From positions 4,588,001 to 4,652,000 of the forward strand of contig NZ_AP018823.1 of assembly GCF_002217795.2 (NCBI RefSeq): a DNA stretch of 64,000 nt, read 5' to 3'. The stretch comes from Aquitalea magnusonii. GTDB lineage: Bacteria; Pseudomonadota; Gammaproteobacteria; Burkholderiales; Chromobacteriaceae. The notes below the pieces were generated by a model. The model saw only the letters and a program-made list of their open reading frames with translations. It ran no database searches and had not been told where the DNA came from. A program made the position numbers and the translations under genes. Position 1 is the first letter of the stretch. Each line of letters opens with the position of its first letter. Positions 1 through 64,000 of this stretch are shown one piece after another.

Positions 1-1099
1 CGCCTACCAGCATCGGGTAAGCCACCCGCTCCTGGAAGCTGGGCACGGTCTTGCTGGCCACGTTGTTCAACAGGCCGATCTGCACATCCACCTTGTGGTC
101 GTAACCGCTGCAGGCGCGGGCTGCCACTTGGCGCCATGGCAGCCCCCGCACGCATACGCCGGGCTTGGGCAAGGCCCACAGCACCAGAGAGGCGTGATCG
201 GTCAGGTTGCGGCCCACCGCAGGCAAGGCCGCGCGCAGCGGAATACCGGCCTGCGCCAGTTGTGCCGGATCGCCCACTCCGGAGCGCTGCAGCAAGGCCG
301 CCGTGCCGATCGCTCCCGCGCACAACACCACTTGGCGCGCCCAATAGCGTAAGCGCCGGCCATCGACCACCGCGTCGACACCGCAAGCGCGGCACTCCTC
401 GAGCACGATGCGCGCGACCTCGGCGTCCGTCGCCACCGTGAGATTGGCGCGGCGCTGCGCCGGCTGCAGATAGGCGCGATAGACGTCCATCCGCTCGGCC
501 TGGCCGCGCACATTAGCCGGCACCAGGCCCACCGCCGGGTCTTCGCCCAGGTTAAGGTCATCGGAATAAGGTATGCCTTGGCGCTGGCAGGACCAGGCAA
601 ATGCCTGATCCAGCGGATGAATCTCGCCCGTGGCTGGTCGGCGGAGCCTCAGCGGGCCATCGCTGCCGTGCCATGCGTCGGCGCGGTCCACATCCTGCTC
701 CATCTTGCGGAACCACGGCAGAACCTTGTCCCAAGACCAAGTCGGGCACCCCATGTGCTCCCAGGCGGCGAAGTCGCTGGGGAAGGCCCTGAGCGCCACC
801 GCGCCATTGATGGCGGACGATCCGCCCATTACCTTGCCCAGGCTATAGGCAAACGGCCTCCGTCGTGCGCCGCGCTCGCCATCGCTGCGCAGATGGGCTT
901 GGTAGTCCCAGTTGTAGCCGCTTAGCACCAGGCGTGAGGCGTCGCGCAAGGGGCTGTCTTCGCGCGCCACGTCGGAGGCCGGTCCAGCCTCCAGCAGCAG
1001 CACGCGGTGCCTGCCGTTTTCCGACAGCCGCGCCGCCATCACGCAGCCGGCAGACCCGCCGCCTACCACGATGAAGTCGAACTCACCGCCGCTCGTCAT
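1..1099 (-). CDS. GMC-family FAD-dependent oxidoreductase, C-terminus cut by window edge
   Basis: I translated the minus strand from the ATG at 1099 to the window edge and found 366 uninterrupted codons with no stop. The N-terminus has an FAD-binding Rossmann motif (VVGGGSAG, residues 11-18) followed by VLLLEAG. GMC signature 1 is seen as GKVMGGSSAINGA and signature 2 as GAIGTAALLQRSGVG. The family oxidises alcohols or similar groups using FAD; the catalytic His/Asn lie in the missing C-terminal part. The start codon overlaps the stop of the original NRPS frame (ATGA at 1096-1099), so the two were one translationally coupled unit. Context suggests a tailoring oxidase for the peptide product; the actual substrate cannot be read from the sequence. 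Confidence 0.9.
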   Translation of the reverse strand, partial: MTSGGEFDFIVVGGGSAGCVMAARLSENGRHRVLLLEAGPASDVAREDSPLRDASRLVLSGYNWDYQAHLRSDGERGARRRPFAYSLGKVMGGSSAINGAVALRAFPSDFAAWEHMGCPTWSWDKVLPWFRKMEQDVDRADAWHGSDGPLRLRRPATGEIHPLDQAFAWSCQRQGIPYSDDLNLGEDPAVGLVPANVRGQAERMDVYRAYLQPAQRRANLTVATDAEVARIVLEECRACGVDAVVDGRRLRYWARQVVLCAGAIGTAALLQRSGVGDPAQLAQAGIPLRAALPAVGRNLTDHASLVLWALPKPGVCVRGLPWRQVAARACSGYDHKVDVQIGLLNNVASKTVPSFQERVAYPMLVG

Positions 1100-1223
1100 C
1101 GTTGCGCTCTGCAGCACGTCTCTTCCACCACAACATCTAGGCCATCCAGCAGCTTGGCGAAGTCGCGGATGCTAGCGTTCATGAACAGGCCTTCGATCAC
1201 GTCCTGTTCTCGCTCCGGCGTCA
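1096..1223 (-). other. detached C-terminal end of the NRPS carrier domain (out of frame)
   Basis: If one copy of the 20-bp duplication at 1224-1263 is removed, the NRPS frame continues here for about 42 codons and ends in TGA at 1096-1098, overlapping the start of the GMC oxidase. The restored residues read ALTPEREQDVIEGLF, then MNASIRDFAKLLDGL. These match the expected third and fourth helices of a peptidyl carrier domain. In the sequence as given this stretch is not translated with the NRPS. Confidence 0.85.
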
Positions 1224-4200
1224 GCGCGTAGCGGTCGCGCAGGGCGCGTAGCGGTCGCGCAGGGCGCTGAGCAAGCCCACCGCGTGCAGCGAATCGCCTC
1301 CGATATCGAAAAAGCCGTCCGTCACGCCAAAGTCTTCATGCCGGAGTTGCTTGCGCCACAGCGCCAGCAGCTCGTTTTCCAGTGTGCCTGCCGGCTCGGC
1401 ACTGGCCTCCGCCTCGTCGTGCTCCTGCCACGGCGGTGGCAAGGCCGCGCGGTTGATCTTGCCATTGGCGGTCAGCGGCATCTCGTCCACCGGCACCAGG
1501 TAGCTGGGCACCATATACGATGGCAGTTGCTTGCTGGCCAGCTCGCGCAGCCCATCCAGCAACGTTTGCCAATCGGCGTCGCCCTGCGGCGGCGTCTTCG
1601 CCGCCACATAGGCGACCAGGTGGCGCTGGCCGGTTTTGGTGTGGCGCGGCGCGTCCAGCACCACATGATTGGCCTCCGGGTGTTCCAGCAGGCAGGCCTC
1701 GACCTCACCTAGCTCTACCCGGTAGCCGTTGATCTTCACCTGGTTGTCCTCACGGCCCAGGATTTCGATCACGCCGTCTGCCAGATAACGGCCCAGATCC
1801 CCCGTCTTATATAAGCGCTCGCCGCTGTACGGATCGGCGATGAAGCGTTGCGCGGTCTTTTCGGCATCGGCCAGATAACCTTGGGCCACGCCGCAGCCCG
1901 CGATATAAAGCTCGCCGGTCACCCACTTCGGGCATGGGGCCAGCCAGTCGTTCAGCACATGGAAGCGCTGGTTGGCCAGCGGTTTGCCGTAGGGGATGCT
2001 GGTCCAAGACGGATCCACCCGCTCGATTGGGTGGCAGATGGACCAGATCGAACCTTCGGTTGCGCCGCCGAGGCTGATTAGCTCCACCGCCGGCAGGCAT
2101 TCGCGTATCCGGCCAGGCAGGTCGATGGGAATCCAGTCCCCGCTCATCAACACCAGCCGCAGCACTGTCTGTGCCAGCACATCTCCGCAGCGATCGGCCA
2201 GCGCCTTGACCGGTGCAGGCACGCTGTTCCAGATCGTCACCCTGTGCTGTATCAGCGTCTGGCACCAAGCCTGTGGATCGTTTGCGTTGGCGGCATCCTG
2301 GAACACCACGCGGCCGCCGGCCGCCAGTACGCCGAAGTAGTCGTAGACGGACAAATCGAAGCCGGCCGGCGCCACTGAGAACACCGCATCGTCGCGGTTC
2401 ACGCTAAAGCGGCGGTTGATGTCGAGCACAGTATTGGCGGCGTTGCGGTGACTGATCATCACGCCCTTGGGCTCGCCGGTGGAGCCGGAGGTGAAGATCA
2501 CGTAGGCCAGATCATCCAGCGACTGTAGTGAGGCTGCCTCCGGCCAGGCCTCAGCTGCCGGCACGCCTTCGACATTAATGCGCGGCAGCGCCGTGTGCGT
2601 TTCTTGCGGGTGGATGTCGCCGCGGCTCAGCAGCGCGCGCGGGGCGCAGCGGTGCAATAGGCTCTGACGGCGCTCTGCCGGCAAGGTCGGGTCTATTGCG
2701 ACGTAGGCAGCGCCGGCAATCAGCGTGCCCAGGATGGCGGCGATCAGCTCCGGCCCTTGCGGCAGCGATACCGCTATTATCTCGCCAGGCTTCACCTCGG
2801 TCTGGCTGTGGATGGCTTGCGCGATCGCGCCGGCGCGGCGGGCCAGCTCGCCAAAGCTCATACTGATGTCGCCCTGTTGCACTGCCACCGCGTTGGCCTG
2901 GCTGCTGGCGCGTTGCAGAACCAGCTCATGCAGCAGGGCCAGCGGCAGTGGCGTTTCCGTGGCGTTGGCGCGCTCGCGCTCCATCAGGTCCGCCGCCGGC
3001 AGCGCCGTCACCGCGCCGCGGACCGACCATACCTTCTCGTCGTCAAGGCAGCGCGCCAACAAGGCCATATAGCAATCGAGCATGTCCTCGACCATACCCG
3101 CGGGGAACAAGCCATCCACATGGTTCCAGTTCACGCGCACGATGTCCCCGTCTCGTGTCAGTTGGTTTTCCAGCCATACCTGCGGCGTCTGGTTGCGTTC
3201 GTACACCATGCGCGCGCCTGGCCAGCCGCCTTCCTCCACCAGCTCGTTCAGGTCGGCGTCCAGCATATTGCTGAACACTATCGGCGAACCGGATACGCGC
3301 TGGCCCTGTTGGCGCGCCTGTTCGCGCAACAACTGGATGCCGCTGTAACCGGCATGCCAGCGGTGGCAGAGCAAATCGGTTTGCACCTTGGCCAGCCGCT
3401 CGGCAAAGCTTTCGCCCGCCTCGGCGGTGATCGGTAGCAGCAGCGGTTGTAGAAAGTTGCCCGCGATATCGGCTACGCCATCGAAGTGCGGTCGGCGGCC
3501 AAACGTTGTCAGTGTCAACGTGAACGACTGCTGCTTGGACCACTGGCGCAAGGTTTCCACGTAGATGCCCAGCATCAGGCTCTCAGCGGTCAGACCCCTG
3601 CGGGCAGCCACGTCGCGCAAGGCGGCCAGCTTGTGCGCGCTCAACTCGCGGCTAGCGCGAACCGTATGCGGCGGCGTCAGATGCTCGGGGGAGGCGTCCA
3701 GCGGCAGCTCCGGCGCGGCGCTCATCGCGTCCAGTCGGTTCAGCCAGTATTGGCGATCGAGTGTGCCCCAGGGACCGGTTTGCCGTGCCGCTTCAGCCGC
3801 GCGATAGCTGGCGAAGGTGGCGTGTGCCGGCAACGCCGCCTGTGGTTGGCCGGAATAGGCGCGCCACCAGTCCCGCATGACGATGCGCACGCTGCGTAGA
3901 TCCAGCAACATCAGATCGAACAATAGATGCAGCCGGGTTACGCCATCCTCCAGCAAGGATGCCCGGATCTCAAACGGCGAAGCCTGATTCAAAGGCAGCA
4001 TGGTATGGCGCATGCGTTGCCGTTCCGCGTCCAGATGACGCATGCGCGCCGCCTTGTCCCAGGTGCGCGTGTCGGTCAAGGCTATGCGACAGTTGGGCGC
4101 GGCCACCACTACGGCCTGCTCGCCGCCGTCGCGGATTGCTGTCCGCAACACGGCATGGCGCTCCACCGTGCTGGCCAAGGCCTGCTCCAGGCGCGCCAGG

Positions 4201-4481
4201 TCAAGCGCTTCCACCTCCCACTCCTGATAGAAGGCGCTGGCAATGCCCCCCAGTTCCAGGCCGGGGTTGCGGCCTATCAGGTAGGCATACTGGATATCGG
4301 TCAGCGTGAAGGCAGTATTGTCCTGCTGCATCGGCTCTGGAGCGGCGTCCTCTCGTGGCAACCCACCCTGCAACAGTAAGCGGATTTGCTCCGCGCTGGC
4401 GGCTTCGTGCTCATCGTACCGCTCGTCTCCTGTCATGGCCGTCAAACCACAGGCCCGGATCGCTTCGAGGATGGTGTCCAT
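1221..4481 (-). CDS. NRPS module Cy-A(Cys)-PCP, C-terminus frameshifted
   Basis: A 1086-residue single-module synthetase. Residues about 55-490 form a condensation domain of the heterocyclisation type: the DxxxxDxxS motif replaces HHxxxDG (D189, D194, S197). An adenylation domain follows (about 510-985) with the core motif YVIFTSGSTGEPKG. Aligning its pocket to PheA gives D-L-Y-N-L-S-L-I-W, the known cysteine code, so the module should load Cys and cyclise it to a thiazoline. The carrier domain has GGDSL with the phosphopantetheine Ser at 1064. It is then truncated by the 20-bp duplication, losing helices III-IV, so carrier function is doubtful. There is no thioesterase. The start is supported by AAGGAG seven bases upstream. 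The first 50 residues match no domain I recognise. Confidence 0.93.
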   Translation of the reverse strand: MDTILEAIRACGLTAMTGDERYDEHEAASAEQIRLLLQGGLPREDAAPEPMQQDNTAFTLTDIQYAYLIGRNPGLELGGIASAFYQEWEVEALDLARLEQALASTVERHAVLRTAIRDGGEQAVVVAAPNCRIALTDTRTWDKAARMRHLDAERQRMRHTMLPLNQASPFEIRASLLEDGVTRLHLLFDLMLLDLRSVRIVMRDWWRAYSGQPQAALPAHATFASYRAAEAARQTGPWGTLDRQYWLNRLDAMSAAPELPLDASPEHLTPPHTVRASRELSAHKLAALRDVAARRGLTAESLMLGIYVETLRQWSKQQSFTLTLTTFGRRPHFDGVADIAGNFLQPLLLPITAEAGESFAERLAKVQTDLLCHRWHAGYSGIQLLREQARQQGQRVSGSPIVFSNMLDADLNELVEEGGWPGARMVYERNQTPQVWLENQLTRDGDIVRVNWNHVDGLFPAGMVEDMLDCYMALLARCLDDEKVWSVRGAVTALPAADLMERERANATETPLPLALLHELVLQRASSQANAVAVQQGDISMSFGELARRAGAIAQAIHSQTEVKPGEIIAVSLPQGPELIAAILGTLIAGAAYVAIDPTLPAERRQSLLHRCAPRALLSRGDIHPQETHTALPRINVEGVPAAEAWPEAASLQSLDDLAYVIFTSGSTGEPKGVMISHRNAANTVLDINRRFSVNRDDAVFSVAPAGFDLSVYDYFGVLAAGGRVVFQDAANANDPQAWCQTLIQHRVTIWNSVPAPVKALADRCGDVLAQTVLRLVLMSGDWIPIDLPGRIRECLPAVELISLGGATEGSIWSICHPIERVDPSWTSIPYGKPLANQRFHVLNDWLAPCPKWVTGELYIAGCGVAQGYLADAEKTAQRFIADPYSGERLYKTGDLGRYLADGVIEILGREDNQVKINGYRVELGEVEACLLEHPEANHVVLDAPRHTKTGQRHLVAYVAAKTPPQGDADWQTLLDGLRELASKQLPSYMVPSYLVPVDEMPLTANGKINRAALPPPWQEHDEAEASAEPAGTLENELLALWRKQLRHEDFGVTDGFFDIGGDSLHAVGLLSALRDRYAPCATATR
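1224..1263. repeat. perfect 20-bp tandem duplication causing a frameshift
   Basis: The unit GCGCGTAGCGGTCGCGCAGG occurs twice head to tail (1224-1243 and 1244-1263). Twenty is not a multiple of three, so the extra copy shifts the minus-strand NRPS frame inside the carrier domain. The protein then ends eight residues after Tyr-Ala with the aberrant tail PCATATR. Confidence 0.95.
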
Positions 4482-4520
4482 GTGTGCTCCTTATCATCGC
4501 TTTGAATTTAGCTGCGAAAA

Positions 4521-5767
4521 CTACAGTTTCTGCGTCGTCAGCTGGCCTGCGGACACGCCGCGCATACACGCCTGCATGGCCAGCAATAGCGCCACCACCA
4601 CGAAGGAAACTGCTGTGGCTCCCAATGCTCAGGCACAGCCCTCAACCGCATCCGTCAGCAATGCGGCAACCGAGCGGCAACCGACATGGTGGTGGCCATG
4701 CCCAAGCTCAGCCCATGGTTTCATGGCGCTCTTCCTTACTCCTCCCGCCAAGCCGGATTGACGAGATGTCAATTGGCAACTCGCTGGTGGCGATGACGGC
4801 TGAGCTTGCGAACATCATTGTGGTGCCGATGGGGAGCGTGATCAGTCCTGGCAGCAGATCCGTCAGAGAGGCAGAGTGCCGATCCAGCCCGGCCAGCAAC
4901 GTCAGACCAGCGGTGTCTATCAGCAGGCCACCATGCGACAAGCGGGCGGCACGCCCAAGCGTCCGGTCAGCGGAGCGGTTGTGGCTGGAGGCGATCAAGG
5001 CCAGCAGATAGGGCAAACAGCCCAGGGTGGCCCACCGTGGCGAGGCGGCGTGCCGCTCCACCATCAAGAAAGCCAATAGCAAGACCGCGCCAACCGGCAA
5101 CGGCAATATCGCGCCGCGAGAGAGCCAGCCGGCTTCGCCGGTCAAGATCAGGCCATCGCTGGAGAGAGAAATGCCGATCGTTGCCAGGACCGCTCCACCC
5201 AGATACAACGCTTTGCTCCCGCGCGGTTCAGGCGAGGCAGGCAGCCAGACGCCCGGCACCAACAAGGCGCAGACGCTGACCGCCAGCGGTACTATGAATC
5301 TGACGCCAGGACAGCCAGGTGATGATCACGCCGGAGATCACCGGGCTGGCGCTGGCTCCAAGTACGGAAACGTGGCCCCAACTCGCCATAGCGCGGCTGC
5401 AAGCCGCCGGTTCCGCACAGCCGCCGCGCAGCAAGGACAGCGCAGCCGGAGCCTCCCTGAACGCGCCCATGCGCTGCACAAAGCGCATCGCGATCAGCAT
5501 GAGGAAGCTGGGCGACAATGCAGCGGCGGCTGAGGCTGCGCCAAACACCAACAGTCCCGTGATGAAGATCGGCTTACTGCTGATATTGGGCAGCGGCACC
5601 GCTACCAAGCTGATGGCAAAGATCAGCGTTGCCCGCAGGGCGGTTAATGTGGAAAAAGCTCTGCCCTGCCGTGCAGCATGGGCATTAGCCGCCCCGCCAT
5701 CTGGTGAACTCACGACACACTCCTCAGATAAAAACAAGCGCACTTCAATGCGATGAAAACCGGCCAA
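4521..5767 (-). pseudogene. decayed MFS drug-efflux transporter (EmrB/QacA DHA2-like)
   Basis: Two overlapping reading frames carry fragments of one 14-TM MFS exporter. The upstream frame (5767 to 5228) has pieces such as LLVFGAASAAAALSPSFLML and APAALSLLRGG, like the usual LIAARALQGLGAALLAPAALSLL region. A frameshift near 5290 leads to a second frame (5265 to 4708) with GGAVLATIGISLSSDGLIL and VVLLLAFLMVERHAASP-like helices. A third fragment with a late hydrophobic helix (VSFVVVALLLAMQA) ends at a TAG at 4521. Transmembrane segments are missing in several places, so no functional carrier is possible. It lies just upstream of the NRPS on the same strand and was probably its export pump. Confidence 0.8.
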
Positions 5768-5947
5768 TATCTCTTAAGCAATAACAGTCAATTCATAAAT
5801 AGATTTATTGAATGTTTGGTAAATATCATGGCTTGTGTCAATCGTAAATGTACGCTGATCATGCCGAATTTTCCGACAGGCACTGAAAGCCAGCGGACTG
5901 CCCCGGCTCTCGCAGTCAGCCCTGCTCTATGATTTGAGCATCATAGG

Positions 5948-6199
5948 ATGTCCATGAGGACCCAGCGCTTCGCCCTTGAATTCAAAGGAGAAGTCGTGAC
6001 ACCGCTCTCAGAGCGGGGCTACGCTGTTGCCGCGGTTTGCGCTCGGTTTGGGGTTTCCAGCCACAGCCCGTACAAATGGGTGAAAGCGCTCAGCCCAGGT
6101 AATTTGGAGAAACAAGCTGCCGAGCTGATTGAGGCCAAAAGAGAGCGCTTTCGCCTGAATCAAATACCCTGTTTCTTTGGGGACCATCATGGTCACTAA
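5948..6199 (+). mobile_element. truncated IS3-family transposase OrfA fragment
   Basis: The first 70 or so residues resemble IS3-type OrfA: RTQRFALEFKGEVV, then VCARFGVSSHSPYKWVKAL (helix-turn-helix), then KQAAELIEAKRERFRL. Normally a leucine-zipper segment of about 30 residues and an OrfB integrase follow. Here homology stops and the frame ends after an unrelated tail (IPCFFGDHHGH). No OrfB and no matching terminal inverted repeats were found, so this is a dead remnant. It sits at the border between the NRPS segment and the chromosomal backbone. Confidence 0.75.
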
Positions 6200-6356
6200 G
6201 GCCGATGCCAGACTGTTACAACGACTAGTCACTGAACAGCAGCGTCTTGCCATGCAAAACCCTAATGATTCTTGCTGGTGTTCAGTCAAAAGCAGTTCCG
6301 CAAGTGCTGCCAGCCAAAACTGTAAACAATGTTTTAAATTCATTAACTTAGCTTAA
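6189..6356 (+). other. possible 55-codon ORF in AT-rich spacer, function unknown
   Basis: The 6200-6526 stretch has no recognised gene. It holds a short frame from the ATG at 6189 beginning MVTKADARLLQRLVTEQQR and ending TAA at 6354-6356. There is no strong ribosome site and no family I recognise. It is probably a gene fragment left by rearrangement next to the IS3 remnant. The rest of the spacer up to the fadH promoter is AT-rich and featureless. Confidence 0.25.
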
Positions 6357-6403
6357 AAATGCAGGTGCTTCTCACGAATGCCTGCTGATGCCAATTACCT
6401 GCA

Positions 6404-6432
6404 TTGACAACTTACTTACTAGTAAGTATTGT
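6404..6432 (+). promoter_or_regulatory. sigma-70 promoter with embedded 16-bp palindromic operator, upstream of fadH
   Basis: A consensus -35 box TTGACA (6404-6409) is followed after exactly 17 bp by TATTGT (6427-6432). The spacer contains the perfect palindrome TACTTACTAGTAAGTA (6413-6428), flanked by GACAA on the left and TTGTC on the right. A dimeric repressor bound here would cover the RNA polymerase site. The form suits TetR-family regulators, but no regulator gene is adjacent, so the protein is unknown. Confidence 0.7.
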
Positions 6433-6478
6433 CGAGTGACAATAATGCATGCCCTGCCGGCAAATGACCGGCGGCTGA

Positions 6479-8548
<2,070 letters not shown>

Positions 8549-8576
8549 TGACTTCAGCCACCTGCTGGCAGAAATG

Positions 8577-8606
8577 AAAATCCCCGCCGACAATGGCGGG
8601 GATTTT
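8577..8606. terminator. bidirectional intrinsic terminator between fadH and tlpA
   Basis: Stem AAAATCCCCGCC (8577-8588) pairs with GGCGGGGATTTT (8595-8606) around a six-base loop, with A and T runs on both sides. It serves the convergent genes on either side. Confidence 0.85.
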
Positions 8607-8628
8607 TGCTGTCGGGCTGGCGCAGGGC

Positions 8629-9117
8629 TTACAGGAAGTGACGCAGCGTGTCTTCCAGGTTCTTTTCGTTCAGACGGCCCAGCAGGCTGCCCACCTGCTT
8701 GCCATTGCGGTCCAGGATGATGCTGTAAGGCAGCGCACCAGCCGGATTACCCAGGCTGCGCAGCAGGCTGAGGGTGTCGCTGTCGCCCAGCACGATGGGG
8801 TAGTTGATTTTCAGCTGGCGGGCAAAGTTATAGGTCTCGGTCTTGTTGTCCAGCGCCACGCCCACTACCTCCACACCCTTGGGCGCCAGACGCTCGCGCA
8901 GCGCATTGAGCATGGGCATTTCTTCGCGGCAGGGGCTGCACCAGGTGGCCCAGAAGTTCACCAGCACCACCTTGCCCTGATAGGCACGTAAGGACACCGA
9001 ACTGCCGCTCTGGTCGGTGAAGCGGGTTTGCGCCAGCGTGGGCGCGGCGCTGGCAGCCAGTGGCAGCAGGCAGAGCAGGGCGGCCAACAGCGTGGCGCGC
9101 AAGGATGTCAGGTTCAT
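8629..9117 (-). CDS. TlpA-like thiol:disulfide oxidoreductase, secreted
   Basis: A 162-residue protein with a signal peptide (MNLTSLRATLLAALLCLLPL then AASAA) and a thioredoxin fold. The active site is WCSPC within NFWATWCSPCREEMPML, and a cis-proline region follows. Such proteins act in the periplasm, usually reducing cysteines of cytochrome c or other envelope proteins. The start at 9117 gives a clean signal peptide; a longer frame upstream adds non-signal sequence. It is a monocistronic unit divergent from the PfkB kinase. A second, different TlpA-like protein is encoded at 30133-30624. Confidence 0.88.
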   Translation of the reverse strand: MNLTSLRATLLAALLCLLPLAASAAPTLAQTRFTDQSGSSVSLRAYQGKVVLVNFWATWCSPCREEMPMLNALRERLAPKGVEVVGVALDNKTETYNFARQLKINYPIVLGDSDTLSLLRSLGNPAGALPYSIILDRNGKQVGSLLGRLNEKNLEDTLRHFL

Positions 9118-9255
9118 GTGGCCTCCAGAACGAGCTTGCAGAATGGGAAAACGGGTTTGCTGCCTTTGGAGAGAGGGCGCAGGCGCAAGTTTCGCTCCGC
9201 ATGCACAAAAAAGTTTCATGTTAAAATGTTCAGTTGATTTTTATTCGGAGTGAGC

Positions 9256-10203
9256 ATGTCTCTCCTGGTATGCGGGGCGCTCGCCTACGATACGCTGTTC
9301 TCGTTTCACGGTCGATTCGACAGTCAGATTCTGCCCGATCAGCTGCACAAGATTTCCACCACTTTTCTGGCTCCCACCATGCGGCGCGAATTTGGCGGCA
9401 TGGCGGGCAATATCGCCTACAGCCTCACCCTGCTGGGCGAAAAACCGCTGGTGATGGGTACGGTGGGCGAGGACTTCCAGCCCTACCGCCAGCACCTGCT
9501 CCGTGCCGGGGTGGATGACAGTCATATCCGGCTGATCCGCAAACAATACACCGCCCAGTGCTTCGGCATTGCCGATGAAGACGGCAACCAACTGATGGCT
9601 TTTCATCCGGGGGCGATGGATTTTTCTGTTGAAAACCACATCGCCGACATCCGGCAGCCGGTGGAGCTGGCCATCCTGTCGCCCGGTGGCCATCGTGCCT
9701 TCCTGCAGCATTCGCAAGAGCTGGCTGCCGCTGGTATTCCCTTCATCTTCGATCCGGGCCAGGAGTTGCCGCTGCTGTCGCGCGAGGAAATCCACCAGAT
9801 TGTGGAGCTGGCCAGCTACGTCACCATCAACGACTACGAAAGCGAGCTGATGCGCGAACGCGCCGGGCTGACGGTGGAGGATTTGCGGCGCAAGGTGCAG
9901 GCGGTGGTGGTGACCCGCGGTGCGCGTGGGGCCGACCTCTACGTGGGGGCCGACCACATCCACCTGCCACGGGTGGAGATGCCCCAGCCGCCGCTAGACC
10001 CGATGGGCTGTGGCGATGCCTTCCGTGCCGGGCTGATGTACGGCATCCGCCATCAGCTGGACTGGCAACTCACCGGGCGTCTGGCCAATATGATCGGTGC
10101 CATCAAGGTGACTACCGCTGGTTGCCAGAACCACTTCTTCGACTGGGAACAACTGCGGGCGCTGTATCAGCGCGCCTATGGCGAAGTGTGGCCGCAGCAT
10201 TGA
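9256..10203 (+). CDS. PfkB-family carbohydrate/nucleoside kinase
   Basis: 315 residues with the PfkB fold. Early glycine motif FGGMAGNIAYSLTLLG is typical of the substrate-binding N-terminus. The C-terminal catalytic motif is DPMGCGDAFRAGLMYG, with the catalytic Asp in GCGD; VVVTRGARGADLY is the usual strand before the nucleotide site. The family phosphorylates sugars or nucleosides with ATP. Homologues of this form are often annotated adenosine kinase, but substrate cannot be decided here. The ATG at 9256 is preceded by CGGAG at good spacing; an in-frame GTG two codons earlier is less likely. Confidence 0.85.
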   Translation: MSLLVCGALAYDTLFSFHGRFDSQILPDQLHKISTTFLAPTMRREFGGMAGNIAYSLTLLGEKPLVMGTVGEDFQPYRQHLLRAGVDDSHIRLIRKQYTAQCFGIADEDGNQLMAFHPGAMDFSVENHIADIRQPVELAILSPGGHRAFLQHSQELAAAGIPFIFDPGQELPLLSREEIHQIVELASYVTINDYESELMRERAGLTVEDLRRKVQAVVVTRGARGADLYVGADHIHLPRVEMPQPPLDPMGCGDAFRAGLMYGIRHQLDWQLTGRLANMIGAIKVTTAGCQNHFFDWEQLRALYQRAYGEVWPQH

Positions 10204-10366
10204 CCCGCCAGCGCCATGCCGGGGGAAGATTACCCCGAATGGCGCGCCGTGCGCTTTCCCACGGTAAACAATCAAGCTTTCCTTCATGGCAGAGGGTTGA
10301 ATTCCCCAGAACCAACCCCCACCATAGACCAATTACTCGCAAGCCATCCGACGCCTAGGGGAGCCC

Positions 10367-11650
10367 ATGACCGTCCCACATCTGTCCACCGCACTGACCG
10401 GCCCGCTGCTGGAACTGGAAAGCCGCATTCTGACCGCCCAACCCCATATCGAGCACTGGTTCCGCAGTCAGTGGCATAACCATGCCGCGCCGTTCTACGG
10501 TTCGGTTGACCTGCGTAACAGCGGTTTCAAGCTGGCCCCGGTAGACATGAACCTGTTCCCTGGCGGACACAACAATCTCAATCCGGACTTCCTGCCGCTG
10601 TCCATCCAGGCTGCGCAGGCTGCGGTGGAAAAAGTCTGTCCGGAAGCGCGCAGCATCCTGCTGATTCCGGAAAACCACACCCGCAATACCTTCTATCTGC
10701 AAAATGTGGCCACGCTGGTACATATTTTCGAGCAAGCCGGTCTGAGGGTGCGCCTGGGTACGCTGAACCCGGAAATCACCGCAGTCACCGAACTGACCAG
10801 CGCCGGCGGCGACATCGTCAAACTGGAACCCATCCTGCGCCAGGGCAACCGCCTGCGGCTGGCAGATGGCTTCAACCCCTGCGTGGTGCTGCTGAATAAT
10901 GATTTGTCCGGCGGCATTCCCGACATCCTGAAGGATCTGGAACAAAACCTGCTGCCGCCGCTGCATGCCGGCTGGGCGGTACGCCGCAAGAGCAACCACT
11001 TTACCGCCTACGACCAGGTGGCCGAGCAGTTTGCCCAACTGATTTCCATCGACCCGTGGATGATCAACCCCTACTTCGTCAACTGTAACGGGCTGGACTT
11101 CCACGCCCGCCAGGGCGAGGACGCGCTGGCCGAAGCCGTGGCCGGCACGTTGGACAAGATCGCGGCCAAATATCGTGAATACGGCATCAAGAACGACCCC
11201 TTCGTCATCGTCAAGGCCGATGCCGGTACCTATGGCATGGGCGTGATGAGCGTGAAGAGCCCGGAAGAGGTCATCGGGCTGAACCGCAAGGCACGCAACA
11301 AGATGTCGGTGGTGAAAGAAGGGCTGGAAGTCTCCGAAGTCATCGTGCAGGAAGGTGTGTACACCTTCGAAACCGTGGACGACGCGGTGGCCGAGCCGGT
11401 GGTGTACATGATGGACCGCTTTGTCACCGGTGGTTTCTACCGCGTGCATACCGGCCGTGGCATTGACGAAAACCTCAACGCACCGGGCATGCAGTTTGTA
11501 CCGCTGTCGTTCGAAACCCCCTGCCTGCCGGACAAGCACGGCTCGCCGGACTGTGCGCCCAACCGCTTCTACGCCTATGGTGTGATTGCCCGTCTGGCGC
11601 TGCTGGCCGCCGCGCTGGAGCTGGAAAACACCGACCCCGAGCGCGACTGA
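10367..11650 (+). CDS. gshA: glutamate--cysteine ligase (proteobacterial GshA, Acidithiobacillus type)
   Basis: A 427-residue protein of the gshA class found in many Beta- and some Gammaproteobacteria, distinct from the E. coli class. It makes gamma-glutamylcysteine from Glu, Cys and ATP, the first step to glutathione. Recognisable blocks are FYGSVDLRNSGFKLAPVDMN, FPGGHNNLNPDFLPLS and VKADAGTYGMGVMSVKSPEE. GGGGAG lies before the ATG at 10367. The gene leads a tight unit with the LprI-like gene (4-base gap) and gshB, which completes glutathione synthesis. Confidence 0.92.
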   Translation: MTVPHLSTALTGPLLELESRILTAQPHIEHWFRSQWHNHAAPFYGSVDLRNSGFKLAPVDMNLFPGGHNNLNPDFLPLSIQAAQAAVEKVCPEARSILLIPENHTRNTFYLQNVATLVHIFEQAGLRVRLGTLNPEITAVTELTSAGGDIVKLEPILRQGNRLRLADGFNPCVVLLNNDLSGGIPDILKDLEQNLLPPLHAGWAVRRKSNHFTAYDQVAEQFAQLISIDPWMINPYFVNCNGLDFHARQGEDALAEAVAGTLDKIAAKYREYGIKNDPFVIVKADAGTYGMGVMSVKSPEEVIGLNRKARNKMSVVKEGLEVSEVIVQEGVYTFETVDDAVAEPVVYMMDRFVTGGFYRVHTGRGIDENLNAPGMQFVPLSFETPCLPDKHGSPDCAPNRFYAYGVIARLALLAAALELENTDPERD

Positions 11651-11654
11651 GTCC

Positions 11655-12581
11655 ATGCCTGCCCTGCGCCGCTTGCTGCTGTGGCTGCTGCTTCTGTTGC
11701 CAATGCTGGCGACAGCAGCCAGCTTTGATTGCAGCAAGGCGGCAACGGCCACCGAGCAGGCCATCTGCCGCCAGCCGGAACTCTCCGTGCTGGACGAGCA
11801 AGTGGCTGCCGCCTACCGGCAGCACAATCAGCAAGGCCTGCTGCAAGACAACCAGCGCCAGTGGCTGGCTGGCCCGCGTGCCGAGTGCAAGGCCGATGCC
11901 ACCTGCCTGCAAAGTGTCTATAAAGAGCGACTGGAGCAGTTGCAGCACGCGCAGCTGGTCCGTCAGCAAATCGACAATGCCATGCCGGCTTACCGCTTTG
12001 ACATCACGTTGCTCGACTGGGGCGAGCATGGCTGGGCAGCCGAAGGCCCGGCCATCATCAACATCATCGATAAACGCAGCCAGCGCCGCATTCAGCAACT
12101 GCGGCTGGATAATGTTTTCATGCCGCGTGATGCAGGCAAGCCGCTGCTCAATAGCCCTCAGGGGTATGGTTTGCAGTGGGATGATTTCGACTTCGACGGC
12201 CATATCGATTTTGCGGTGCAAAAGGATAATACTGGCCCCTATGGCGGCCCCACCTACCGGGTTTACCTGTACGACACGGCTCGCAAGCAATTTGTGCTCA
12301 ACGATGAATTATCAACGCTGACCGAAGAAAACCTGGGCCTGTTCCAGGTGGATGCCAAGCGCAAGCGACTGCGTACCTTTGCCAAGAGCGGCTGCTGTTA
12401 CCACGAAACCACCGATTACCAGTTCGACGCCCGCCACCATTTGCAGGCCGTGGAGCGGCTGATCGAGGACGCGCAGGACCCGGCAGGCAAAGAGGTGCGC
12501 GTCACCCGCGAAACCCTGGTCAATGGCCGCTGGAAAACATCGACCCGGCGCTATGCGCTGGACGCCTACTATCATCAATGA
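11655..12581 (+). CDS. secreted LprI/DUF1311-domain protein
   Basis: 308 residues with a signal peptide rich in leucine ([18 protein letters not shown]). Residues about 25-95 carry the cysteine pattern of the LprI N-terminal domain ([20 protein letters not shown] and [18 protein letters not shown]). The C-terminal two thirds is a beta-rich domain with [12 protein letters not shown], which I do not assign to a named family. LprI of Mycobacterium is a lysozyme inhibitor; whether this one is similar is unknown. It sits between gshA and gshB and is probably co-transcribed with both. Confidence 0.75.
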
Positions 12582-12624
12582 ATCCGACGGCCCCAGCTGG
12601 CCGCCCCCAACTCTGGAGAGCAGC

Positions 12625-13581
12625 ATGCGTATCCTGTTCATCGCCGACCCGCTGGAACAGTTCAAGATTTACAAGGACACCACCTTCGCCATGATGGAAG
12701 AGGCGGCGCGCCGCGGCCATGCCATCAGCTATGCCCAGGCGCACCAGCTGTCAGTGGAAGGCGGCCGTCTGCTGGTGGATGCCCGAGGCCTTACCGTCAC
12801 CGATGAGCGCAAGGGAGACCACCCGGCCTGGTACAAGCTGGATGATGTGCATCGCCAGCCGCTGACCGCCTTCAATGCGGTGGTGATGCGCAAGGACCCG
12901 CCGTTCGACATGGAATACCTGTACGCCTCCCAGCTGTTCACGCTGGCCGAAGCGCAGGGCGTCAAGGTATTCACCAGCGGTCAGGCCCTGCGGGACTTTA
13001 ACGAAAAGCTGGCCATCCTGAACTTCCCGGAACTGACCGCGCCCACCATGATCACCGGTGAAACCCCGCGCCTGAAAGCCTTTATCCGCCAGCATCTGGA
13101 TGTGATTCTCAAGCCGCTGGACAGCATGGGTGGCGACAGCATTTTCCGGGTGACCCCGAACGACCCCAACCTGTCGGTGATTCTGGAAACCATCACCCTG
13201 CGCGGCAAGCGCACCATCATGGCCCAGCGTTACATCCCGGAAATCCGCGATGGCGACAAGCGCGTGCTGGTGATTGACGGCGTGCCGGTGGACTACTGCC
13301 TGGCACGCATTCCGGCCGCCGGTGAAACCCGTGGCAACCTGGCAGCCGGTGGTCGTGGCGAAGCCCGCCCGCTCAGTGCCCGTGACCGCGAAATTGCCGA
13401 AGCGGTGGGTCCGGAGCTGAAAAAGCGCGGCATCCTGCTGGCCGGTCTGGATGTGATCGGCAATTACCTGACCGAAGTGAATGTCACCAGCCCCACCTGC
13501 TTCCGCGAAATCATGGATCAGACCGGCCTGAACGTTGCCGGCCTGTACATCGACGCACTGGAACGTGCCACCGCACATTAA
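12625..13581 (+). CDS. gshB: glutathione synthetase
   Basis: 318 residues, normal for bacterial GshB, an ATP-grasp enzyme that joins glycine to gamma-glutamylcysteine. Motifs include [20 protein letters not shown] at the N-terminus, [15 protein letters not shown], and [15 protein letters not shown]. The catalytic end reads [19 protein letters not shown]. The start at 12625 is chosen from GGAGAG upstream and the family N-terminus. Third gene of the glutathione unit. Confidence 0.96.
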
Positions 13582-13729
13582 GCCTTGCCATCAGCCTGTC
13601 ATCTGCCGGCGGCACCATCGCCGCTGGCCGTCCGGCAAGTCAGGCTTGCTGCACTGCAGGGCAGGGCTTAACATGCCGCTCGCCAGATTGGCACCACCCG
13701 GCTGACACTGCGCAATCACAGGACCCGAC

Positions 13730-14116
13730 ATGAGCAAGCATGAGGAAAGCCCGTTCAAGGGCAAGACCGGCATTCGCCGATTGATCAACGCCTTTGGCTA
13801 TTCGCTGGACGGCATCAAGGCGGCCTTCCGCCATGAAGATGCCTTCCGCCAACTGGCCTTGCTGGCCATCATCCTCATTCCCACCGCCCTGTTCATCGTG
13901 CCGGCCAGCCCGCTGGCCCGTGCGCTGCTGGTGGCCAGTTCGCTGGCGACCCTGGTGATCGAACTGCTCAATTCCGCCATCGAGGCAGCAGTGGACCACA
14001 CTTCTCTGGAGCGCCACCCGCTGGCCAAGCGTGCCAAGGACATGGGCAGCGCGGCCCAGTTGCTCGGCCTGATCAATCTGGCCGCCATGTGGTCGCTGGT
14101 GTTGTTCGGCCACTAG
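13730..14116 (+). CDS. dgkA: diacylglycerol kinase
   Basis: 128 residues, close to the 122 of E. coli DgkA. This small trimeric inner-membrane enzyme phosphorylates diacylglycerol to phosphatidate. Three membrane helices are visible; the catalytic segment is VIELLNSAIEAAVDHTSLE with the essential Glu and Asn residues, and DMGSAAQLLGLIN follows. Its last four bases overlap the stop of the convergent membrane protein gene at 14113. Confidence 0.95.
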   Translation: MSKHEESPFKGKTGIRRLINAFGYSLDGIKAAFRHEDAFRQLALLAIILIPTALFIVPASPLARALLVASSLATLVIELLNSAIEAAVDHTSLERHPLAKRAKDMGSAAQLLGLINLAAMWSLVLFGH

Positions 14117-14862
14117 GCTGCCAGCAAACGGCGTGACAGCAGTTGCAAGCCAATGGCCGTGGCGGCAGCCAGCAAGAACGCCAGATTGCCGTCCATCTGC
14201 GGTAGCAAGAGCCACAAGGCCAGACAAAAGCCGGCAAAGCCAAGCCGACCCAGCAGCATGCCGCGCAACAATGCCTGCGTTGCCGCCACGCCTTGTGTCC
14301 GCTGGGTTGCCACCGCCATCACCACCGCCAGCAGCGGGAAAACAGCCAGCATTCCACTCCAGCGCGCCCCCAGATGGCTGGCGGCCAGGCTGACCAGCAA
14401 GGTCAGTACGGTGGCTGCCAGCATTCGCAAGCCCAGGGTTTCATTCACCGCAGCCACCACGCCTGACAGGGCCGGGCGGGGCAGGCAGACGCTGTTGATC
14501 AGCACCGCCAGCAGTGCCATGGTGACGGCGGCGGGGAGTGTCAGGGTCAGGCTTTGCAGCAGACAGGCGGCCAGCAGCCAGCCGCACAGCGCAAATATCA
14601 GCGTCAGCGGCCAGGCAAAGCGGGCAGCCAGGCGGGCATAGATCAGGTTGAACAATTCGGAGGCGGCAATGGCGGCAATGGCCTGCAGCGCGGCACTGGC
14701 AGCAAACGCCGGGCCATGTTCCCGCATCAGCAGCCACAGGATGGGCCCGGCCACCACCGGCAGGCCGGCCATCCAGCCCGCTCGGTGTGGGCCCCAATAG
14801 CGTGCCACCAGGGCCAGCAGGAAGAGAAAGGCAGGAACCAGCGTCAGTTTCAGTAACAGCAT
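14113..14862 (-). CDS. multi-pass membrane protein of unknown function
   Basis: 249 residues, very rich in Leu and Ala, with about seven or eight predicted membrane helices and few charged residues. It has no motif I can name. GLPVVAGPILWLLMREHGPA near residue 35 looks like a conserved loop, and a similar pair of helices appears in the second half, so an internal duplication is possible. The gene stands alone on minus, overlapping the end of dgkA by four bases. Confidence 0.7.
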   Translation of the reverse strand: MLLLKLTLVPAFLFLLALVARYWGPHRAGWMAGLPVVAGPILWLLMREHGPAFAASAALQAIAAIAASELFNLIYARLAARFAWPLTLIFALCGWLLAACLLQSLTLTLPAAVTMALLAVLINSVCLPRPALSGVVAAVNETLGLRMLAATVLTLLVSLAASHLGARWSGMLAVFPLLAVVMAVATQRTQGVAATQALLRGMLLGRLGFAGFCLALWLLLPQMDGNLAFLLAAATAIGLQLLSRRLLAA

Positions 14863-14987
14863 GCGGTGGGGTCGGCCGGATAATCCGATAGCATAACATG
14901 CGCTGGCATGCTCAGGCCGTCAGTAGCTGTCGCCAGTCCGCCTTCTGTGTATGCTGGGGCCTTCCCCATCAAGCTGGAGGAAAACGC

Positions 14988-15365
14988 ATGCTGTCACCTG
15001 CCGAATCCGGCGTGGAAGAGCTGGTGCTCAATCTGGTGCTATGGCTGAAACTGGCGGTGGAGGCTAGCGGTGCCGTGGTGATTGGCATCGGCGTACTGGT
15101 GGCCGGGGTGCGCTACCTGCAACGCTGCCTTGAGCCGGGCATGGCGCAATTCAATGCAGTGCGGCTGAGTTTTGCCCGCTTTCTGGCACTGGCGCTGGAA
15201 TTGCAACTGGCGGCCGATATCCTGTCCACCGCCGTGGCACCCAGTTGGGACCAGATCGGCAAGCTGGCTGCCATTGCCGTATTGCGTACCGCGCTCAACT
15301 TTTTTCTGGGCAAGGAAATCCGCGAAACCGAGCAGGAAGACAAGTCCGGCACCAACCGTGGCTGA
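14988..15365 (+). CDS. DUF1622-family membrane protein
   Basis: 125 residues with two or three membrane helices. It resembles the DUF1622 family: LELQLAADILSTAVAPSWDQ and LAAIAVLRTALNFFLGKEIR are the typical conserved blocks. Function is unknown in the family. CTGGAGGA upstream supports the ATG at 14988. Confidence 0.8.
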   Translation: MLSPAESGVEELVLNLVLWLKLAVEASGAVVIGIGVLVAGVRYLQRCLEPGMAQFNAVRLSFARFLALALELQLAADILSTAVAPSWDQIGKLAAIAVLRTALNFFLGKEIRETEQEDKSGTNRG

Positions 15366-15440
15366 CACCATGGTGTAGCGCCGCGGCGGCAAGGCGCGGC
15401 GACGCTAATCGGACAAGGCTGTGGATGGTTGTTCGCGCGG

Positions 15441-15836
15441 TCAGGCGTCGGTCCTGACCGGCTGGCGCCGGTAAAGATAACCGGGGTAAACGCGGATGCA
15501 GCCGCTATCGTCTTCTACCTTGCCATATTCGCCGACCAGTTCCCAACGGGCGCCATCTGCCTGCAAAACGCGGTAAACCGGGCTGCCAGCCTGGTAAAAC
15601 ATCAGTTCGTTGCCGTGGAAATGGTCCAGCGGCAAGAGCGGATGCTGACTGGGCAGCACCAGCAGCATGGCGGCGGTACGCTCATCCATGTCGGCCAGTT
15701 GCTCCCGGTCGGCCACCACCATGCCGCAGAATGCCAGCAGGAAGGCAATGGGAAGCATCAGCCAATGGCCGCTGGCCAGGCCAAACAGAGTCAGTACCGA
15801 TGCACCGGTAAAAAAGAAGCTGCTATGTGTTTTCAT
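15441..15836 (-). CDS. hypothetical membrane-anchored protein
   Basis: 131 residues with two adjacent N-terminal hydrophobic helices and a soluble C-terminal domain of about 85 residues (YQAGSPVYRVLQADGARWEL). I do not recognise a family. It is a single gene, and the 293-base spacer to topA on its upstream side contains only the topA terminator and a GC-rich inverted repeat near 15875-15900. Confidence 0.6.
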   Translation of the reverse strand: MKTHSSFFFTGASVLTLFGLASGHWLMLPIAFLLAFCGMVVADREQLADMDERTAAMLLVLPSQHPLLPLDHFHGNELMFYQAGSPVYRVLQADGARWELVGEYGKVEDDSGCIRVYPGYLYRRQPVRTDA

Positions 15837-16073
15837 GATGTGTGCTTTGCCGGGGGTGGCCCGTAAAACGACGAACGCCGCCTGTCATGGCGGCGGCGTA
15901 TGGTTCGGAAACGATGTGGCCCGTCGCAAGAGCCCTCAGACTGTTTAGCTGTTTACGGTTTAGCCTGATTTCTGAATTATATGGCGACTTTTCTGAACTT
16001 GATTAATAAAATCAGTGCATTGCCAATGCTGTTGGCGTAGCGCCGCTGCTTGCATGGTTTGGCTGCCATGGCC

Positions 16074-16104
16074 AAAAAAACAACGCCACCCGAAGGTGGC
16101 GTTG
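16074..16104 (-). terminator. intrinsic terminator of topA
   Basis: On the minus strand the stem CAACGCCACC (loop TTCG) GGTGGCGTTG is followed by TTTTTTT (16080-16074). It lies 25 bases after the topA stop. Confidence 0.9.
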
Positions 16105-16129
16105 TGTCATACCGACTGCAGGCCGCAGT

Positions 16130-18427
16130 TTACTCTTCTGCCGGCTTGGCTTCCGGCGGGGCAATCACCTCGCTGTAGCCGCATTCCTTCTGCGGGCAGA
16201 CTTTCTCGGTACCACGACGCTTGGTGGTCTTGATGGTGAGAATCGGCCAGTTGCACTTGGGGCAGGGCTCGGCCACCGGCGGGTTCCAGATGGCGTACTT
16301 GCACTTGGGGTAGGTATTGCAGCTGTAGAACAGCTTGCCGTAGCGGCTCTTGCGCTCGATCAGGTGGCCGGACTTGCACTCCGGGCATTCCACGCCGGTG
16401 TCACGCGGTTTTTCCAGCGGTTCGATGTGCTTGCACTTGGGGTAGTTGGCGCAGCCGATGAACTTGCCGTAACGACCCTTCTTGATGTGCAGCGCACCGC
16501 CACAGTCCGGGCAGACCCGGTCTTCGATCACCGTCGGGGCTTCGGCTTCTTCTGCCGCCTGCTCGGCGGTTTCACCGATATTGCGGGTGTAGTCGCAGTC
16601 CGGATAACCGGTGCAGGCAATGAAGCGGCCACGCTTGCCAAACTTGATCGACAAGGGCTTGCTGCATTTGGGGCAGGCTTCGTCCAGGCTTTCGGTGGTG
16701 ACTTCGGCGCGGGAAATGCTTTCCTTTTCGGCAATCTGCTTGGAAAAGCCCTTCCAGAAACTGTCCATCACCGGCACCCACTCGCGCTGGCCGCTGGCAA
16801 TGTCATCCAACTGGTTTTCCAGCTTGGCGGTGAAGTTGTAGTCCACGTACTGGCTGAAATGTTCAGTCAGGAACTTGTTGACGATGTCGCCGGTATCGGT
16901 GGGCAAGAAGCGCTTCTTGTCCAGGATCACGTATTCACGGTCTTTCAGCGTGGAGATGATGCTGGCGTAGGTGGACGGACGGCCGATGCCGAATTCTTCC
17001 AGTGCCTTCACCAGACTGGCTTCGGAGAAGCGCGGCGGCGGCTGGGTGAAGTGCTGTTCACCGTACAGCTTGTCCACCGGCAGGCTGTCGCCTTCTTCCA
17101 GCAGCGGCAGCTTGGCGTTGTCCTCGTCCTCGGCATCGTCCACGTCTTCTTCGTACACGGCCAGGAAGCCGGCAAAGGTCTGTACCTGACCGCTGGCGCG
17201 GAAGATGCCTTCGCCTACGGTGATGTCCACGCTGGTGGTGTCAAACTTGGCCGGAGCCATCTGGCAGGCCAGGGTACGCTTCCACACCATGTCGTACAGC
17301 TTGAACTGGTCGGTGGTGAGGAAGGGTTTGACCGATTCCGGCGTGCGCAGGATAGAGGTCGGGCGGATGGCCTCGTGCGCTTCCTGTGCGTTCTTGGACT
17401 TGTTCTTGTAGGCGACCGGGTTTTTCGGCAGGAAGTCGTTGTTGAAGGTGTCGCCGATATAAGTACGGATTTCTTCAACGGCTTCGTTGGCCAGTGCCAC
17501 CGAGTCGGTACGCATATAGGTGATCAGACCCACCGTGCCCTGGCCGATGTCGATACCTTCATACAGCTGCTGCGCGGTACGCATGGTGCGGTCGGTGGTC
17601 ATGCCCAGCTTGCGCACGGCTTCCTGTTGCAGCGTGGAGGTGGTGAAGGGCGCGGCGGGGCTGCGCGACTTCTTTTTCTTCTCGATGCTGGTGACGGTGG
17701 CCGGCTGGTTTTGCAGGCGGGCCAGAATGTCGGCGTGTTCGGCATCACCGGGAATGTCGAACTGATCCAGTTTTTTGCCGGCAAGCTGGGTCAGCTTGGC
17801 GGAAAACTTGGTACGGCCCTTGTGGCTGTCCAGATGCACCGACCAGTATTCCTGCTGCACAAAGGCCTTGATCTCGTTTTCGCGTTCGCAGATCAGGCGC
17901 AGCGCCGGGCTTTGTACCCGCCCTGCCGACAGGCCGCGGCGGATTTTTTTCCACAGCAGCGGCGACAGGTTGAAACCCACCAGATAGTCCAGCGCCCGGC
18001 GTGCCTGCTGGGCATCCACCAGGTCCTGTGCCACTTCGCGCGGGTTGCCGATGGCTTCCAGTACCGCGTTCTTGGTGATTTCGTGGAACACCACGCGCTG
18101 GGCGGTCTTGTCCTTCAGCAGTTTCTTGCTGTTGAGGATTTGCACCAGGTGCCAGGAAATGGCTTCGCCTTCGCGGTCCGGGTCAGTTGCCAGGTAGACA
18201 TGGTCGACTTCGGCCACGGCCTTGACGATGGCATCAACGTGTTTGCTGTTGCGGGCGATCAGCTGGTATTTCATGGCGAAGCCCTTTTCAGGGTCTACCG
18301 CACCGTTTTTGGGTACCAGATCGCGCACGTGACCGTAGGAGGCCAGGACTTCAAAGTCCGGTCCCAGGTATTTCTTCAGCGTTTTTGCCTTGGATGGCGA
18401 CTCAACGATCAAGAGGCTGGAGGGCAT
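16130..18427 (-). CDS. topA: DNA topoisomerase I (type IA)
   Basis: 765 residues. The enzyme relaxes negative supercoils by a transient 5'-phosphotyrosine link. The Toprim motif LATDPDREGEA is at residues 79-89; the active-site tyrosine is Y304 in GLITYMRTDS. The C-terminus has four Cys4 zinc-ribbon repeats (for example CPKCSKPLSIKFG with CTGYPDC; CPDCGGALHIKKG with CANYPKC). The last one ends CPQKEC close to the C-terminus. smg and dprA lie upstream, a gene order common in Betaproteobacteria, but a terminator separates smg from topA. Confidence 0.97.
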   Translation of the reverse strand: MPSSLLIVESPSKAKTLKKYLGPDFEVLASYGHVRDLVPKNGAVDPEKGFAMKYQLIARNSKHVDAIVKAVAEVDHVYLATDPDREGEAISWHLVQILNSKKLLKDKTAQRVVFHEITKNAVLEAIGNPREVAQDLVDAQQARRALDYLVGFNLSPLLWKKIRRGLSAGRVQSPALRLICERENEIKAFVQQEYWSVHLDSHKGRTKFSAKLTQLAGKKLDQFDIPGDAEHADILARLQNQPATVTSIEKKKKSRSPAAPFTTSTLQQEAVRKLGMTTDRTMRTAQQLYEGIDIGQGTVGLITYMRTDSVALANEAVEEIRTYIGDTFNNDFLPKNPVAYKNKSKNAQEAHEAIRPTSILRTPESVKPFLTTDQFKLYDMVWKRTLACQMAPAKFDTTSVDITVGEGIFRASGQVQTFAGFLAVYEEDVDDAEDEDNAKLPLLEEGDSLPVDKLYGEQHFTQPPPRFSEASLVKALEEFGIGRPSTYASIISTLKDREYVILDKKRFLPTDTGDIVNKFLTEHFSQYVDYNFTAKLENQLDDIASGQREWVPVMDSFWKGFSKQIAEKESISRAEVTTESLDEACPKCSKPLSIKFGKRGRFIACTGYPDCDYTRNIGETAEQAAEEAEAPTVIEDRVCPDCGGALHIKKGRYGKFIGCANYPKCKHIEPLEKPRDTGVECPECKSGHLIERKSRYGKLFYSCNTYPKCKYAIWNPPVAEPCPKCNWPILTIKTTKRRGTEKVCPQKECGYSEVIAPPEAKPAEE

Positions 18428-18505
18428 GTTTTCGTTTCAGTGTGTACCGGAAACATCCGGCTGATAGCGGTTCTATCTATCAAATAAAGCAAGAGCGCAA
18501 ATAAA

Positions 18506-18530
18506 ACAAGAGCGCATTTGGCGCTCTTGT
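18506..18530 (-). terminator. intrinsic terminator after smg
   Basis: Stem ACAAGAGCGC (18506-18515) pairs with GCGCTCTTGT (18521-18530); on the minus strand TTTTAT follows. A second partial copy of AAGAGCGC lies at 18491-18498. Confidence 0.85.
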
Positions 18531-18596
18531 CAAAATTCCCTGCCGTTATCATCAGGCGAGGCGGGATGGTAAGCCCGTACCGCCAGCGCTGACAAG

Positions 18597-19055
18597 TCAT
18601 TGCATGGTTGGTTCGCCGTGAATGGCGTCCAGCAGTTCTTCCCCCAAGAGGATGGGCAGTTCCGCTTTTTGTGCCCACAACACCATCAGCGCCACCAGCT
18701 TGGCTGAGCCAACATTGATGTCATCGTCCGGCAGCTCGCACAGGCGGTCGATTACCATTTCACGTTGCGATGGCGAGAGTGCGCCGTGATCTTCCAGAAA
18801 CTGGATCAGGCCGCGCACTTCGGTGGGCAGGCGTTCCAGTTCGACATCGGCGTAGATGCGCATGCCGGAGGCATCGTCAGCGCTGGCATACAGGCCGTCC
18901 ACCATATTGGCGACATTGTCCAGCCAGTCCAGCGCGTCGTTGATTTCCTCGTCCTCGAAGCCGGCGGCCTCGAGCTGGCGCATCAGGGAGCCGCGGTCGC
19001 CAAAGGCGTCCGGGTCACGGTACTGCTCGAACAAATAAGTGAGAACGTCAAACAT
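18597..19055 (-). CDS. smg: Smg family protein (DUF494)
   Basis: 152 residues, acidic and mostly helical, matching the DUF494/Smg family: MFDVLTYLFEQYRDPD at the start and ELPILLGEELLDAIHGEPTM at the end. The gene is nearly always between dprA and topA in Beta- and Gammaproteobacteria, but its biochemical role is unknown. It starts 41 bases after dprA. Confidence 0.92.
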   Translation of the reverse strand: MFDVLTYLFEQYRDPDAFGDRGSLMRQLEAAGFEDEEINDALDWLDNVANMVDGLYASADDASGMRIYADVELERLPTEVRGLIQFLEDHGALSPSQREMVIDRLCELPDDDINVGSAKLVALMVLWAQKAELPILLGEELLDAIHGEPTMQ

Positions 19056-19096
19056 CAGGTCTTCTTCAAATGGGCTGCCACATGATCCGGTCCGGG

Positions 19097-20179
19097 TCAG
19101 ACCAGCCGCTGGACCTGCCCACCGGGCAAGCTGGCGAGCTTGCCGGCAAGCTCCAGCTCGAGCAGCATCGCGTAAAGCTCCCCCTGCGTCAACCCGAGTT
19201 GCAATGCAAGCGTCTCGCTGCTCACCGGATCAAAGCCCATCTGCGACAAAACCGGGTGCTCCGCCGCCTGCTCATCTGCTGTGTTGCGTGGTGCTGGCGG
19301 GGTGGTCACTGCCGGGCGGCCAATCTCTTCCAGCACATCGTCCACCGTTTCGATCAGCCGGGCACCTTCCTTCAGCAGCCGATGGCAGCCCCGCGCCTGC
19401 GGATTATGGATGGAGCCGGGAACGGCCATCACTTCGCGGCCATATTCACCGGAGAGCCTGGCGGTAATCAGCGAGCCGGAATTGATATTGGCCTCCACCA
19501 CCAGGCAGCCGCGCGACAAGCCGGCAATGATGCGGTTGCGGCGTGGAAAGTGGCTGGCCAGCGGTCCTGCTCCCAGCGGGAATTCAGACAGGATCAGGCC
19601 GGCACTGCCGATGTGATGGGCCAGTTCACGGTTGCTGGCCGGGTAGACGCGGTCGATGCCGGTGCCGATAACGGCAATGGTGGAGCCGGCTTCCTGCAAG
19701 GCACCGCGATGGGAAGCGGCGTCGATGCCGCTGGCCAGGCCGCTGACAATGGTGTAGCCCACGGCGGATAGGCGACGGGAAAACTCCTCGGCAATCTGCT
19801 TGCCCGGTGGCGTGGCACTGCGGCTGCCCACCATGGCCAGCATGGGGCGTTGCAGCAGTGCGCGCTGGCCACGGGCAAACAACAGCGGGGGCGGCGAGGC
19901 GGTTTCGGCCAGTGCTTGCGGATAGTCGTCGTCCTGCAGGCTAAGCAGGGTGCAGTCAGGCTGGCTTGCCCAGGTCAGCGCCGCTTCCACCGCCGGGCCA
20001 GCCAGTTGCTCACGCAGGGCAAGCGCCGCCTCCTGGCCAATGATGGGGGTGGTCTGGGCAGTGCTGGCGGCAACGGCGTGGCTGGCTGATCCGAAGCGGG
20101 CAATCAGTTTGAGAAAACCGGCCGGACCGATGCCAGGGGTCAGTGCCAGCAGCAGCCAGTCTGCCGTGGACTGGCTCAT
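19097..20179 (-). CDS. dprA: DNA-processing protein DprA
   Basis: 360 residues. DprA binds incoming single-stranded DNA during natural transformation and loads RecA. The Rossmann-like core is clear: MVGSRSATPPGKQIAEEF, GLASGIDAASHRGAL, AVIGTGIDRVYPASNREL, FPRRNRIIAGLS and SGSLITARLSGEYGREVMAV. The C-terminal 65 residues form the winged-helix domain seen in many DprA. Its ATG overlaps the stop of the LysM gene (20176-20179), so the two are coupled. Confidence 0.96.
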   Translation of the reverse strand: MSQSTADWLLLALTPGIGPAGFLKLIARFGSASHAVAASTAQTTPIIGQEAALALREQLAGPAVEAALTWASQPDCTLLSLQDDDYPQALAETASPPPLLFARGQRALLQRPMLAMVGSRSATPPGKQIAEEFSRRLSAVGYTIVSGLASGIDAASHRGALQEAGSTIAVIGTGIDRVYPASNRELAHHIGSAGLILSEFPLGAGPLASHFPRRNRIIAGLSRGCLVVEANINSGSLITARLSGEYGREVMAVPGSIHNPQARGCHRLLKEGARLIETVDDVLEEIGRPAVTTPPAPRNTADEQAAEHPVLSQMGFDPVSSETLALQLGLTQGELYAMLLELELAGKLASLPGGQVQRLV

Positions 20180-21213
20180 TCGCCTTCCGGCGGGGCGACC
20201 ACATCCCCGACACTGACGGCATCGGTGCTGTCCAGCACCAGGGCGTACGACACCTTGTCAAAGACGCGGTAGACAAAAATCTTGCCCACAGTCTGCCCCG
20301 GCAGCAGCACCTGTTTTTTCTGGCCGTCGGCGGTTATCACGGTAATTGGCTTGCCATGCTTGAACAGGCTGAATACATCGCCGGGTTCCACCTGCTCACG
20401 CTTGCCCCGGTTGATTACCACGTTGGAATACTGTGCCGCGCCATCCACCCCGTCATACACGGAGATGATCTGACCCTGGATATTGCCGTCCGGGCTGTGC
20501 GGTACGTAGCTGACAAACTGGTCTTTCGGGGCCTTGATCAATCTGTCTCCAACCAGAATCTCGCTGGCAACCCGCGTGATGCGCATGGTCTGGATTTCAT
20601 CGCCCATTTTGTCCAGTTGGGCATCTCCGCCGTACAGCACTTCAAAACCCAGGTTTTCCTTGGTGTCGGGGTCGATCAGCGGCTTGCTGGCGCGATATAT
20701 CTGCCAGTTGCCCGCGGTACTCACGCCATTGGCAAACACGCGATCGCCGGTGCCAAACGCCAGGCGCTCTTCCGGGCCAGCCACCAGGCGTGGCGAGGTG
20801 GCAAACTCTTCTTCGTTGACCACCAGTGGACGGTAGAGGAAGGGTTCGATGGCTCTGGCAGGAATGCTGGCAATAGCTTTGTCGATATCGGACATGCGTA
20901 CCTGAGGTGACAGGCGCACATCGCCCTGACCGGATTTTTCCAAGGTCAGGCGCGGCTGGCCGTTCACGTAGGTGAGTACCAGCACGTCACCGGGATAGAT
21001 CCAGTGGGGGTTCTTGATCTCGCTTTTGTTCATCTGCCACAGTCGGGGCCATTTCCATGGGCTCTTGAGATAACGGCCGGAAATTCCCCACAGCGTGTCG
21101 CCCTTGACTACGGTATAGCGCGCCGGCGCGTCGGGCTTGATGGTCAGCGTATCGGAAAAAGCCGGGAGAGCCAGTCCCAGAGCCAGAGCAAGCGATATAA
21201 TACTTTTACGCAT
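20176..21213 (-). CDS. LysM-domain secreted protein
   Basis: 345 residues. A signal peptide (MRKSIISLALALGLALPAFS) is followed by a LysM peptidoglycan-binding domain (YTVVKGDTLWGISGRYLKSP to NPHWIYPGDVLVL, residues about 36-85). The rest is beta-rich and unassigned. Homologues stand upstream of dprA across Betaproteobacteria. It is divergent from def with about 125 bases between the starts, which must hold both promoters. The start at 21213 gives the signal peptide; a longer frame reaching 21276 does not. Confidence 0.9.
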   Translation of the reverse strand: MRKSIISLALALGLALPAFSDTLTIKPDAPARYTVVKGDTLWGISGRYLKSPWKWPRLWQMNKSEIKNPHWIYPGDVLVLTYVNGQPRLTLEKSGQGDVRLSPQVRMSDIDKAIASIPARAIEPFLYRPLVVNEEEFATSPRLVAGPEERLAFGTGDRVFANGVSTAGNWQIYRASKPLIDPDTKENLGFEVLYGGDAQLDKMGDEIQTMRITRVASEILVGDRLIKAPKDQFVSYVPHSPDGNIQGQIISVYDGVDGAAQYSNVVINRGKREQVEPGDVFSLFKHGKPITVITADGQKKQVLLPGQTVGKIFVYRVFDKVSYALVLDSTDAVSVGDVVAPPEGE

Positions 21214-21340
21214 GAAAAGTGCCCCAATATTTGAGTGTAATGAGCGCCCGCGAGCGCTCCTTTGACAAACGAGCATGCGTCAGACACGTCATATTATCGA
21301 CGTGCTGATGGCATTACGACAACTTGGAGCAAGAAAACCG

Positions 21341-21844
21341 ATGGCGCTGCTGAACATTTTGCATTATCCGGATGCGCGTCTGCATACCGTGGCCACGCCG
21401 GTCGAGACCTTTGACGCAGCCCTGCAAACCCAGATCGACAACATGTTTGAAACCATGTACGAAGCCAAGGGCATCGGTCTGGCCGCCACGCAGGTGGACT
21501 ACCACAAACGCCTTGTGGTGATGGATATTTCCGAGGATCACAACGAACGCCGTGTCTTCATCAACCCGGTCATCATCGAAAAAGAAGGTGAAACCGTGTA
21601 TGAGGAGGGCTGCCTGTCCGTGCCCGGCATTTACGATAAAGTCACCCGCGCCGAGCGGGTCAAGGTGCGCGCCCAGGATGCCACCGGTGCCGAATATGAA
21701 CTGGAAGCCGACGGCTTGCTGGCCATTTGCATCCAGCATGAAATCGATCACCTGGACGGCAAGGTGTTTGTCGAGTACCTGTCCGAGCTTAAGCAGGGCC
21801 GTATCCGCACCAAGCTGAAAAAACGCGAAAAACAGAATATGTGA
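21341..21844 (+). CDS. def: peptide deformylase
   Basis: 167 residues. It removes the formyl group from nascent proteins, using a metal held by one Cys and two His. All three motifs are present: [16 protein letters not shown] and QHEIDHLDG. The start [14 protein letters not shown] is the usual one; frames further upstream are not conserved. Together with fmt it forms the formyl-methionine cycle unit. Confidence 0.97.
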
Positions 21845-21889
21845 TCAGGGCACCAGCCTGCGCAGGCAGGCTGTGGTGCATGTGAAAAG

Positions 21890-21910
21890 GACAGGCCCGC
21901 CCTGTCTTTT
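21890..21910 (+). terminator. weak intrinsic terminator or attenuator between def and fmt
   Basis: Stem GACAGG (21890-21895) pairs with CCTGTC (21901-21906) and TTTT follows. A second hairpin (CACCAGCCTGC / GGCAGGCTGTGGTG) lies just before. Six base pairs may terminate only part of the transcription, as fmt follows at once. Confidence 0.5.
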
Positions 21911-21927
21911 CTTCTTGCGGACTTACG

Positions 21928-22845
21928 ATGAAACTGATTTTTGCCGGTACGCCGGAATTTGCCGCAGCAGCGCTGCGCAGCTTGTTGGCTGCCGGCCACG
22001 AGATAGCCCTGGTGCTGACCCAGCCGGATCGTCCGGCCGGACGCGGCATGAAACTCAAACCCAGCCCGGTGAAGGCCGTGGCGCTGGAACATGGCCTGCG
22101 CGTGGAACAGCCGTTGTCGCTGAAAACGGAAGAAGCCCAGACCATGCTGCGCGATATCGGGGCCGAACTGATGGTAGTGGCCGCCTATGGCCTGCTGCTG
22201 CCCAAGGCGGTGCTGGACATTCCGCCGCGCGGCTGTCTGAACATCCATGCCTCCTTGCTGCCTCGCTGGCGCGGCGCTGCGCCCATCCAGCGAGCCATCC
22301 TGGCCGGTGATAAGGAAACCGGCATCACCATCATGCAGATGGATGTGGGGCTGGATACCGGTGCCATGCTGTCGGTGCATCCGGTGGCCATTGCCAAGGA
22401 CGATACCGCCGCCAGCCTGCACGACAAGCTGGCCGCATGCGGTGCCGAGGCCATTGTCAGTACCCTGGCCGGTGTGGATGGACTGCAGGCGCAGGCGCAG
22501 CCAGAGGAGGGTGTCACTTATGCCCACAAGCTGACCAAGGCCGAGGCCGAAGTGGACTGGAGCTTGCCGGCAACAGATATCGCGCGGGCCATCCGCGCCT
22601 ACAATCCGGCTCCCGGTGCCTTTACCCGGCTGGAGGGTGAGCCGCTGAAGCTATGGTTTGCCCACGCCATCGCCGGCCAGGCCGCCCCAGGGGTGGTGCT
22701 ACGTGCCGATGCCGAGGGCGTGGTGGTGGGTAGTGGTGACGGGCTGGTGGTGCTCAGCCAGCTACAGGCAGCAGGCGGCAAACGGCTTAGTGCGCGCGAT
22801 TTTGCCGCCGGTCGTGCCGCGCTGGTGGGAACCCGCTTGGGTTAG
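21928..22845 (+). CDS. fmt: methionyl-tRNA formyltransferase
   Basis: 305 residues. It transfers a formyl group from 10-formyl-THF to Met-tRNA for initiation. Signature blocks are [38 protein letters not shown] and the folate-site motif [20 protein letters not shown]. The C-terminal tRNA-binding domain is complete. The def-fmt order is standard. Confidence 0.97.
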
Positions 22846-22882
22846 TAAGCGTCTGTATAGGTCACAGCAAAAGGAGGGTGGT

Positions 22883-23734
22883 GTGAACAATATGTTCAAG
22901 ACAGCCATGCTGATGGCTGGGTTTGTGGCGTTTCTCGGCGTGATAGGTGCGCTGATCGGGGGCAAGAGCGGTCTGTTGCTGGCCTTGCTGTTTGCCGGCG
23001 GGATGAATCTGTTCGCCTACTGGAATTCCGACCAGATGGTGTTGCGCATGTACAACGCGCAGGAAGTCGATGCCCGCTCCGCCCCCGAGTTTTACGGCAT
23101 GGTGGCTGAGCTGGCGCAGCGTGCCGGCCTGCCCATGCCGCGGGTCTACGTCATTCATGAAGACCAGCCCAATGCCTTTGCCACCGGGCGTGACCCGGAA
23201 CACGCCGCCGTCGCCGCCACCAGCGGCATCATGCGCATGCTGGACTACCGCGAACTGCGCGGGGTGATGGCGCACGAGCTGGCCCATGTGCGGCATCGTG
23301 ACACCCTGATTTCCACCATCAGCGCCACCATGGCCGGTGCGGTGTCGGCGCTGGCCAACTTTGCCATGTTCTTTGGCGGGCGCGACGAGAGCGGCCGCCC
23401 GGTCAATCCGCTGGCCGGTATTTTGCTGGCCATCCTGGCACCGTTGGCCGCCAGCCTGATCCAGATGGCGATTTCCCGCGCGCGCGAGTTTGAAGCAGAC
23501 CGCGGCGGCGCGGAGATCTCTGGCGACCCGCTGGCATTGGCCAGCGCCTTGCAGAAGATCGAGTACTACGCACAAGGCATTGCCATGCCGACTGCACAGG
23601 CGCATCCGGAAACCGCCCAGATGATGATCATCAACCCGCTGGCCGGGCTGGATGTGGGCGAGCTGTTCCGTACCCACCCGCACACCGAGGAGCGCATTGC
23701 CCGCTTGCATGCTATAGCGCGCGGCGTGGGCTGA
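22883..23734 (+). CDS. htpX: zinc metalloprotease HtpX
   Basis: 283 residues from a GTG start. Two N-terminal and two central membrane helices surround the zinc site HELAH (in [15 protein letters not shown]) and a downstream Glu in FEADRGGAE. HtpX degrades misfolded inner-membrane proteins. AAGGAGG at 22871-22877 is five bases before GTG at 22883 but fourteen before the next ATG, so I chose GTG. Confidence 0.93.
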
Positions 23735-23764
23735 ACGTATCATGCGCATCTGAACGAACACACG

Positions 23765-23797
23765 GGCCGGTACCGCCAGGCGGATACCGGCCGTTTT
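23765..23797 (+). terminator. intrinsic terminator after htpX
   Basis: A long near-perfect stem (GGCCGGTACCGCC with GGCGGATACCGGCC, one bulge) ends at 23792 and is followed by GTTTT. Confidence 0.7.
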
Positions 23798-23846
23798 CAT
23801 ACGGCGAGAGCACAGTCCTCGCCGTTTGCCATTTCAAGGTTTTGAC

Positions 23847-25100
23847 ATGCATCGCATACAGCAACTGGCCGCCGAAGTGCTGGGCCAGGTGGAATCCGGT
23901 CGCACCCTGACCGAGGCGCTGGCCAAGGCCCAGCAGCAGGCGGGTGATATGACACCGCAGGCGCGCGCCGCCCTGCAGGACATCAGCTACGGCAGCTTGC
24001 GGCAATTGGCGCGTCTGCGCTTCTGGCTGCGCCGGCTGGTTCCCAAGGCCTTGCCGGAGCCGCAGTTGGAGCGCGTGCTGCTGGTGGCCCTCTATCAGCT
24101 GGTGTATACCCGTGCTGCCGACTACGCCATCGTCAACGAGGCAGTCAAGCTTGCCGAACGGCTGGCCCGCGGCAAGTTCAAGGCCCTGGTCAATGGTGTG
24201 CTGCGCAACTTTTTGCGTCAGCGCGAGGAAATGCTGCGCCTGGCCGACAAGGATCTGGAAGCCGCTATCAGTCATCCGCGCTGGTGGGTGAAAGCCATCC
24301 AGCAGGCCTACCCGCAAGAGTGGTCGTCCATCCTGGAATGGAATAACAGCCATCCGCCGATGACGCTGCGCGTCAACGCCCGCAAGAGCACGGTGGCCGC
24401 CTATCTGGCACAACTGGAAGCGCTGGGCATGGGGGCAACAGCACTGGATGACGCCAGCGGCATCCTGCTGGACAAACCGGTGAATGTGCGCGAACTGCCC
24501 GGGTTTGCCGATGGCGTGGTGTCGGTGCAGGACTGGGGCGCGCAGCAGGCCGCCCATCTGCTCGACCTGCACGCCGGACAACGTGTGCTGGATGCCTGCG
24601 CCGCGCCAGGTGGCAAAACATGTCATATGCTGGAATTGGCAGATGTGGAGATGACCGCGCTGGATATCGACCCGCAGCGACTGCAACGGGTGGCAGAGAA
24701 TCTGCAGCGCGGTGGCTTGCAGGCCAGTTTGTTCGCCGCCGATGCCGGGCAGGCGGCTGACTGGTGGGATGGCCAGCCCTTCGATCGCATTCTGGCCGAT
24801 GTGCCTTGTTCGGCCTCCGGTGTGGTGCGTCGCCATCCGGACATCAAATGGCTGCGCCGCCCCGGTGACTTTGCCGTGCTGGCACAGCAACAGGCGCAGA
24901 TGGTTGATACGCTATGGGGGCTACTCGCGCCGGGCGGGAAAATGCTATACGCTACGTGCTCGATTTTTCCCGAAGAAAACCAGCAGCAGTTGGCTGCATT
25001 CCTGGCGCGTCATGCCGATGCCGAATGCCTGAATCAGCAACAACTGTTGCCCTGTGAGCGTCATGACGGTTTCTATTACGCGCTGCTTGCGAAGCATTAG
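23847..25100 (+). CDS. rsmB: 16S rRNA (cytosine-967-C5)-methyltransferase
   Basis: 417 residues. The N-terminal 130 residues are a NusB-like RNA-binding domain. The rest is a SAM-dependent Rossmann methyltransferase with DACAAPGGKTCHMLEL, ADVPCSASGVVRRHPDIKW and the catalytic Cys in LYATCSIFPEEN. It is the fourth gene of the def-side cluster, with a terminator between it and htpX. The 3' end overlaps the next gene. Confidence 0.95.
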   Translation: MHRIQQLAAEVLGQVESGRTLTEALAKAQQQAGDMTPQARAALQDISYGSLRQLARLRFWLRRLVPKALPEPQLERVLLVALYQLVYTRAADYAIVNEAVKLAERLARGKFKALVNGVLRNFLRQREEMLRLADKDLEAAISHPRWWVKAIQQAYPQEWSSILEWNNSHPPMTLRVNARKSTVAAYLAQLEALGMGATALDDASGILLDKPVNVRELPGFADGVVSVQDWGAQQAAHLLDLHAGQRVLDACAAPGGKTCHMLELADVEMTALDIDPQRLQRVAENLQRGGLQASLFAADAGQAADWWDGQPFDRILADVPCSASGVVRRHPDIKWLRRPGDFAVLAQQQAQMVDTLWGLLAPGGKMLYATCSIFPEENQQQLAAFLARHADAECLNQQQLLPCERHDGFYYALLAKH

Positions 25101-25659
25101 CCTGGTGTTATGGCTACTGGTCTGTGCCGTTGCTACGGCGCAGGCCGATGGCATTCTGGCGCGCCGTGCCGATGCAGAGCTGACGCAGGATGGCCAGCTC
25201 TCGCTCAGTACCCGTTTCCAGACCAAGCTTTCCAGCAGCCTGAATGACGCCCTCGCTCAGGGTGTCACCTTGACCTTCCGGCTGGAGTTCGAACTGACCC
25301 GCCCGCGCAGCACCGCCTATTACCTCAATCTCAAAGAGTGGTTCGAGCCACACGCCAGCCTGACCTTCAAACTGTCTTATCAGTCCTTGACCAGCCGTTA
25401 TCGGGTCACCATCGGCAGTTTTTCAAATTATTACCGTTCCCTGGCCGAGGCCATGGGGGCGCTGGGTTCGATTCAGGACTGGCGTGTCCTGCAAAGCGGT
25501 GCGCTGGACCCGCGCAGTCCGGGTGGCGTGGCTGGCCGGGTGCGGCTGGTGCTGGACATCAGTGAATTGCCCAAGCCCTTCCAGCTCAATGCCCTGGGCT
25601 CGGGTGAGTGGAGTCTGTCTTCCAACTGGACAGCCATCAACATGAAAGACGCAAGCTGA
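25063..25659 (+). CDS. DUF4390 secreted protein
   Basis: 198 residues with a signal peptide (LVLWLLVCAVATAQA) and a beta-rich domain matching DUF4390 (LSLSTRFQTKLSSSLNDALA; PRSTAYYLNLKEWFEP). The gene overlaps the end of rsmB by 38 bases and its stop overlaps the start of ntrY (TGATG at 25657-25661), so it belongs to the ntrYX unit. Start uncertain: GTG at 25054 is in frame too. Function unknown, though linkage to ntrY is conserved in Betaproteobacteria. Confidence 0.85.
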   Translation: MTVSITRCLRSISLVLWLLVCAVATAQADGILARRADAELTQDGQLSLSTRFQTKLSSSLNDALAQGVTLTFRLEFELTRPRSTAYYLNLKEWFEPHASLTFKLSYQSLTSRYRVTIGSFSNYYRSLAEAMGALGSIQDWRVLQSGALDPRSPGGVAGRVRLVLDISELPKPFQLNALGSGEWSLSSNWTAINMKDAS

Positions 25660-27764
25660 TGCGCTACGCCGCCATCGCCCTGGCGACGTTCGGAGCCATC
25701 ATGCTCTATCTGCTGGCGGTGGCAACCGGCAATGCCTCCAAGCTGGCCGAGTACTACTGGTGGGTGTTTGGCCTGAACAGTCTGTTGCTGCTTGGCCTGC
25801 TGGGCATGGTGGTGCGGCAATTGCTGCGGCTGCGCCAACGGGTCAAAGGCCGGGTGTTTGGTGCCAAGCTTACCCAGCGGCTGGTGATGATGTTTGCCGT
25901 GGTGGCGCTGGTGCCTGGGGCCCTGGTGTTTACCATCTCGGCGCAGTTCCTGACCCGCAGTATTGAAAGCTGGTTTGACGTGCGGGTTGAATCCGCGCTG
26001 GACCGGGGGCTGGAGCTGGGCAAGGGCGCACTCAACTACGTGCTGGATGATGTAGCCCGCAAGAGCCGGGTGGTGCTGGATGATATCGATGGCCTGCCCA
26101 GCATCATGCTGCCCTCACGGCTGGAGCGTCTGCGTGAACAACTGGGGCTGCGCGAAGTCGCCATCTTCAACAAGACCGGCCAGTTGCTCAACTTTGCCAG
26201 TAGCAATGCCCGGCAGCTACCGCTCCCGCCGCCCAGGGACAGTCTGCGCGGCCTCAAGCTGCGTCAGGGCAGCAAATCGATTGAAAATGATGCCGGCGGG
26301 CTGGCCTTGCGCGTCTTGCTGTCATACCGCACGCCCGAAGGCGAGTGGCGGGTATTGCAGGTGGTGCAGGCCGCGCCGCAATCCATCGCGCGCGACGCCG
26401 AACAGATCGAGACCGCCCGTTCCGAATACCACCAGTTGCTGTTATCGCGTGACGGACTGAAAACCTTCTACATGCTCACCCTGGCGCTGGCCTGTCTGTT
26501 GGCGCTTACCTCGGCACTGGCATTTGCAATGTTCTTGTCCGAGCGGCTGTCGGCCCCGCTGTCCGAGCTGGCAGCCGGCACCCGCGCCGTGGCACAGGGC
26601 GACTTCTCCAAGCGCCATCCGGTATACCGCCGTGACGAACTGGGCATGCTCACCACCTTGTTCAACCGCATGACCCAGCAACTGGAAGAGGCGCGCCAGA
26701 CCGCCAATCAGACGCAGCAGGCGCTGGAAAGCGGCAAGCTTTACCTGGAAAGCATCCTGGCCAACCTCTCGGCCGGTGTCATCGCCCTGGATGACGGCTG
26801 GCAGTTGCGTGCTGCCAATACCAGCGCGGGTCGCATCCTGGGGGTGGACTTCTCTGAACTGGTACCCTACCCGGTGGCGCAGTGGTCCACGCGGGTGCCG
26901 GCACTCATCCCGCTGGTGGACACCATGCTGCAACACGGGGAAAACAAACTGGAAGAAGAATGGCAAACCCAGCTCGATTACATGACCGGGCAGGGTGCGC
27001 GCAGCCTGCTGGTACGCGGTGCCCGCTTGCCGGAACGCTCCGGAAGCGGTTATGTTGTGGTGTTCGATGATATTACCGAACTGGGGCGGGCGCAGCGGGA
27101 TGCCGCCTGGGGCGAGGTGGCCAAGCGGCTGGCACATGAAATCCGCAATCCGCTTACCCCCATCCAGTTATCGGCCGAGCGTCTGGCCATGAAGCTGACC
27201 GCCAAGCTGGAGGGGGCGGATGCCGATATGCTCAAACGCTCGACGGACACCATCATCAAGCAGGTGGCCGCGCTGAAGAACATGGTGGATGCCTTCCGCG
27301 ATTATGCGCGGGCACCACGTATCAAACTCAGTGAACTTGATCTCAATCAGGTAGTACGTGAGGTCAGTACGCTGTACGAATCCAATCCGGCTGTTAAGAT
27401 TGAGCTGGAAGACAGGCCGCTGATGATCATGGGGGATGCCGCATTGCTGCGGCAGGTATTGCATAACCTGATGCAGAATGCACAGGATGCGGTCCTTGAC
27501 GTTGACATCCCGATGATTCACATTAGCAGCCGACAAGAAGGAAGAAACGCGACCGTCTGCGTACAGGACAATGGTTCCGGCTTTCCGCCGGAGCTCCTGC
27601 CACGCGCGTTCGAGCCCTATGTGACCAGCAAGCCCAAGGGCACGGGGCTGGGACTGGCGGTGGTGAAGAAAATAGCGGAGGAACACCATGGTCAGGTCAC
27701 ATTGGGGAATGGCGAGCAGCAAGGCGCGCGAATTCTTCTCACCCTGCCATTGCTGGAGGCCTAA
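25659..27764 (+). CDS. ntrY: NtrY-family sensor histidine kinase
   Basis: 701 residues. Two N-terminal membrane helices and a periplasmic region are followed by another helix near 280, then HAMP (LSAPLSELAAGTRAVAQGDF), a PAS domain and a kinase core. The H-box is LAHEIRNPLTPIQLSAERL. The ATP-binding domain has DNGSGFPPELLPRAFEPYVT and GTGLGLAVVKKIAEEHHG. It autophosphorylates on His and passes the phosphate to NtrX, encoded immediately downstream with a one-base overlap. Known roles in related bacteria are nitrogen and respiratory or redox control. Confidence 0.92.
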   Translation: MRYAAIALATFGAIMLYLLAVATGNASKLAEYYWWVFGLNSLLLLGLLGMVVRQLLRLRQRVKGRVFGAKLTQRLVMMFAVVALVPGALVFTISAQFLTRSIESWFDVRVESALDRGLELGKGALNYVLDDVARKSRVVLDDIDGLPSIMLPSRLERLREQLGLREVAIFNKTGQLLNFASSNARQLPLPPPRDSLRGLKLRQGSKSIENDAGGLALRVLLSYRTPEGEWRVLQVVQAAPQSIARDAEQIETARSEYHQLLLSRDGLKTFYMLTLALACLLALTSALAFAMFLSERLSAPLSELAAGTRAVAQGDFSKRHPVYRRDELGMLTTLFNRMTQQLEEARQTANQTQQALESGKLYLESILANLSAGVIALDDGWQLRAANTSAGRILGVDFSELVPYPVAQWSTRVPALIPLVDTMLQHGENKLEEEWQTQLDYMTGQGARSLLVRGARLPERSGSGYVVVFDDITELGRAQRDAAWGEVAKRLAHEIRNPLTPIQLSAERLAMKLTAKLEGADADMLKRSTDTIIKQVAALKNMVDAFRDYARAPRIKLSELDLNQVVREVSTLYESNPAVKIELEDRPLMIMGDAALLRQVLHNLMQNAQDAVLDVDIPMIHISSRQEGRNATVCVQDNGSGFPPELLPRAFEPYVTSKPKGTGLGLAVVKKIAEEHHGQVTLGNGEQQGARILLTLPLLEA

Positions 27765-29032
27765 TGCGTAGCAGCGATATATTGATTGTTGATGACGAGA
27801 TCGGAATTCGTGAACTGCTCTCGGAGATCCTGCAGGATGAGGGATACACGGTTGCCCTGGCGGAAAATGCCGAGGTAGCCAGGCAGTTGCGTAACCAGAC
27901 GCGTCCCGCACTGGTGCTGCTGGACATCTGGATGCCTGACTGCGACGGGGTTACCCTGCTCAAGGAATGGGCCAAGTCCGGCCAACTGAACATGCCGGTG
28001 GTGATGATGTCCGGCCATGCCAGCATCGATACTGCGGTGGAGGCCACCCGTATTGGTGCCTTCGATTTTCTGGAAAAGCCAATTGCCCTGCAAAAGCTGC
28101 TCACCACGGTGCAACGCGCGCTGAAGTATGGCGACATGCAGGCCAATACTTCGCTTAACCTGGACAAACTGGGGCGCAGCGAACCGATTCAGGAACTCAA
28201 GCGTCAGTTGGAACGGGTAGCCAAGGTCAAGTCGCCGGTGTTGCTGACCGGTGAGCCGGGCTCCGGTTTCGAACTGGTGGCACGCTTTTTCCACCAGGGC
28301 AATACCCCCTGGGTAACGCCGGCCAAGCCGGAACAACTGGCTGATGCGCCGCTGGAGTTGCTGCAAAAGGCCAATAACGGCGTGTTGTTCCTGCCGGAAA
28401 TCGGCCAATACAACCGCCGGGTGCAGCAAGGTCTGCTGTTCCTGCTCTCCAAGCTGGACCGCTTCAATGTACGGCTGCTGTGTTCCTGCAGCCGGCCCTT
28501 GCAGGAACTGCTGGTTGACCCGGAATGTGATAACCGTCTGCTGACTGCGCTTTCCAGCGTGATCGTGCCGATTCCGCCGCTGCGTGAGCATGCGGAGGAC
28601 ATCATCTTCATCGCCGAACAGATCCTGATCGAACTGGTGGAGTCACGGCAGATTCCCAACAAGAAACTGACCACCGCGGCACTGAATGCCCTGCGTCAGT
28701 ATGACTGGCCGGGCAATCTGGAACAGTTGCGCAGCATCATCAAGAGCCTGGCGTTGACGTCGGAAGCCGACGATGTGGATGCGCCGGAAGTCAACAAGGT
28801 GCTGGCACAGTTCCGCCATGAAAAACCGGTGGAAGAGTCCGGCTTCGACTTCAACATGCCTTTGCGTGAATTGCGTGAACAGCTGGAGCGTCGTTACTTC
28901 GAGTACCACATCTCGCTGGAAAACGGCAATATGAGCCGCGTGGCACAGAAAGTGGGCCTGGAGCGTACTCACCTGTATCGCAAGCTCAAGCAATTGGGCA
29001 TCAAGTTTGCCCGCAAGGTGGTCGAGGAATAA
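27764..29032 (+). CDS. ntrX: NtrX-family response regulator with degenerate AAA+ domain
   Basis: 422 residues. The receiver domain is complete, with phospho-acceptor D54 in LVLLDIWMPDCDG and K104-type residue in FLEKPI. The central domain is an AAA+ remnant: the Walker A is GEPGSGFE, where the family has GESGTGKE, so the Lys is lost. The segment that should carry GAFTGA is deleted (NTPWVTPAKPEQLADAPLEL bridges it). The C-terminus keeps a Fis-type helix-turn-helix (VAQKVGLERTHLYRKLKQLG). It can therefore bind DNA and be phosphorylated, but should not drive sigma-54 promoters. A similar loss is known in Neisseria NtrX. Confidence 0.92.
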   Translation: MRSSDILIVDDEIGIRELLSEILQDEGYTVALAENAEVARQLRNQTRPALVLLDIWMPDCDGVTLLKEWAKSGQLNMPVVMMSGHASIDTAVEATRIGAFDFLEKPIALQKLLTTVQRALKYGDMQANTSLNLDKLGRSEPIQELKRQLERVAKVKSPVLLTGEPGSGFELVARFFHQGNTPWVTPAKPEQLADAPLELLQKANNGVLFLPEIGQYNRRVQQGLLFLLSKLDRFNVRLLCSCSRPLQELLVDPECDNRLLTALSSVIVPIPPLREHAEDIIFIAEQILIELVESRQIPNKKLTTAALNALRQYDWPGNLEQLRSIIKSLALTSEADDVDAPEVNKVLAQFRHEKPVEESGFDFNMPLRELREQLERRYFEYHISLENGNMSRVAQKVGLERTHLYRKLKQLGIKFARKVVEE

Positions 29033-29054
29033 TCCCGGTACTGCCCCCAGCCAG

Positions 29055-29078
29055 ACGCCAGCCTTGTGCTGGCGTTTT
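29055..29078 (+). terminator. intrinsic terminator after ntrX
   Basis: Stem ACGCCAGC (29055-29062), loop CTTGT, stem GCTGGCGT (29068-29075), then TTT and a TTTT run further on. Confidence 0.85.
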
Positions 29079-29141
29079 GCTTTTGGGCTAAGCCGCAGTA
29101 ACTATGGCGTCTGGCGACTGATTTGACTAAGCTTTGGCCCC

Positions 29142-29897
29142 ATGACAGATCTGAATGATGCAGCCTTGCTGCGCTATAGCCGGCACATCCTGTTGCCGGA
29201 AATCGATATCGAAGGCCAGCAACGGCTGGCTGCCGCGCGGGTATTGGTGATTGGTGCCGGCGGGCTGGGCTCGCCGGTGGCGCTGTATCTGGCCAGTGCC
29301 GGTGTCGGCCACATCACGCTGGCGGACGATGACGCGGTGGAACTGAGCAATCTGCAGCGCCAGGTGGTACACGATATGGCATCGCTGGGGCAGAACAAGG
29401 CCGAATCGGCCCGTGCCCGCATGTTGGCGCTCAATCCGGACATCGCCGTACGGGCGCTGGGCGAGCGGCTGGATGCCATGCGCTTGCTGCAGCAAGCGCG
29501 GGCGCATGATCTGCTGCTGGATTGTTCGGACAATTTCGCCACGCGTCACGCGGTAAATCGCGCCAGTGTAGCGGCCGGGGTGCCGTTGGTATCCGGTGCC
29601 GCGGTGCGCTTTGCCGGACAGTTGGCGGTGTTTGATCCGCGCGTGGCGGGTTCACCCTGTTATCACTGCCTGTTTGCCGAGGAGGGCGAGGCATCCGATG
29701 GCCCGTGTGCGACCTTTGGCGTGTTGTCACCGCTGGTGGGGGTGATTGGCAGCTTGCAGGCAGTGGAAGCGGTGAAGCTGCTGGCAGGCCGCGCACCGGT
29801 ACTTGGTCGCCTGACCCTGTACGATGCGCTGAGCGGTGAATTCCGCCAGATGAAGTTTGGTCGTGATCCGGCTTGTCCGGTGTGTGCTGCAGCTTGA
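29142..29897 (+). CDS. moeB: HesA/MoeB/ThiF-family adenylyltransferase
   Basis: 251 residues. E1-like fold: LLRYSRHILLPEIDIEGQQR at the start, ATP site VIGAGGLGSPVALYLASAG, and conserved NLQRQVVH. A structural zinc is held by CYHC (around 180) and CPVC near the end; ATFGVLSPLVGVIGSLQAVE is the crossover loop. MoeB adenylates MoaD for molybdopterin synthesis, while ThiF does the same for ThiS. No mo- or thi- genes are adjacent, so MoeB is the more common choice but not proven. Confidence 0.8.
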   Translation: MTDLNDAALLRYSRHILLPEIDIEGQQRLAAARVLVIGAGGLGSPVALYLASAGVGHITLADDDAVELSNLQRQVVHDMASLGQNKAESARARMLALNPDIAVRALGERLDAMRLLQQARAHDLLLDCSDNFATRHAVNRASVAAGVPLVSGAAVRFAGQLAVFDPRVAGSPCYHCLFAEEGEASDGPCATFGVLSPLVGVIGSLQAVEAVKLLAGRAPVLGRLTLYDALSGEFRQMKFGRDPACPVCAAA

Positions 29898-29930
29898 CCG
29901 GACAACGGTTCTGATTATTGGCAAACTCCT

Positions 29931-29970
29931 CTCGCTTTCTGTAAGGAAAGCGAGGCTCACTTTTTCTTTT
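29931..29970 (+). terminator. intrinsic terminator after moeB
   Basis: Stem CTCGCTTTC (29931-29939) pairs with GAAAGCGAG (29946-29954); TTTTTCTTTT follows at 29961-29970. Confidence 0.8.
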
Positions 29971-30034
29971 CTATTGGCAGGATAAGGGCGGGGGATAGGG
30001 AGTAGATGGGAATGTTGCGGAATTAATAAGTTAA

Positions 30035-30121
30035 TCGAAAGGCCCGGCTGTGCCGGGTCCAGTAGAATCGCATCAAATCACGGTGTAAGTAGCCTGAAGC
30101 CCCGCTCTGGCGGGGCTTTTT
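30035..30121 (+). ncRNA. candidate small RNA ending in an intrinsic terminator
   Basis: In the moeB to tlpA gap a GC hairpin (GGCCCGGC / GCCGGGTCC, 30041-30060) and about 37 unpaired bases lead to a strong terminator: AGCCCCGC (30098-30105), loop TCTG, GCGGGGCT (30110-30117), then a T run to 30121. The moeB transcript already stops at 29970, and on the minus strand this stem has no U tract, so a short plus-strand transcript would explain it. No clear promoter was found; it may simply be a back-up terminator. Confidence 0.35.
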
Positions 30122-30132
30122 GTTGGCCGGGC

Positions 30133-30624
30133 TCAGGCGCCCAGTTGCTGGTTCAGGATCTGGTGTACTTCCTTGAAATCCATCACCCCGACATAGCGCT
30201 TGAGGATATTGCCCTGCTTGTCGATCAGGAAGGTGGTTGGTGCCAGCTGGATATCGCCGAAGGCCTTGGCAATACTGCCTTCGCCGTCCAGGGCCACAAA
30301 GAAGGGTAGCTGGTATTTCTGCACAAAGGCCTGCACGTAGTTGGGCGGGTCATAGCTCATGGCCACCGCCATGATCTGCAAGCCCTTGCTGCCATATTGC
30401 TGGTGCAGTTTCTTGATTTCCGGCATTTCTTCCACACAGCCCGAACAACTGGTTGCCCAGAAATTCACCAGCACCACCTTGCCCTTAAGCGAGGCAGTAT
30501 CGGCCTGCTGGCCGCTAAGCGAGGTGTAGCTGACCTGCGGGGCGGCATTGCGGTCGAACAGGGTGGTGTAGGCAATCAGGCCGACTACGGCAAGAGCCAG
30601 GAGGGAGAGCAGAGCCTTCTTCAT
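30133..30624 (-). CDS. TlpA-like thioredoxin-fold protein, membrane-anchored
   Basis: 163 residues. A single N-terminal hydrophobic stretch (ALLSLLALAVVGLIAYTTLF) is an anchor or signal. The active site is CSGC in NFWATSCSGCVEEMPEIKKL, and LAPTTFLIDKQG holds the cis-proline. It probably acts as a periplasmic thiol:disulfide reductase. It is downstream of the thioesterase gene on the same strand; a GC hairpin at 30656-30673 lies between them. Confidence 0.87.
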   Translation of the reverse strand: MKKALLSLLALAVVGLIAYTTLFDRNAAPQVSYTSLSGQQADTASLKGKVVLVNFWATSCSGCVEEMPEIKKLHQQYGSKGLQIMAVAMSYDPPNYVQAFVQKYQLPFFVALDGEGSIAKAFGDIQLAPTTFLIDKQGNILKRYVGVMDFKEVHQILNQQLGA

Positions 30625-30681
30625 GCGTGGTAATCCGGATGGTGGAAGAACAGCAGCCCCGCTTAGGCGGGGCCACCGGCA

Positions 30682-31089
30682 TTATTGGTCCAGCATGGAT
30701 TGCAGGAGTTCCTTCAATTGTCCCTCAAGTGTCACCGCCTTGTTCTGCTTGGCGTCAAACACCACAAAGGTGACATCGGCTTCCGCCACTACCTTGTCAG
30801 TGCCAGCCAGCGTGACACGCTGATGCATCACTGCGCTGCGGCTGCCTATGCTCTTGACCGAGGTGGCGATGGCCAGCGCATCGCCCATGGTGGCCGGATA
30901 GCGGTAGTCGATATTGATGTTGACCACCACCAGTGCCAGGCCGGACTGCAGGAACCAGGGCAGGTCGCCGCGCTCTTCAAAAAAAGTCCAGCGGGCCTCT
31001 TCCAGGAATTCCAGGTAACGGGCGTTGTTGACGTGGCCGTACAGGTCCAGATGATAACCACGGACCTTGATATTTGTTTCATGTGTCAT
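30682..31089 (-). CDS. acyl-CoA thioesterase, hotdog fold (YbgC-like)
   Basis: 135 residues. The hotdog motif is VRGYHLDLYGHVNNARYLEF with the catalytic Asp replaced in position by the D of YHLDLYGHVNN, typical of the 4-hydroxybenzoyl-CoA thioesterase group. It hydrolyses acyl-CoA; the chain length cannot be told. GAGGGG precedes the ATG at 31089. Confidence 0.85.
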   Translation of the reverse strand: MTHETNIKVRGYHLDLYGHVNNARYLEFLEEARWTFFEERGDLPWFLQSGLALVVVNINIDYRYPATMGDALAIATSVKSIGSRSAVMHQRVTLAGTDKVVAEADVTFVVFDAKQNKAVTLEGQLKELLQSMLDQ

Positions 31090-31117
31090 GTGTTTCCCCT
31101 CGGTGTGAAGCTGGGTC

Positions 31118-31492
31118 TCAATCCTCGGCATTGAGGTCCAGCGGAACGAATGGCTCGCGCTCTAGTGGCGTCTCGACCATATCGGTAAGAACGGAGTGGA
31201 TTTCAACATCGAACCACTCCAGGAACAGGGCCGGCGTCAGTTGCTCCGGCCACAGTGTTTCGTCATCGCACCAGTCGGCCAGTTCAGCCTGAAACAGCAT
31301 GCGGTAGTGTTGCAATACAAAATCATGGGCGGATTCATAATCGTCCGCTGCCGGAATCAGCAGGGCGTTACAGTCTCGGGTGAGGCTGTCCAGCTCCAGT
31401 TGGCCATCCAGCTCGCCTGGCAGTTGCTGCAGCCACGCCAGAAAAGGCGCGCGCGGGCGAATCAGGGCAATGCTGCGGTTGACTTCAAACAT
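31118..31492 (-). CDS. hypothetical protein in tonB-thioesterase group
   Basis: 124 residues, acidic, no signal or membrane segment. Visible features are FEVNRSIALIRPRAPFLAWL at the N-terminus and a Trp-rich middle (LADWCDDETLWPEQLTPALF). I do not recognise a family. AAGGA seven bases before the ATG at 31492 decides the start. It lies 14 bases after the tonB-like gene and 28 before the thioesterase gene, so it is likely co-transcribed. Confidence 0.7.
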   Translation of the reverse strand: MFEVNRSIALIRPRAPFLAWLQQLPGELDGQLELDSLTRDCNALLIPAADDYESAHDFVLQHYRMLFQAELADWCDDETLWPEQLTPALFLEWFDVEIHSVLTDMVETPLEREPFVPLDLNAED

Positions 31493-31506
31493 GGTGAATC
31501 CTTGCA

Positions 31507-32373
31507 TTAATGACTGGAAATCTGGTTGTCGCGGGTAAAGGCGAAAGTTTGCACGATGATTTTGGAACCCTGCTGCGCCAGTGAAGGCGGGAAGGGGCTG
31601 AAGGGGGCGCTCATCTGGACAATGCGTTGGGCGCCCTCATCCAGCACGTTCTGGCCCGAGCTGCGCAGGATGCGGCATTTGAGCAGGCTGCCATCGGCAG
31701 CAATGGTGACTTCCAGGGTGACCGAGCCGTGGATGTTCTGTCTGCGCGCCTGCTCCGGGTAGTTGAGGTTGCCGATCCGCTCGATGCGCAAGCGCCAGTC
31801 GGTCTGGTAGCGCGACCATTCGTAGCGGTGGGTGCTGTCGCCATTGCCATTCTTGCGGCCGGATTCCAGATTGCTGTCAGTCATGGTGACGTCGCCACGC
31901 ACGCTGCTCAGTTGGCCCACCTGCGCCAGCAAACTGCCTGCATTCACCGCAGGCTGGGGCTTGTCGCTCGATTCACTGGCTGGTGGTGGCAAGGCGGCTG
32001 ATTTCTGGTCGGCATGCTGACGTATGGTGTGTACCTGGCGTGGTTGCGGAGTGCTGTTTTCCGCCGCCGCCGGTGGCTGGGCCGGCGGCTGTTCGTTGGC
32101 CTGGCGGTGGCTGGTCTGTTGGTGTTTTTGGGTGGTATTGCCGCTACCCTGGTTATTATCCGGGCCCAGGCGGCGGGTATCGGGAGGCGTCGGGCTGGGG
32201 CGCTCGGCCAGATTGACACTGATGGTGTGGCTGTCTGCCAGGCGCAGCGGGCGGACCCATGAAATCATGCCAGAACCGAACAGCAGGGCATGGGCCAGCA
32301 GCGATGCAGCAAGCATGATGAACAGCGTCAACTGCGGATTGCGGTTGACGGGGGTGCGCAGATGGGCGGTCAT
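31507..32373 (-). CDS. TonB-family energy transducer
   Basis: 288 residues. An N-terminal membrane helix (LTLFIMLAASLLAHALLFGS) is followed by a long Pro/Gln-rich linker and a C-terminal TonB domain (LNYPEQARRQNIHGSVTLEV; FSPFPPSLAQQGSKIIVQTF). TonB proteins pass proton-motive energy to outer-membrane receptors. No exbB or exbD is adjacent, so it must borrow them from elsewhere, or it serves another purpose. Confidence 0.85.
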   Translation of the reverse strand: MTAHLRTPVNRNPQLTLFIMLAASLLAHALLFGSGMISWVRPLRLADSHTISVNLAERPSPTPPDTRRLGPDNNQGSGNTTQKHQQTSHRQANEQPPAQPPAAAENSTPQPRQVHTIRQHADQKSAALPPPASESSDKPQPAVNAGSLLAQVGQLSSVRGDVTMTDSNLESGRKNGNGDSTHRYEWSRYQTDWRLRIERIGNLNYPEQARRQNIHGSVTLEVTIAADGSLLKCRILRSSGQNVLDEGAQRIVQMSAPFSPFPPSLAQQGSKIIVQTFAFTRDNQISSH

Positions 32374-32431
32374 GGGTGTACGGCGGCCTCCATAGGTCTG
32401 CAGCAGTTTAGCATGGCTGGGGCAGCAGCAA

Positions 32432-32458
32432 GAAAAACGCCGCGTCTGGCGCGGCGTT
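32432..32458 (-). terminator. intrinsic terminator after dps
   Basis: On minus the stem AACGCCGCG (loop CCAGA) CGCGGCGTT is followed by TTT. It is 18 bases after the dps stop. Confidence 0.85.
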
Positions 32459-32475
32459 GTGAGTCTGGTGACGGT

Positions 32476-32940
32476 TTACTTGTCCAGCATGCTGCGCAGC
32501 ATCCATGCTGTTTTTTCATGTACCTGCAGGCGCTGGGTCAGCAGATCCGCGGTGGGTTCGTCAGCAGCGCGCTCGGCCAGCGGGAAAATGCTGCGGGCAG
32601 TGCGACAGAGGATTTCATGACCATCCACCAGTTGGGCCAGCATGTCTTCCGCTTTCGGCACCCCATTGGCTTCGGCAATCGCGGTCAGCTTGGCGTAGTC
32701 GGCATAGCTGCCCGGAGCAAAGTGGCCCAGTGCGCGAATACGCTCGGCAATCAGGTCCACGGCCAGCGACAGTTCGTTGTATTGCGTTTCGAACATCAGG
32801 TGCAGGGTGTTGAACATCGGCCCGGTGACGTTCCAGTGGAAATTGTGGGTTTTCAGGTACAGGGTGTACGTGTCGGCCAGCAGGCGGGAAAGGCCATGGG
32901 CAATGTCCTGACGGTCTTGTTCGTTGATGCCGATATCCAT
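32476..32940 (-). CDS. dps: Dps/ferritin-like DNA-protecting protein
   Basis: 154 residues, normal for Dps. It forms a 12-mer that oxidises and stores iron and shields DNA. The ferroxidase motif is [20 protein letters not shown] with the metal-binding His and, further on, E in [19 protein letters not shown]. The start at 32940 is set by AGGAG seven bases upstream; a TTG two codons earlier is less likely. Confidence 0.93.
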
Positions 32941-33044
32941 ATGCAAACTCCTGGTTGTTGGGAAATCCGGACCATGCGCGTCGGCTGCTGTTGCCGGCAG
33001 GCTGCGGTTCTGGTCTAGAATTGCCCTTTTACGGAAAAATCACC

Positions 33045-33341
33045 ATGAAACCCTGGTTGGTCTGTAGTGGCAGTGTCGTGCGCCTTACCCTGCATGTCCA
33101 GCCTGGAGCCAGAAAAACCGAAGTCGCCGGCGAGCATGGTGACTGCCTGAAAATCCGTCTGGCAGCGCCTCCGGTGGATGGCAAGGCCAATGCCGCCCTG
33201 CTTGCCTGGCTTGCTGACTGTTTTGCCGTGGGCAAACGCAGTGTTGCCTTGCTTGCCGGAGACAAGAGCCGCCACAAGGTGGTGGCAATTGATTCTTGCC
33301 TGAGCGAAGCCGCGGTGCTGGCCTTGCTGCATGTTCAGTGA
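33045..33341 (+). CDS. DUF167 (YggU) family protein
   Basis: 98 residues with the DUF167 core: LHVQPGARKTEVAGEHGDCL, KIRLAAPPVDGKANAALLAW and LLAGDKSRHKVV. Function is unknown. Its last seven bases overlap the convergent fxsA gene. Confidence 0.9.
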   Translation: MKPWLVCSGSVVRLTLHVQPGARKTEVAGEHGDCLKIRLAAPPVDGKANAALLAWLADCFAVGKRSVALLAGDKSRHKVVAIDSCLSEAAVLALLHVQ

Positions 33342-33760
33342 AGCCGCGGCGGTTGGTCCTGACCCTTGGGCTCGACCCTGCTGAATTCGCCCTCAATGAC
33401 ATCATCAGCCATTCCCGCCGGGCTGGCCACATTCTGCAGGGTAGGACCCTTGAATGGCAGCAGCAACAGAATGGCCAGCAGGTCGCTCAGGATGCCCGGA
33501 ATGGCGAACAGCAGCCCGGACAGGGCATAACGCAAGGGCCACAGCAGGGAGTATAGCGATACCTGCTGGCCCTGGCGCAATACGCTGGACAGGGTGAGCA
33601 GGGCACCTAGCTTCTGGTTGCGCAGCATCCAGATGCCCAGCAGGCTGCTGGCTACCACCAGCAGGAACACCACACCACCACCCAGATGGTGGGCCAGGGT
33701 GACCAGGGTGGCGATTTCCAGCAGGGGATACAGCAGTAACAACAATAGTATGGCGCGCAT
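33335..33760 (-). CDS. fxsA: FxsA family membrane protein
   Basis: 141 residues. Four hydrophobic helices; the N-terminus (LLLYPLLEIATLVTLAHHLG) and the LLFAIPGILSDLLAILLLLP block match FxsA, which when overproduced relieves phage T7 exclusion by plasmid F in E. coli. Natural role unknown. It is divergent from cutA with only 17 bases between starts, so at least one promoter lies inside a coding region. Confidence 0.88.
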   Translation of the reverse strand: MRAILLLLLLYPLLEIATLVTLAHHLGGGVVFLLVVASSLLGIWMLRNQKLGALLTLSSVLRQGQQVSLYSLLWPLRYALSGLLFAIPGILSDLLAILLLLPFKGPTLQNVASPAGMADDVIEGEFSRVEPKGQDQPPRLH

Positions 33761-33777
33761 CGAATCAGGGTACCCGT

Positions 33778-34119
33778 ATGAATTGTCTGATGGTTTTTTG
33801 CAATGTGCCGGATGAAGCAACGGCCCAGCACATCGCCCATGTTCTGGTGCAGGAGCAACTGGCTGCCTGCGTCAATATTCTGCCTGCCTGTCGCTCAGTG
33901 TATATCTGGGAGGGCGCGCTGCAAGAAAGCCGCGAAATTCCCTTGCTGATCAAGACGACGGAGGCGGTATACGCTGCACTGGAGCAGCGCTTGCATGCGC
34001 TGCATCCGTATGATGTGCCGGAAATTATTGCCTTGCCAGTCAGCCAGGGCTTGCCCGCCTACCTGACATGGGTATCACAGGCGGTGCTTTCAAGAGATGG
34101 CGCGCAGCAGGAACAATAA
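33778..34119 (+). CDS. cutA: divalent-cation tolerance protein CutA
   Basis: 113 residues, ordinary length. CutA trimers are linked to copper tolerance. Motifs are FCNVPDEATAQHIAHVLVQE, LAACVNILPACRSVYIWEG and HPYDVPEIIALPVSQGLPAY. It sits just before the tRNA-Lys array. Confidence 0.94.
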   Translation: MNCLMVFCNVPDEATAQHIAHVLVQEQLAACVNILPACRSVYIWEGALQESREIPLLIKTTEAVYAALEQRLHALHPYDVPEIIALPVSQGLPAYLTWVSQAVLSRDGAQQEQ

Positions 34120-34212
34120 TTTTCGACTGGCGCTATCGTGACCAAGTTCCGGCTGTTTAGCATGAATTTCGGGTCTATGCCCCGGTTTTTTCAAATTAAT
34201 TCGGTAAAAGTA

Positions 34213-34241
34213 TTGACTGAAAAAGGCTGTTTTATTATAGT
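34213..34241 (+). promoter_or_regulatory. promoter of the tRNA-Lys array
   Basis: TTGACT (34213-34218), a 17-bp spacer, then TATAGT (34236-34241), about 15 bases before the first tRNA. The sequence around it is AT-rich, as usual for stable RNA promoters. Confidence 0.8.
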
Positions 34242-34256
34242 TGCGAACTCTTTCGT

Positions 34257-34332
34257 GGGTCGGTAGCTCAGCCGGTAGAGCAGCGGACTTTTAATCCGTT
34301 GGTCGCGAGTTCGAATCTCGCCCGACCCACCA
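34257..34332 (+). tRNA. tRNA-Lys (TTT), copy 1
   Basis: 76 bases with encoded CCA. Acceptor GGGTCGG pairs with CCGACCC, anticodon loop ACTTTTAAT gives TTT, and the T arm is GCGAGTTCGAATCTCGC. Confidence 0.98.
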
Positions 34333-34343
34333 ATGTTTTGCCC

Positions 34344-34419
34344 GGGTTGTTAGCTCAGTTGGTAGAGCAGCGGACTCTTAATCCGTAGGTCGAGTGTTCG
34401 AGCCACTCACAACCCACCA
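34344..34419 (+). tRNA. tRNA-Lys (CTT), copy 1
   Basis: 76 bases with encoded CCA. Acceptor GGGTTGT pairs with ACAACCC, anticodon CTT in GGACTCTTAATCC, T arm GAGTGTTCGAGCCACTC. Confidence 0.97.
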
Positions 34420-34448
34420 GTTTTCCGGTTTTGCCGTCAAGCAAGATC

Positions 34449-34524
34449 GGGTCGGTAGCTCAGCCGGTAGAGCAGCGGACTTTTAATCCGTTGGTCGCGA
34501 GTTCGAATCTCGCCCGACCCACCA
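34449..34524 (+). tRNA. tRNA-Lys (TTT), copy 2
   Basis: Identical to copy 1 at every position I compared; same acceptor, anticodon TTT and encoded CCA. Confidence 0.98.
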
Positions 34525-34536
34525 AACGTTTTGCCC

Positions 34537-34612
34537 GGGTTGTTAGCTCAGTTGGTAGAGCAGCGGACTCTTAATCCGTAGGTCGAGTGTTCGAGCCACT
34601 CACAACCCACCA
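34537..34612 (+). tRNA. tRNA-Lys (CTT), copy 2
   Basis: Identical to copy 1 of the CTT gene as far as I can compare; encoded CCA. Confidence 0.97.
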
Positions 34613-34640
34613 GTTTCCGGTTTTGCCGTCAAGCAAGATC

Positions 34641-34716
34641 GGGTCGGTAGCTCAGCCGGTAGAGCAGCGGACTTTTAATCCGTTGGTCGCGAGTTCGAAT
34701 CTCGCCCGACCCACCA
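34641..34716 (+). tRNA. tRNA-Lys (TTT), copy 3
   Basis: Same sequence as copies 1 and 2, encoded CCA; starts 192 bases after copy 2. Confidence 0.98.
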
Positions 34717-34727
34717 CCGTTTTGCCC

Positions 34728-34803
34728 GGGTTGTTAGCTCAGTTGGTAGAGCAGCGGACTCTTAATCCGTAGGTCGAGTGTTCGAGCCACTCACAACCCA
34801 CCA
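34728..34803 (+). tRNA. tRNA-Lys (CTT), copy 3
   Basis: Same sequence as the other CTT copies, encoded CCA; last member before the array terminator. Confidence 0.97.
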
Positions 34804-34812
34804 GATAATGAA

Positions 34813-34844
34813 AAGCCCGGTCGCCATGGTGACCGGGCTTTTTG
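34813..34844 (+). terminator. terminator of the tRNA-Lys array
   Basis: Stem AAGCCCGGTC (34813-34822) pairs with GACCGGGCTT (34831-34840) and TTTG follows. Confidence 0.9.
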
Positions 34845-34933
34845 TTTGTGCTGATCCGCCACGCTGATATCGTCAAGCCGGCCCTCGGTGTGGATAATGA
34901 CAGGGTCAACAATACCAGTGAGAGAGCAAGGGC

Positions 34934-35260
34934 ATGATCAAACATTTTACCTTTGTGATGCTATTGGCTACGCCGCTGCCGTTGCTGGCACAGACTGTGG
35001 ATGAGCAATTGCTGGCGGCGCAGATGGCCTATCAGCAGGCCAATAATGTGCAGGAGCAGGCCGCTGAACGGCTGAAGCAGGCGCAAACCGCCAAGTCGCA
35101 GGCTGATCAGCGCTTGCTTGATGCCCAAGCCGCAGTACAGCGGGCCAATGATGAGCTGGCTGCCGCCGGCAGTGCCGATGCTGCGGCCAAACAGCAGATG
35201 CAGCAGCAGACCCAGCAATTGAACGAGGCATGGAAGCGCAAGGAAGCCGGTGGCCAGTGA
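34934..35260 (+). CDS. small secreted coiled-coil protein
   Basis: 108 residues. A signal peptide (FTFVMLLATPLPLLAQ) is followed by an almost wholly helical, Gln/Ala-rich segment with heptad-like spacing (QEQAAERLKQAQTAKSQADQ). No family recognised; such proteins are often periplasmic. A bidirectional terminator follows. Confidence 0.65.
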   Translation: MIKHFTFVMLLATPLPLLAQTVDEQLLAAQMAYQQANNVQEQAAERLKQAQTAKSQADQRLLDAQAAVQRANDELAAAGSADAAAKQQMQQQTQQLNEAWKRKEAGGQ

Positions 35261-35281
35261 GTGGCATGGAGCCGCCAGATG

Positions 35282-35309
35282 AAAAAAGCCGGTGTAGTCC
35301 GGCTTTTTT
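35282..35309. terminator. bidirectional terminator between small ORF and DUF4124 gene
   Basis: AAAAAAGCCGG (35282-35292) pairs with CCGGCTTTTTT (35299-35309); runs of A and T on both sides serve both converging genes. Confidence 0.9.
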
Positions 35310-35312
35310 CAT

Positions 35313-35918
35313 TTACTGCCTGCCATGGGTGATTTGCTGGTAGCGGTTAATGTCTTCCTGCATTTTCTGCCGCACACTGTTGTACTCGGCCTGCTTGGTG
35401 GCCAGAACTGCGGCCAGCCCTTTTTGCTCCTGCTGGATGACCTGGATGTTATGCAGCAGGCCGGCCGGTACCGGGCGATGCATCTTCTGGCTGACATCCT
35501 GCTCCTTGAGCATGTCGCGCAGTTGCAGATTGAGGGATTTCAGGCGCGAATACTGGGCATCCAGCGAGGCCTGCAGAATGCTCAGCTGCTTCTCGCGGTC
35601 GGCCTTCAGTTCGTCGATATTGCGGTAGCTTTCCAGCAGCCCCTTGTCGTAACGGGCGCTATCCAGTTGGCGTTGCTGCTCCAGCTTGTGCTGCGCCTCG
35701 CTGGCCTCGCGTTGGCGGCGGGCCTGTTCGCTCTCTGCCTGTTTGCGCACCGTGCCCTGCCGGCTCAGTTCTGCCACGCCCTGCTTCTGGTTTTGCAAAG
35801 GCGCGGCATCGCTGTAATGCACCTTGCCTGCGTCGTCCACCCACTTGTACAGCGCACCATCAGCCATGGCGGTGTTGCAAGCCAGCAAGAGGGTCAAGGC
35901 AGGCAGATGCTTGGTCAT
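35313..35918 (-). CDS. DUF4124 domain secreted protein with coiled coil
   Basis: 201 residues. A signal peptide ([15 protein letters not shown]) is followed by a short DUF4124 domain ([20 protein letters not shown]) and then a long helical, charged region of about 140 residues. Function unknown. Its ATG overlaps the pyrE stop (35915-35918), so it is co-translated with pyrE. Confidence 0.85.
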
Positions 35919-36562
35919 TTTTCGTTCACTCCATATTGGGCGCGGTAGTCACGTACTGCAGCCAGGTGCTGCGCCAGTTCCGGGCTGCCTTCCAGGAAGC
36001 CCAGCAGGTCTTTCAGGGTGGCAATGGCCACCACCGGCATGCCATATTGCTGTGCGACTTCCTGTACCGCGGACAGCTCACCGGAACCGCGCTCCATGCG
36101 ATCCAGTGCAATGGCCACACCCGCCGGGGTGGCACCGGCGGCACGGATCAGTTCCACCGACTCGCGCACCGAAGTACCGGCGGAAATCACGTCGTCAATG
36201 ATCAGCACGCGGCCCTGCAGCGGGGCACCTACCAGGGTGCCGCCTTCGCCGTGATCCTTGGCTTCCTTGCGATTATAGGCAAAGGGAACGTTGCGGCCTT
36301 GTTCGGCCATGGCCATGGTGGCGCCGGCTGCCAGGATGATACCCTTGTAGGCTGGCCCGAACAGCATGTCGAACTCGATATTGCTTGCCAATATGGACTT
36401 GGCATAAAAACGCGACAAGTGCAGGGTGGACAAGCCGTCGTTAAACAGGCCGGCATTGAAGAAGTACGGCGATTTGCGCCCTGCCTTGGTGATGAACTCG
36501 CCAAACTTCAGTACCTGCTTGTCGAGTGCAAAACGGATAAAATCTTGGCGGAAATCGCTCAT
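35915..36562 (-). CDS. pyrE: orotate phosphoribosyltransferase
   Basis: 215 residues. It joins orotate and PRPP to make OMP in pyrimidine synthesis. The PRPP-binding loop is [20 protein letters not shown]; other blocks are [20 protein letters not shown] and [20 protein letters not shown]. It is divergent from exonuclease III; the 77-base gap must hold both promoters. Confidence 0.97.
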
Positions 36563-36639
36563 ATCATTCCTCTTAAGAGACTAGTTAACTATCTGAACGG
36601 CTGGAAAATTTGCCGGCAAGGATAGCACAGGAGACTGCA

Positions 36640-37422
36640 TTGCTTCGAATCGTTTCAGCCAATCTCAATGGCATCCGCTCGGCGGACAAGAAGGGTTTTT
36701 TTGACTGGTTGTCCGGCATTGCGGCTGATTTTGTCTGCGTGCAGGAATTGAAGGCGCAGGCGGGAGACCTGAGCGAACGCATGCGTGCGCCGGATGGCAT
36801 GACCGGCTATTTCCACTATGCCGAAAAAAAGGGTTACAGCGGGGTGGGGGTCTACACACGTCGCCAGCCGGACGCCGTGATTGAAGGGCTGGGCGTGGAC
36901 TGGATCGACGCCGAAGGCCGTTTTCTGCAACTGGATTTTGGCAATCTCAGCGTGGTGTCGCTGTATCTGCCTTCTGGCTCCAGCAGCGATGAACGCCAGC
37001 AGGTGAAGTTCCAGTTTCTGGATGTGTTCATGCCGCATCTGGAACAACTGAAGGCGGCTGGCCGGGATATCGTGATCTGTGGCGACTGGAACATTGCTCA
37101 CAATGAAATCGACCTGAAAAACTGGAAGGGAAACCTGAAAAACTCCGGTTTCCTGCCGGAAGAGCGCGCCTGGATGAGCGATCTGCTGGGGCGCGTGGGC
37201 TGGTGTGATGTCTGGCGTACCTTGTATCCGGAGCAACCCGGCTATAGCTGGTGGAGCAACCGCGGTCAGGCCTATGCCAAGGATGTGGGCTGGCGTATCG
37301 ACTACCACATTGTCACCCCGTCCTTGATGGCCCTGGCCAGGAGCGCATCGGTTTACAAGGAGGAGAAGTTTTCCGACCATGCGCCGCTGATCGTGGATTA
37401 CGCACTGGAGCTGCCGGCCTGA
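36640..37422 (+). CDS. xth: exodeoxyribonuclease III / AP endonuclease
   Basis: 260 residues. It cuts DNA 5' of abasic sites and has 3'-5' exonuclease action. The EEP-fold motifs are IVSANLNGIRSADKKGFFDW, CVQELKAQ, VICGDWNIAHNEIDLKNW and FSDHAPLIVDY. The start is TTG at 36640: AGGAGA lies five bases before it and the family N-terminus LRIVSANLNG begins there. An upstream ATG would add non-conserved residues. Confidence 0.93.
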   Translation: MLRIVSANLNGIRSADKKGFFDWLSGIAADFVCVQELKAQAGDLSERMRAPDGMTGYFHYAEKKGYSGVGVYTRRQPDAVIEGLGVDWIDAEGRFLQLDFGNLSVVSLYLPSGSSSDERQQVKFQFLDVFMPHLEQLKAAGRDIVICGDWNIAHNEIDLKNWKGNLKNSGFLPEERAWMSDLLGRVGWCDVWRTLYPEQPGYSWWSNRGQAYAKDVGWRIDYHIVTPSLMALARSASVYKEEKFSDHAPLIVDYALELPA

Positions 37423-37604
37423 GCGATGCCGGCTGCTGCTTGATGAATTTGTGTTGAGCCGGTTGCGATTGCTAACACATCGCAATGATTGTTTTCACCG
37501 GTGGCAGGTTGGCGGGGCTAGGATGAAGGCATCGGGGCAGATTGCCTGCGCTGCCTTTGGCTTGCCGCAGGTGAGCGTGAACAACACTTATCTCAGGACG
37601 CGCC

Positions 37605-38057
37605 ATGAAACATCGTCTGCTGTTTTGCTTGCTGGCATTGACCGCCGCCACCCCGGCGCTGGCGGCCAATGTCGGTATTTCCGTCAATATCGGTGAGCCA
37701 GGCTTTTACGGCCAGTTGGATATTGGCAATTATCCACCACCGGCTTTGCTGTATCCGCAGCCGGTGATTGTCAGCCCGGTGGTGGTGGCCCAGCCCCCGA
37801 TCTACCTGCGGGTGCCGCCTGGTCATGCCCGGCATTGGGATCGCTATTGCAGCCGTTACCATGCCTGCGATCGCCGGGTGTATTTCGTGCAGGACCAGTG
37901 GTATCGCCAGGAATATGCGCCGCGTTATCTGCGCGAACACCCGCATGGTCATCATGACAATGGCTGGCATGAGAGAGAAGACCACCGCGGGCATGGGCCG
38001 CGTGACGGACGTCCGGGTGAGCCCTGGCCGGATCAGGGTGGGCCGGGTCGTCATTGA
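37605..38057 (+). CDS. secreted His/Pro-rich protein, unknown
   Basis: 150 residues. Signal peptide (LLFCLLALTAATPALAA), then a Pro/Val/Tyr-rich middle (YPQPVIVSPVVVAQPPIYLR), two cysteines in YCSRYHACDRR, and a C-terminal tail rich in His, Gly and Pro. The tail could bind metal. No named family is recognised. A strong terminator follows. Confidence 0.65.
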   Translation: MKHRLLFCLLALTAATPALAANVGISVNIGEPGFYGQLDIGNYPPPALLYPQPVIVSPVVVAQPPIYLRVPPGHARHWDRYCSRYHACDRRVYFVQDQWYRQEYAPRYLREHPHGHHDNGWHEREDHRGHGPRDGRPGEPWPDQGGPGRH

Positions 38058-38075
38058 GCTTGCTGTTTTCCCTTT

Positions 38076-38102
38076 AAAACCGCCGGTGATGCCGGCGGTT
38101 TT
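38076..38102 (+). terminator. terminator after the His-rich secreted protein
   Basis: AAAACCGCCGG (38076-38086), loop TGATG, CCGGCGGTTTT (38092-38102). Confidence 0.9.
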
Positions 38103-38222
38103 GCATTCTGCGGCAAAGCGTTTTAGCCTGTGCTGTGTATGACAAAACCGTCCTGGCAGACAGGGCGCAACCACGGAGCAGCATGCGCAGCGTTGCTGCA
38201 CCGGCAACAAGCAAGGGTGATG

Positions 38223-38819
38223 ATGCTGGACGATGATGATGTGGTGCTGATTACCGTGCCTGGCTGGGGTAATTCCGGGGACAAGCACTGGCAAACCCTG
38301 TGGGAGCTGACCTACCCGCTGGCGCGGCGCGTGCAGCAGCAGGACTGGCTGTACCCGGAGCGGGGGGCATGGGTGGCGGCGCTGGATGCACTGGTGCGCG
38401 ATACGCCCGGCCGCATTGTGCTGGCGGCGCACAGCCTGGGCTGTCATACCACGGTGGCCTGGCTGCGCACGGTGGATTTGGCCACGCAGCGGCGCATCAA
38501 GGGCGTGCTGTTGGTGGCACCGCCGGCCTTGCCGATTACCGAGGCAAGGGCGCGTGCCAGTGGCGAATTGCCCGACGAAGCGGCCATGCCTGCCTTTGGT
38601 GGTTTCGAACAACCTGACGCTGGCGCATTGCCGGTTCCGGCGGTGATGGTGGCCAGCCGGGATGATCTGTTTTGTGATTTCGCCACTGCCCAGTCCATGG
38701 CCGCCGGCTGGGGCGTGCGCTTGCTGGATGCCGGCAAGGCCGGTCATATGGGCAGCCATGCCGGGCTGGGAAGCTGGGCGGCAGGTCAGCAGTTGTTGCA
38801 GCGTTTCATTCTGGCCTGA
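38223..38819 (+). CDS. RBBP9/YdeN-type alpha/beta hydrolase
   Basis: 198 residues. The N-terminus ITVPGWGNSGDKHWQTLWE is typical of RBBP9/YdeN serine hydrolases. The nucleophile is Ser in LAAHSLGCHTTVAWL. The acid Asp is in VASRDDLFC and the His in GKAGHMGSHAGLG. The substrate is unknown. Two adjacent ATGs (38220, 38223) could start it; I chose the second because AAGGG is five bases before it. Confidence 0.85.
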   Translation: MLDDDDVVLITVPGWGNSGDKHWQTLWELTYPLARRVQQQDWLYPERGAWVAALDALVRDTPGRIVLAAHSLGCHTTVAWLRTVDLATQRRIKGVLLVAPPALPITEARARASGELPDEAAMPAFGGFEQPDAGALPVPAVMVASRDDLFCDFATAQSMAAGWGVRLLDAGKAGHMGSHAGLGSWAAGQQLLQRFILA

Positions 38820-38834
38820 GCTGGCCTGTGACGA

Positions 38835-38870
38835 AAAACCGCCGTCCCGGATAGCGCAGGCGGCGGTTTT
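38835..38870. terminator. bidirectional terminator between hydrolase and sseA
   Basis: AAAACCGCCG (38835-38844) pairs with CGGCGGTTTT (38861-38870) around a 16-base loop; it serves both converging genes. Confidence 0.7.
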
Positions 38871-38880
38871 GTCATGGTGG

Positions 38881-38907
38881 TAACTTAGGTAACTTAGGTA
38901 ACTTAGC
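38881..38907. repeat. three tandem 9-bp units forming three in-frame stops
   Basis: TAACTTAGG occurs three times in a row (the last copy ends in C). Read on minus, the sseA frame passes TAA GTT ACC three times, so three TAA stops stand in frame, nine bases apart. Confidence 0.9.
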
Positions 38908-39739
38908 GGGCGACCGGGCGCTCCGGGTCGCTGCACCATTCGCTCCATGAGCCCGGATACAAGCGGCTGCCGCTCAGCCCGGCATGTTCCATCGCCAGCA
39001 GATTGTGGCAGGCGGTGACGCCGGAACCGCACTGATGCACGATTTCTTCCGGGCTGGTGCCGGCCAGCACTGCCTCCCATTCGCTGCGCAAGGTCGCCGG
39101 GTCCTTGAAGCGGCCAGTGCCATCCAGATTGTGCTGGAAGAAGCGGTTGCGTGCGCCGGGGATATGGCCGCCGACCGGGTCCATGGTTTCGCCTTCGCCA
39201 CGGAAGCGTTCCGGGCTGCGGGCATCCACCACCACAAATCGCTGTTCTGTCAGGTTGGCTAGTACGTCGCCGGCTTCCACGGTTTCCACCAGGCCGGCAT
39301 TGACCGGGAAGCGGCGCGGCATATGGCGCTTCTTGTCGGTTTCCAGCGTGGCGCCGGCCTGCTGCCAGGCCTGGATGCCGCCATCCAGTACCGCTACCGC
39401 TGCATGGCCCAGCCAGCGCAGCAGCATCCAGGCGCGGGCGGCATACATGCCACCGGCGTCGTCGTAGCACACCACTTGCACATCGCCGGTGATGCCGGCG
39501 GCACCCAGATCCACCGCCAGACGTTGGCCGTCCGGCAGCGGGTGGCGGCCATTGCTGCCGGTTTTTACGCCTGACAGGTGGTAATCCAGATTGAGGTAAA
39601 GGGCACCGGGAAGATGGCCGGCCTGATAGGCGTGCAGACCGTATTCCGGGTCGGTGAGCTGAAAGCGGCAGTCCAGGATGACGGTATGTTCCGGATCTAG
39701 CTGCTGTAACTGGGCCGGGCTGATGAGGGTGGTGTACAT
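38903..39739 (-). CDS. sseA: 3-mercaptopyruvate sulfurtransferase
   Basis: 278 residues with two rhodanese domains. The catalytic loop is CGSGVTA (in VHQCGSGVTACHNLLAMEHA), which favours mercaptopyruvate over thiosulfate. Other blocks are VILDCRFQLTDPEYGLHAYQ and FVVVDARSPERFRGEGETMD. GGAG before the ATG at 39739 sets the start. Confidence 0.93.
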   Translation of the reverse strand: MYTTLISPAQLQQLDPEHTVILDCRFQLTDPEYGLHAYQAGHLPGALYLNLDYHLSGVKTGSNGRHPLPDGQRLAVDLGAAGITGDVQVVCYDDAGGMYAARAWMLLRWLGHAAVAVLDGGIQAWQQAGATLETDKKRHMPRRFPVNAGLVETVEAGDVLANLTEQRFVVVDARSPERFRGEGETMDPVGGHIPGARNRFFQHNLDGTGRFKDPATLRSEWEAVLAGTSPEEIVHQCGSGVTACHNLLAMEHAGLSGSRLYPGSWSEWCSDPERPVAR

Positions 39740-39798
39740 CGGCAACTCCTGAGTGAGTGGTGGGCAGGCTGCAAGGGCCTGCCTGTCTCGGGAGGAGC

Positions 39799-39832
39799 CG
39801 CTTACGAGCCGGCCCAGGGGCCGGCTTGAAAG
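39799..39832. other. large imperfect hairpin between HIT gene and sseA
   Basis: AGCCGGCC (39807-39814) pairs with GGCCGGCT (39819-39826), and CGCTT outside pairs with AAGCG after two mismatched bases. There is no U tract, so it may be a 5' leader structure of sseA or a weak end for the HIT transcript. Confidence 0.35.
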
Positions 39833-39932
39833 CGGTTCCGCATGTCTGCCGGTAGGTGCTGGCAACCCGGCAGGACCGCTCTAGCCTACACAGAAGCCAT
39901 GGCCGCGGGCAAGCTGGCCTGGTTGGCGGCCA

Positions 39933-40343
39933 TCAGTCTGCCTGCAGTTTTTGCAGGGCGGCACGCAGCAGGCTGGCCAGTTGCGGCAGATCATGGTTGG
40001 CACCTTCGCGCTGCGGGCTGGCCCAGATCGGGCTGGGGAAATGGGCATCATCGGCAAAGCGCGGAATTACATGCCAGTGCAGGTGGGGGACTACATTGCC
40101 CAGGCTGGCCAGGTTGATCTTGTCCGGCTGCATGACGGCGCGTACTGCTTTTTCGGTCAGGATGACCCAGTTGAGCAGGTGATGGCTGTCAGCCGGATCC
40201 AGGTCGCTCATTTCGCGCACATGTTGTTTCCAGATGACGCGGCAGAAGCCGGGATAACCCGCCTCTTCAACCAGCAATACCCACAACTGGGTATCTTCGT
40301 ACAGCAATTCACCGGCAGGCAGGGTGCAAAGCGGACAAGTCAT
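39933..40343 (-). CDS. HIT-family nucleotide-binding protein
   Basis: 136 residues. The N-terminus has a CxxC pair (MTCPLCTLP). The histidine triad is PHLHWHVIPR, with the central His as the nucleophile on nucleotide phosphoramidates. The exact substrate is unknown. Confidence 0.9.
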   Translation of the reverse strand: MTCPLCTLPAGELLYEDTQLWVLLVEEAGYPGFCRVIWKQHVREMSDLDPADSHHLLNWVILTEKAVRAVMQPDKINLASLGNVVPHLHWHVIPRFADDAHFPSPIWASPQREGANHDLPQLASLLRAALQKLQAD

Positions 40344-40512
40344 GATCAGATCGCCATATTCTGTTGATGGATGTCGCCCATTCTACCGTGCTGCCGCCTT
40401 GCAGGTTTTTTTCGTCTGTTATACTGATTCAACTGTCCACATGTTCAGTCCTGTCATGCGGGACTGCTATTCTGTACAAGACATCTCGTCGCTAACCCCC
40501 TGGAAATACTGT

Positions 40513-41820
40513 GTGAATCTGGTTCAGAACCTGATGGTGATTGCCGTACTGATTTTGATCAGTGCCTTCTTTTCCGTATCGGAAATCTCGCTGGCGGCGG
40601 CACGCAAGATCAAACTGCGGCAAATGGCCGAGGAGGGCGACGTGCGCGCCGAGCGCGTGCTGGCCTTGCAGGCGCAGCCGGGCTTGTTCTTTACCGTGGT
40701 GCAGATCGGCCTGAATGCCGTGGCCATCATGGCCGGTATCATGGGTGAAGCGGCCTTTACCCCCTATTTTGCCCAGGCACTGCATCTGGTTTTCTCCGCC
40801 GACTGGGTGGAGCGGGTCAGCTTTCTGCTGTCCTTTGTCACCGTCACGGCCTTGTTCGTGCTGTTTGCCGACCTGATGCCCAAGCGGCTGGGCATGTCGG
40901 CACCGGAGCAGATTGCGGTGCGCGTGGTGCGGCCGATGCAGGCCTGCGTGCGGCTGTTCATGCCCTTGGTGTGGTTGTTCAACAGCCTGGCCAATGCCTT
41001 GTTCCGCCTGTTTGGCCTGCCCACGGCGCGGCCGGACGACCTGACGCCGGACGATATCGTGGCGATGATGGAAGCCGGGGCCGAGGCCGGGGTATTGCAG
41101 GAGCAGGAACATCACCTGATCGAAAACGTGTTCGAGCTGGAAAGCCGCACCGTGCCGTCGTCGATGACCGCACGCGAAAGCGTGGTGTATTTCACCCTGC
41201 AGGAAGAGGAAGCCAGCATCAAGCGCAAGATTGCCGACAGCCCGCATGCCAAGTATCTGGTGTGTGACGGCGTGGTGGATGCTGTCGTTGGCTATGTGGA
41301 TTCCAAGGACATCCTGACCCGGCTGGTGAACCAGCAAAGCGTGTCGATCAAGCGTGAGCTGACCATCCGCAATGTGCTGATCATCCCCGACAGCCTGACC
41401 CTGTCCGAGCTGCTGGAGCGCTTCAAGGCCTCGCGCGAGGACTTTGCCGTGGTGATGAACGAGTACGCGCTGGTGGTGGGCATCATCACGCTGAACGACG
41501 TGATGAGCACGGTGATGGGCGACCTGGTGTCGCAAAGCCAGGAAGACCAGATCGTGCAGCGCGATGCCGACAGTTGGCTGGTGGACGGTGCCTCCCCGGT
41601 GGAGGACGTATTGCGCGCGCTGGATATCGATGGCTTCCCGGATGACGAGAACTACGAAACCATTGCCGGTTTCATGATGTATATGCTGCGCAAGATTCCC
41701 AAGCGTACCGACCATGTTGAGTACGCCGGCTACAAGTTTGAAGTGGTGGACATCGACAATTACCGTATCGACCAGCTGCTGGTCACCCGCGTGCAGGCAC
41801 CGGCTCCGGCTGCGGGCTGA
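40513..41820 (+). CDS. CNNM/CorC-type transporter with CBS domains
   Basis: 435 residues. An N-terminal CNNM membrane domain (VLILISAFFSVSEISLAAAR) has four helices. It is followed by two CBS domains (from PSSMTARESVVYF to GIITLNDVMSTVM) and a C-terminal CorC_HlyC domain (ASPVEDVLRALDIDGFPDDE). Homologues are annotated as hemolysin-like or YtfL and are linked to magnesium or polyamine handling. The GTG at 40513 is likely the start; ATG at 40534 is possible. A longer frame upstream is not conserved in style. Confidence 0.85.
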   Translation: MNLVQNLMVIAVLILISAFFSVSEISLAAARKIKLRQMAEEGDVRAERVLALQAQPGLFFTVVQIGLNAVAIMAGIMGEAAFTPYFAQALHLVFSADWVERVSFLLSFVTVTALFVLFADLMPKRLGMSAPEQIAVRVVRPMQACVRLFMPLVWLFNSLANALFRLFGLPTARPDDLTPDDIVAMMEAGAEAGVLQEQEHHLIENVFELESRTVPSSMTARESVVYFTLQEEEASIKRKIADSPHAKYLVCDGVVDAVVGYVDSKDILTRLVNQQSVSIKRELTIRNVLIIPDSLTLSELLERFKASREDFAVVMNEYALVVGIITLNDVMSTVMGDLVSQSQEDQIVQRDADSWLVDGASPVEDVLRALDIDGFPDDENYETIAGFMMYMLRKIPKRTDHVEYAGYKFEVVDIDNYRIDQLLVTRVQAPAPAAG

Positions 41821-41825
41821 GGCGG

Positions 41826-41865
41826 TTACGAGCGCTTACACGGCCTTACAAGAGTCTCACAGACG
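41826..41865 (+). promoter_or_regulatory. 10-bp phased direct repeats upstream of the acid-shock gene
   Basis: Three TTAC-headed units, TTACGAGCGC (41826), TTACACGGCC (41836) and TTACAAGAGT (41846), repeat exactly every 10 bp. A weaker fourth, CTCACAGACG, is at 41856. Two TACA elements are six bases apart (41837, 41847), the spacing of the E. coli RstA box in front of asr. A -10-like TAAGAT stands at 41883. Confidence 0.6.
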
Positions 41866-41956
41866 CGCAGCTCTGCCCTCCCTAAGATGCAGTTCATGGA
41901 GACAGCAAACACGCTGTCCCCGCAACCCAACAAAGTCGCCTTACGGGAGAATGACC

Positions 41957-42247
41957 ATGAAAAAGATCGCCGCCCTTGCCCTTGCCGCCGTGTTTGGTCT
42001 GGCTTCCGCTGCCGGTTTTGCTGCCGATGCCTCCGCCCCGGCTGCCAAGCCTGCGGTAGCTGCGCCGGCCAAGGCTCATGCCAAGGCGCATCACGCCAAG
42101 AAAAAACATCATCAGGTGAAGAAGGCCCGCAAGGCCGCTTCGGCACCTGCCGCACAAAAGGCGCAAGCTGCCAAAAAGCATGTGAACAAGCATCACCACC
42201 GCCATGCGGTGAAGCATCATCACAAGATTGCCCATAAACAGCATTAA
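41957..42247 (+). CDS. Asr-like acid-shock protein, periplasmic
   Basis: 96 residues. Signal peptide MKKIAALALAAVFGLASA with cleavage near AGFAAD. The mature part is Ala/Lys/His-rich with the block APAAQKAQAAKKHVNKHH, close to the AQKAQAAKKHHK repeat of E. coli Asr. In E. coli Asr is induced at low pH and may buffer the periplasm. GGGAGA is six bases before this ATG. A GCAA-loop terminator follows. The composition alone can mislead, but the shared AQKAQAAKKH block is specific. Confidence 0.72.
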   Translation: MKKIAALALAAVFGLASAAGFAADASAPAAKPAVAAPAKAHAKAHHAKKKHHQVKKARKAASAPAAQKAQAAKKHVNKHHHRHAVKHHHKIAHKQH

Positions 42248-42294
42248 TAGCCGCACAGCGGCAGCTCACTCGCAGTATGTAGTGCTCAAGCAAG

Positions 42295-42318
42295 AGGAGG
42301 CGCAAGCCTCCTTTTGCT
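42295..42318 (+). terminator. terminator after the acid-shock gene
   Basis: AGGAGGC (42295-42301), tetraloop GCAA, GCCTCCT (42306-42312), then a T run. Confidence 0.88.
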
Positions 42319-42436
42319 TTTGGCTAGTCCGGAATTACCGGTCTGATCTGGCGCAATATCCGGTCAGACAGCCGGTAATGCCCATGTCATTGCGTGGCAT
42401 CATGCTGGCTCTGCCAACACGAGGCCGGACCGGCTG

Positions 42437-43189
42437 ATGCTGACACTCTATCAATTTCCCTTTTCCCATTTCTGCGAAAAAGTCTGCTGGGCGCTGGATG
42501 CCAAGCAACAGCCCTACCGGGTGGTGAATCTGCTACCTGCGCTGCATCTGCTATGGAGCAAGCGGCTGGCGCGGGAAACGTGCCTGCCGATTCTGTGTGA
42601 TGGGCCGTATATCGTGCAGGATTCGTCCGCCATCATCGACTACCTGGATCTGCGCTGGCCGCAGTATGGCCTGACGCCGGTCGCCGAAGCGCAGGCCAGG
42701 CGGGCACGGGAGTGGGAGCATTGGCTGGGCGAGGAAATCGGCGTGCCCCTGCGCTTGTGGTTCTATTCTCACGTACTGCGCCAGCGTCAGTACGCGATGG
42801 CTTTTTTGCTACGTGGTGCGTCGCGTGGCCAGGGACTGGTGTTTCAGGCACTGTTCGGCCTGATCCGCCACGCCATGTTTTACAAGATGCGGATCAACCC
42901 GCAGAGCGCTGTCGCCGCCTTGCCACAGTTGGAACGGGCGCTGGATACGCTGCAGGCCGCCTTGCAAGGGCGGGATTATCTGGTGGGGGATGCCTTCAGC
43001 CGGGCCGATCTGACTGCCGCTTCCCTGCTGTGGCCGATGCTGCCGTGGCATGGGGATGAGACGGCGATGCAGGCCTGCCTGCCCGAGGTGATCAGGCAAT
43101 GGCGGCAGGGCTTCACGCAGCGCCCGCTGTATGGCTGGCTGCAGCGCACCTACCGTCTGCATCGCCCGGTGTCTTGCATTCAGCCATGA
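42437..43189 (+). CDS. glutathione S-transferase family protein
   Basis: 250 residues. The N-terminal thioredoxin-like half begins LTLYQFPFSHFCEKVCWALD, with the Ser or Cys that usually contacts glutathione, and VQDSSAIIDYLDLRW is the gamma-Glu-binding SNAIxxYL-type motif. The C-terminal half is helical (DYLVGDAFSRADLTAASLLW). Substrate unknown. Confidence 0.88.
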   Translation: MLTLYQFPFSHFCEKVCWALDAKQQPYRVVNLLPALHLLWSKRLARETCLPILCDGPYIVQDSSAIIDYLDLRWPQYGLTPVAEAQARRAREWEHWLGEEIGVPLRLWFYSHVLRQRQYAMAFLLRGASRGQGLVFQALFGLIRHAMFYKMRINPQSAVAALPQLERALDTLQAALQGRDYLVGDAFSRADLTAASLLWPMLPWHGDETAMQACLPEVIRQWRQGFTQRPLYGWLQRTYRLHRPVSCIQP

Positions 43190-43222
43190 AAAAACCGCAG
43201 GCCGTAACGTAGCCTGCGGTTT
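43189..43222 (-). terminator. terminator of the FAD/Fe-S oxidoreductase gene
   Basis: AAACCGCAGGC (43192-43202) pairs with GCCTGCGGTTT (43212-43222), and on minus a T run follows. It also sits at the end of the convergent GST gene. Confidence 0.8.
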
Positions 43223-43246
43223 GTAGGGTAATACCAGGGTGATGGT

Positions 43247-46200
43247 TTACAGCAGCACGCGTTCAATACCGCCGTTGCGGGCTTTTTCCACGTAGTCCTT
43301 CATCCAGTTCTTGCCCAGGATGTGCTTGGCCATTTCCACCACGATGTAGTCGGCTTCGGTGCCGGTATCCGGGCTGTAGCGCGACAGGCCCTGCAGGCAG
43401 GACGGGCAGGAAGTCAGAATCTTCACCGGCTGTTCGGTCGCACCGATCTTGGCCAGATCCTTGTTGATTTCCTCTTCCTTGCGCGAGCGCACCTGGGTGG
43501 CAATGTCCGGGCGGCTGGCGGCAAAGGTGCCGGATTCGCCGCAGCAACGGTCACTGAGGGTCACGCCGCCGCCCAGCAGCTTGTTGGCTACATCCAGCGG
43601 CTGGTAGGCCTTCATCGGGGTGTGGCAGGGGTCGTGGTACATATACTTCTGACCACCGATGCCTTCCAGCTTCAGGCCTTTTTCCATCAGGTATTCATGG
43701 ATGTCGATGATGCGGCAGCCCGGGAATATGTCCTCGAAGCGGTATTTGGCCAGTTGGTCGTAGCAGGTGCCACAGCTCACCACCACGGTCTTGATGTCCA
43801 GATAGTTCAGCGTGTTGGCCAGACGGTGGAACAGCACGCGGTTTTCCGTGGTGATGGCCTCGCCCTTGTCGGCGTAACCTGCCGACGTTTGCGGGTAGCC
43901 GCAGCACAGATAGCCCGGCGGCAGCACGGTCTGGGTGCCCACATGCCACAGCATGGCCTGGGTGGCAAGGCCCACCTGGCTGAACAGGCGTTCCGAGCCG
44001 CAGCCGGGGAAGTAGAACACCGCTTCGGCATCTTCCGCCACTTGCGGGTTGCGGATGACCGGCACCACATTGGCATCCTCCACATCCAGCAGCGCGCGGG
44101 CGGTTTTCTTGGGCAGGCCGCCTGGCATCGGCTTGTTGATGAAGTGGATCACCTGCTGCTTGATCGGTGCCTTGCCGACGGTGGACGGTGGCTGCTTGGT
44201 TTGTCCGCCGGTCAGGTGCAGCTTCTTGCCCACGCTGTAACCCAGACGTTGTGCCTTGTAGGCAAAACCGACCAGGCCGCCACGGATGGCCTTGATGGTG
44301 GCCGGGTCCTTGACGGTGAGGAAGGCCATGCCCAGCGCAGTGCCGGGGTTGAAGCGTTTGTTGCCGGTTTTGCGCAGGAAGTTGCGCATGGCGACCGAGA
44401 CATCGCCGAAGTCGATCTTCACCGGACAGGGTTTCACGCAGCGGTGGCATACCGTGCAGTGGTCGGCCACATCGGACAGCTCGTCAAAATGCTTCAGGCT
44501 GACGCCACGGCGGGTCTGTTCTTCGTACAGGAAGGCCTCGGTCAGCAGGCCGACGCCCAGAATCTTGTTGCGCGGGCTGTACAGCAGGTTGGCGCGCGGC
44601 ACGTGGGTGGAGCACACCGGTTTGCACTTGCCGCAACGCAGGCAGTCCTTGACGCTGTTGGAAATGGCACCGATGTCGGATTGCTCCAGAATCAGCGATT
44701 CCGCACCCAGCAGCGAGAAGGACGGGGTGTAGGCCATGGTGAGGTCGGCACCGGGCAACAGCTTGCCGCGGTTGAAATGACCCTTGGGGTCCACGCGTTG
44801 CTTGTAGGCGCGGAAGGGGGCGATTTCTTCTTCGGTGAGGAATTCCAGCTTGGTAATGCCGATGCCGTGCTCGCCGGAAATCACGCCGTTCAGGCTGCGT
44901 GCCAGTTCCATGATGCGTGCCACCGCCTTGTGCGCGGTTTGCAGCATGTCGTAGTCGTCGGAGTTGACCGGCAGGTTGGTATGCACATTACCGTCACCGG
45001 CATGCATGTGCAGCGCCACGAACACGCGGCCACGCAGCACTTTCTGGTGCAGTGCATGCACGGCGTCCAGAATCGGTGCGTCGGCCTTGCCGGAGAACAG
45101 GTTTTCCAGATCGTTCAGCAATTCGTCCTTCCAGCTGACACGCAGCTGGAAATCGCGCATGGCGATGAACACGCTGGACGGGTTGGCGTTGGCATCCACC
45201 AGCGGTGCCTCCGGCCACAGCGCGCGGTACTGGGCAAACGGCGCATCCAGATTGTCCAGCAGCCACTGCCAGCGCTGACGCAGGGCGGAAATCAGCTCCA
45301 GTGCGGAGCTGCGACGCTCGCCAATGATTTCGTCGGCCGAAACGGTACCGCCTTCGGTATCCACCGGCAGGCGGCCCTGGAAGTATTCGCTCAGTGTATC
45401 CAGCAGGCGCAGCTTGTTGGCGACGGACAATTCGATATTGATGCGCTCGATGCCGTCGGAGTAATCGCCCAGGCGCGGCAGCGGAATCACCACGTCTTCG
45501 TTGATCTTGAAGGCATTGGTATGGCGCGAGATGGCGGCAGTGCGCGAGCGGTCCAGCCAGAATTTCTTGCGCGCTTCGGCCGTAACGGCAATAAAGCCTT
45601 CGCCGGTACGGGCATTGGCGAAACGCACCACCTGGCTGGCGGCCTCGGCCACGGCGTTTTCATCGTCGCAGACAATATCGGCCAGCAGGACCATTTTTGG
45701 TCTGCCCTTGCTCTTGGCCTTGGTGGCATAGCCCACGGCACGCACATAGCGCCAGTCCAGATGTTCCAGACCGGCCAGTTGCACGCCTGCCGCATGGCCG
45801 GCACCACCGGGCTTGAAGTAGTCGGTGATTTCGACAATGGCCGGCGTAGCCTGGGCCACGGTGCCGAAGAATTCCAGACACACGGTGCGGGTGTGCGCCG
45901 GCATGCGGTGCAGCACGAAGCGGGCGCTGGTGATGATACCGTCGGTGCCTTCTTTCTGCACGCCGGGCAGGCCGGCCAGGAATTTGTCGGTCACGTCCTT
46001 GCCCAGGCCGACTTTACGGAAAGTGGGGCCGGGGATGTCCAGCTGCTCGGTGGACAGGACGGTCTTGTCGTCTTCCTTGTAACGGGTGATGCGGAAGCTG
46101 GCCACGTCCACGTCGTGGATCTTGCCGTAGTTGTGGCCGATCCGTTCGATAAACATCCAGTTACCGTTCGGGTCCACCATTTTCCAGCTGGCCAGATTGT

Positions 46201-47089
46201 CCAGCGCAGTCCCCCACAGCAGGGCTTTCTTGCCGCCGGCATTCATGGCGACATTACCGCCGATACAGGAGGCTTCAGCCGAGGTGGGGTCCACGGCAAA
46301 CACCAGGCCGGCAGCACTGGCCGCCTCGGCCACGCGGGCGGTGACCACACCGGCACCGCACTGGATGGTGGCGCGCTGGCCATCCAGGCCGGGCAGGGCG
46401 ATGTATTCCACGCCGTTGTGCTGCACCAGCTTTTCGGTGTTGATCACGGCGCTGCGGCGGTCCAGCGGTACGGCTCCGCCGGTATAACCGGTACCACCGC
46501 CACGCGGTATGATGGTCAGTTCCAGTTCGATCAGCGCCCGCACCAGCGGCGCGATTTCTTCTTCGGTATCCGGCGACAGCACCACGAAGGGGTATTCCAC
46601 GCGCCAGTCGGTGGCGTCGGTCACGTGCGACACACGGGCAAGGCCATCAAACAGGATGTTGTCACGGCGGGTGTGGCGGCTGAGCTTTTTCAGGATGGCC
46701 TGACGCAGTTCGCGGGTTTCGGCAAATTGCTGCTCGAAGGCGTTCACCGCCTGGCGGGCGGCGGCAATCAGTTGACCCACCTTGTCATTGCCTTCGCGGC
46801 GTTTTTCCACTTCCTGCAGGCGATGGTGCATGGCTTCCACCAGGGCCGACAGGCGCTTGGGGTTGTCCAGCAGGTCGTCTACCAGGTAGGGGTTACGGTC
46901 CACCACCCAGATATCCCCCAGCACTTCAAACAACATGCGGGCAGAACGGCCGGTTTTGCGCTCGCTGCGCAACTCTTCCAGCAGCGCCCACATGGGTGCG
47001 CCCAGAAGCCGGATGAAGATTTCCCGGTCCGAATACGATGTGTAGTTATAGGGGATCTCGCGGAGACGCTGATGGGTGCTGGTGGTCAT
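43247..47089 (-). CDS. large FAD-linked oxidase fused to Fe-S/CCG heterodisulfide-type domains
   Basis: 1280 residues. An N-terminal segment of about 170 residues (DUF3683 type) leads into an FAD-binding PCMH oxidase domain ([20 protein letters not shown]) with the C-terminal D-lactate/glycolate oxidase part ([40 protein letters not shown]). Two 4Fe-4S motifs follow: [11 protein letters not shown] and [11 protein letters not shown]. Two CCG domains end the protein ([25 protein letters not shown], and [10 protein letters not shown] with CCGESGTFA). The build is that of a quinone-linked 2-hydroxyacid dehydrogenase, probably D-lactate-like; the true substrate is unknown. Confidence 0.92.
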
Positions 47090-47261
47090 GGTCCGTGCTG
47101 CTGTAATTGTTTGAATACATTAGCGGCTAGTTTAGCCCAATTGCTGCGTTGCGAAAAATGCCGTTCACGTCATTTTTACATTTTGATATAAAGATACCGA
47201 CCTGTTCTGGATGTTGTCCGACAAAACAGGCCCGTCCGCCTTAAGGTATTGCCACAAAAGG

Positions 47262-47287
47262 AAAAGCCCCTGTTGTTAGCAGGGGCT
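47262..47287 (-). terminator. terminator after pdxA
   Basis: AGCCCCTG (47265-47272) pairs with CAGGGGCT (47280-47287); on minus TTTTC follows. It is 21 bases past the pdxA stop. Confidence 0.8.
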
Positions 47288-47307
47288 GTGGTGTTTTGGC
47301 GGCAGTT

Positions 47308-48297
47308 TCACGGCTGTGTGGCAGCCAGCTGTGCAGCCAGACGCACGGCCTCAAACAGACTGCCCGGATCGGCCCGGCCAGTGCCAGCCAGGTCCAGCGC
47401 CGTGCCATGGTCCACCGAGGTGCGGATGATGGGCAGGCCCAGCGTGATGTTGATGCCGGCCCCGAAGCTGGCGTGCTTGAGCACCGGCAGGCCCTGGTCG
47501 TGGTACATGGCCAGTACCGCATCAGCCGTGGCCAGCTTGTCCGGGTTGAACAGGGTATCCGCCGGTAACGGGCCGATCAGCTGCATGCCTTCGGCGCGCA
47601 ACTGTTGCAATACCGGTTCGATGACGTCGATTTCCTCACGTCCCATGTGGCCGGATTCCCCGGCATGCGGATTGAGGCCCGCCACCAGGATGCGTGGATT
47701 CTGCAGCCCGAACTTGTGCTGCAAATCGCCATGCAGGATGCGGATGACGGCTTCCAGCTCCGGCTTGGTGATGGCGTCGGCCACGGCACGCAGCGGCAGG
47801 TGGGTAGTGACCAGCGCCACCCGCATGCCGGCCCCGGCCAGCATCATCACCACGCGTGGTGTGGCGGTGTGTTCCGCCAGATATTCGGTATGGCCGCTGA
47901 AGGGGACACCGGCATCGTTGATGACGCCCTTGTGGACCGGGGCGGTCACCATGCCGGCAAATTCGCCGGACAGGCAGCCGGCAATGGCTGCATCCAGCGT
48001 ATCCAGCACGTAACGGCCATTGGCCGCATCCAGCACACCGGGTGTCACCGGCGCTGCCAGCGGCACATGCAGCACTTCCAGCGTACCGGCCAGCGGTGCT
48101 GGCCGGCCCGGCTGGTAGGGCTGGAACGACAGTTGCTGCAGACCCAGCAGCGCAGCGCGCTGTTGCAGCAGCGACAGATCGGCAATCACCACCAGCCGTG
48201 CCGCATCCTGCCAGTCTGCCAGTTGCAGTACCAGGTCAGGGCCGATGCCGGCGGGTTCTCCGGCAGTGATGGCAAGCAGGGGGCGGGTATCTGTCAT
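47308..48297 (-). CDS. pdxA: 4-hydroxythreonine-4-phosphate dehydrogenase
   Basis: 329 residues. An NAD-dependent enzyme of pyridoxal phosphate synthesis. Blocks are [50 protein letters not shown] and [10 protein letters not shown] with metal-binding His. It starts three bases after surA and is the last gene of the lptD-surA-pdxA unit. Confidence 0.96.
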
Positions 48298-48300
48298 GGC

Positions 48301-49590
48301 TTATTTGTCGTCGAGACGTTCTTCAACAAAAGCGGAGTCGCGCAGTTGGCGTACCCAGTCCAGGTAAGCCTGGTCCAGCTTGCGCAGGCGCAGTTGCTGT
48401 TTGATGGTCTGGCGTTCGCGGTCGGCGGAGACATCCTGGTTGCGCTTGGCATCCACCAGGATCAGGTGCCAGCCGAAGGGGCTGCGTACCGGCTCGGATA
48501 CCGTGCCAACCGGCAAGGACACCATGGCTTTCTCGAATTCCGGCACCATATCGCCCTTGTTCACCCAGCCCAGATCGCCGCCCTTGATATTGCTGCCGTC
48601 TTCGGAATACAGCTTGGCCATTTCGGCAAACTTGGCACCGCGCAGAATGCGATCGCGGATTTGCAGGATGCGGTTCTTGGCGTCGGTATCCGAAACGGCT
48701 TCATTGGTGCGGATCAGGATGTGCGCGGTGTGGTACTGCTCCACCAGCAAGGGCTGGTTGCCGCTGCGCTTTTCGATCAGCTGGAAAATCATGAAGCCCT
48801 GCGGCGTACGGATGACGCCGGTGTGCTGGCCCGGATTGAGCTTGTCCAGCATGGAGACGAATTCCTGCGGCAAGGTGGCAGCCGGTCGCCAGCCCAGATC
48901 GCCGCCCTTGATGCCGTTGGGCGCATCGGAATACGTGGCGGCCACCTTGGCAAACGGCTGCTTGTCATTCAGTTCGGCGAGTGCCTTGCTGGCCTTGGCC
49001 GCCAGGTTGTCCAACTGCTTGGCATCGGCCCGCTCCGGGGTGCTGACCAGAATGGTGGCCAGATGGTATTCGCTGCGGTTGGCACTCTGGGCGCTTTTGA
49101 GCACCTGGTCCACTTCGCTGTCGGTCACGGTGATGCGTGAGCCGATTTCATTGTTTTTCAGCCGGGCCAGGATGATTTCGCGGCGGATTTCCTCGCGGAA
49201 GCGGGCAAAGGGCACGCCTTCCTTGGCCAGTTGGGCCTGCAGGCCCTTCACGTCCAGCTTGTTCTGCTTGGCAAGATCGGCGATGGCCTGGTCCAGGTCG
49301 CGCTCATCCACCCGCATGCCGTTGTTATTGGCGTATTCCAGCTGTACCTGTTCGGTAATCATCTGTTCCAGCACCTGATGCGCGAGGATGTCGCGTGCCG
49401 GCGGGGTGACGTTCTGGCCCTTCAGTTGCTGGATGGTGGCATCCACGCGGTTTTGCAGGTCGATATTGGTGATCACGGTTTTGTTGACCACCGCCACGAT
49501 GCGATCCATTTCATTGACCGGGTTGGCCGGTGCTGCATGGGTCGTCTGGACAAGTGTTGCGATCAACAGAGCAAGCAGGGTTTTTTTCAT
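48301..49590 (-). CDS. surA: periplasmic chaperone and peptidyl-prolyl isomerase SurA
   Basis: 429 residues. Signal peptide (LLALLIATLVQTTHA), an N-terminal chaperone domain (DRIVAVVNKTVITNIDLQNR), then two parvulin domains. The first has GGDLGWRPAATLPQEF, the second GGDLGWVNKGDMVPEFEKAM. SurA escorts outer-membrane proteins, including LptD. The ATG is two bases after the lptD stop. Confidence 0.95.
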   Translation of the reverse strand: MKKTLLALLIATLVQTTHAAPANPVNEMDRIVAVVNKTVITNIDLQNRVDATIQQLKGQNVTPPARDILAHQVLEQMITEQVQLEYANNNGMRVDERDLDQAIADLAKQNKLDVKGLQAQLAKEGVPFARFREEIRREIILARLKNNEIGSRITVTDSEVDQVLKSAQSANRSEYHLATILVSTPERADAKQLDNLAAKASKALAELNDKQPFAKVAATYSDAPNGIKGGDLGWRPAATLPQEFVSMLDKLNPGQHTGVIRTPQGFMIFQLIEKRSGNQPLLVEQYHTAHILIRTNEAVSDTDAKNRILQIRDRILRGAKFAEMAKLYSEDGSNIKGGDLGWVNKGDMVPEFEKAMVSLPVGTVSEPVRSPFGWHLILVDAKRNQDVSADRERQTIKQQLRLRKLDQAYLDWVRQLRDSAFVEERLDDK

Positions 49591-49592
49591 GG

Positions 49593-51908
49593 TCAATTGG
49601 ATTGGATGTCGGAAATATTGGAGTAGCCCGGAATGGCCAGCTTCAGGTCGGAGGTCGGGCTGCTACCCAGTCCGCCCAGACCGCGCAGTTCCAGCTGGAA
49701 GAATACACCGGTACTGGTGGAGGCCGAAGAAATGGTGGTGGCCAGTGTGGAGTCGCGTTTCACCACAAAGCGGGCCGTCCAGCAGCCGTCGTTGTACTCT
49801 ACCCCGAGCAGATGCTCAAGTGGCTTATTGTCGATCAGCGAGTAGCTTTCGCGACCAACGGCATACCACTGGCGGGCAATCGGCCATTGTACGCCCAGGT
49901 CGATCTGGCGCAGCGGACCATACTGGGTGGTGTCACCGATCTGCTCGTAACGGCCATAGCGGTAACGCAGGCTAACGGTTTTGCCTGGTGCCGGGTTGTA
50001 GCGTACTTGCAGGTTGTAGCGCTGGGTTTTGGATAGATCCTGGTTGTACTCGTAGGTGCTGTCCAGGCGCCATGCCTTGGTCAGGTCGCCACCCAGGCTG
50101 CCCAGCAGGCCCTTGCTGTTGTTTTGCAGGGTGATCTGGTCGCCATACAGCGAGGTATCTTCATTCTTGAAGTAGTAGCGTTGGCCCAGCATCACGCGCA
50201 GACGTTCAATACCAGACTCGCTGCTGATCAGGCGACTGGTGACTGCGGCAGTCAGCTGGTTGGCGGCATTGATGCGGTCCCAGCCTGAGAAGCGGTTTTC
50301 CGAGAACAATTGGGCAAAGTTGAAGTCGTTTTCCGAGCTGTCGAAGTTCGGAATCTTGCTTTGATCCTTGGCCGGGATGTAGACGTAGAACAGGCGCGGC
50401 TCCAGCGTTTCCACGTAGTCGCTGCCATGGAAGCGGGTTTCGCGTTCGAACGACAGGCCCGAGTCGGTGCTGAAGATGGGCAGGGTGCGGGTGATGGTGC
50501 TGCCCGGCGTGGTATTGCTGCCCAGCGGGTTCAGGTCGTACTTGGTGTAGTTCACCCCGAACTTCGGCCGGATGAAGCCCCAGTTTCTTTCCAGCAGCGA
50601 CCAGGTGACGCTGGGGTAAGCAACAAAGCGGTCACCGGTTTGCAAGGTGGGGTGTGCGAAGCGGGTCATGTCGCCTTGCAGGTTGAAGCTCAGGCCGGCG
50701 GGCAGCTTCTGATTGGCCACCAGGGTGATCTGCGGCAGTCGCGCATAGGGCTGGTCGGCGGCGATGACCGGGTCTTCCAGCGTTTGGTAACGCTGGGCCC
50801 GCAACATGGTTTCGACATTGCCACCTTGCCAGCCGGTGCTGTATTTCACCCAGGCTTCTCGCTTGAGGTTGACATTGGTGGCCTGCAGGGTGCGATCGCC
50901 AAAGTCGCTGAAGTAATCAACGTCGGAAACGTAGTTGTACTCGTAGCCAAAGGTCAGGCCGGGCAGTACGGTCTGCTTGTGCGTGGCATACCAGGCATAG
51001 CGGTTGGTATTGGTCAGCTTGTCATTGCGTAGCTGCTCGGTATAGATGCTGCCTTCGTAGCCCGGCTCCAGGTAGCGGAACTCTCCGGCCAGCATGGTGC
51101 CGTGCTTCAGGTTGATGTGCGGCGTCAGGGTGGCGTCGAAGTTGGGCGCGATGTTCCAGTAATAGGGCAGCGCAATATCGAAGCCGGTGGTGCCGGAGCG
51201 GAAAGTGGGCGTCAGCAGGCCGGACTTGCGGCTGCCATCCAGCGGAAAGTCGATCCACGGGGTGTACAGGATGGGCACACCCTGGAATTCCAGCCGGGCA
51301 TTGCGGGCAATACCGATATTGGTGGTGTAGTTCAGATCCAGCGTGGAGGACTTCAGATACCAGGAGTCATCCCCCACCACGCAGGAGTTCACCCGGCTGT
51401 TGATCAGGCGGTATTGGTCCGGCCCGGTGAACTGCACCTCGCTGCCATCGCCACGGAAGGCAATGCCGGATTGCGCCAGGCTGCGCTTGGCACCACCCGG
51501 CTTGTTGTTGGTGTCTGGTGTGCCCATCTGGAAGGAGGGCTGCTGGGCCGAGCCGGTGTGCTCGTCCATCCAGTAGTCCAGCGTGGTGCCGGTAACTACA
51601 TCTTTTTCGCGGGTGAGGCGGAAGTGATTGCCCGCCTTTACCCGGTTCTGTTGCTGGTAGTAATCCAGCCAGTCGGCTTCCAGGGTTTGGTTGTCACGGA
51701 TCACCACCACGTCGCCACTGGCTTTCAGCTTGTCCTGCATCTGCCCGTCCATGTGGTCGGCAGTGACATGCGTCTGCCCCTGGGCAGCGGGTGGGGGGGT
51801 GAGCGTCTGGGGCGCATTGTCATCGGCCTGGGCGGCGGAAACCGAGAAGGCGGCTGCCAGGGCCAGCGTCATTTTCGTGGGCTGCAGTTTGAGCATGCAC
51901 AAAGCCAT
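49593..51908 (-). CDS. lptD: LPS-assembly protein LptD
   Basis: 771 residues. A signal sequence (LALAAAFSVSAAQA) is followed by an OstA-like domain (HVTADHMDGQMQDKLKASGD) and a long beta-barrel. The barrel has many alternating aromatic strands, such as GFDIALPYYWNIAPNFDATL and YVSDVDYFSDFGDRTLQATN. LptD with LptE inserts LPS in the outer leaflet. The start is not firm: ATG at 51908 and 51896 both give a signal peptide and neither has a good ribosome site. Divergent from amgK. Confidence 0.93.
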   Translation of the reverse strand: MALCMLKLQPTKMTLALAAAFSVSAAQADDNAPQTLTPPPAAQGQTHVTADHMDGQMQDKLKASGDVVVIRDNQTLEADWLDYYQQQNRVKAGNHFRLTREKDVVTGTTLDYWMDEHTGSAQQPSFQMGTPDTNNKPGGAKRSLAQSGIAFRGDGSEVQFTGPDQYRLINSRVNSCVVGDDSWYLKSSTLDLNYTTNIGIARNARLEFQGVPILYTPWIDFPLDGSRKSGLLTPTFRSGTTGFDIALPYYWNIAPNFDATLTPHINLKHGTMLAGEFRYLEPGYEGSIYTEQLRNDKLTNTNRYAWYATHKQTVLPGLTFGYEYNYVSDVDYFSDFGDRTLQATNVNLKREAWVKYSTGWQGGNVETMLRAQRYQTLEDPVIAADQPYARLPQITLVANQKLPAGLSFNLQGDMTRFAHPTLQTGDRFVAYPSVTWSLLERNWGFIRPKFGVNYTKYDLNPLGSNTTPGSTITRTLPIFSTDSGLSFERETRFHGSDYVETLEPRLFYVYIPAKDQSKIPNFDSSENDFNFAQLFSENRFSGWDRINAANQLTAAVTSRLISSESGIERLRVMLGQRYYFKNEDTSLYGDQITLQNNSKGLLGSLGGDLTKAWRLDSTYEYNQDLSKTQRYNLQVRYNPAPGKTVSLRYRYGRYEQIGDTTQYGPLRQIDLGVQWPIARQWYAVGRESYSLIDNKPLEHLLGVEYNDGCWTARFVVKRDSTLATTISSASTSTGVFFQLELRGLGGLGSSPTSDLKLAIPGYSNISDIQSN

Positions 51909-51970
51909 ATCGTGTGGGCAGGTGAGCAGTATAAAATCAGACGATTCTATCAGCATCGTGACGAACCGAC

Positions 51971-54238
<2,268 letters not shown>

Positions 54239-54298
54239 CGCAAGCACGGTCAGTAGTGGCTGCGCTATGCTGTGGTCATCGTTCTGACGGAGCACTGC

Positions 54299-55246
54299 AT
54301 GTCTCCTCCTCCTGTTGCCATCGAACCGCAAGCGGCTGATCTGGCGCATCATCCGGCACGCTGGTGGCTGGCCACCCGGCCTGCCTTTCTCAGCATCACA
54401 CTGGCCGGGGTCCTGCTGGGCATGGCCGCCAGCGGCGCTGCCGCATGGCAACAGCACTGGCCCTTGGCGCTGCTGGGCCTGATCCTGGCCTTGCTCACCC
54501 ATGCCGCGGTCAATGTCATCAATGATGTGGCCGATCATCACAATGGCACGGATGCGGCCAATACCGCGCGGCTGTTTCCGTTTACCGGCGGCAGCCGCTT
54601 CATCCAGAACGGGGTGCTCAGCGCTGCACAAATGCGTAGCCTCGCTTACGGCCTGTTTGCACTGGTGACGGCTGGCGGACTGTATCTGGTCAGCGTGCGT
54701 GGCTTGCCGCTCTTGCTGATCGGCCTGGCTGGCGTGGTGCTGGGCTGGGGCTATTCGGCAGCGCCATTGCGGCTGAACAGCCGGGGCTGGGGGGAGGTCA
54801 GCGTGGCACTGTGCTTTTTCTTGCTGCCACAGGGTATGGCGGTGTTGTTGACCGGCGGAGTGCTGCCGGTATTGTGCTGGGCCAGCCTGCCCTTTGCCAT
54901 CCTCACCAGCCTGCTGCTGTTCATCAATCAGTTTCCTGACCGTGATGCCGACCGGCAGGCCGGCAAATGGCACTGGGTGGTGCGGCTGCCGCTGGCGCGT
55001 GCGCGTGCGGTGTATGGTCTGCTGAGTGTACTGGCCTACGGCTTGCTGGCCGTGCTGCTGTGGCAGCAGCGGCTGCCGCTGTTTGCCGCGCTGGGCTTGC
55101 TGACCTTGCCGCTGTCCGGCTTTGCCAGCGTGCAGTTATGGCGGCATGCGGATCAACCGTCACACTTGCGCCCGGCCATCATCGCCACCATCATGGCGGC
55201 CAATCTGTATCCACTGCTGCTGGCCGTGGCCCTGCTACTGGCCTGA
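54299..55246 (+). CDS. UbiA-family prenyltransferase
   Basis: 315 residues, eight or nine membrane helices. The first Asp-rich motif is NVINDVADHHNGTDAAN, and the second is near FPDRDADRQAGKWHWVV. Both bind prenyl diphosphate through Mg. The pattern is closer to MenA than to UbiA, but the acceptor cannot be decided. ACGGAG precedes the ATG at 54299. It lies between ruvC and ruvA, an unusual place. Confidence 0.85.
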   Translation: MSPPPVAIEPQAADLAHHPARWWLATRPAFLSITLAGVLLGMAASGAAAWQQHWPLALLGLILALLTHAAVNVINDVADHHNGTDAANTARLFPFTGGSRFIQNGVLSAAQMRSLAYGLFALVTAGGLYLVSVRGLPLLLIGLAGVVLGWGYSAAPLRLNSRGWGEVSVALCFFLLPQGMAVLLTGGVLPVLCWASLPFAILTSLLLFINQFPDRDADRQAGKWHWVVRLPLARARAVYGLLSVLAYGLLAVLLWQQRLPLFAALGLLTLPLSGFASVQLWRHADQPSHLRPAIIATIMAANLYPLLLAVALLLA

Positions 55247-55276
55247 GCAGCCAATTTTATCGGGAGTATGTTTGTC

Positions 55277-55870
55277 ATGATCGGACGCCTCAGCGGCACA
55301 CTTATCGAAAAACTGCCACCGCAGGTGGTGGTGGACGTCAATGGCGTTGGTTACGAAGTGGATGTGCCGATGACCACGTTTTACCAACTGCCGGCGCTGG
55401 GGCAAAAGACCACCTTGTTCACCCATCTGGTGGTGCGCGAGGATGCCCACTTGCTGTTTGGCTTTGCCAGCAAGGAAGAACGGGAAACCTTCCGCCAGTT
55501 GATCAAGGTTAGTGGCATCGGTGCCAAGATCGCGCTGGCCATCCTGTCCGGCATGACGGCGGACGAACTGGCGGTGGCCATTGCCAGTGAGGACATCAAG
55601 CGCCTGTCTTCCGTACCGGGCATCGGCAAGAAAACCGCCGAACGGCTGGTGTTGGAGCTACGCGGCAAGCTGGCCACCGGCAGCAATCTGGCGGTGCCGG
55701 GTGGCCTGCCGTTTGCGGCGACGCCGGATGATAAGAGCGATATTGTCAATGCGCTGCTGGCATTGGGTTACAACGAGAAGGAAGCCGCTGCCGCCACCAA
55801 GGGCCTGCCGGCCGACGTGACCGTCAGCGACGGGGTAAGGCTGGCGCTGAAGAACCTGATGAAGGGCTAG
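55277..55870 (+). CDS. ruvA: Holliday junction branch migration protein RuvA
   Basis: 197 residues. N-terminal OB fold ([20 protein letters not shown]), two helix-hairpin-helix motifs ([37 protein letters not shown]), and a C-terminal RuvB-contacting domain. It tetramerises on the junction and guides RuvB. I chose the ATG at 55277 by family N-terminus; an ATG at 55268 is too close to GGGAG. Confidence 0.96.
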
Positions 55871-55907
55871 TGCGCCATCCGCGCCGTGCTCAGCTTATCG
55901 GCAAGCA

Positions 55908-55944
55908 ACCAGGCCAGCGGCATGCCGCTGGCCTGGTGCGTTTT
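55908..55944. terminator. strong hairpin after ruvA, facing ribB end
   Basis: ACCAGGCCAGCGG (55908-55920) pairs with CCGCTGGCCTGGT (55925-55937) around CATG; GCGTTTT follows on plus. It separates the ruvA and ribB ends, which converge. Confidence 0.75.
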
Positions 55945-55954
55945 CACAGCAGGA

Positions 55955-56614
55955 TCAGACGCAGACCGCGTCCGGCGCAGCGGCCTGCTGCTGGTGTCGC
56001 CAGTCGGCCAGTTCGGCCACGGTCAGCATGGGCAGGCGATGCTGCTCGGCGTAGTGCCTCAGTTGTTCGCCACGCATCATGCTGCCATCCGGGTTCATCA
56101 ACTCGCACAACACACCTGCCGGGCTGAAACCGGCCAGTGTGGCCAGCTCCACCGCCGCTTCGGTATGGCCGCGTCGTTCCAGCACGCCACCGGGGCGGGC
56201 AATCAGCGGAAACACGTGGCCAGGACGCGCCAGGTCTTGCGCTTTGGCGTGGGGCGCAATGGCGGCCCGAATGGTGGTGACGCGGTCGGCGGCGGATACC
56301 CCGGTAGTGACGCCGTGTGCCGCCTCGATGCTGACGGTAAAGGCCGTGCCGTAGCGGCTGCTGTTGTTCTGCACCATGGGGGTCAGTTGTAAGCGGGCGG
56401 CGTGCTCTGACGTCAGGCACAGGCAGACAATGCCGCTGCCGTCGCGAATCATGCGTGCCATTTCCGGCTGCGTGATGTTGTCGGCGGCCATGATCAGATC
56501 GGCCTCGTTTTCGCGGTCATCATCGTCACTGACAATGACAGGCCGGCCCTGACGCAGGGCAAACAGCGCGGCGGCAAGCCGTGGGGTAAGTTGGGGCTGG
56601 TATTGGTATGACAT
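55955..56614 (-). CDS. ribB: 3,4-dihydroxy-2-butanone-4-phosphate synthase
   Basis: 219 residues, single-domain RibB (no GTP cyclohydrolase part). Conserved acidic motif [19 protein letters not shown], then [20 protein letters not shown] and [15 protein letters not shown]. It makes the four-carbon riboflavin precursor. GAGGACC precedes the ATG. Expression is set by the FMN riboswitch upstream. It is inserted, in the opposite direction, between ruvA and ruvB. Confidence 0.96.
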
Positions 56615-56800
56615 GAAACGGTCCTCGATGAAGTCAGAGAAACACGTTTCAGGGCGTGAAAATGCGCTGCCGCATCGATCAGCATGCAGCCAGCGCAGGG
56701 CGCAATGGCGTGCGCGGACCCTGCCATGGCAAAGCCCGGCACCGCATGGCACCCGGACAGAACGACGCCAGCCCGGCATGGCCAGGCTGACGCTGCTGTC

Positions 56801-56946
56801 ATCTTCTTTCATCCGGACTATGACCGTCGGCTCTGGCATCGCACCAGATCTGCTGACCCTTTTTCTTCAGAAAAAGGCGCTCGCGGGCTCGGCCTGCACA
56901 GGCAGGCCATACCGCCGGTGGGGAGTTTCACCCCGCCCTGAAGACG
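56801..56946 (-). promoter_or_regulatory. FMN riboswitch (RFN element) controlling ribB
   Basis: Read on minus, the conserved RFN blocks are in order: GGGGTGAAACTCCCCACCGG, then GGCGGTA, the GC variable arm, GGTGCGATGCCAGAGCCGAC, and GGTCATAGTCCGGATGAAAG. The outer P1 stem is TCTTC with GAAGA. Between 56614 and 56801 (about 190 bases) I see GC-rich hairpins but no U tract, so control may be of translation. FMN is expected to shut ribB off. Confidence 0.95.
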
Positions 56947-57039
56947 TAGCACAGGCCGCGCAATACGCATCGGCCAGCGGCCAGTATAACGCAGTGGTAA
57001 GATGGGCGGATTCGAGATTCAGCCACCACGGCAGTACCC

Positions 57040-58074
57040 ATGATTGAAACCGACAAGCTGATTGGCGGCGCGCCCGAGCGACGCATTGTGACCCAGCAAA
57101 GCCTGTCCACCCAGGAGGAGGCGCTGGAACGCGCCCTGCGTCCCAAGCTGCTGGATGAATATGTGGGCCAGAAGAAGGCGCGCGAACAGCTGGAAATCTT
57201 CATCGAGGCGGCCAAGCGTCGCGGCGAAGCGCTGGACCACGTGTTGCTGTTCGGCCCGCCTGGCCTTGGCAAGACCACGCTGGCGCATATCGTGGCGCGC
57301 GAGATGGGCGTGAACCTGCGCCAGACCTCCGGCCCGGTGCTCGAGCGTGCCGGCGACCTGGCGGCACTGCTGACCAATCTGGAGCCGCACGATGTGCTGT
57401 TCATCGACGAAATCCACCGCTTGAGCCCGGTTGTCGAGGAAATCCTCTACCCGGCGCTGGAGGATTACCAGATCGACATCATGATCGGCGAAGGCCCGGC
57501 CGCGCGCTCGGTCAAGCTGGACCTGCCGCCCTTCACCCTGATTGGTGCCACTACCCGCGCCGGCATGCTCACCAACCCCTTGCGTGACCGCTTCGGCATT
57601 GTGGCGCGGCTGGAGTTTTATACCGCGGAAGAGCTGACCCGCATTGTCAGCCGTTCTGCCGGCCTGCTTAACGTGACGCTGGCCGATGATGGCGCTTTTG
57701 AAGTGGCCCGCCGTTCGCGTGGCACGCCACGGATTGCCAACCGCCTGTTGCGCCGGGTACGTGATTACGCCGAGGTGAAGTCCGACGGCATTGTCACCGC
57801 CCAGGTTGCCGATGCCGCGCTGGCCATGCTGGATGTGGACCCGGCCGGGCTGGATGTGATGGACCGCAAATTGCTTGCCGCCATTCTGGAAAAATTCGGT
57901 GGTGGCCCGGTGGGGCTGGATAATGTGGGGGCGGCCATCGGTGAATCCACCGATACCATCGAAGATGTGATCGAACCCTTCCTGATCCAGCAAGGCTATC
58001 TGCAGCGCACGCCGCGTGGACGGATGGCAACGGCACTGGCCTACACCCACTTCGGCCTGCCATTGAAAGACTAG
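57040..58074 (+). CDS. ruvB: Holliday junction helicase RuvB
   Basis: 344 residues. AAA+ motor for branch migration. Walker A is [20 protein letters not shown], Walker [12 protein letters not shown], sensor 1 GATTRAGM, arginine finger in LRDRFG. The C-terminal winged helix is complete. Upstream is the FMN riboswitch region on the other strand; ruvB must have its own promoter at about 56950-57030. Confidence 0.97.
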
Positions 58075-58078
58075 GCAT

Positions 58079-58795
58079 ATGCAGAAAATCATTATCAAGA
58101 CTGGCCGTACCTATCCGGCACTGGCCGCACAGTTGGGCGACTTCGAAGATTGGATTGCCCGCGAGTTGGGTGAGGCTGCCGGGGACTGGCGCGTGGTGGA
58201 CGTGCAGCGGGGCGAAGCGCTGCCACCGGTCAGTGAATGTGCCGGGGCGGTGCTGACCGGCTCGCCGGCCATGGTGAGCGACTATGAGGACTGGAGCGTG
58301 GCCACGGCCCACTGGCTGCGTGCCGCCGTGGCCAGCGAGGTGCCGCTACTGGGCATCTGTTACGGCCACCAGTTACTGGCCGATGCGCTGGGTGGCAGCG
58401 TCGGCTATCACCCACAGGGGCCGGAGGCCGGGGTGGTGGATGTGGACGTATTGCCTGCCGCGGCAGAAGACCCGCTGTTTGCCGGCATGCCCGCGCGTTT
58501 CCCGGCAGCGGTGATCCACTGGCAGTCGGTCAGTACGCTGCCACCCGGTGCGGTACGGCTGGCAGCCAATGATTTTGAACCCAACCATGCCTTCCGCGTC
58601 GGCTCGGCGTGGGGGGTGCAGTTTCACCCAGAATTTGATACAGCGGCCATGGATGCCTATTTGACACATCTTGCGCCCACGCTTGAGGCTGCCGGTCAGC
58701 CTGCCGGGCCCTTGCGTCAACAGTTGCGCCCGACGCCGCAGGCCGCCGCGGTATTGCGGCGCTTTGCCAGCCTGCTGCGGCAGCAGGCTGCCTGA
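58079..58795 (+). CDS. class I glutamine amidotransferase-like protein
   Basis: 238 residues. The nucleophile Cys is in LLGICYGHQLLADALGG, with His and Glu in WGVQFHPEFDTAAMDAYLTH, as in GuaA-type domains. It stands alone without a synthetase part, so it may act as a stand-alone amidase or hydrolase (like gamma-Glu peptidase relatives). The ATG is four bases after the ruvB stop. Confidence 0.85.
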   Translation: MQKIIIKTGRTYPALAAQLGDFEDWIARELGEAAGDWRVVDVQRGEALPPVSECAGAVLTGSPAMVSDYEDWSVATAHWLRAAVASEVPLLGICYGHQLLADALGGSVGYHPQGPEAGVVDVDVLPAAAEDPLFAGMPARFPAAVIHWQSVSTLPPGAVRLAANDFEPNHAFRVGSAWGVQFHPEFDTAAMDAYLTHLAPTLEAAGQPAGPLRQQLRPTPQAAAVLRRFASLLRQQAA

Positions 58796-58886
58796 GATGG
58801 CGGCAGCCAGCAGCGCAGCAGTGCTGGCTGCCATGAACTGATTGGCCTCGCGCCTTGTTTATCCGGCTTTCCAGAAAGGGAACATC

Positions 58887-59321
58887 ATGTTTTATGCACT
58901 GTTTGTCGCCATTGTCGTGGTGGCGCTGGCCGCTTCGCTGGCGGTGGTGCGTTTCTTCGACCCGGCTGTCCACAAAATCCTGCAGCGCACGCTGGGCCCG
59001 GATCTGGCAGATGCCTGGCGGCGTTACATCAGCTTTGCCATCCTGGTGGCAGGCATTTCCGGCGGGGTACGGCCGTGGAATCTGGAGCAATATCTGCCAC
59101 CATCTGCGGGCAAGGGTAGCACCCAACTGGACATTACCGGCGCACGCTGGCTGCTGGAGCTGTGGAATGCGCTTACCGAAACCCTGCGCTCCATTGCGCT
59201 GATCATGCTGCTGTTTTTCCTGTGCTCGATGATGGCCTACGTGATTGCCCGTTCGCTGGAGCTGCGCCGCGCACGCGAGCTGGAGGCAGGCAAAGGCGGG
59301 GATACGTCCGGGCTGGAATGA
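58887..59321 (+). CDS. small membrane protein, unknown
   Basis: 144 residues with an N-terminal helix (FYALFVAIVVVALAASLAVV), a second near 50 and a third near 110 (SIALIMLLFFLCSMMAYVIA). AAGGG supports the ATG at 58887. No family recognised. Confidence 0.7.
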   Translation: MFYALFVAIVVVALAASLAVVRFFDPAVHKILQRTLGPDLADAWRRYISFAILVAGISGGVRPWNLEQYLPPSAGKGSTQLDITGARWLLELWNALTETLRSIALIMLLFFLCSMMAYVIARSLELRRARELEAGKGGDTSGLE

Positions 59322-59410
59322 TCCGGCATGTGACACGGGCTGTTTTTTGACATTGGCATGGCCATTCAGGACAATCGCATGGCATGAAAACATGTTAATG
59401 AAAGTCCCCG

Positions 59411-60202
59411 ATGAAAAAAACAGCACTCTTTCTGGCGCTGGCAGCCTGTTCCGCCAGCTTGTATGCAGCCAACCCTATGCCGGAGGCCCAACTCGGTATT
59501 GAAGGCTATCACGAGACTTACCACGAGACCGTGGCTGGTGCGAGCTTCATGACTGAGAAGGCAAACATGTTCGGCTTGAACATGACCTTGCGCGAAGATA
59601 TCAACGACAGGGATGCCTTTGTACTGCGCGGTCGCTATGCTTGGGGAAGTTCCGACTACTCGAGTGCTTCCGGCCAGTTCAGCGATTTGCGCCGCAAGAG
59701 CTATGACTTCAGCCTGGTTTACCAGCATGCATTTGAATTGAGCGCTACCACGCTGACGCCGGAAATTGGTCTGGGTTATCGCCGTCTGGATGACCACCTG
59801 GATCAGGCCAGCAGTGGCGGCTACGGACGCAATTCCATGTACAGCTATTTGCTGCTGGGGGTGAGTACCCGCAACAGCCTGAATGCCGACTGGATGATTG
59901 CCCCTCGTCTGACCTACAAATACATGCTGGCGGGTACCCAGGTATCACGTTTAAGTGAAATCAGCAGTTCTTGTGGCGACTTGCACAATAGCCAGAAGAA
60001 TGGCTATGGCTATGAAGCCAACCTGGCTTTCGACCGCAAGCTTGCAGGCGGAACCGCACTGAGCATCACACCGTTTTACCGTTACTGGAGCATCAAGGAC
60101 AGTGATACGGCCACTACCGTATGTAGCAATTTCATTGTCTCCGGGATGGAACCACAAAACACCACCAAGGAAGTGGGTGTGAGTGTGGCGTATTCTTTCT
60201 GA
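59411..60202 (+). CDS. outer-membrane beta-barrel protein
   Basis: 263 residues. Signal peptide (TALFLALAACSASLYAA), then alternating strands typical of barrels (MFGLNMTLREDINDRDAFVL; MYSYLLLGVSTRNSLNADWM), and a C-terminal Phe (VSVAYSF), the usual BAM signal. Two cysteines (SSSCGDLHNSQK and TTVCSNF) may form a disulfide. Function unknown. A terminator follows. Confidence 0.75.
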   Translation: MKKTALFLALAACSASLYAANPMPEAQLGIEGYHETYHETVAGASFMTEKANMFGLNMTLREDINDRDAFVLRGRYAWGSSDYSSASGQFSDLRRKSYDFSLVYQHAFELSATTLTPEIGLGYRRLDDHLDQASSGGYGRNSMYSYLLLGVSTRNSLNADWMIAPRLTYKYMLAGTQVSRLSEISSSCGDLHNSQKNGYGYEANLAFDRKLAGGTALSITPFYRYWSIKDSDTATTVCSNFIVSGMEPQNTTKEVGVSVAYSF

Positions 60203-60218
60203 AGTCCTTGTACCATGC

Positions 60219-60245
60219 AAAAGGCGGCTTGCGCCGCCTTTTTTG
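60219..60245 (+). terminator. terminator after the outer-membrane protein gene
   Basis: AAAAGGCGGC (60219-60228), TTGC, GCCGCCTTTT (60233-60242), then TT. Confidence 0.9.
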
Positions 60246-60272
60246 TGCCTGTCCCTATCCTGAAGCCAGGAT

Positions 60273-61391
60273 TTACAGGGTGACCATATTGTCGCGGTGG
60301 ATCAGTTCCGGCTCCACCATATAGCCCAGCGTGGCTTCGATTTCGCGCGTGGTTTTCTTCATGATCAGGCGGGCCTCGTCCGAGCTGTAGTTCACCAGGC
60401 CGCGTGCCACTTCCTCACCGTGCTGATCGACACAGGCTACGGCTTCGCCGCGCAGGAAGTCACCATCGATGGCGGTTACGCCCACCGGCAGCAGGCTGGT
60501 GCCGCGTTCGCGTACTGCCTGTGCCGCTCCATGATCCAGCACGATGCGGCCAGTCAACTTCAGATGATCGGCCAGCCATTGTTTGCGCGCCGCCATGCGG
60601 TTGGTCGGGGCCAGCAACTGGGTGCCGATGCCTTCGCCATCGGCCAGCCGTGACAGCACATCGTGTTCGCGTCCGCAGGCGATGACGGTGGCGGCACCGC
60701 TGCGGGCGGAGCGTTTTGCGGCCAGGATCTTGGTAATCATGCCGCCGGTCCCCACGCTGGAGCCGGCACCGCCGGCCATGTCTTCCAGCGCGGCATCCCC
60801 AGCCTGTGCCTCATGTACGAAGACGGCGTCCGGGTGCTTGCGCGGGTCGGCGGTGTACAGGCCTTGCTGGTCGGTCAGGATGATCAGCGCATCGGCTTCA
60901 ATCAGGTTGGTGACCAGTGCGCCCAGCGTGTCGTTGTCGCCAAAGCGGATTTCGTCAGTCACCACGGTGTCGTTCTCGTTGATGATGGGCACGACATTCA
61001 GGTTTAGCAGGGTGGTGAGGGTGGAGCGCGCATTCAGATAGCGGGTGCGGTCGGCCAGGTCTTCGTGGGTCAGCAGGATTTGCGCGGTTTTCAGGCCAAA
61101 TTCGCGGAAGGCGGTTTCATAAGCCTGGCACAAGCCCATCTGGCCGACAGCGGCGGCGGCCTGCAGTTCGTGTACACCTTTGGGACGTACCGACCAGCCC
61201 AGACGCTGACAGCCTTCGGCAATGGCGCCGCTGGAAACCAGCACCACCTGTTTGCCACGCCGTTTCAGTTCGGCAATCTCGGCGGCCCAGCGCGCCAGTG
61301 CGGACAGGTCCAGTCCCTTGCCATCATTGGTTACCAGGCTGGAGCCAACCTTCACCACAATACGGCTGGCGGCATGAATCACCGAACGCAT
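60273..61391 (-). CDS. proB: glutamate 5-kinase
   Basis: 372 residues, with the kinase domain and a C-terminal PUA domain. It phosphorylates Glu for proline synthesis. Blocks are [57 protein letters not shown] and [20 protein letters not shown]. No proA is adjacent. The start at 61391 is set by GGGGG upstream and by the family N-terminus. Confidence 0.96.
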
Positions 61392-61467
61392 ACAAAACCC
61401 CCTGCAGGCTATGAAATCAAGCCTGTCAGTGTACCGCAAACTGTCTGTCGTGGCGCAGTGGCCGATC

Positions 61468-63006
61468 TCAGAAATGCTCGCTGTCGCGATATTCCATCAG
61501 CTGGAAATGCGGAGATTGCTTGTCCAGACGGAAGGTGCGGATCAGTGTCTCGCCCTGGTCGGTCCACAACCGGAATTCACGCAGGCGGCTGAACAGACGC
61601 CCCTGCATCAACAACAGCTCGGGGCGGCGTAGTGCGCTGATGGCTGGCAGGTGCAGGGCAAACTGAGGGGTGTCGGTTGGGTGGGTGATGGTGGGTATCA
61701 CCATGACAGCCTGTGGCTGATTGCCGATGATTTCCACGCCACATTCCACGTCCACGCCATCTGGCAGCAGGGATACCCAGCACACCATGCATAGCTGTGC
61801 GGCATCCGGCTTGCCCGGCGGTGTCAGCAAGATGGCCTCGCCGGCGCGCAGGGTTTGACCGCGGGGCTGACCACGCAGCAGGTAGCCGGTGGCGCTCTGA
61901 TTGACCACCACAAACAGGCTGGGAGCGGGTGGGGCGCGGGTAGTGGGGGGCGGGGCAATTTGCTCGTTACCGGTCAGCACCCAGCTCATGCCATTGCTGC
62001 GATACCAGATGGACGGAACGGTGGAAATCAGTTCGATTACTTCCTGAATGGGTAGGCGCTGGTGACGTCGGCGGCGTGGCTGCTGCCATTCGGCGGCCAG
62101 TGATTGCAGCAGATTCAGTTCATCCTGCGTCTGACTGGGGTGGGCACTGCTGTTCTGCACCTTGGTGAGTTGCTCAATGCTATGCGATAGCACAGTGATG
62201 GCTGGTGTGAGATCAAGCAAATAACAGCCGGCTTCCAGGGTGTCGGCCTGGATGCGCATGAAACGCGGCGGCTCATCTCGGCTGGCATCCACCAGATAAC
62301 CGTTTACCTGGCCCTGAATGGCTTCAACCGGCACCAGGCCAGCCTGGCGTGCCAGATCCATGATCAACTGCTTGGCTACCAGTAGTTCTGGCATGGACAG
62401 GCGGTTGGTGGAAGTTAGCCCCAGCAGCAGGATCTGGTGATAGATGACAGCCGCAGCGTCGTCGTTTTCCAGATGCCGTTCCTGCCAGCCACGCGCCAGC
62501 GCAAAGCTGTACAACTGGTGGCAGTCGTACCAGAAGTTGGCCGGTGGCGGGCTATAGCTCTGGCAGCAAATGCTCAGCAACTGGCGTGCCGCCATCATGG
62601 TGTACAGCAGTAGCTCGATGCGCTGCTGCTCCCGTTCCAGCAAGCCACGCTTGGCCAGACGCTCGGTCAGTGTCAGCTTGAAGGCAACAAACACCGCTTC
62701 GAACAGTGCCGCACCCAGCATGGCCAACTGGCGGGTGCGTGGGGCCGAGGTCAGATCAGTCTGGACGATTTCGCTTTCCAGTGCCGGGTAGTAACGGTCC
62801 AGTCCCTTCAGGTATTGCAATAACAGCTTGTGACGATTGCCCACCTCCATCGGTGTGCGGCTGAGATTGCGCAGCGCATCCAGCATCTGGCGACCGCATT
62901 CGTGCAGGTCGGTATACGGCAAGCGTTCTACCCAACTGGTGACGCTGTCAGGGTTGGTATCTACCAATCTCGGGTCCATATCCAGAGTGGGCAAGGCAAG
63001 CAGCAT
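61468..63006 (-). CDS. large protein with PilZ-like C-terminal domain, uncharacterised
   Basis: 512 residues. The first 320 or so are helical (for example [40 protein letters not shown]). The C-terminus is beta-rich, with [13 protein letters not shown], a D/NxSxxG motif, and [20 protein letters not shown], like the last strand and GVxF of PilZ domains. A basic RRRRHQR stretch precedes it and could be the RxxxR half, though 60 residues away. A c-di-GMP receptor is thus plausible, not shown. The gene is 76 bases from proB on the same strand. Confidence 0.7.
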
Positions 63007-63046
63007 CGTGCATCCTATTGCAGGGCGGGTAAATGGGCGGTGTACG

Positions 63047-63080
63047 GGCGGGAATGCCACGCAGTGTCTGCATTCCCGCC
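63047..63080. other. 11-bp perfect inverted repeat between bioA and the PilZ-like gene
   Basis: GGCGGGAATGC (63047-63057) pairs with GCATTCCCGCC (63070-63080) around a 12-base loop. There is no U tract in either direction; it could be a terminator needing Rho, or a leader structure. Confidence 0.5.
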
Positions 63081-63130
63081 TATGCATGCGCCATGCTATT
63101 GGAATCAAGCCCGCCAAGGCAAGGCAATAC

Positions 63131-64000
63131 TCACGGCAGGGCTGTTGCCGGCCCGGTCAAAACATTACTTTCCTGATGCAAGGCATCCAGTACCAGACAG
63201 CTTGCCTGGCATAGCTGCATCATTTCCTCCGGCTGCATGACATAGGGCGGCATGAAATACACCGTCTTGCCGATCGGCCTGACCAGACAGCCTTGCTTTA
63301 GCATGGCTGAGAAAAAGGCTTGTGCAAAGTCAGCACGCGGGGTGTCCACATCAAACGCCCAGATCATGCCGGTATGGCGGAAGTGACGAACATCTGCCCG
63401 CTCAGCCAGTGGCGCCAGAATGTCCGTAAAGGTGGCGGCCAGTTCACGGTTGCGCGCAATGATGTCTTCATCCGCAAAGATATCCAGCACCGCCAGCGCC
63501 GCACTGCAGGCCAGGGCATTGCCGGTGTAGCTGTGGGAATGCAGAAAGCCACGGGTGACATCATCGTGGTAAAACGCCTGGTAGATGGTGTCGGTGCTCA
63601 GCACGCAGGATAGCGGCAGAAAACCGCCGGTAATGCCCTTGGACAGGCAGAGAAAGTCCGGCTTGATGCCAGCCTGCTCGCAGGCAAACAGTGTTCCGGT
63701 GCGGCCAAAGCCTACCGCAATCTCATCGGCAATCAGGTGTACCTGGTACTGGTCACACAGGCGGCGCAGCTCAGTGAGGTAAACCGGGTGGTACATCGCC
63801 ATGCCGGCGGCACCCTGTACCAGCGGCTCCACAATGATGGCAGCCATTTCACCGGCTTTCTTGGCCAGGACGTTTTCCAGCGAACGGATAGCCGCCCTTG
63901 CCACGTCTTCTGCACTCTGCCCCGCGCGCGCCAGACGTGCATCCGGCGACGGCACCCGCACCCCTGGCTTGAGCAGCGGCGCATAGGTGGCGGAGAACAG
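63131..64000 (-). CDS. bioA: adenosylmethionine-8-amino-7-oxononanoate aminotransferase, N-terminus beyond the window
   Basis: The last 289 residues of a class III PLP aminotransferase; the frame is open to the right edge. The biotin enzyme makes DAPA from KAPA and SAM. Motifs are VEPLVQGAAGMAMYHPVYL, LIADEIAVGFGRTGTLFACE with the PLP Asp, and LCLSKGITGGFLPLSCVLST with the Schiff-base Lys. The GFLHSHSYTGNALACSAALA block is typical of BioA. Confidence 0.93.
   Translation of the reverse strand: MFSATYAPLLKPGVRVPSPDARLARAGQSAEDVARAAIRSLENVLAKKAGEMAAIIVEPLVQGAAGMAMYHPVYLTELRRLCDQYQVHLIADEIAVGFGRTGTLFACEQAGIKPDFLCLSKGITGGFLPLSCVLSTDTIYQAFYHDDVTRGFLHSHSYTGNALACSAALAVLDIFADEDIIARNRELAATFTDILAPLAERADVRHFRHTGMIWAFDVDTPRADFAQAFFSAMLKQGCLVRPIGKTVYFMPPYVMQPEEMMQLCQASCLVLDALHQESNVLTGPATALP

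What the first reader, a model, noticed from the sequence alone, without database searches (positions are those of the whole stretch)
1096..1263. Exact 20-bp tandem duplication breaks the NRPS carrier domain; possible slippage switch
Two perfect copies of a 20-base unit lie in the PCP coding part. Removing one restores 42 codons of normal carrier-domain sequence, and the restored stop overlaps the start codon of the GMC oxidase. So the shift is recent and could revert by replication slippage, giving on/off variation of peptide synthesis. It would also uncouple the oxidase start from NRPS translation. A sequencing or assembly error is the main alternative.
Basis: seen in the sequence. Interest (0 to 1): 0.75.

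Follow-up and report, generated by a model that had tools for sequence, protein, structure and literature searches.

The report
Broken antibiotic gene in decaying cluster
A 20-letter stutter appears to have recently broken the main enzyme gene of a holomycin-type antibiotic cluster in a bacterium probably of the genus Aquitalea, but other genes of the same cluster broke earlier, so this looks like ordinary gene decay rather than an on/off switch.

Summary
Two exact 20-bp copies lie at window 1224-1243 and 1244-1263, the only exact tandem duplication of period 12-60 in the window. They shift the frame inside the carrier (PCP) domain of a Cy-A-PCP synthetase.

The gene is the HlmE/HolA/Hom7 homologue of a holomycin-type (dithiolopyrrolone) cluster. 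It sits on an island not found in the other sampled genomes of its genus (probably Aquitalea).

The switch reading is weak. The cluster's exporter, N-acyltransferase and serine acetyltransferase genes are also wrecked by many indels and have drifted at a neutral-like rate. The synthetase is as constrained as the unbroken genes, so its break is recent.

Best explanation: replication slippage between two GCGC words made a recent loss-of-function mutation in an already decaying cluster. Reversion or polymorphism cannot be excluded without reads or sister strains. More unusual is the order of decay: acylation, export and precursor supply were lost early, while the core scaffold genes stayed under purifying selection until late.

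The parts
1221..4481 (-). Cy-A-PCP non-ribosomal peptide synthetase, HlmE/HolA/Hom7 homologue, truncated to 1086 aa by the frameshift
   Evidence: Pfam Condensation, AMP-binding, AMP-binding_C, PP-binding; 86% to C. alticapitis over 1-1079; 93% to P0002; one homologue is named holomycin synthetase HlmE
1224..1243 (.). copy 1 of the exact 20-bp tandem duplication
1244..1263 (.). copy 2 of the exact 20-bp tandem duplication (period-20 match continues to 1267)
   Evidence: one unit only in L004 and L082
1096..1251 (-). out-of-frame remainder of the PCP domain, still open and still like the relatives' C-terminus; native stop substituted, next stop overlaps an ATG of the GMC gene
1..1117 (-). GMC oxidoreductase (HlmD/HolB/Hom6 homologue), unbroken; continues beyond the window to genome 4587531
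   Evidence: Pfam GMC_oxred_N and GMC_oxred_C; no indels against two relatives
4524..5713 (-). remnant of the cluster's MFS exporter gene: pieces in three frames, deletions of 108 and 132 bp and small frameshifting indels
4663..4684 (.). exact 11-bp tandem duplication inside the MFS remnant, absent from both relatives
6403..6472 (.). right copy of a 70-bp imperfect direct repeat (83%) that bounds the island; the left copy is outside the window at genome 4581385-4581454
6491..8548 (+). 2,4-dienoyl-CoA reductase (fadH), first clear host gene right of the island

Best explanation
A recent loss-of-function mutation in a decaying, probably laterally acquired holomycin-type (dithiolopyrrolone) cluster. 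During replication the new strand slipped between two GCGC words spaced 20 bases apart in the synthetase gene and copied the stretch twice. The 20-base gain shifts the frame, so the synthetase loses the last 36 residues of its carrier-domain end. Without a folded carrier domain the assembly line should be dead. Shown: the duplication, the shift, the single unit and the GCGC words in two relatives, the cluster's gene content, and the older wreckage of exporter, N-acyltransferase and serine acetyltransferase genes. Inferred: slippage as the mechanism, loss of enzyme activity, the product class, and that the island came by transfer.
For: Duplication confirmed and not chance. Both DNA relatives carry one unit flanked by GCGC...GCGC at 20-base spacing. 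Gene content matches the hol/hom/hlm table of PMC3826145. Own MFS, GNAT and SAT genes have many indels; GMC, TE, ACAD, PPCDC and ArsR-rhodanese have none and globin has one in-frame deletion. Own-branch amino-acid:synonymous changes: MFS+GNAT+SAT 153:58 (ratio 2.64, within the neutral expectation of 1.7-2.9); NRPS 52:81; six unbroken genes 79:143. NRPS vs unbroken p=0.57, trio vs NRPS p=1.4e-9. 2 of 50 own-unique NRPS changes depart from a residue that at least 70% of 60 homologues share, although 42% of all sites are that conserved. The purC-fadH interval is 2.3-4.4 kb in 8 of 8 relatives with both genes on one contig, 15.9 kb here; 5 of the 8 were aligned and lack the island.
Against: No reads and no second strain of this species could be read, so a mixed population or an assembly error is not excluded. 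The unbroken core genes are only mildly relaxed on this branch (79:143 against 79:250 in C. alticapitis, p=0.004), so most of the cluster does not look long dead. In C. alticapitis, where the trio is unbroken, it also evolves somewhat faster than the other genes (48:88 against 160:450, p=0.035), so part of the trio's excess is intrinsic. SAT (41:10) and GNAT (24:7) alone exceed the neutral range, which points to some alignment noise. Loss of activity rests on general knowledge of carrier domains.
Confidence: 0.85

Rival explanations
1. Slippage switch: the two-copy form is an off state that reverts at useful frequency, giving on/off variation of synthesis.
For: An exact tandem repeat with 24 matched bases can lose a unit by slippage (recalled). 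Reversible sequence duplications in pneumococcal capsule genes are a precedent (passages of PMC4243769 citing Waite 2001 and 2003; originals not read). The synthetase was under selection until recently.
Against: Three further cluster genes are broken by several lesions each. Neither of two DNA relatives has more than one unit. Only two copies, unlike the multi-copy tracts usual in contingency loci (recalled). The native stop has also been substituted.
Confidence: 0.06
2. Sequencing or assembly error: the genome has one copy.
For: No raw reads available. Another genome in this set (G016) ends in a stretch that repeats an earlier one with 42 gap openings and no mismatches, so indel errors do occur in public assemblies. 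A crude look for frameshifts outside the island was inconclusive.
Against: The G016 differences are almost all single-base gaps (42 openings, 44 gap letters), not an exact 20-bp duplication flanked by microhomology. The host is a single 4.85-Mb contig rated 100% complete. Three neighbouring genes are decayed by lesions of many sizes plus neutral-like substitutions, which such error does not produce.
Confidence: 0.07
3. Adaptive shutdown: once exporter and N-acyltransferase were lost the pathway became costly or self-toxic, and the synthetase knock-out was selected rather than drifting in.
For: Order of events (trio first, synthetase last). PMC3826145 describes N-acylation of holothin as a late step and, beside the dithiol oxidase HlmI, speaks of increased sensitivity toward holomycin (passages, the second cut at its start).
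Against: The core stayed constrained for most of the branch after the trio was lost, which argues against strong immediate toxicity. Selection on a single mutation cannot be tested here.
Confidence: 0.15

Closest known systems
hol cluster (holothin part of thiomarinol) of Pseudoalteromonas SANK 73390 and hom cluster of Yersinia ruckeri; hlm of Streptomyces clavuligerus
   Same: Cy-A-T synthetase, GMC oxidase, thioesterase, acyl-CoA dehydrogenase, N-acyltransferase, globin and PPC-decarboxylase-like flavoprotein, in the order that the letters HolA to HolG suggest (table in PMC3826145, its figure not seen). As the review says of the two Gram-negative clusters, no dithiol oxidase of the thioredoxin-reductase kind was seen among the ORFs scanned
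   Different: Here the MFS, N-acyltransferase and an added serine acetyltransferase gene are wrecked and the synthetase is frameshifted; an ArsR-rhodanese gene and a PPTase gene lie alongside
Pneumococcal cap3A / cap8E / tts duplication phase variation (as cited in PMC4243769)
   Same: A spontaneous tandem duplication inside a biosynthetic gene turns the pathway off and is in principle reversible
   Different: There reversion was reported; here there is no evidence of reversion and other genes of the cluster are broken too

Membership tests
holomycin-type (dithiolopyrrolone) cluster | single synthetase with cyclisation, adenylation and thiolation domains | tested here: met
   DxxxxD motif of a cyclisation domain read by eye (motif recalled); carrier domain truncated in this genome
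holomycin-type (dithiolopyrrolone) cluster | GMC oxidase, thioesterase, acyl-CoA dehydrogenase, globin and PPC-decarboxylase homologues in the hol order | tested here: met
   against the table in PMC3826145; order inferred from the HolA-HolG lettering
holomycin-type (dithiolopyrrolone) cluster | unbroken N-acyltransferase and exporter genes | tested here: not met
   both wrecked in this genome, unbroken in L004 and L082; the review's table lists no MFS gene for Pseudoalteromonas, so the exporter is not universal
holomycin-type (dithiolopyrrolone) cluster | production of a dithiolopyrrolone | not testable with these tools
   no chemistry available
phase-variable (contingency) locus | copy number varies between close relatives | tested here: inconclusive
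   0 of 2 DNA relatives, both of another genus, has more than one unit; no conspecific DNA could be read
phase-variable (contingency) locus | mixed lengths within one culture | not testable with these tools
   needs raw reads or colonies
phase-variable (contingency) locus | the switch alone decides the pathway's state | tested here: not met
   three further broken genes in the cluster

The most novel reading that the evidence does not exclude
Staged decay with a retained core: this lineage lost acylation, export and dedicated cysteine supply early, yet kept the scaffold enzymes under purifying selection for most of the remaining time. It may have made an unexported or differently acylated pyrrothine for a use other than a secreted antibiotic, until the synthetase was hit, possibly still as a polymorphism in the species.
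Probability: 0.2. Interest if true: 0.5.

Novelty: new member of a known kind. Interest (0 to 1): 0.27.

Why it matters
It adds a holomycin-type cluster in a second genus of its family, beside the two genomes of the Chromobacterium alticapitis genus found here, and shows the order in which it is being lost. That gives a natural test of which parts of a dithiolopyrrolone pathway are worth keeping. It also warns that a lone frameshift beside otherwise open genes can look like a switch until the neighbouring genes are compared with unbroken relatives. In the held papers none holds both dithiolopyrrolone and Aquitalea. The 8 papers holding dithiolopyrrolone and Chromobacterium and the 11 holding holomycin, Chromobacterium and gene cluster were seen as listings only, except passages of PMC3826145 and PMC11317636; in the passages shown, Chromobacterium appears for FK228/romidepsin and DepH. 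So I cannot say that no paper reports such a cluster in Chromobacterium.

Tried and rejected
A second, heavily broken NRPS copy in G016 first looked like parallel decay. The last 7.8 kb of that contig repeat the stretch at 23.6-31.3 kb from the contig's start with 0 mismatches and 42 gap openings, and the copy stops at the contig's end inside a gene. It is most likely an untrimmed, uncorrected overlap of a circular chromosome, not a second copy. Rejected.

A relative-rate excess of own over P0002 (50 to 8 unique amino-acid changes) looked like relaxation of the synthetase alone. P0002 is 99.7% identical to the G016 protein, whose branch is short at silent sites too, so I used per-gene ratios instead.

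The thioesterase rows (wrong frame; partly overlapping the GMC gene) were dropped; the row is used. The 159-aa frame near genome 4583000-4583500 (Ka/Ks 0.95) is not taken as a gene. The PPTase rows were not used because the register was uncertain.

A crude look for frameshifts in about 19.7 kb outside the island against G006 and G007 gave mostly compensating gap pairs plus a few that were not balanced inside crudely picked ORFs; inconclusive, not used as evidence for the assembly's quality.

Paper searches on slippage and phase variation gave nothing directly usable. Indel sizes and positions in MFS, GNAT and SAT depend on the alignment; searches agree on the picture but not on every gap in GNAT and SAT.

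Full report
What is there. Two exact copies of a 20-base unit stand head to tail at 1224-1243 and 1244-1263, the period-20 match running to 1267. A scan for exact tandem duplications of period 8-60 found 8 in the window. Only this one has a period of 12 or more; 200 local triplet shuffles gave none above period 12. Longer periods were not scanned that way. The next longest, an 11-base duplication at 4663-4684, lies in another broken gene of the same cluster.

What gene it is. The minus-strand frame 1221-4481 encodes condensation-like, adenylation and carrier domains. The 120 listed of 223 homologues of the C. alticapitis protein include one named holomycin synthetase HlmE and proteins of Xenorhabdus, Photobacterium galatheae and Algicola. 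Downstream in the host genome follow a GMC oxidase, thioesterase, acyl-CoA dehydrogenase, a GNAT remnant, globin, a serine acetyltransferase remnant, a PPC-decarboxylase-like flavoprotein, an ArsR-rhodanese gene and a phosphopantetheinyl transferase; upstream is an MFS remnant. From synthetase to flavoprotein this is the order that the letters HolA-HolG suggest in the table of the review PMC3826145 (passages seen), with the serine acetyltransferase added. The product is therefore most likely a dithiolopyrrolone; this is an inference from gene content.

Host and place. The window is bases 4588001-4652000 of a single 4,852,135-base contig. The genus is probably Aquitalea: the fadH neighbour's hit P0189, named uncultured Aquitalea sp., has a longest contig of the same length, 352812, as contig C1 of the same-genus genome G009. 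Of 10 genomes of the genus searched, own included, only the host has a full-length match; the other nine (one of them, G008, 61% complete) match only stretches within residues 531-1041, best E 1.6e-21. In 8 of 8 relatives with purC and fadH on one contig the two genes lie about 2.3-4.4 kb apart, against 15.9 kb in the host. Five of these were aligned and lack the island. A 70-bp direct repeat, 83% identical, bounds it.

Transfer or not. Island G+C is 0.626 and the window right of the island 0.608; the clusters of C. alticapitis and G016 have 0.680 and 0.665. But in C. alticapitis the cluster is also richer than its left flank (0.595; G016's surroundings 0.635), so the figures do not simply name a donor. 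Host-only substitutions in six unbroken stretches, synthetase included, run 294 GC-to-AT against 45 AT-to-GC (C. alticapitis 244 to 288, G016 76 to 34). Acquisition followed by drift towards host composition fits, but is not proven; loss of the island in the sister genomes is not excluded.

Relatives. In 61 genomes of the family, 16 have some match at E<=1e-100 but 3 have a clear orthologue (86% or more): the host, G011 (100% to C. alticapitis, so that species or one very near) and G016. All 11 proteins compared run without gaps in G016, apart from up to 3 residues at an end. A search of 300 evenly drawn genomes of the order with the GMC protein found only the host; since the query's own source did not turn up it was not in that sample, so this says little about how rare the cluster is. 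The second NRPS copy listed for G016 is most likely an assembly artefact.

The break. Both relatives have the 20-base unit once, between two GCGC words spaced 20 bases apart. Slippage at such short repeats is a usual source of tandem duplications (recalled). The out-of-frame remainder still matches the C. alticapitis C-terminus at 88%. The relatives' stop codon, which overlaps their GMC start, is substituted here, so the frame runs 6 codons further to a stop overlapping the next ATG. The protein keeps the GGDSL stretch but lacks the residues that match 1080-1115 of the relatives.

Timing. Against C. alticapitis the synthetase has one internal indel, the duplication, and GMC none. In the three-way comparison TE, ACAD, PPCDC and ArsR-rhodanese have none and globin one in-frame deletion of 30 bases, while MFS, GNAT and SAT have many, several frameshifting. 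On the host branch amino-acid to silent changes are 153:58 for those three together (MFS 88:41, GNAT 24:7, SAT 41:10; neutral expectation 1.7-2.9), 52:81 for the synthetase and 79:143 for six unbroken genes. Synthetase and unbroken genes do not differ (p=0.57); the trio differs from both (p=1.4e-9 and 1.3e-14). Of 50 host-specific synthetase changes 2 depart from a residue shared by at least 70% of 60 homologues (the first 60 of length 1060-1160 in the list), although 42% of sites are that conserved; for C. alticapitis it is 0 of 79. So the exporter, acyltransferase and serine acetyltransferase were lost early and the synthetase late.

Results that cut the other way. The unbroken genes are somewhat relaxed compared with C. 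alticapitis (79:143 against 79:250, p=0.004), and the synthetase too (52:81 against 81:200, p=0.043). In C. alticapitis, where it is unbroken, the trio also evolves faster than the other seven genes (48:88 against 160:450, p=0.035), so part of its excess is intrinsic. The ratios of SAT and GNAT lie above the neutral range, which suggests alignment noise. The three-sequence comparison is unrooted, so the host branch may include part of a donor's history.

Verdict on the switch. A two-copy 20-base repeat can revert, and reversible duplications are described for pneumococcal capsule genes (passages of PMC4243769; the original papers were not read). A switch of a normal antibiotic pathway is unlikely; polymorphism of the duplication in the species remains untested.

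What is more interesting than the repeat. The core scaffold genes stayed constrained after acylation, export and precursor supply were gone. Host-only silent changes per codon are of similar size in broken and unbroken genes (0.05-0.11, from the counts), so recent replacement of the core alone is not indicated. The lineage may have used an unexported or differently acylated pyrrothine. I give this 0.2.

Noticed in passing
window 6403-6472 and genome 4581385-4581454 (outside the window): A 70-bp imperfect direct repeat (83%), with a palindrome that by eye looks like a regulator's operator, bounds the 13-kb island; in the aligned relatives one stretch in front of fadH matches both copies. How the island entered is open.
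   Followed up: partly
window 4663-4684: Exact 11-bp tandem duplication inside the MFS remnant, absent from both relatives: a second slippage-type lesion in the same cluster.
   Followed up: partly
L083 (G016 C1:4266001-4279774): The last 7.8 kb of the contig repeat C1:23586-31339 with 0 mismatches and 42 gap openings: most likely an untrimmed, uncorrected circular overlap that mimics a decayed second gene cluster.
   Followed up: yes
window 34257-34803: Six tRNA-Lys genes as three tandem 192-bp units, each with anticodons ttt and ctt.
   Followed up: no
window 56797-56949 (minus): FMN riboswitch, 112.6 bits.
   Followed up: no
window 3906-3908 (residue 192 of the synthetase): Host-specific F192L inside the presumed cyclisation-domain motif, at a site where at least 90% of 60 homologues have F.
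   Followed up: no
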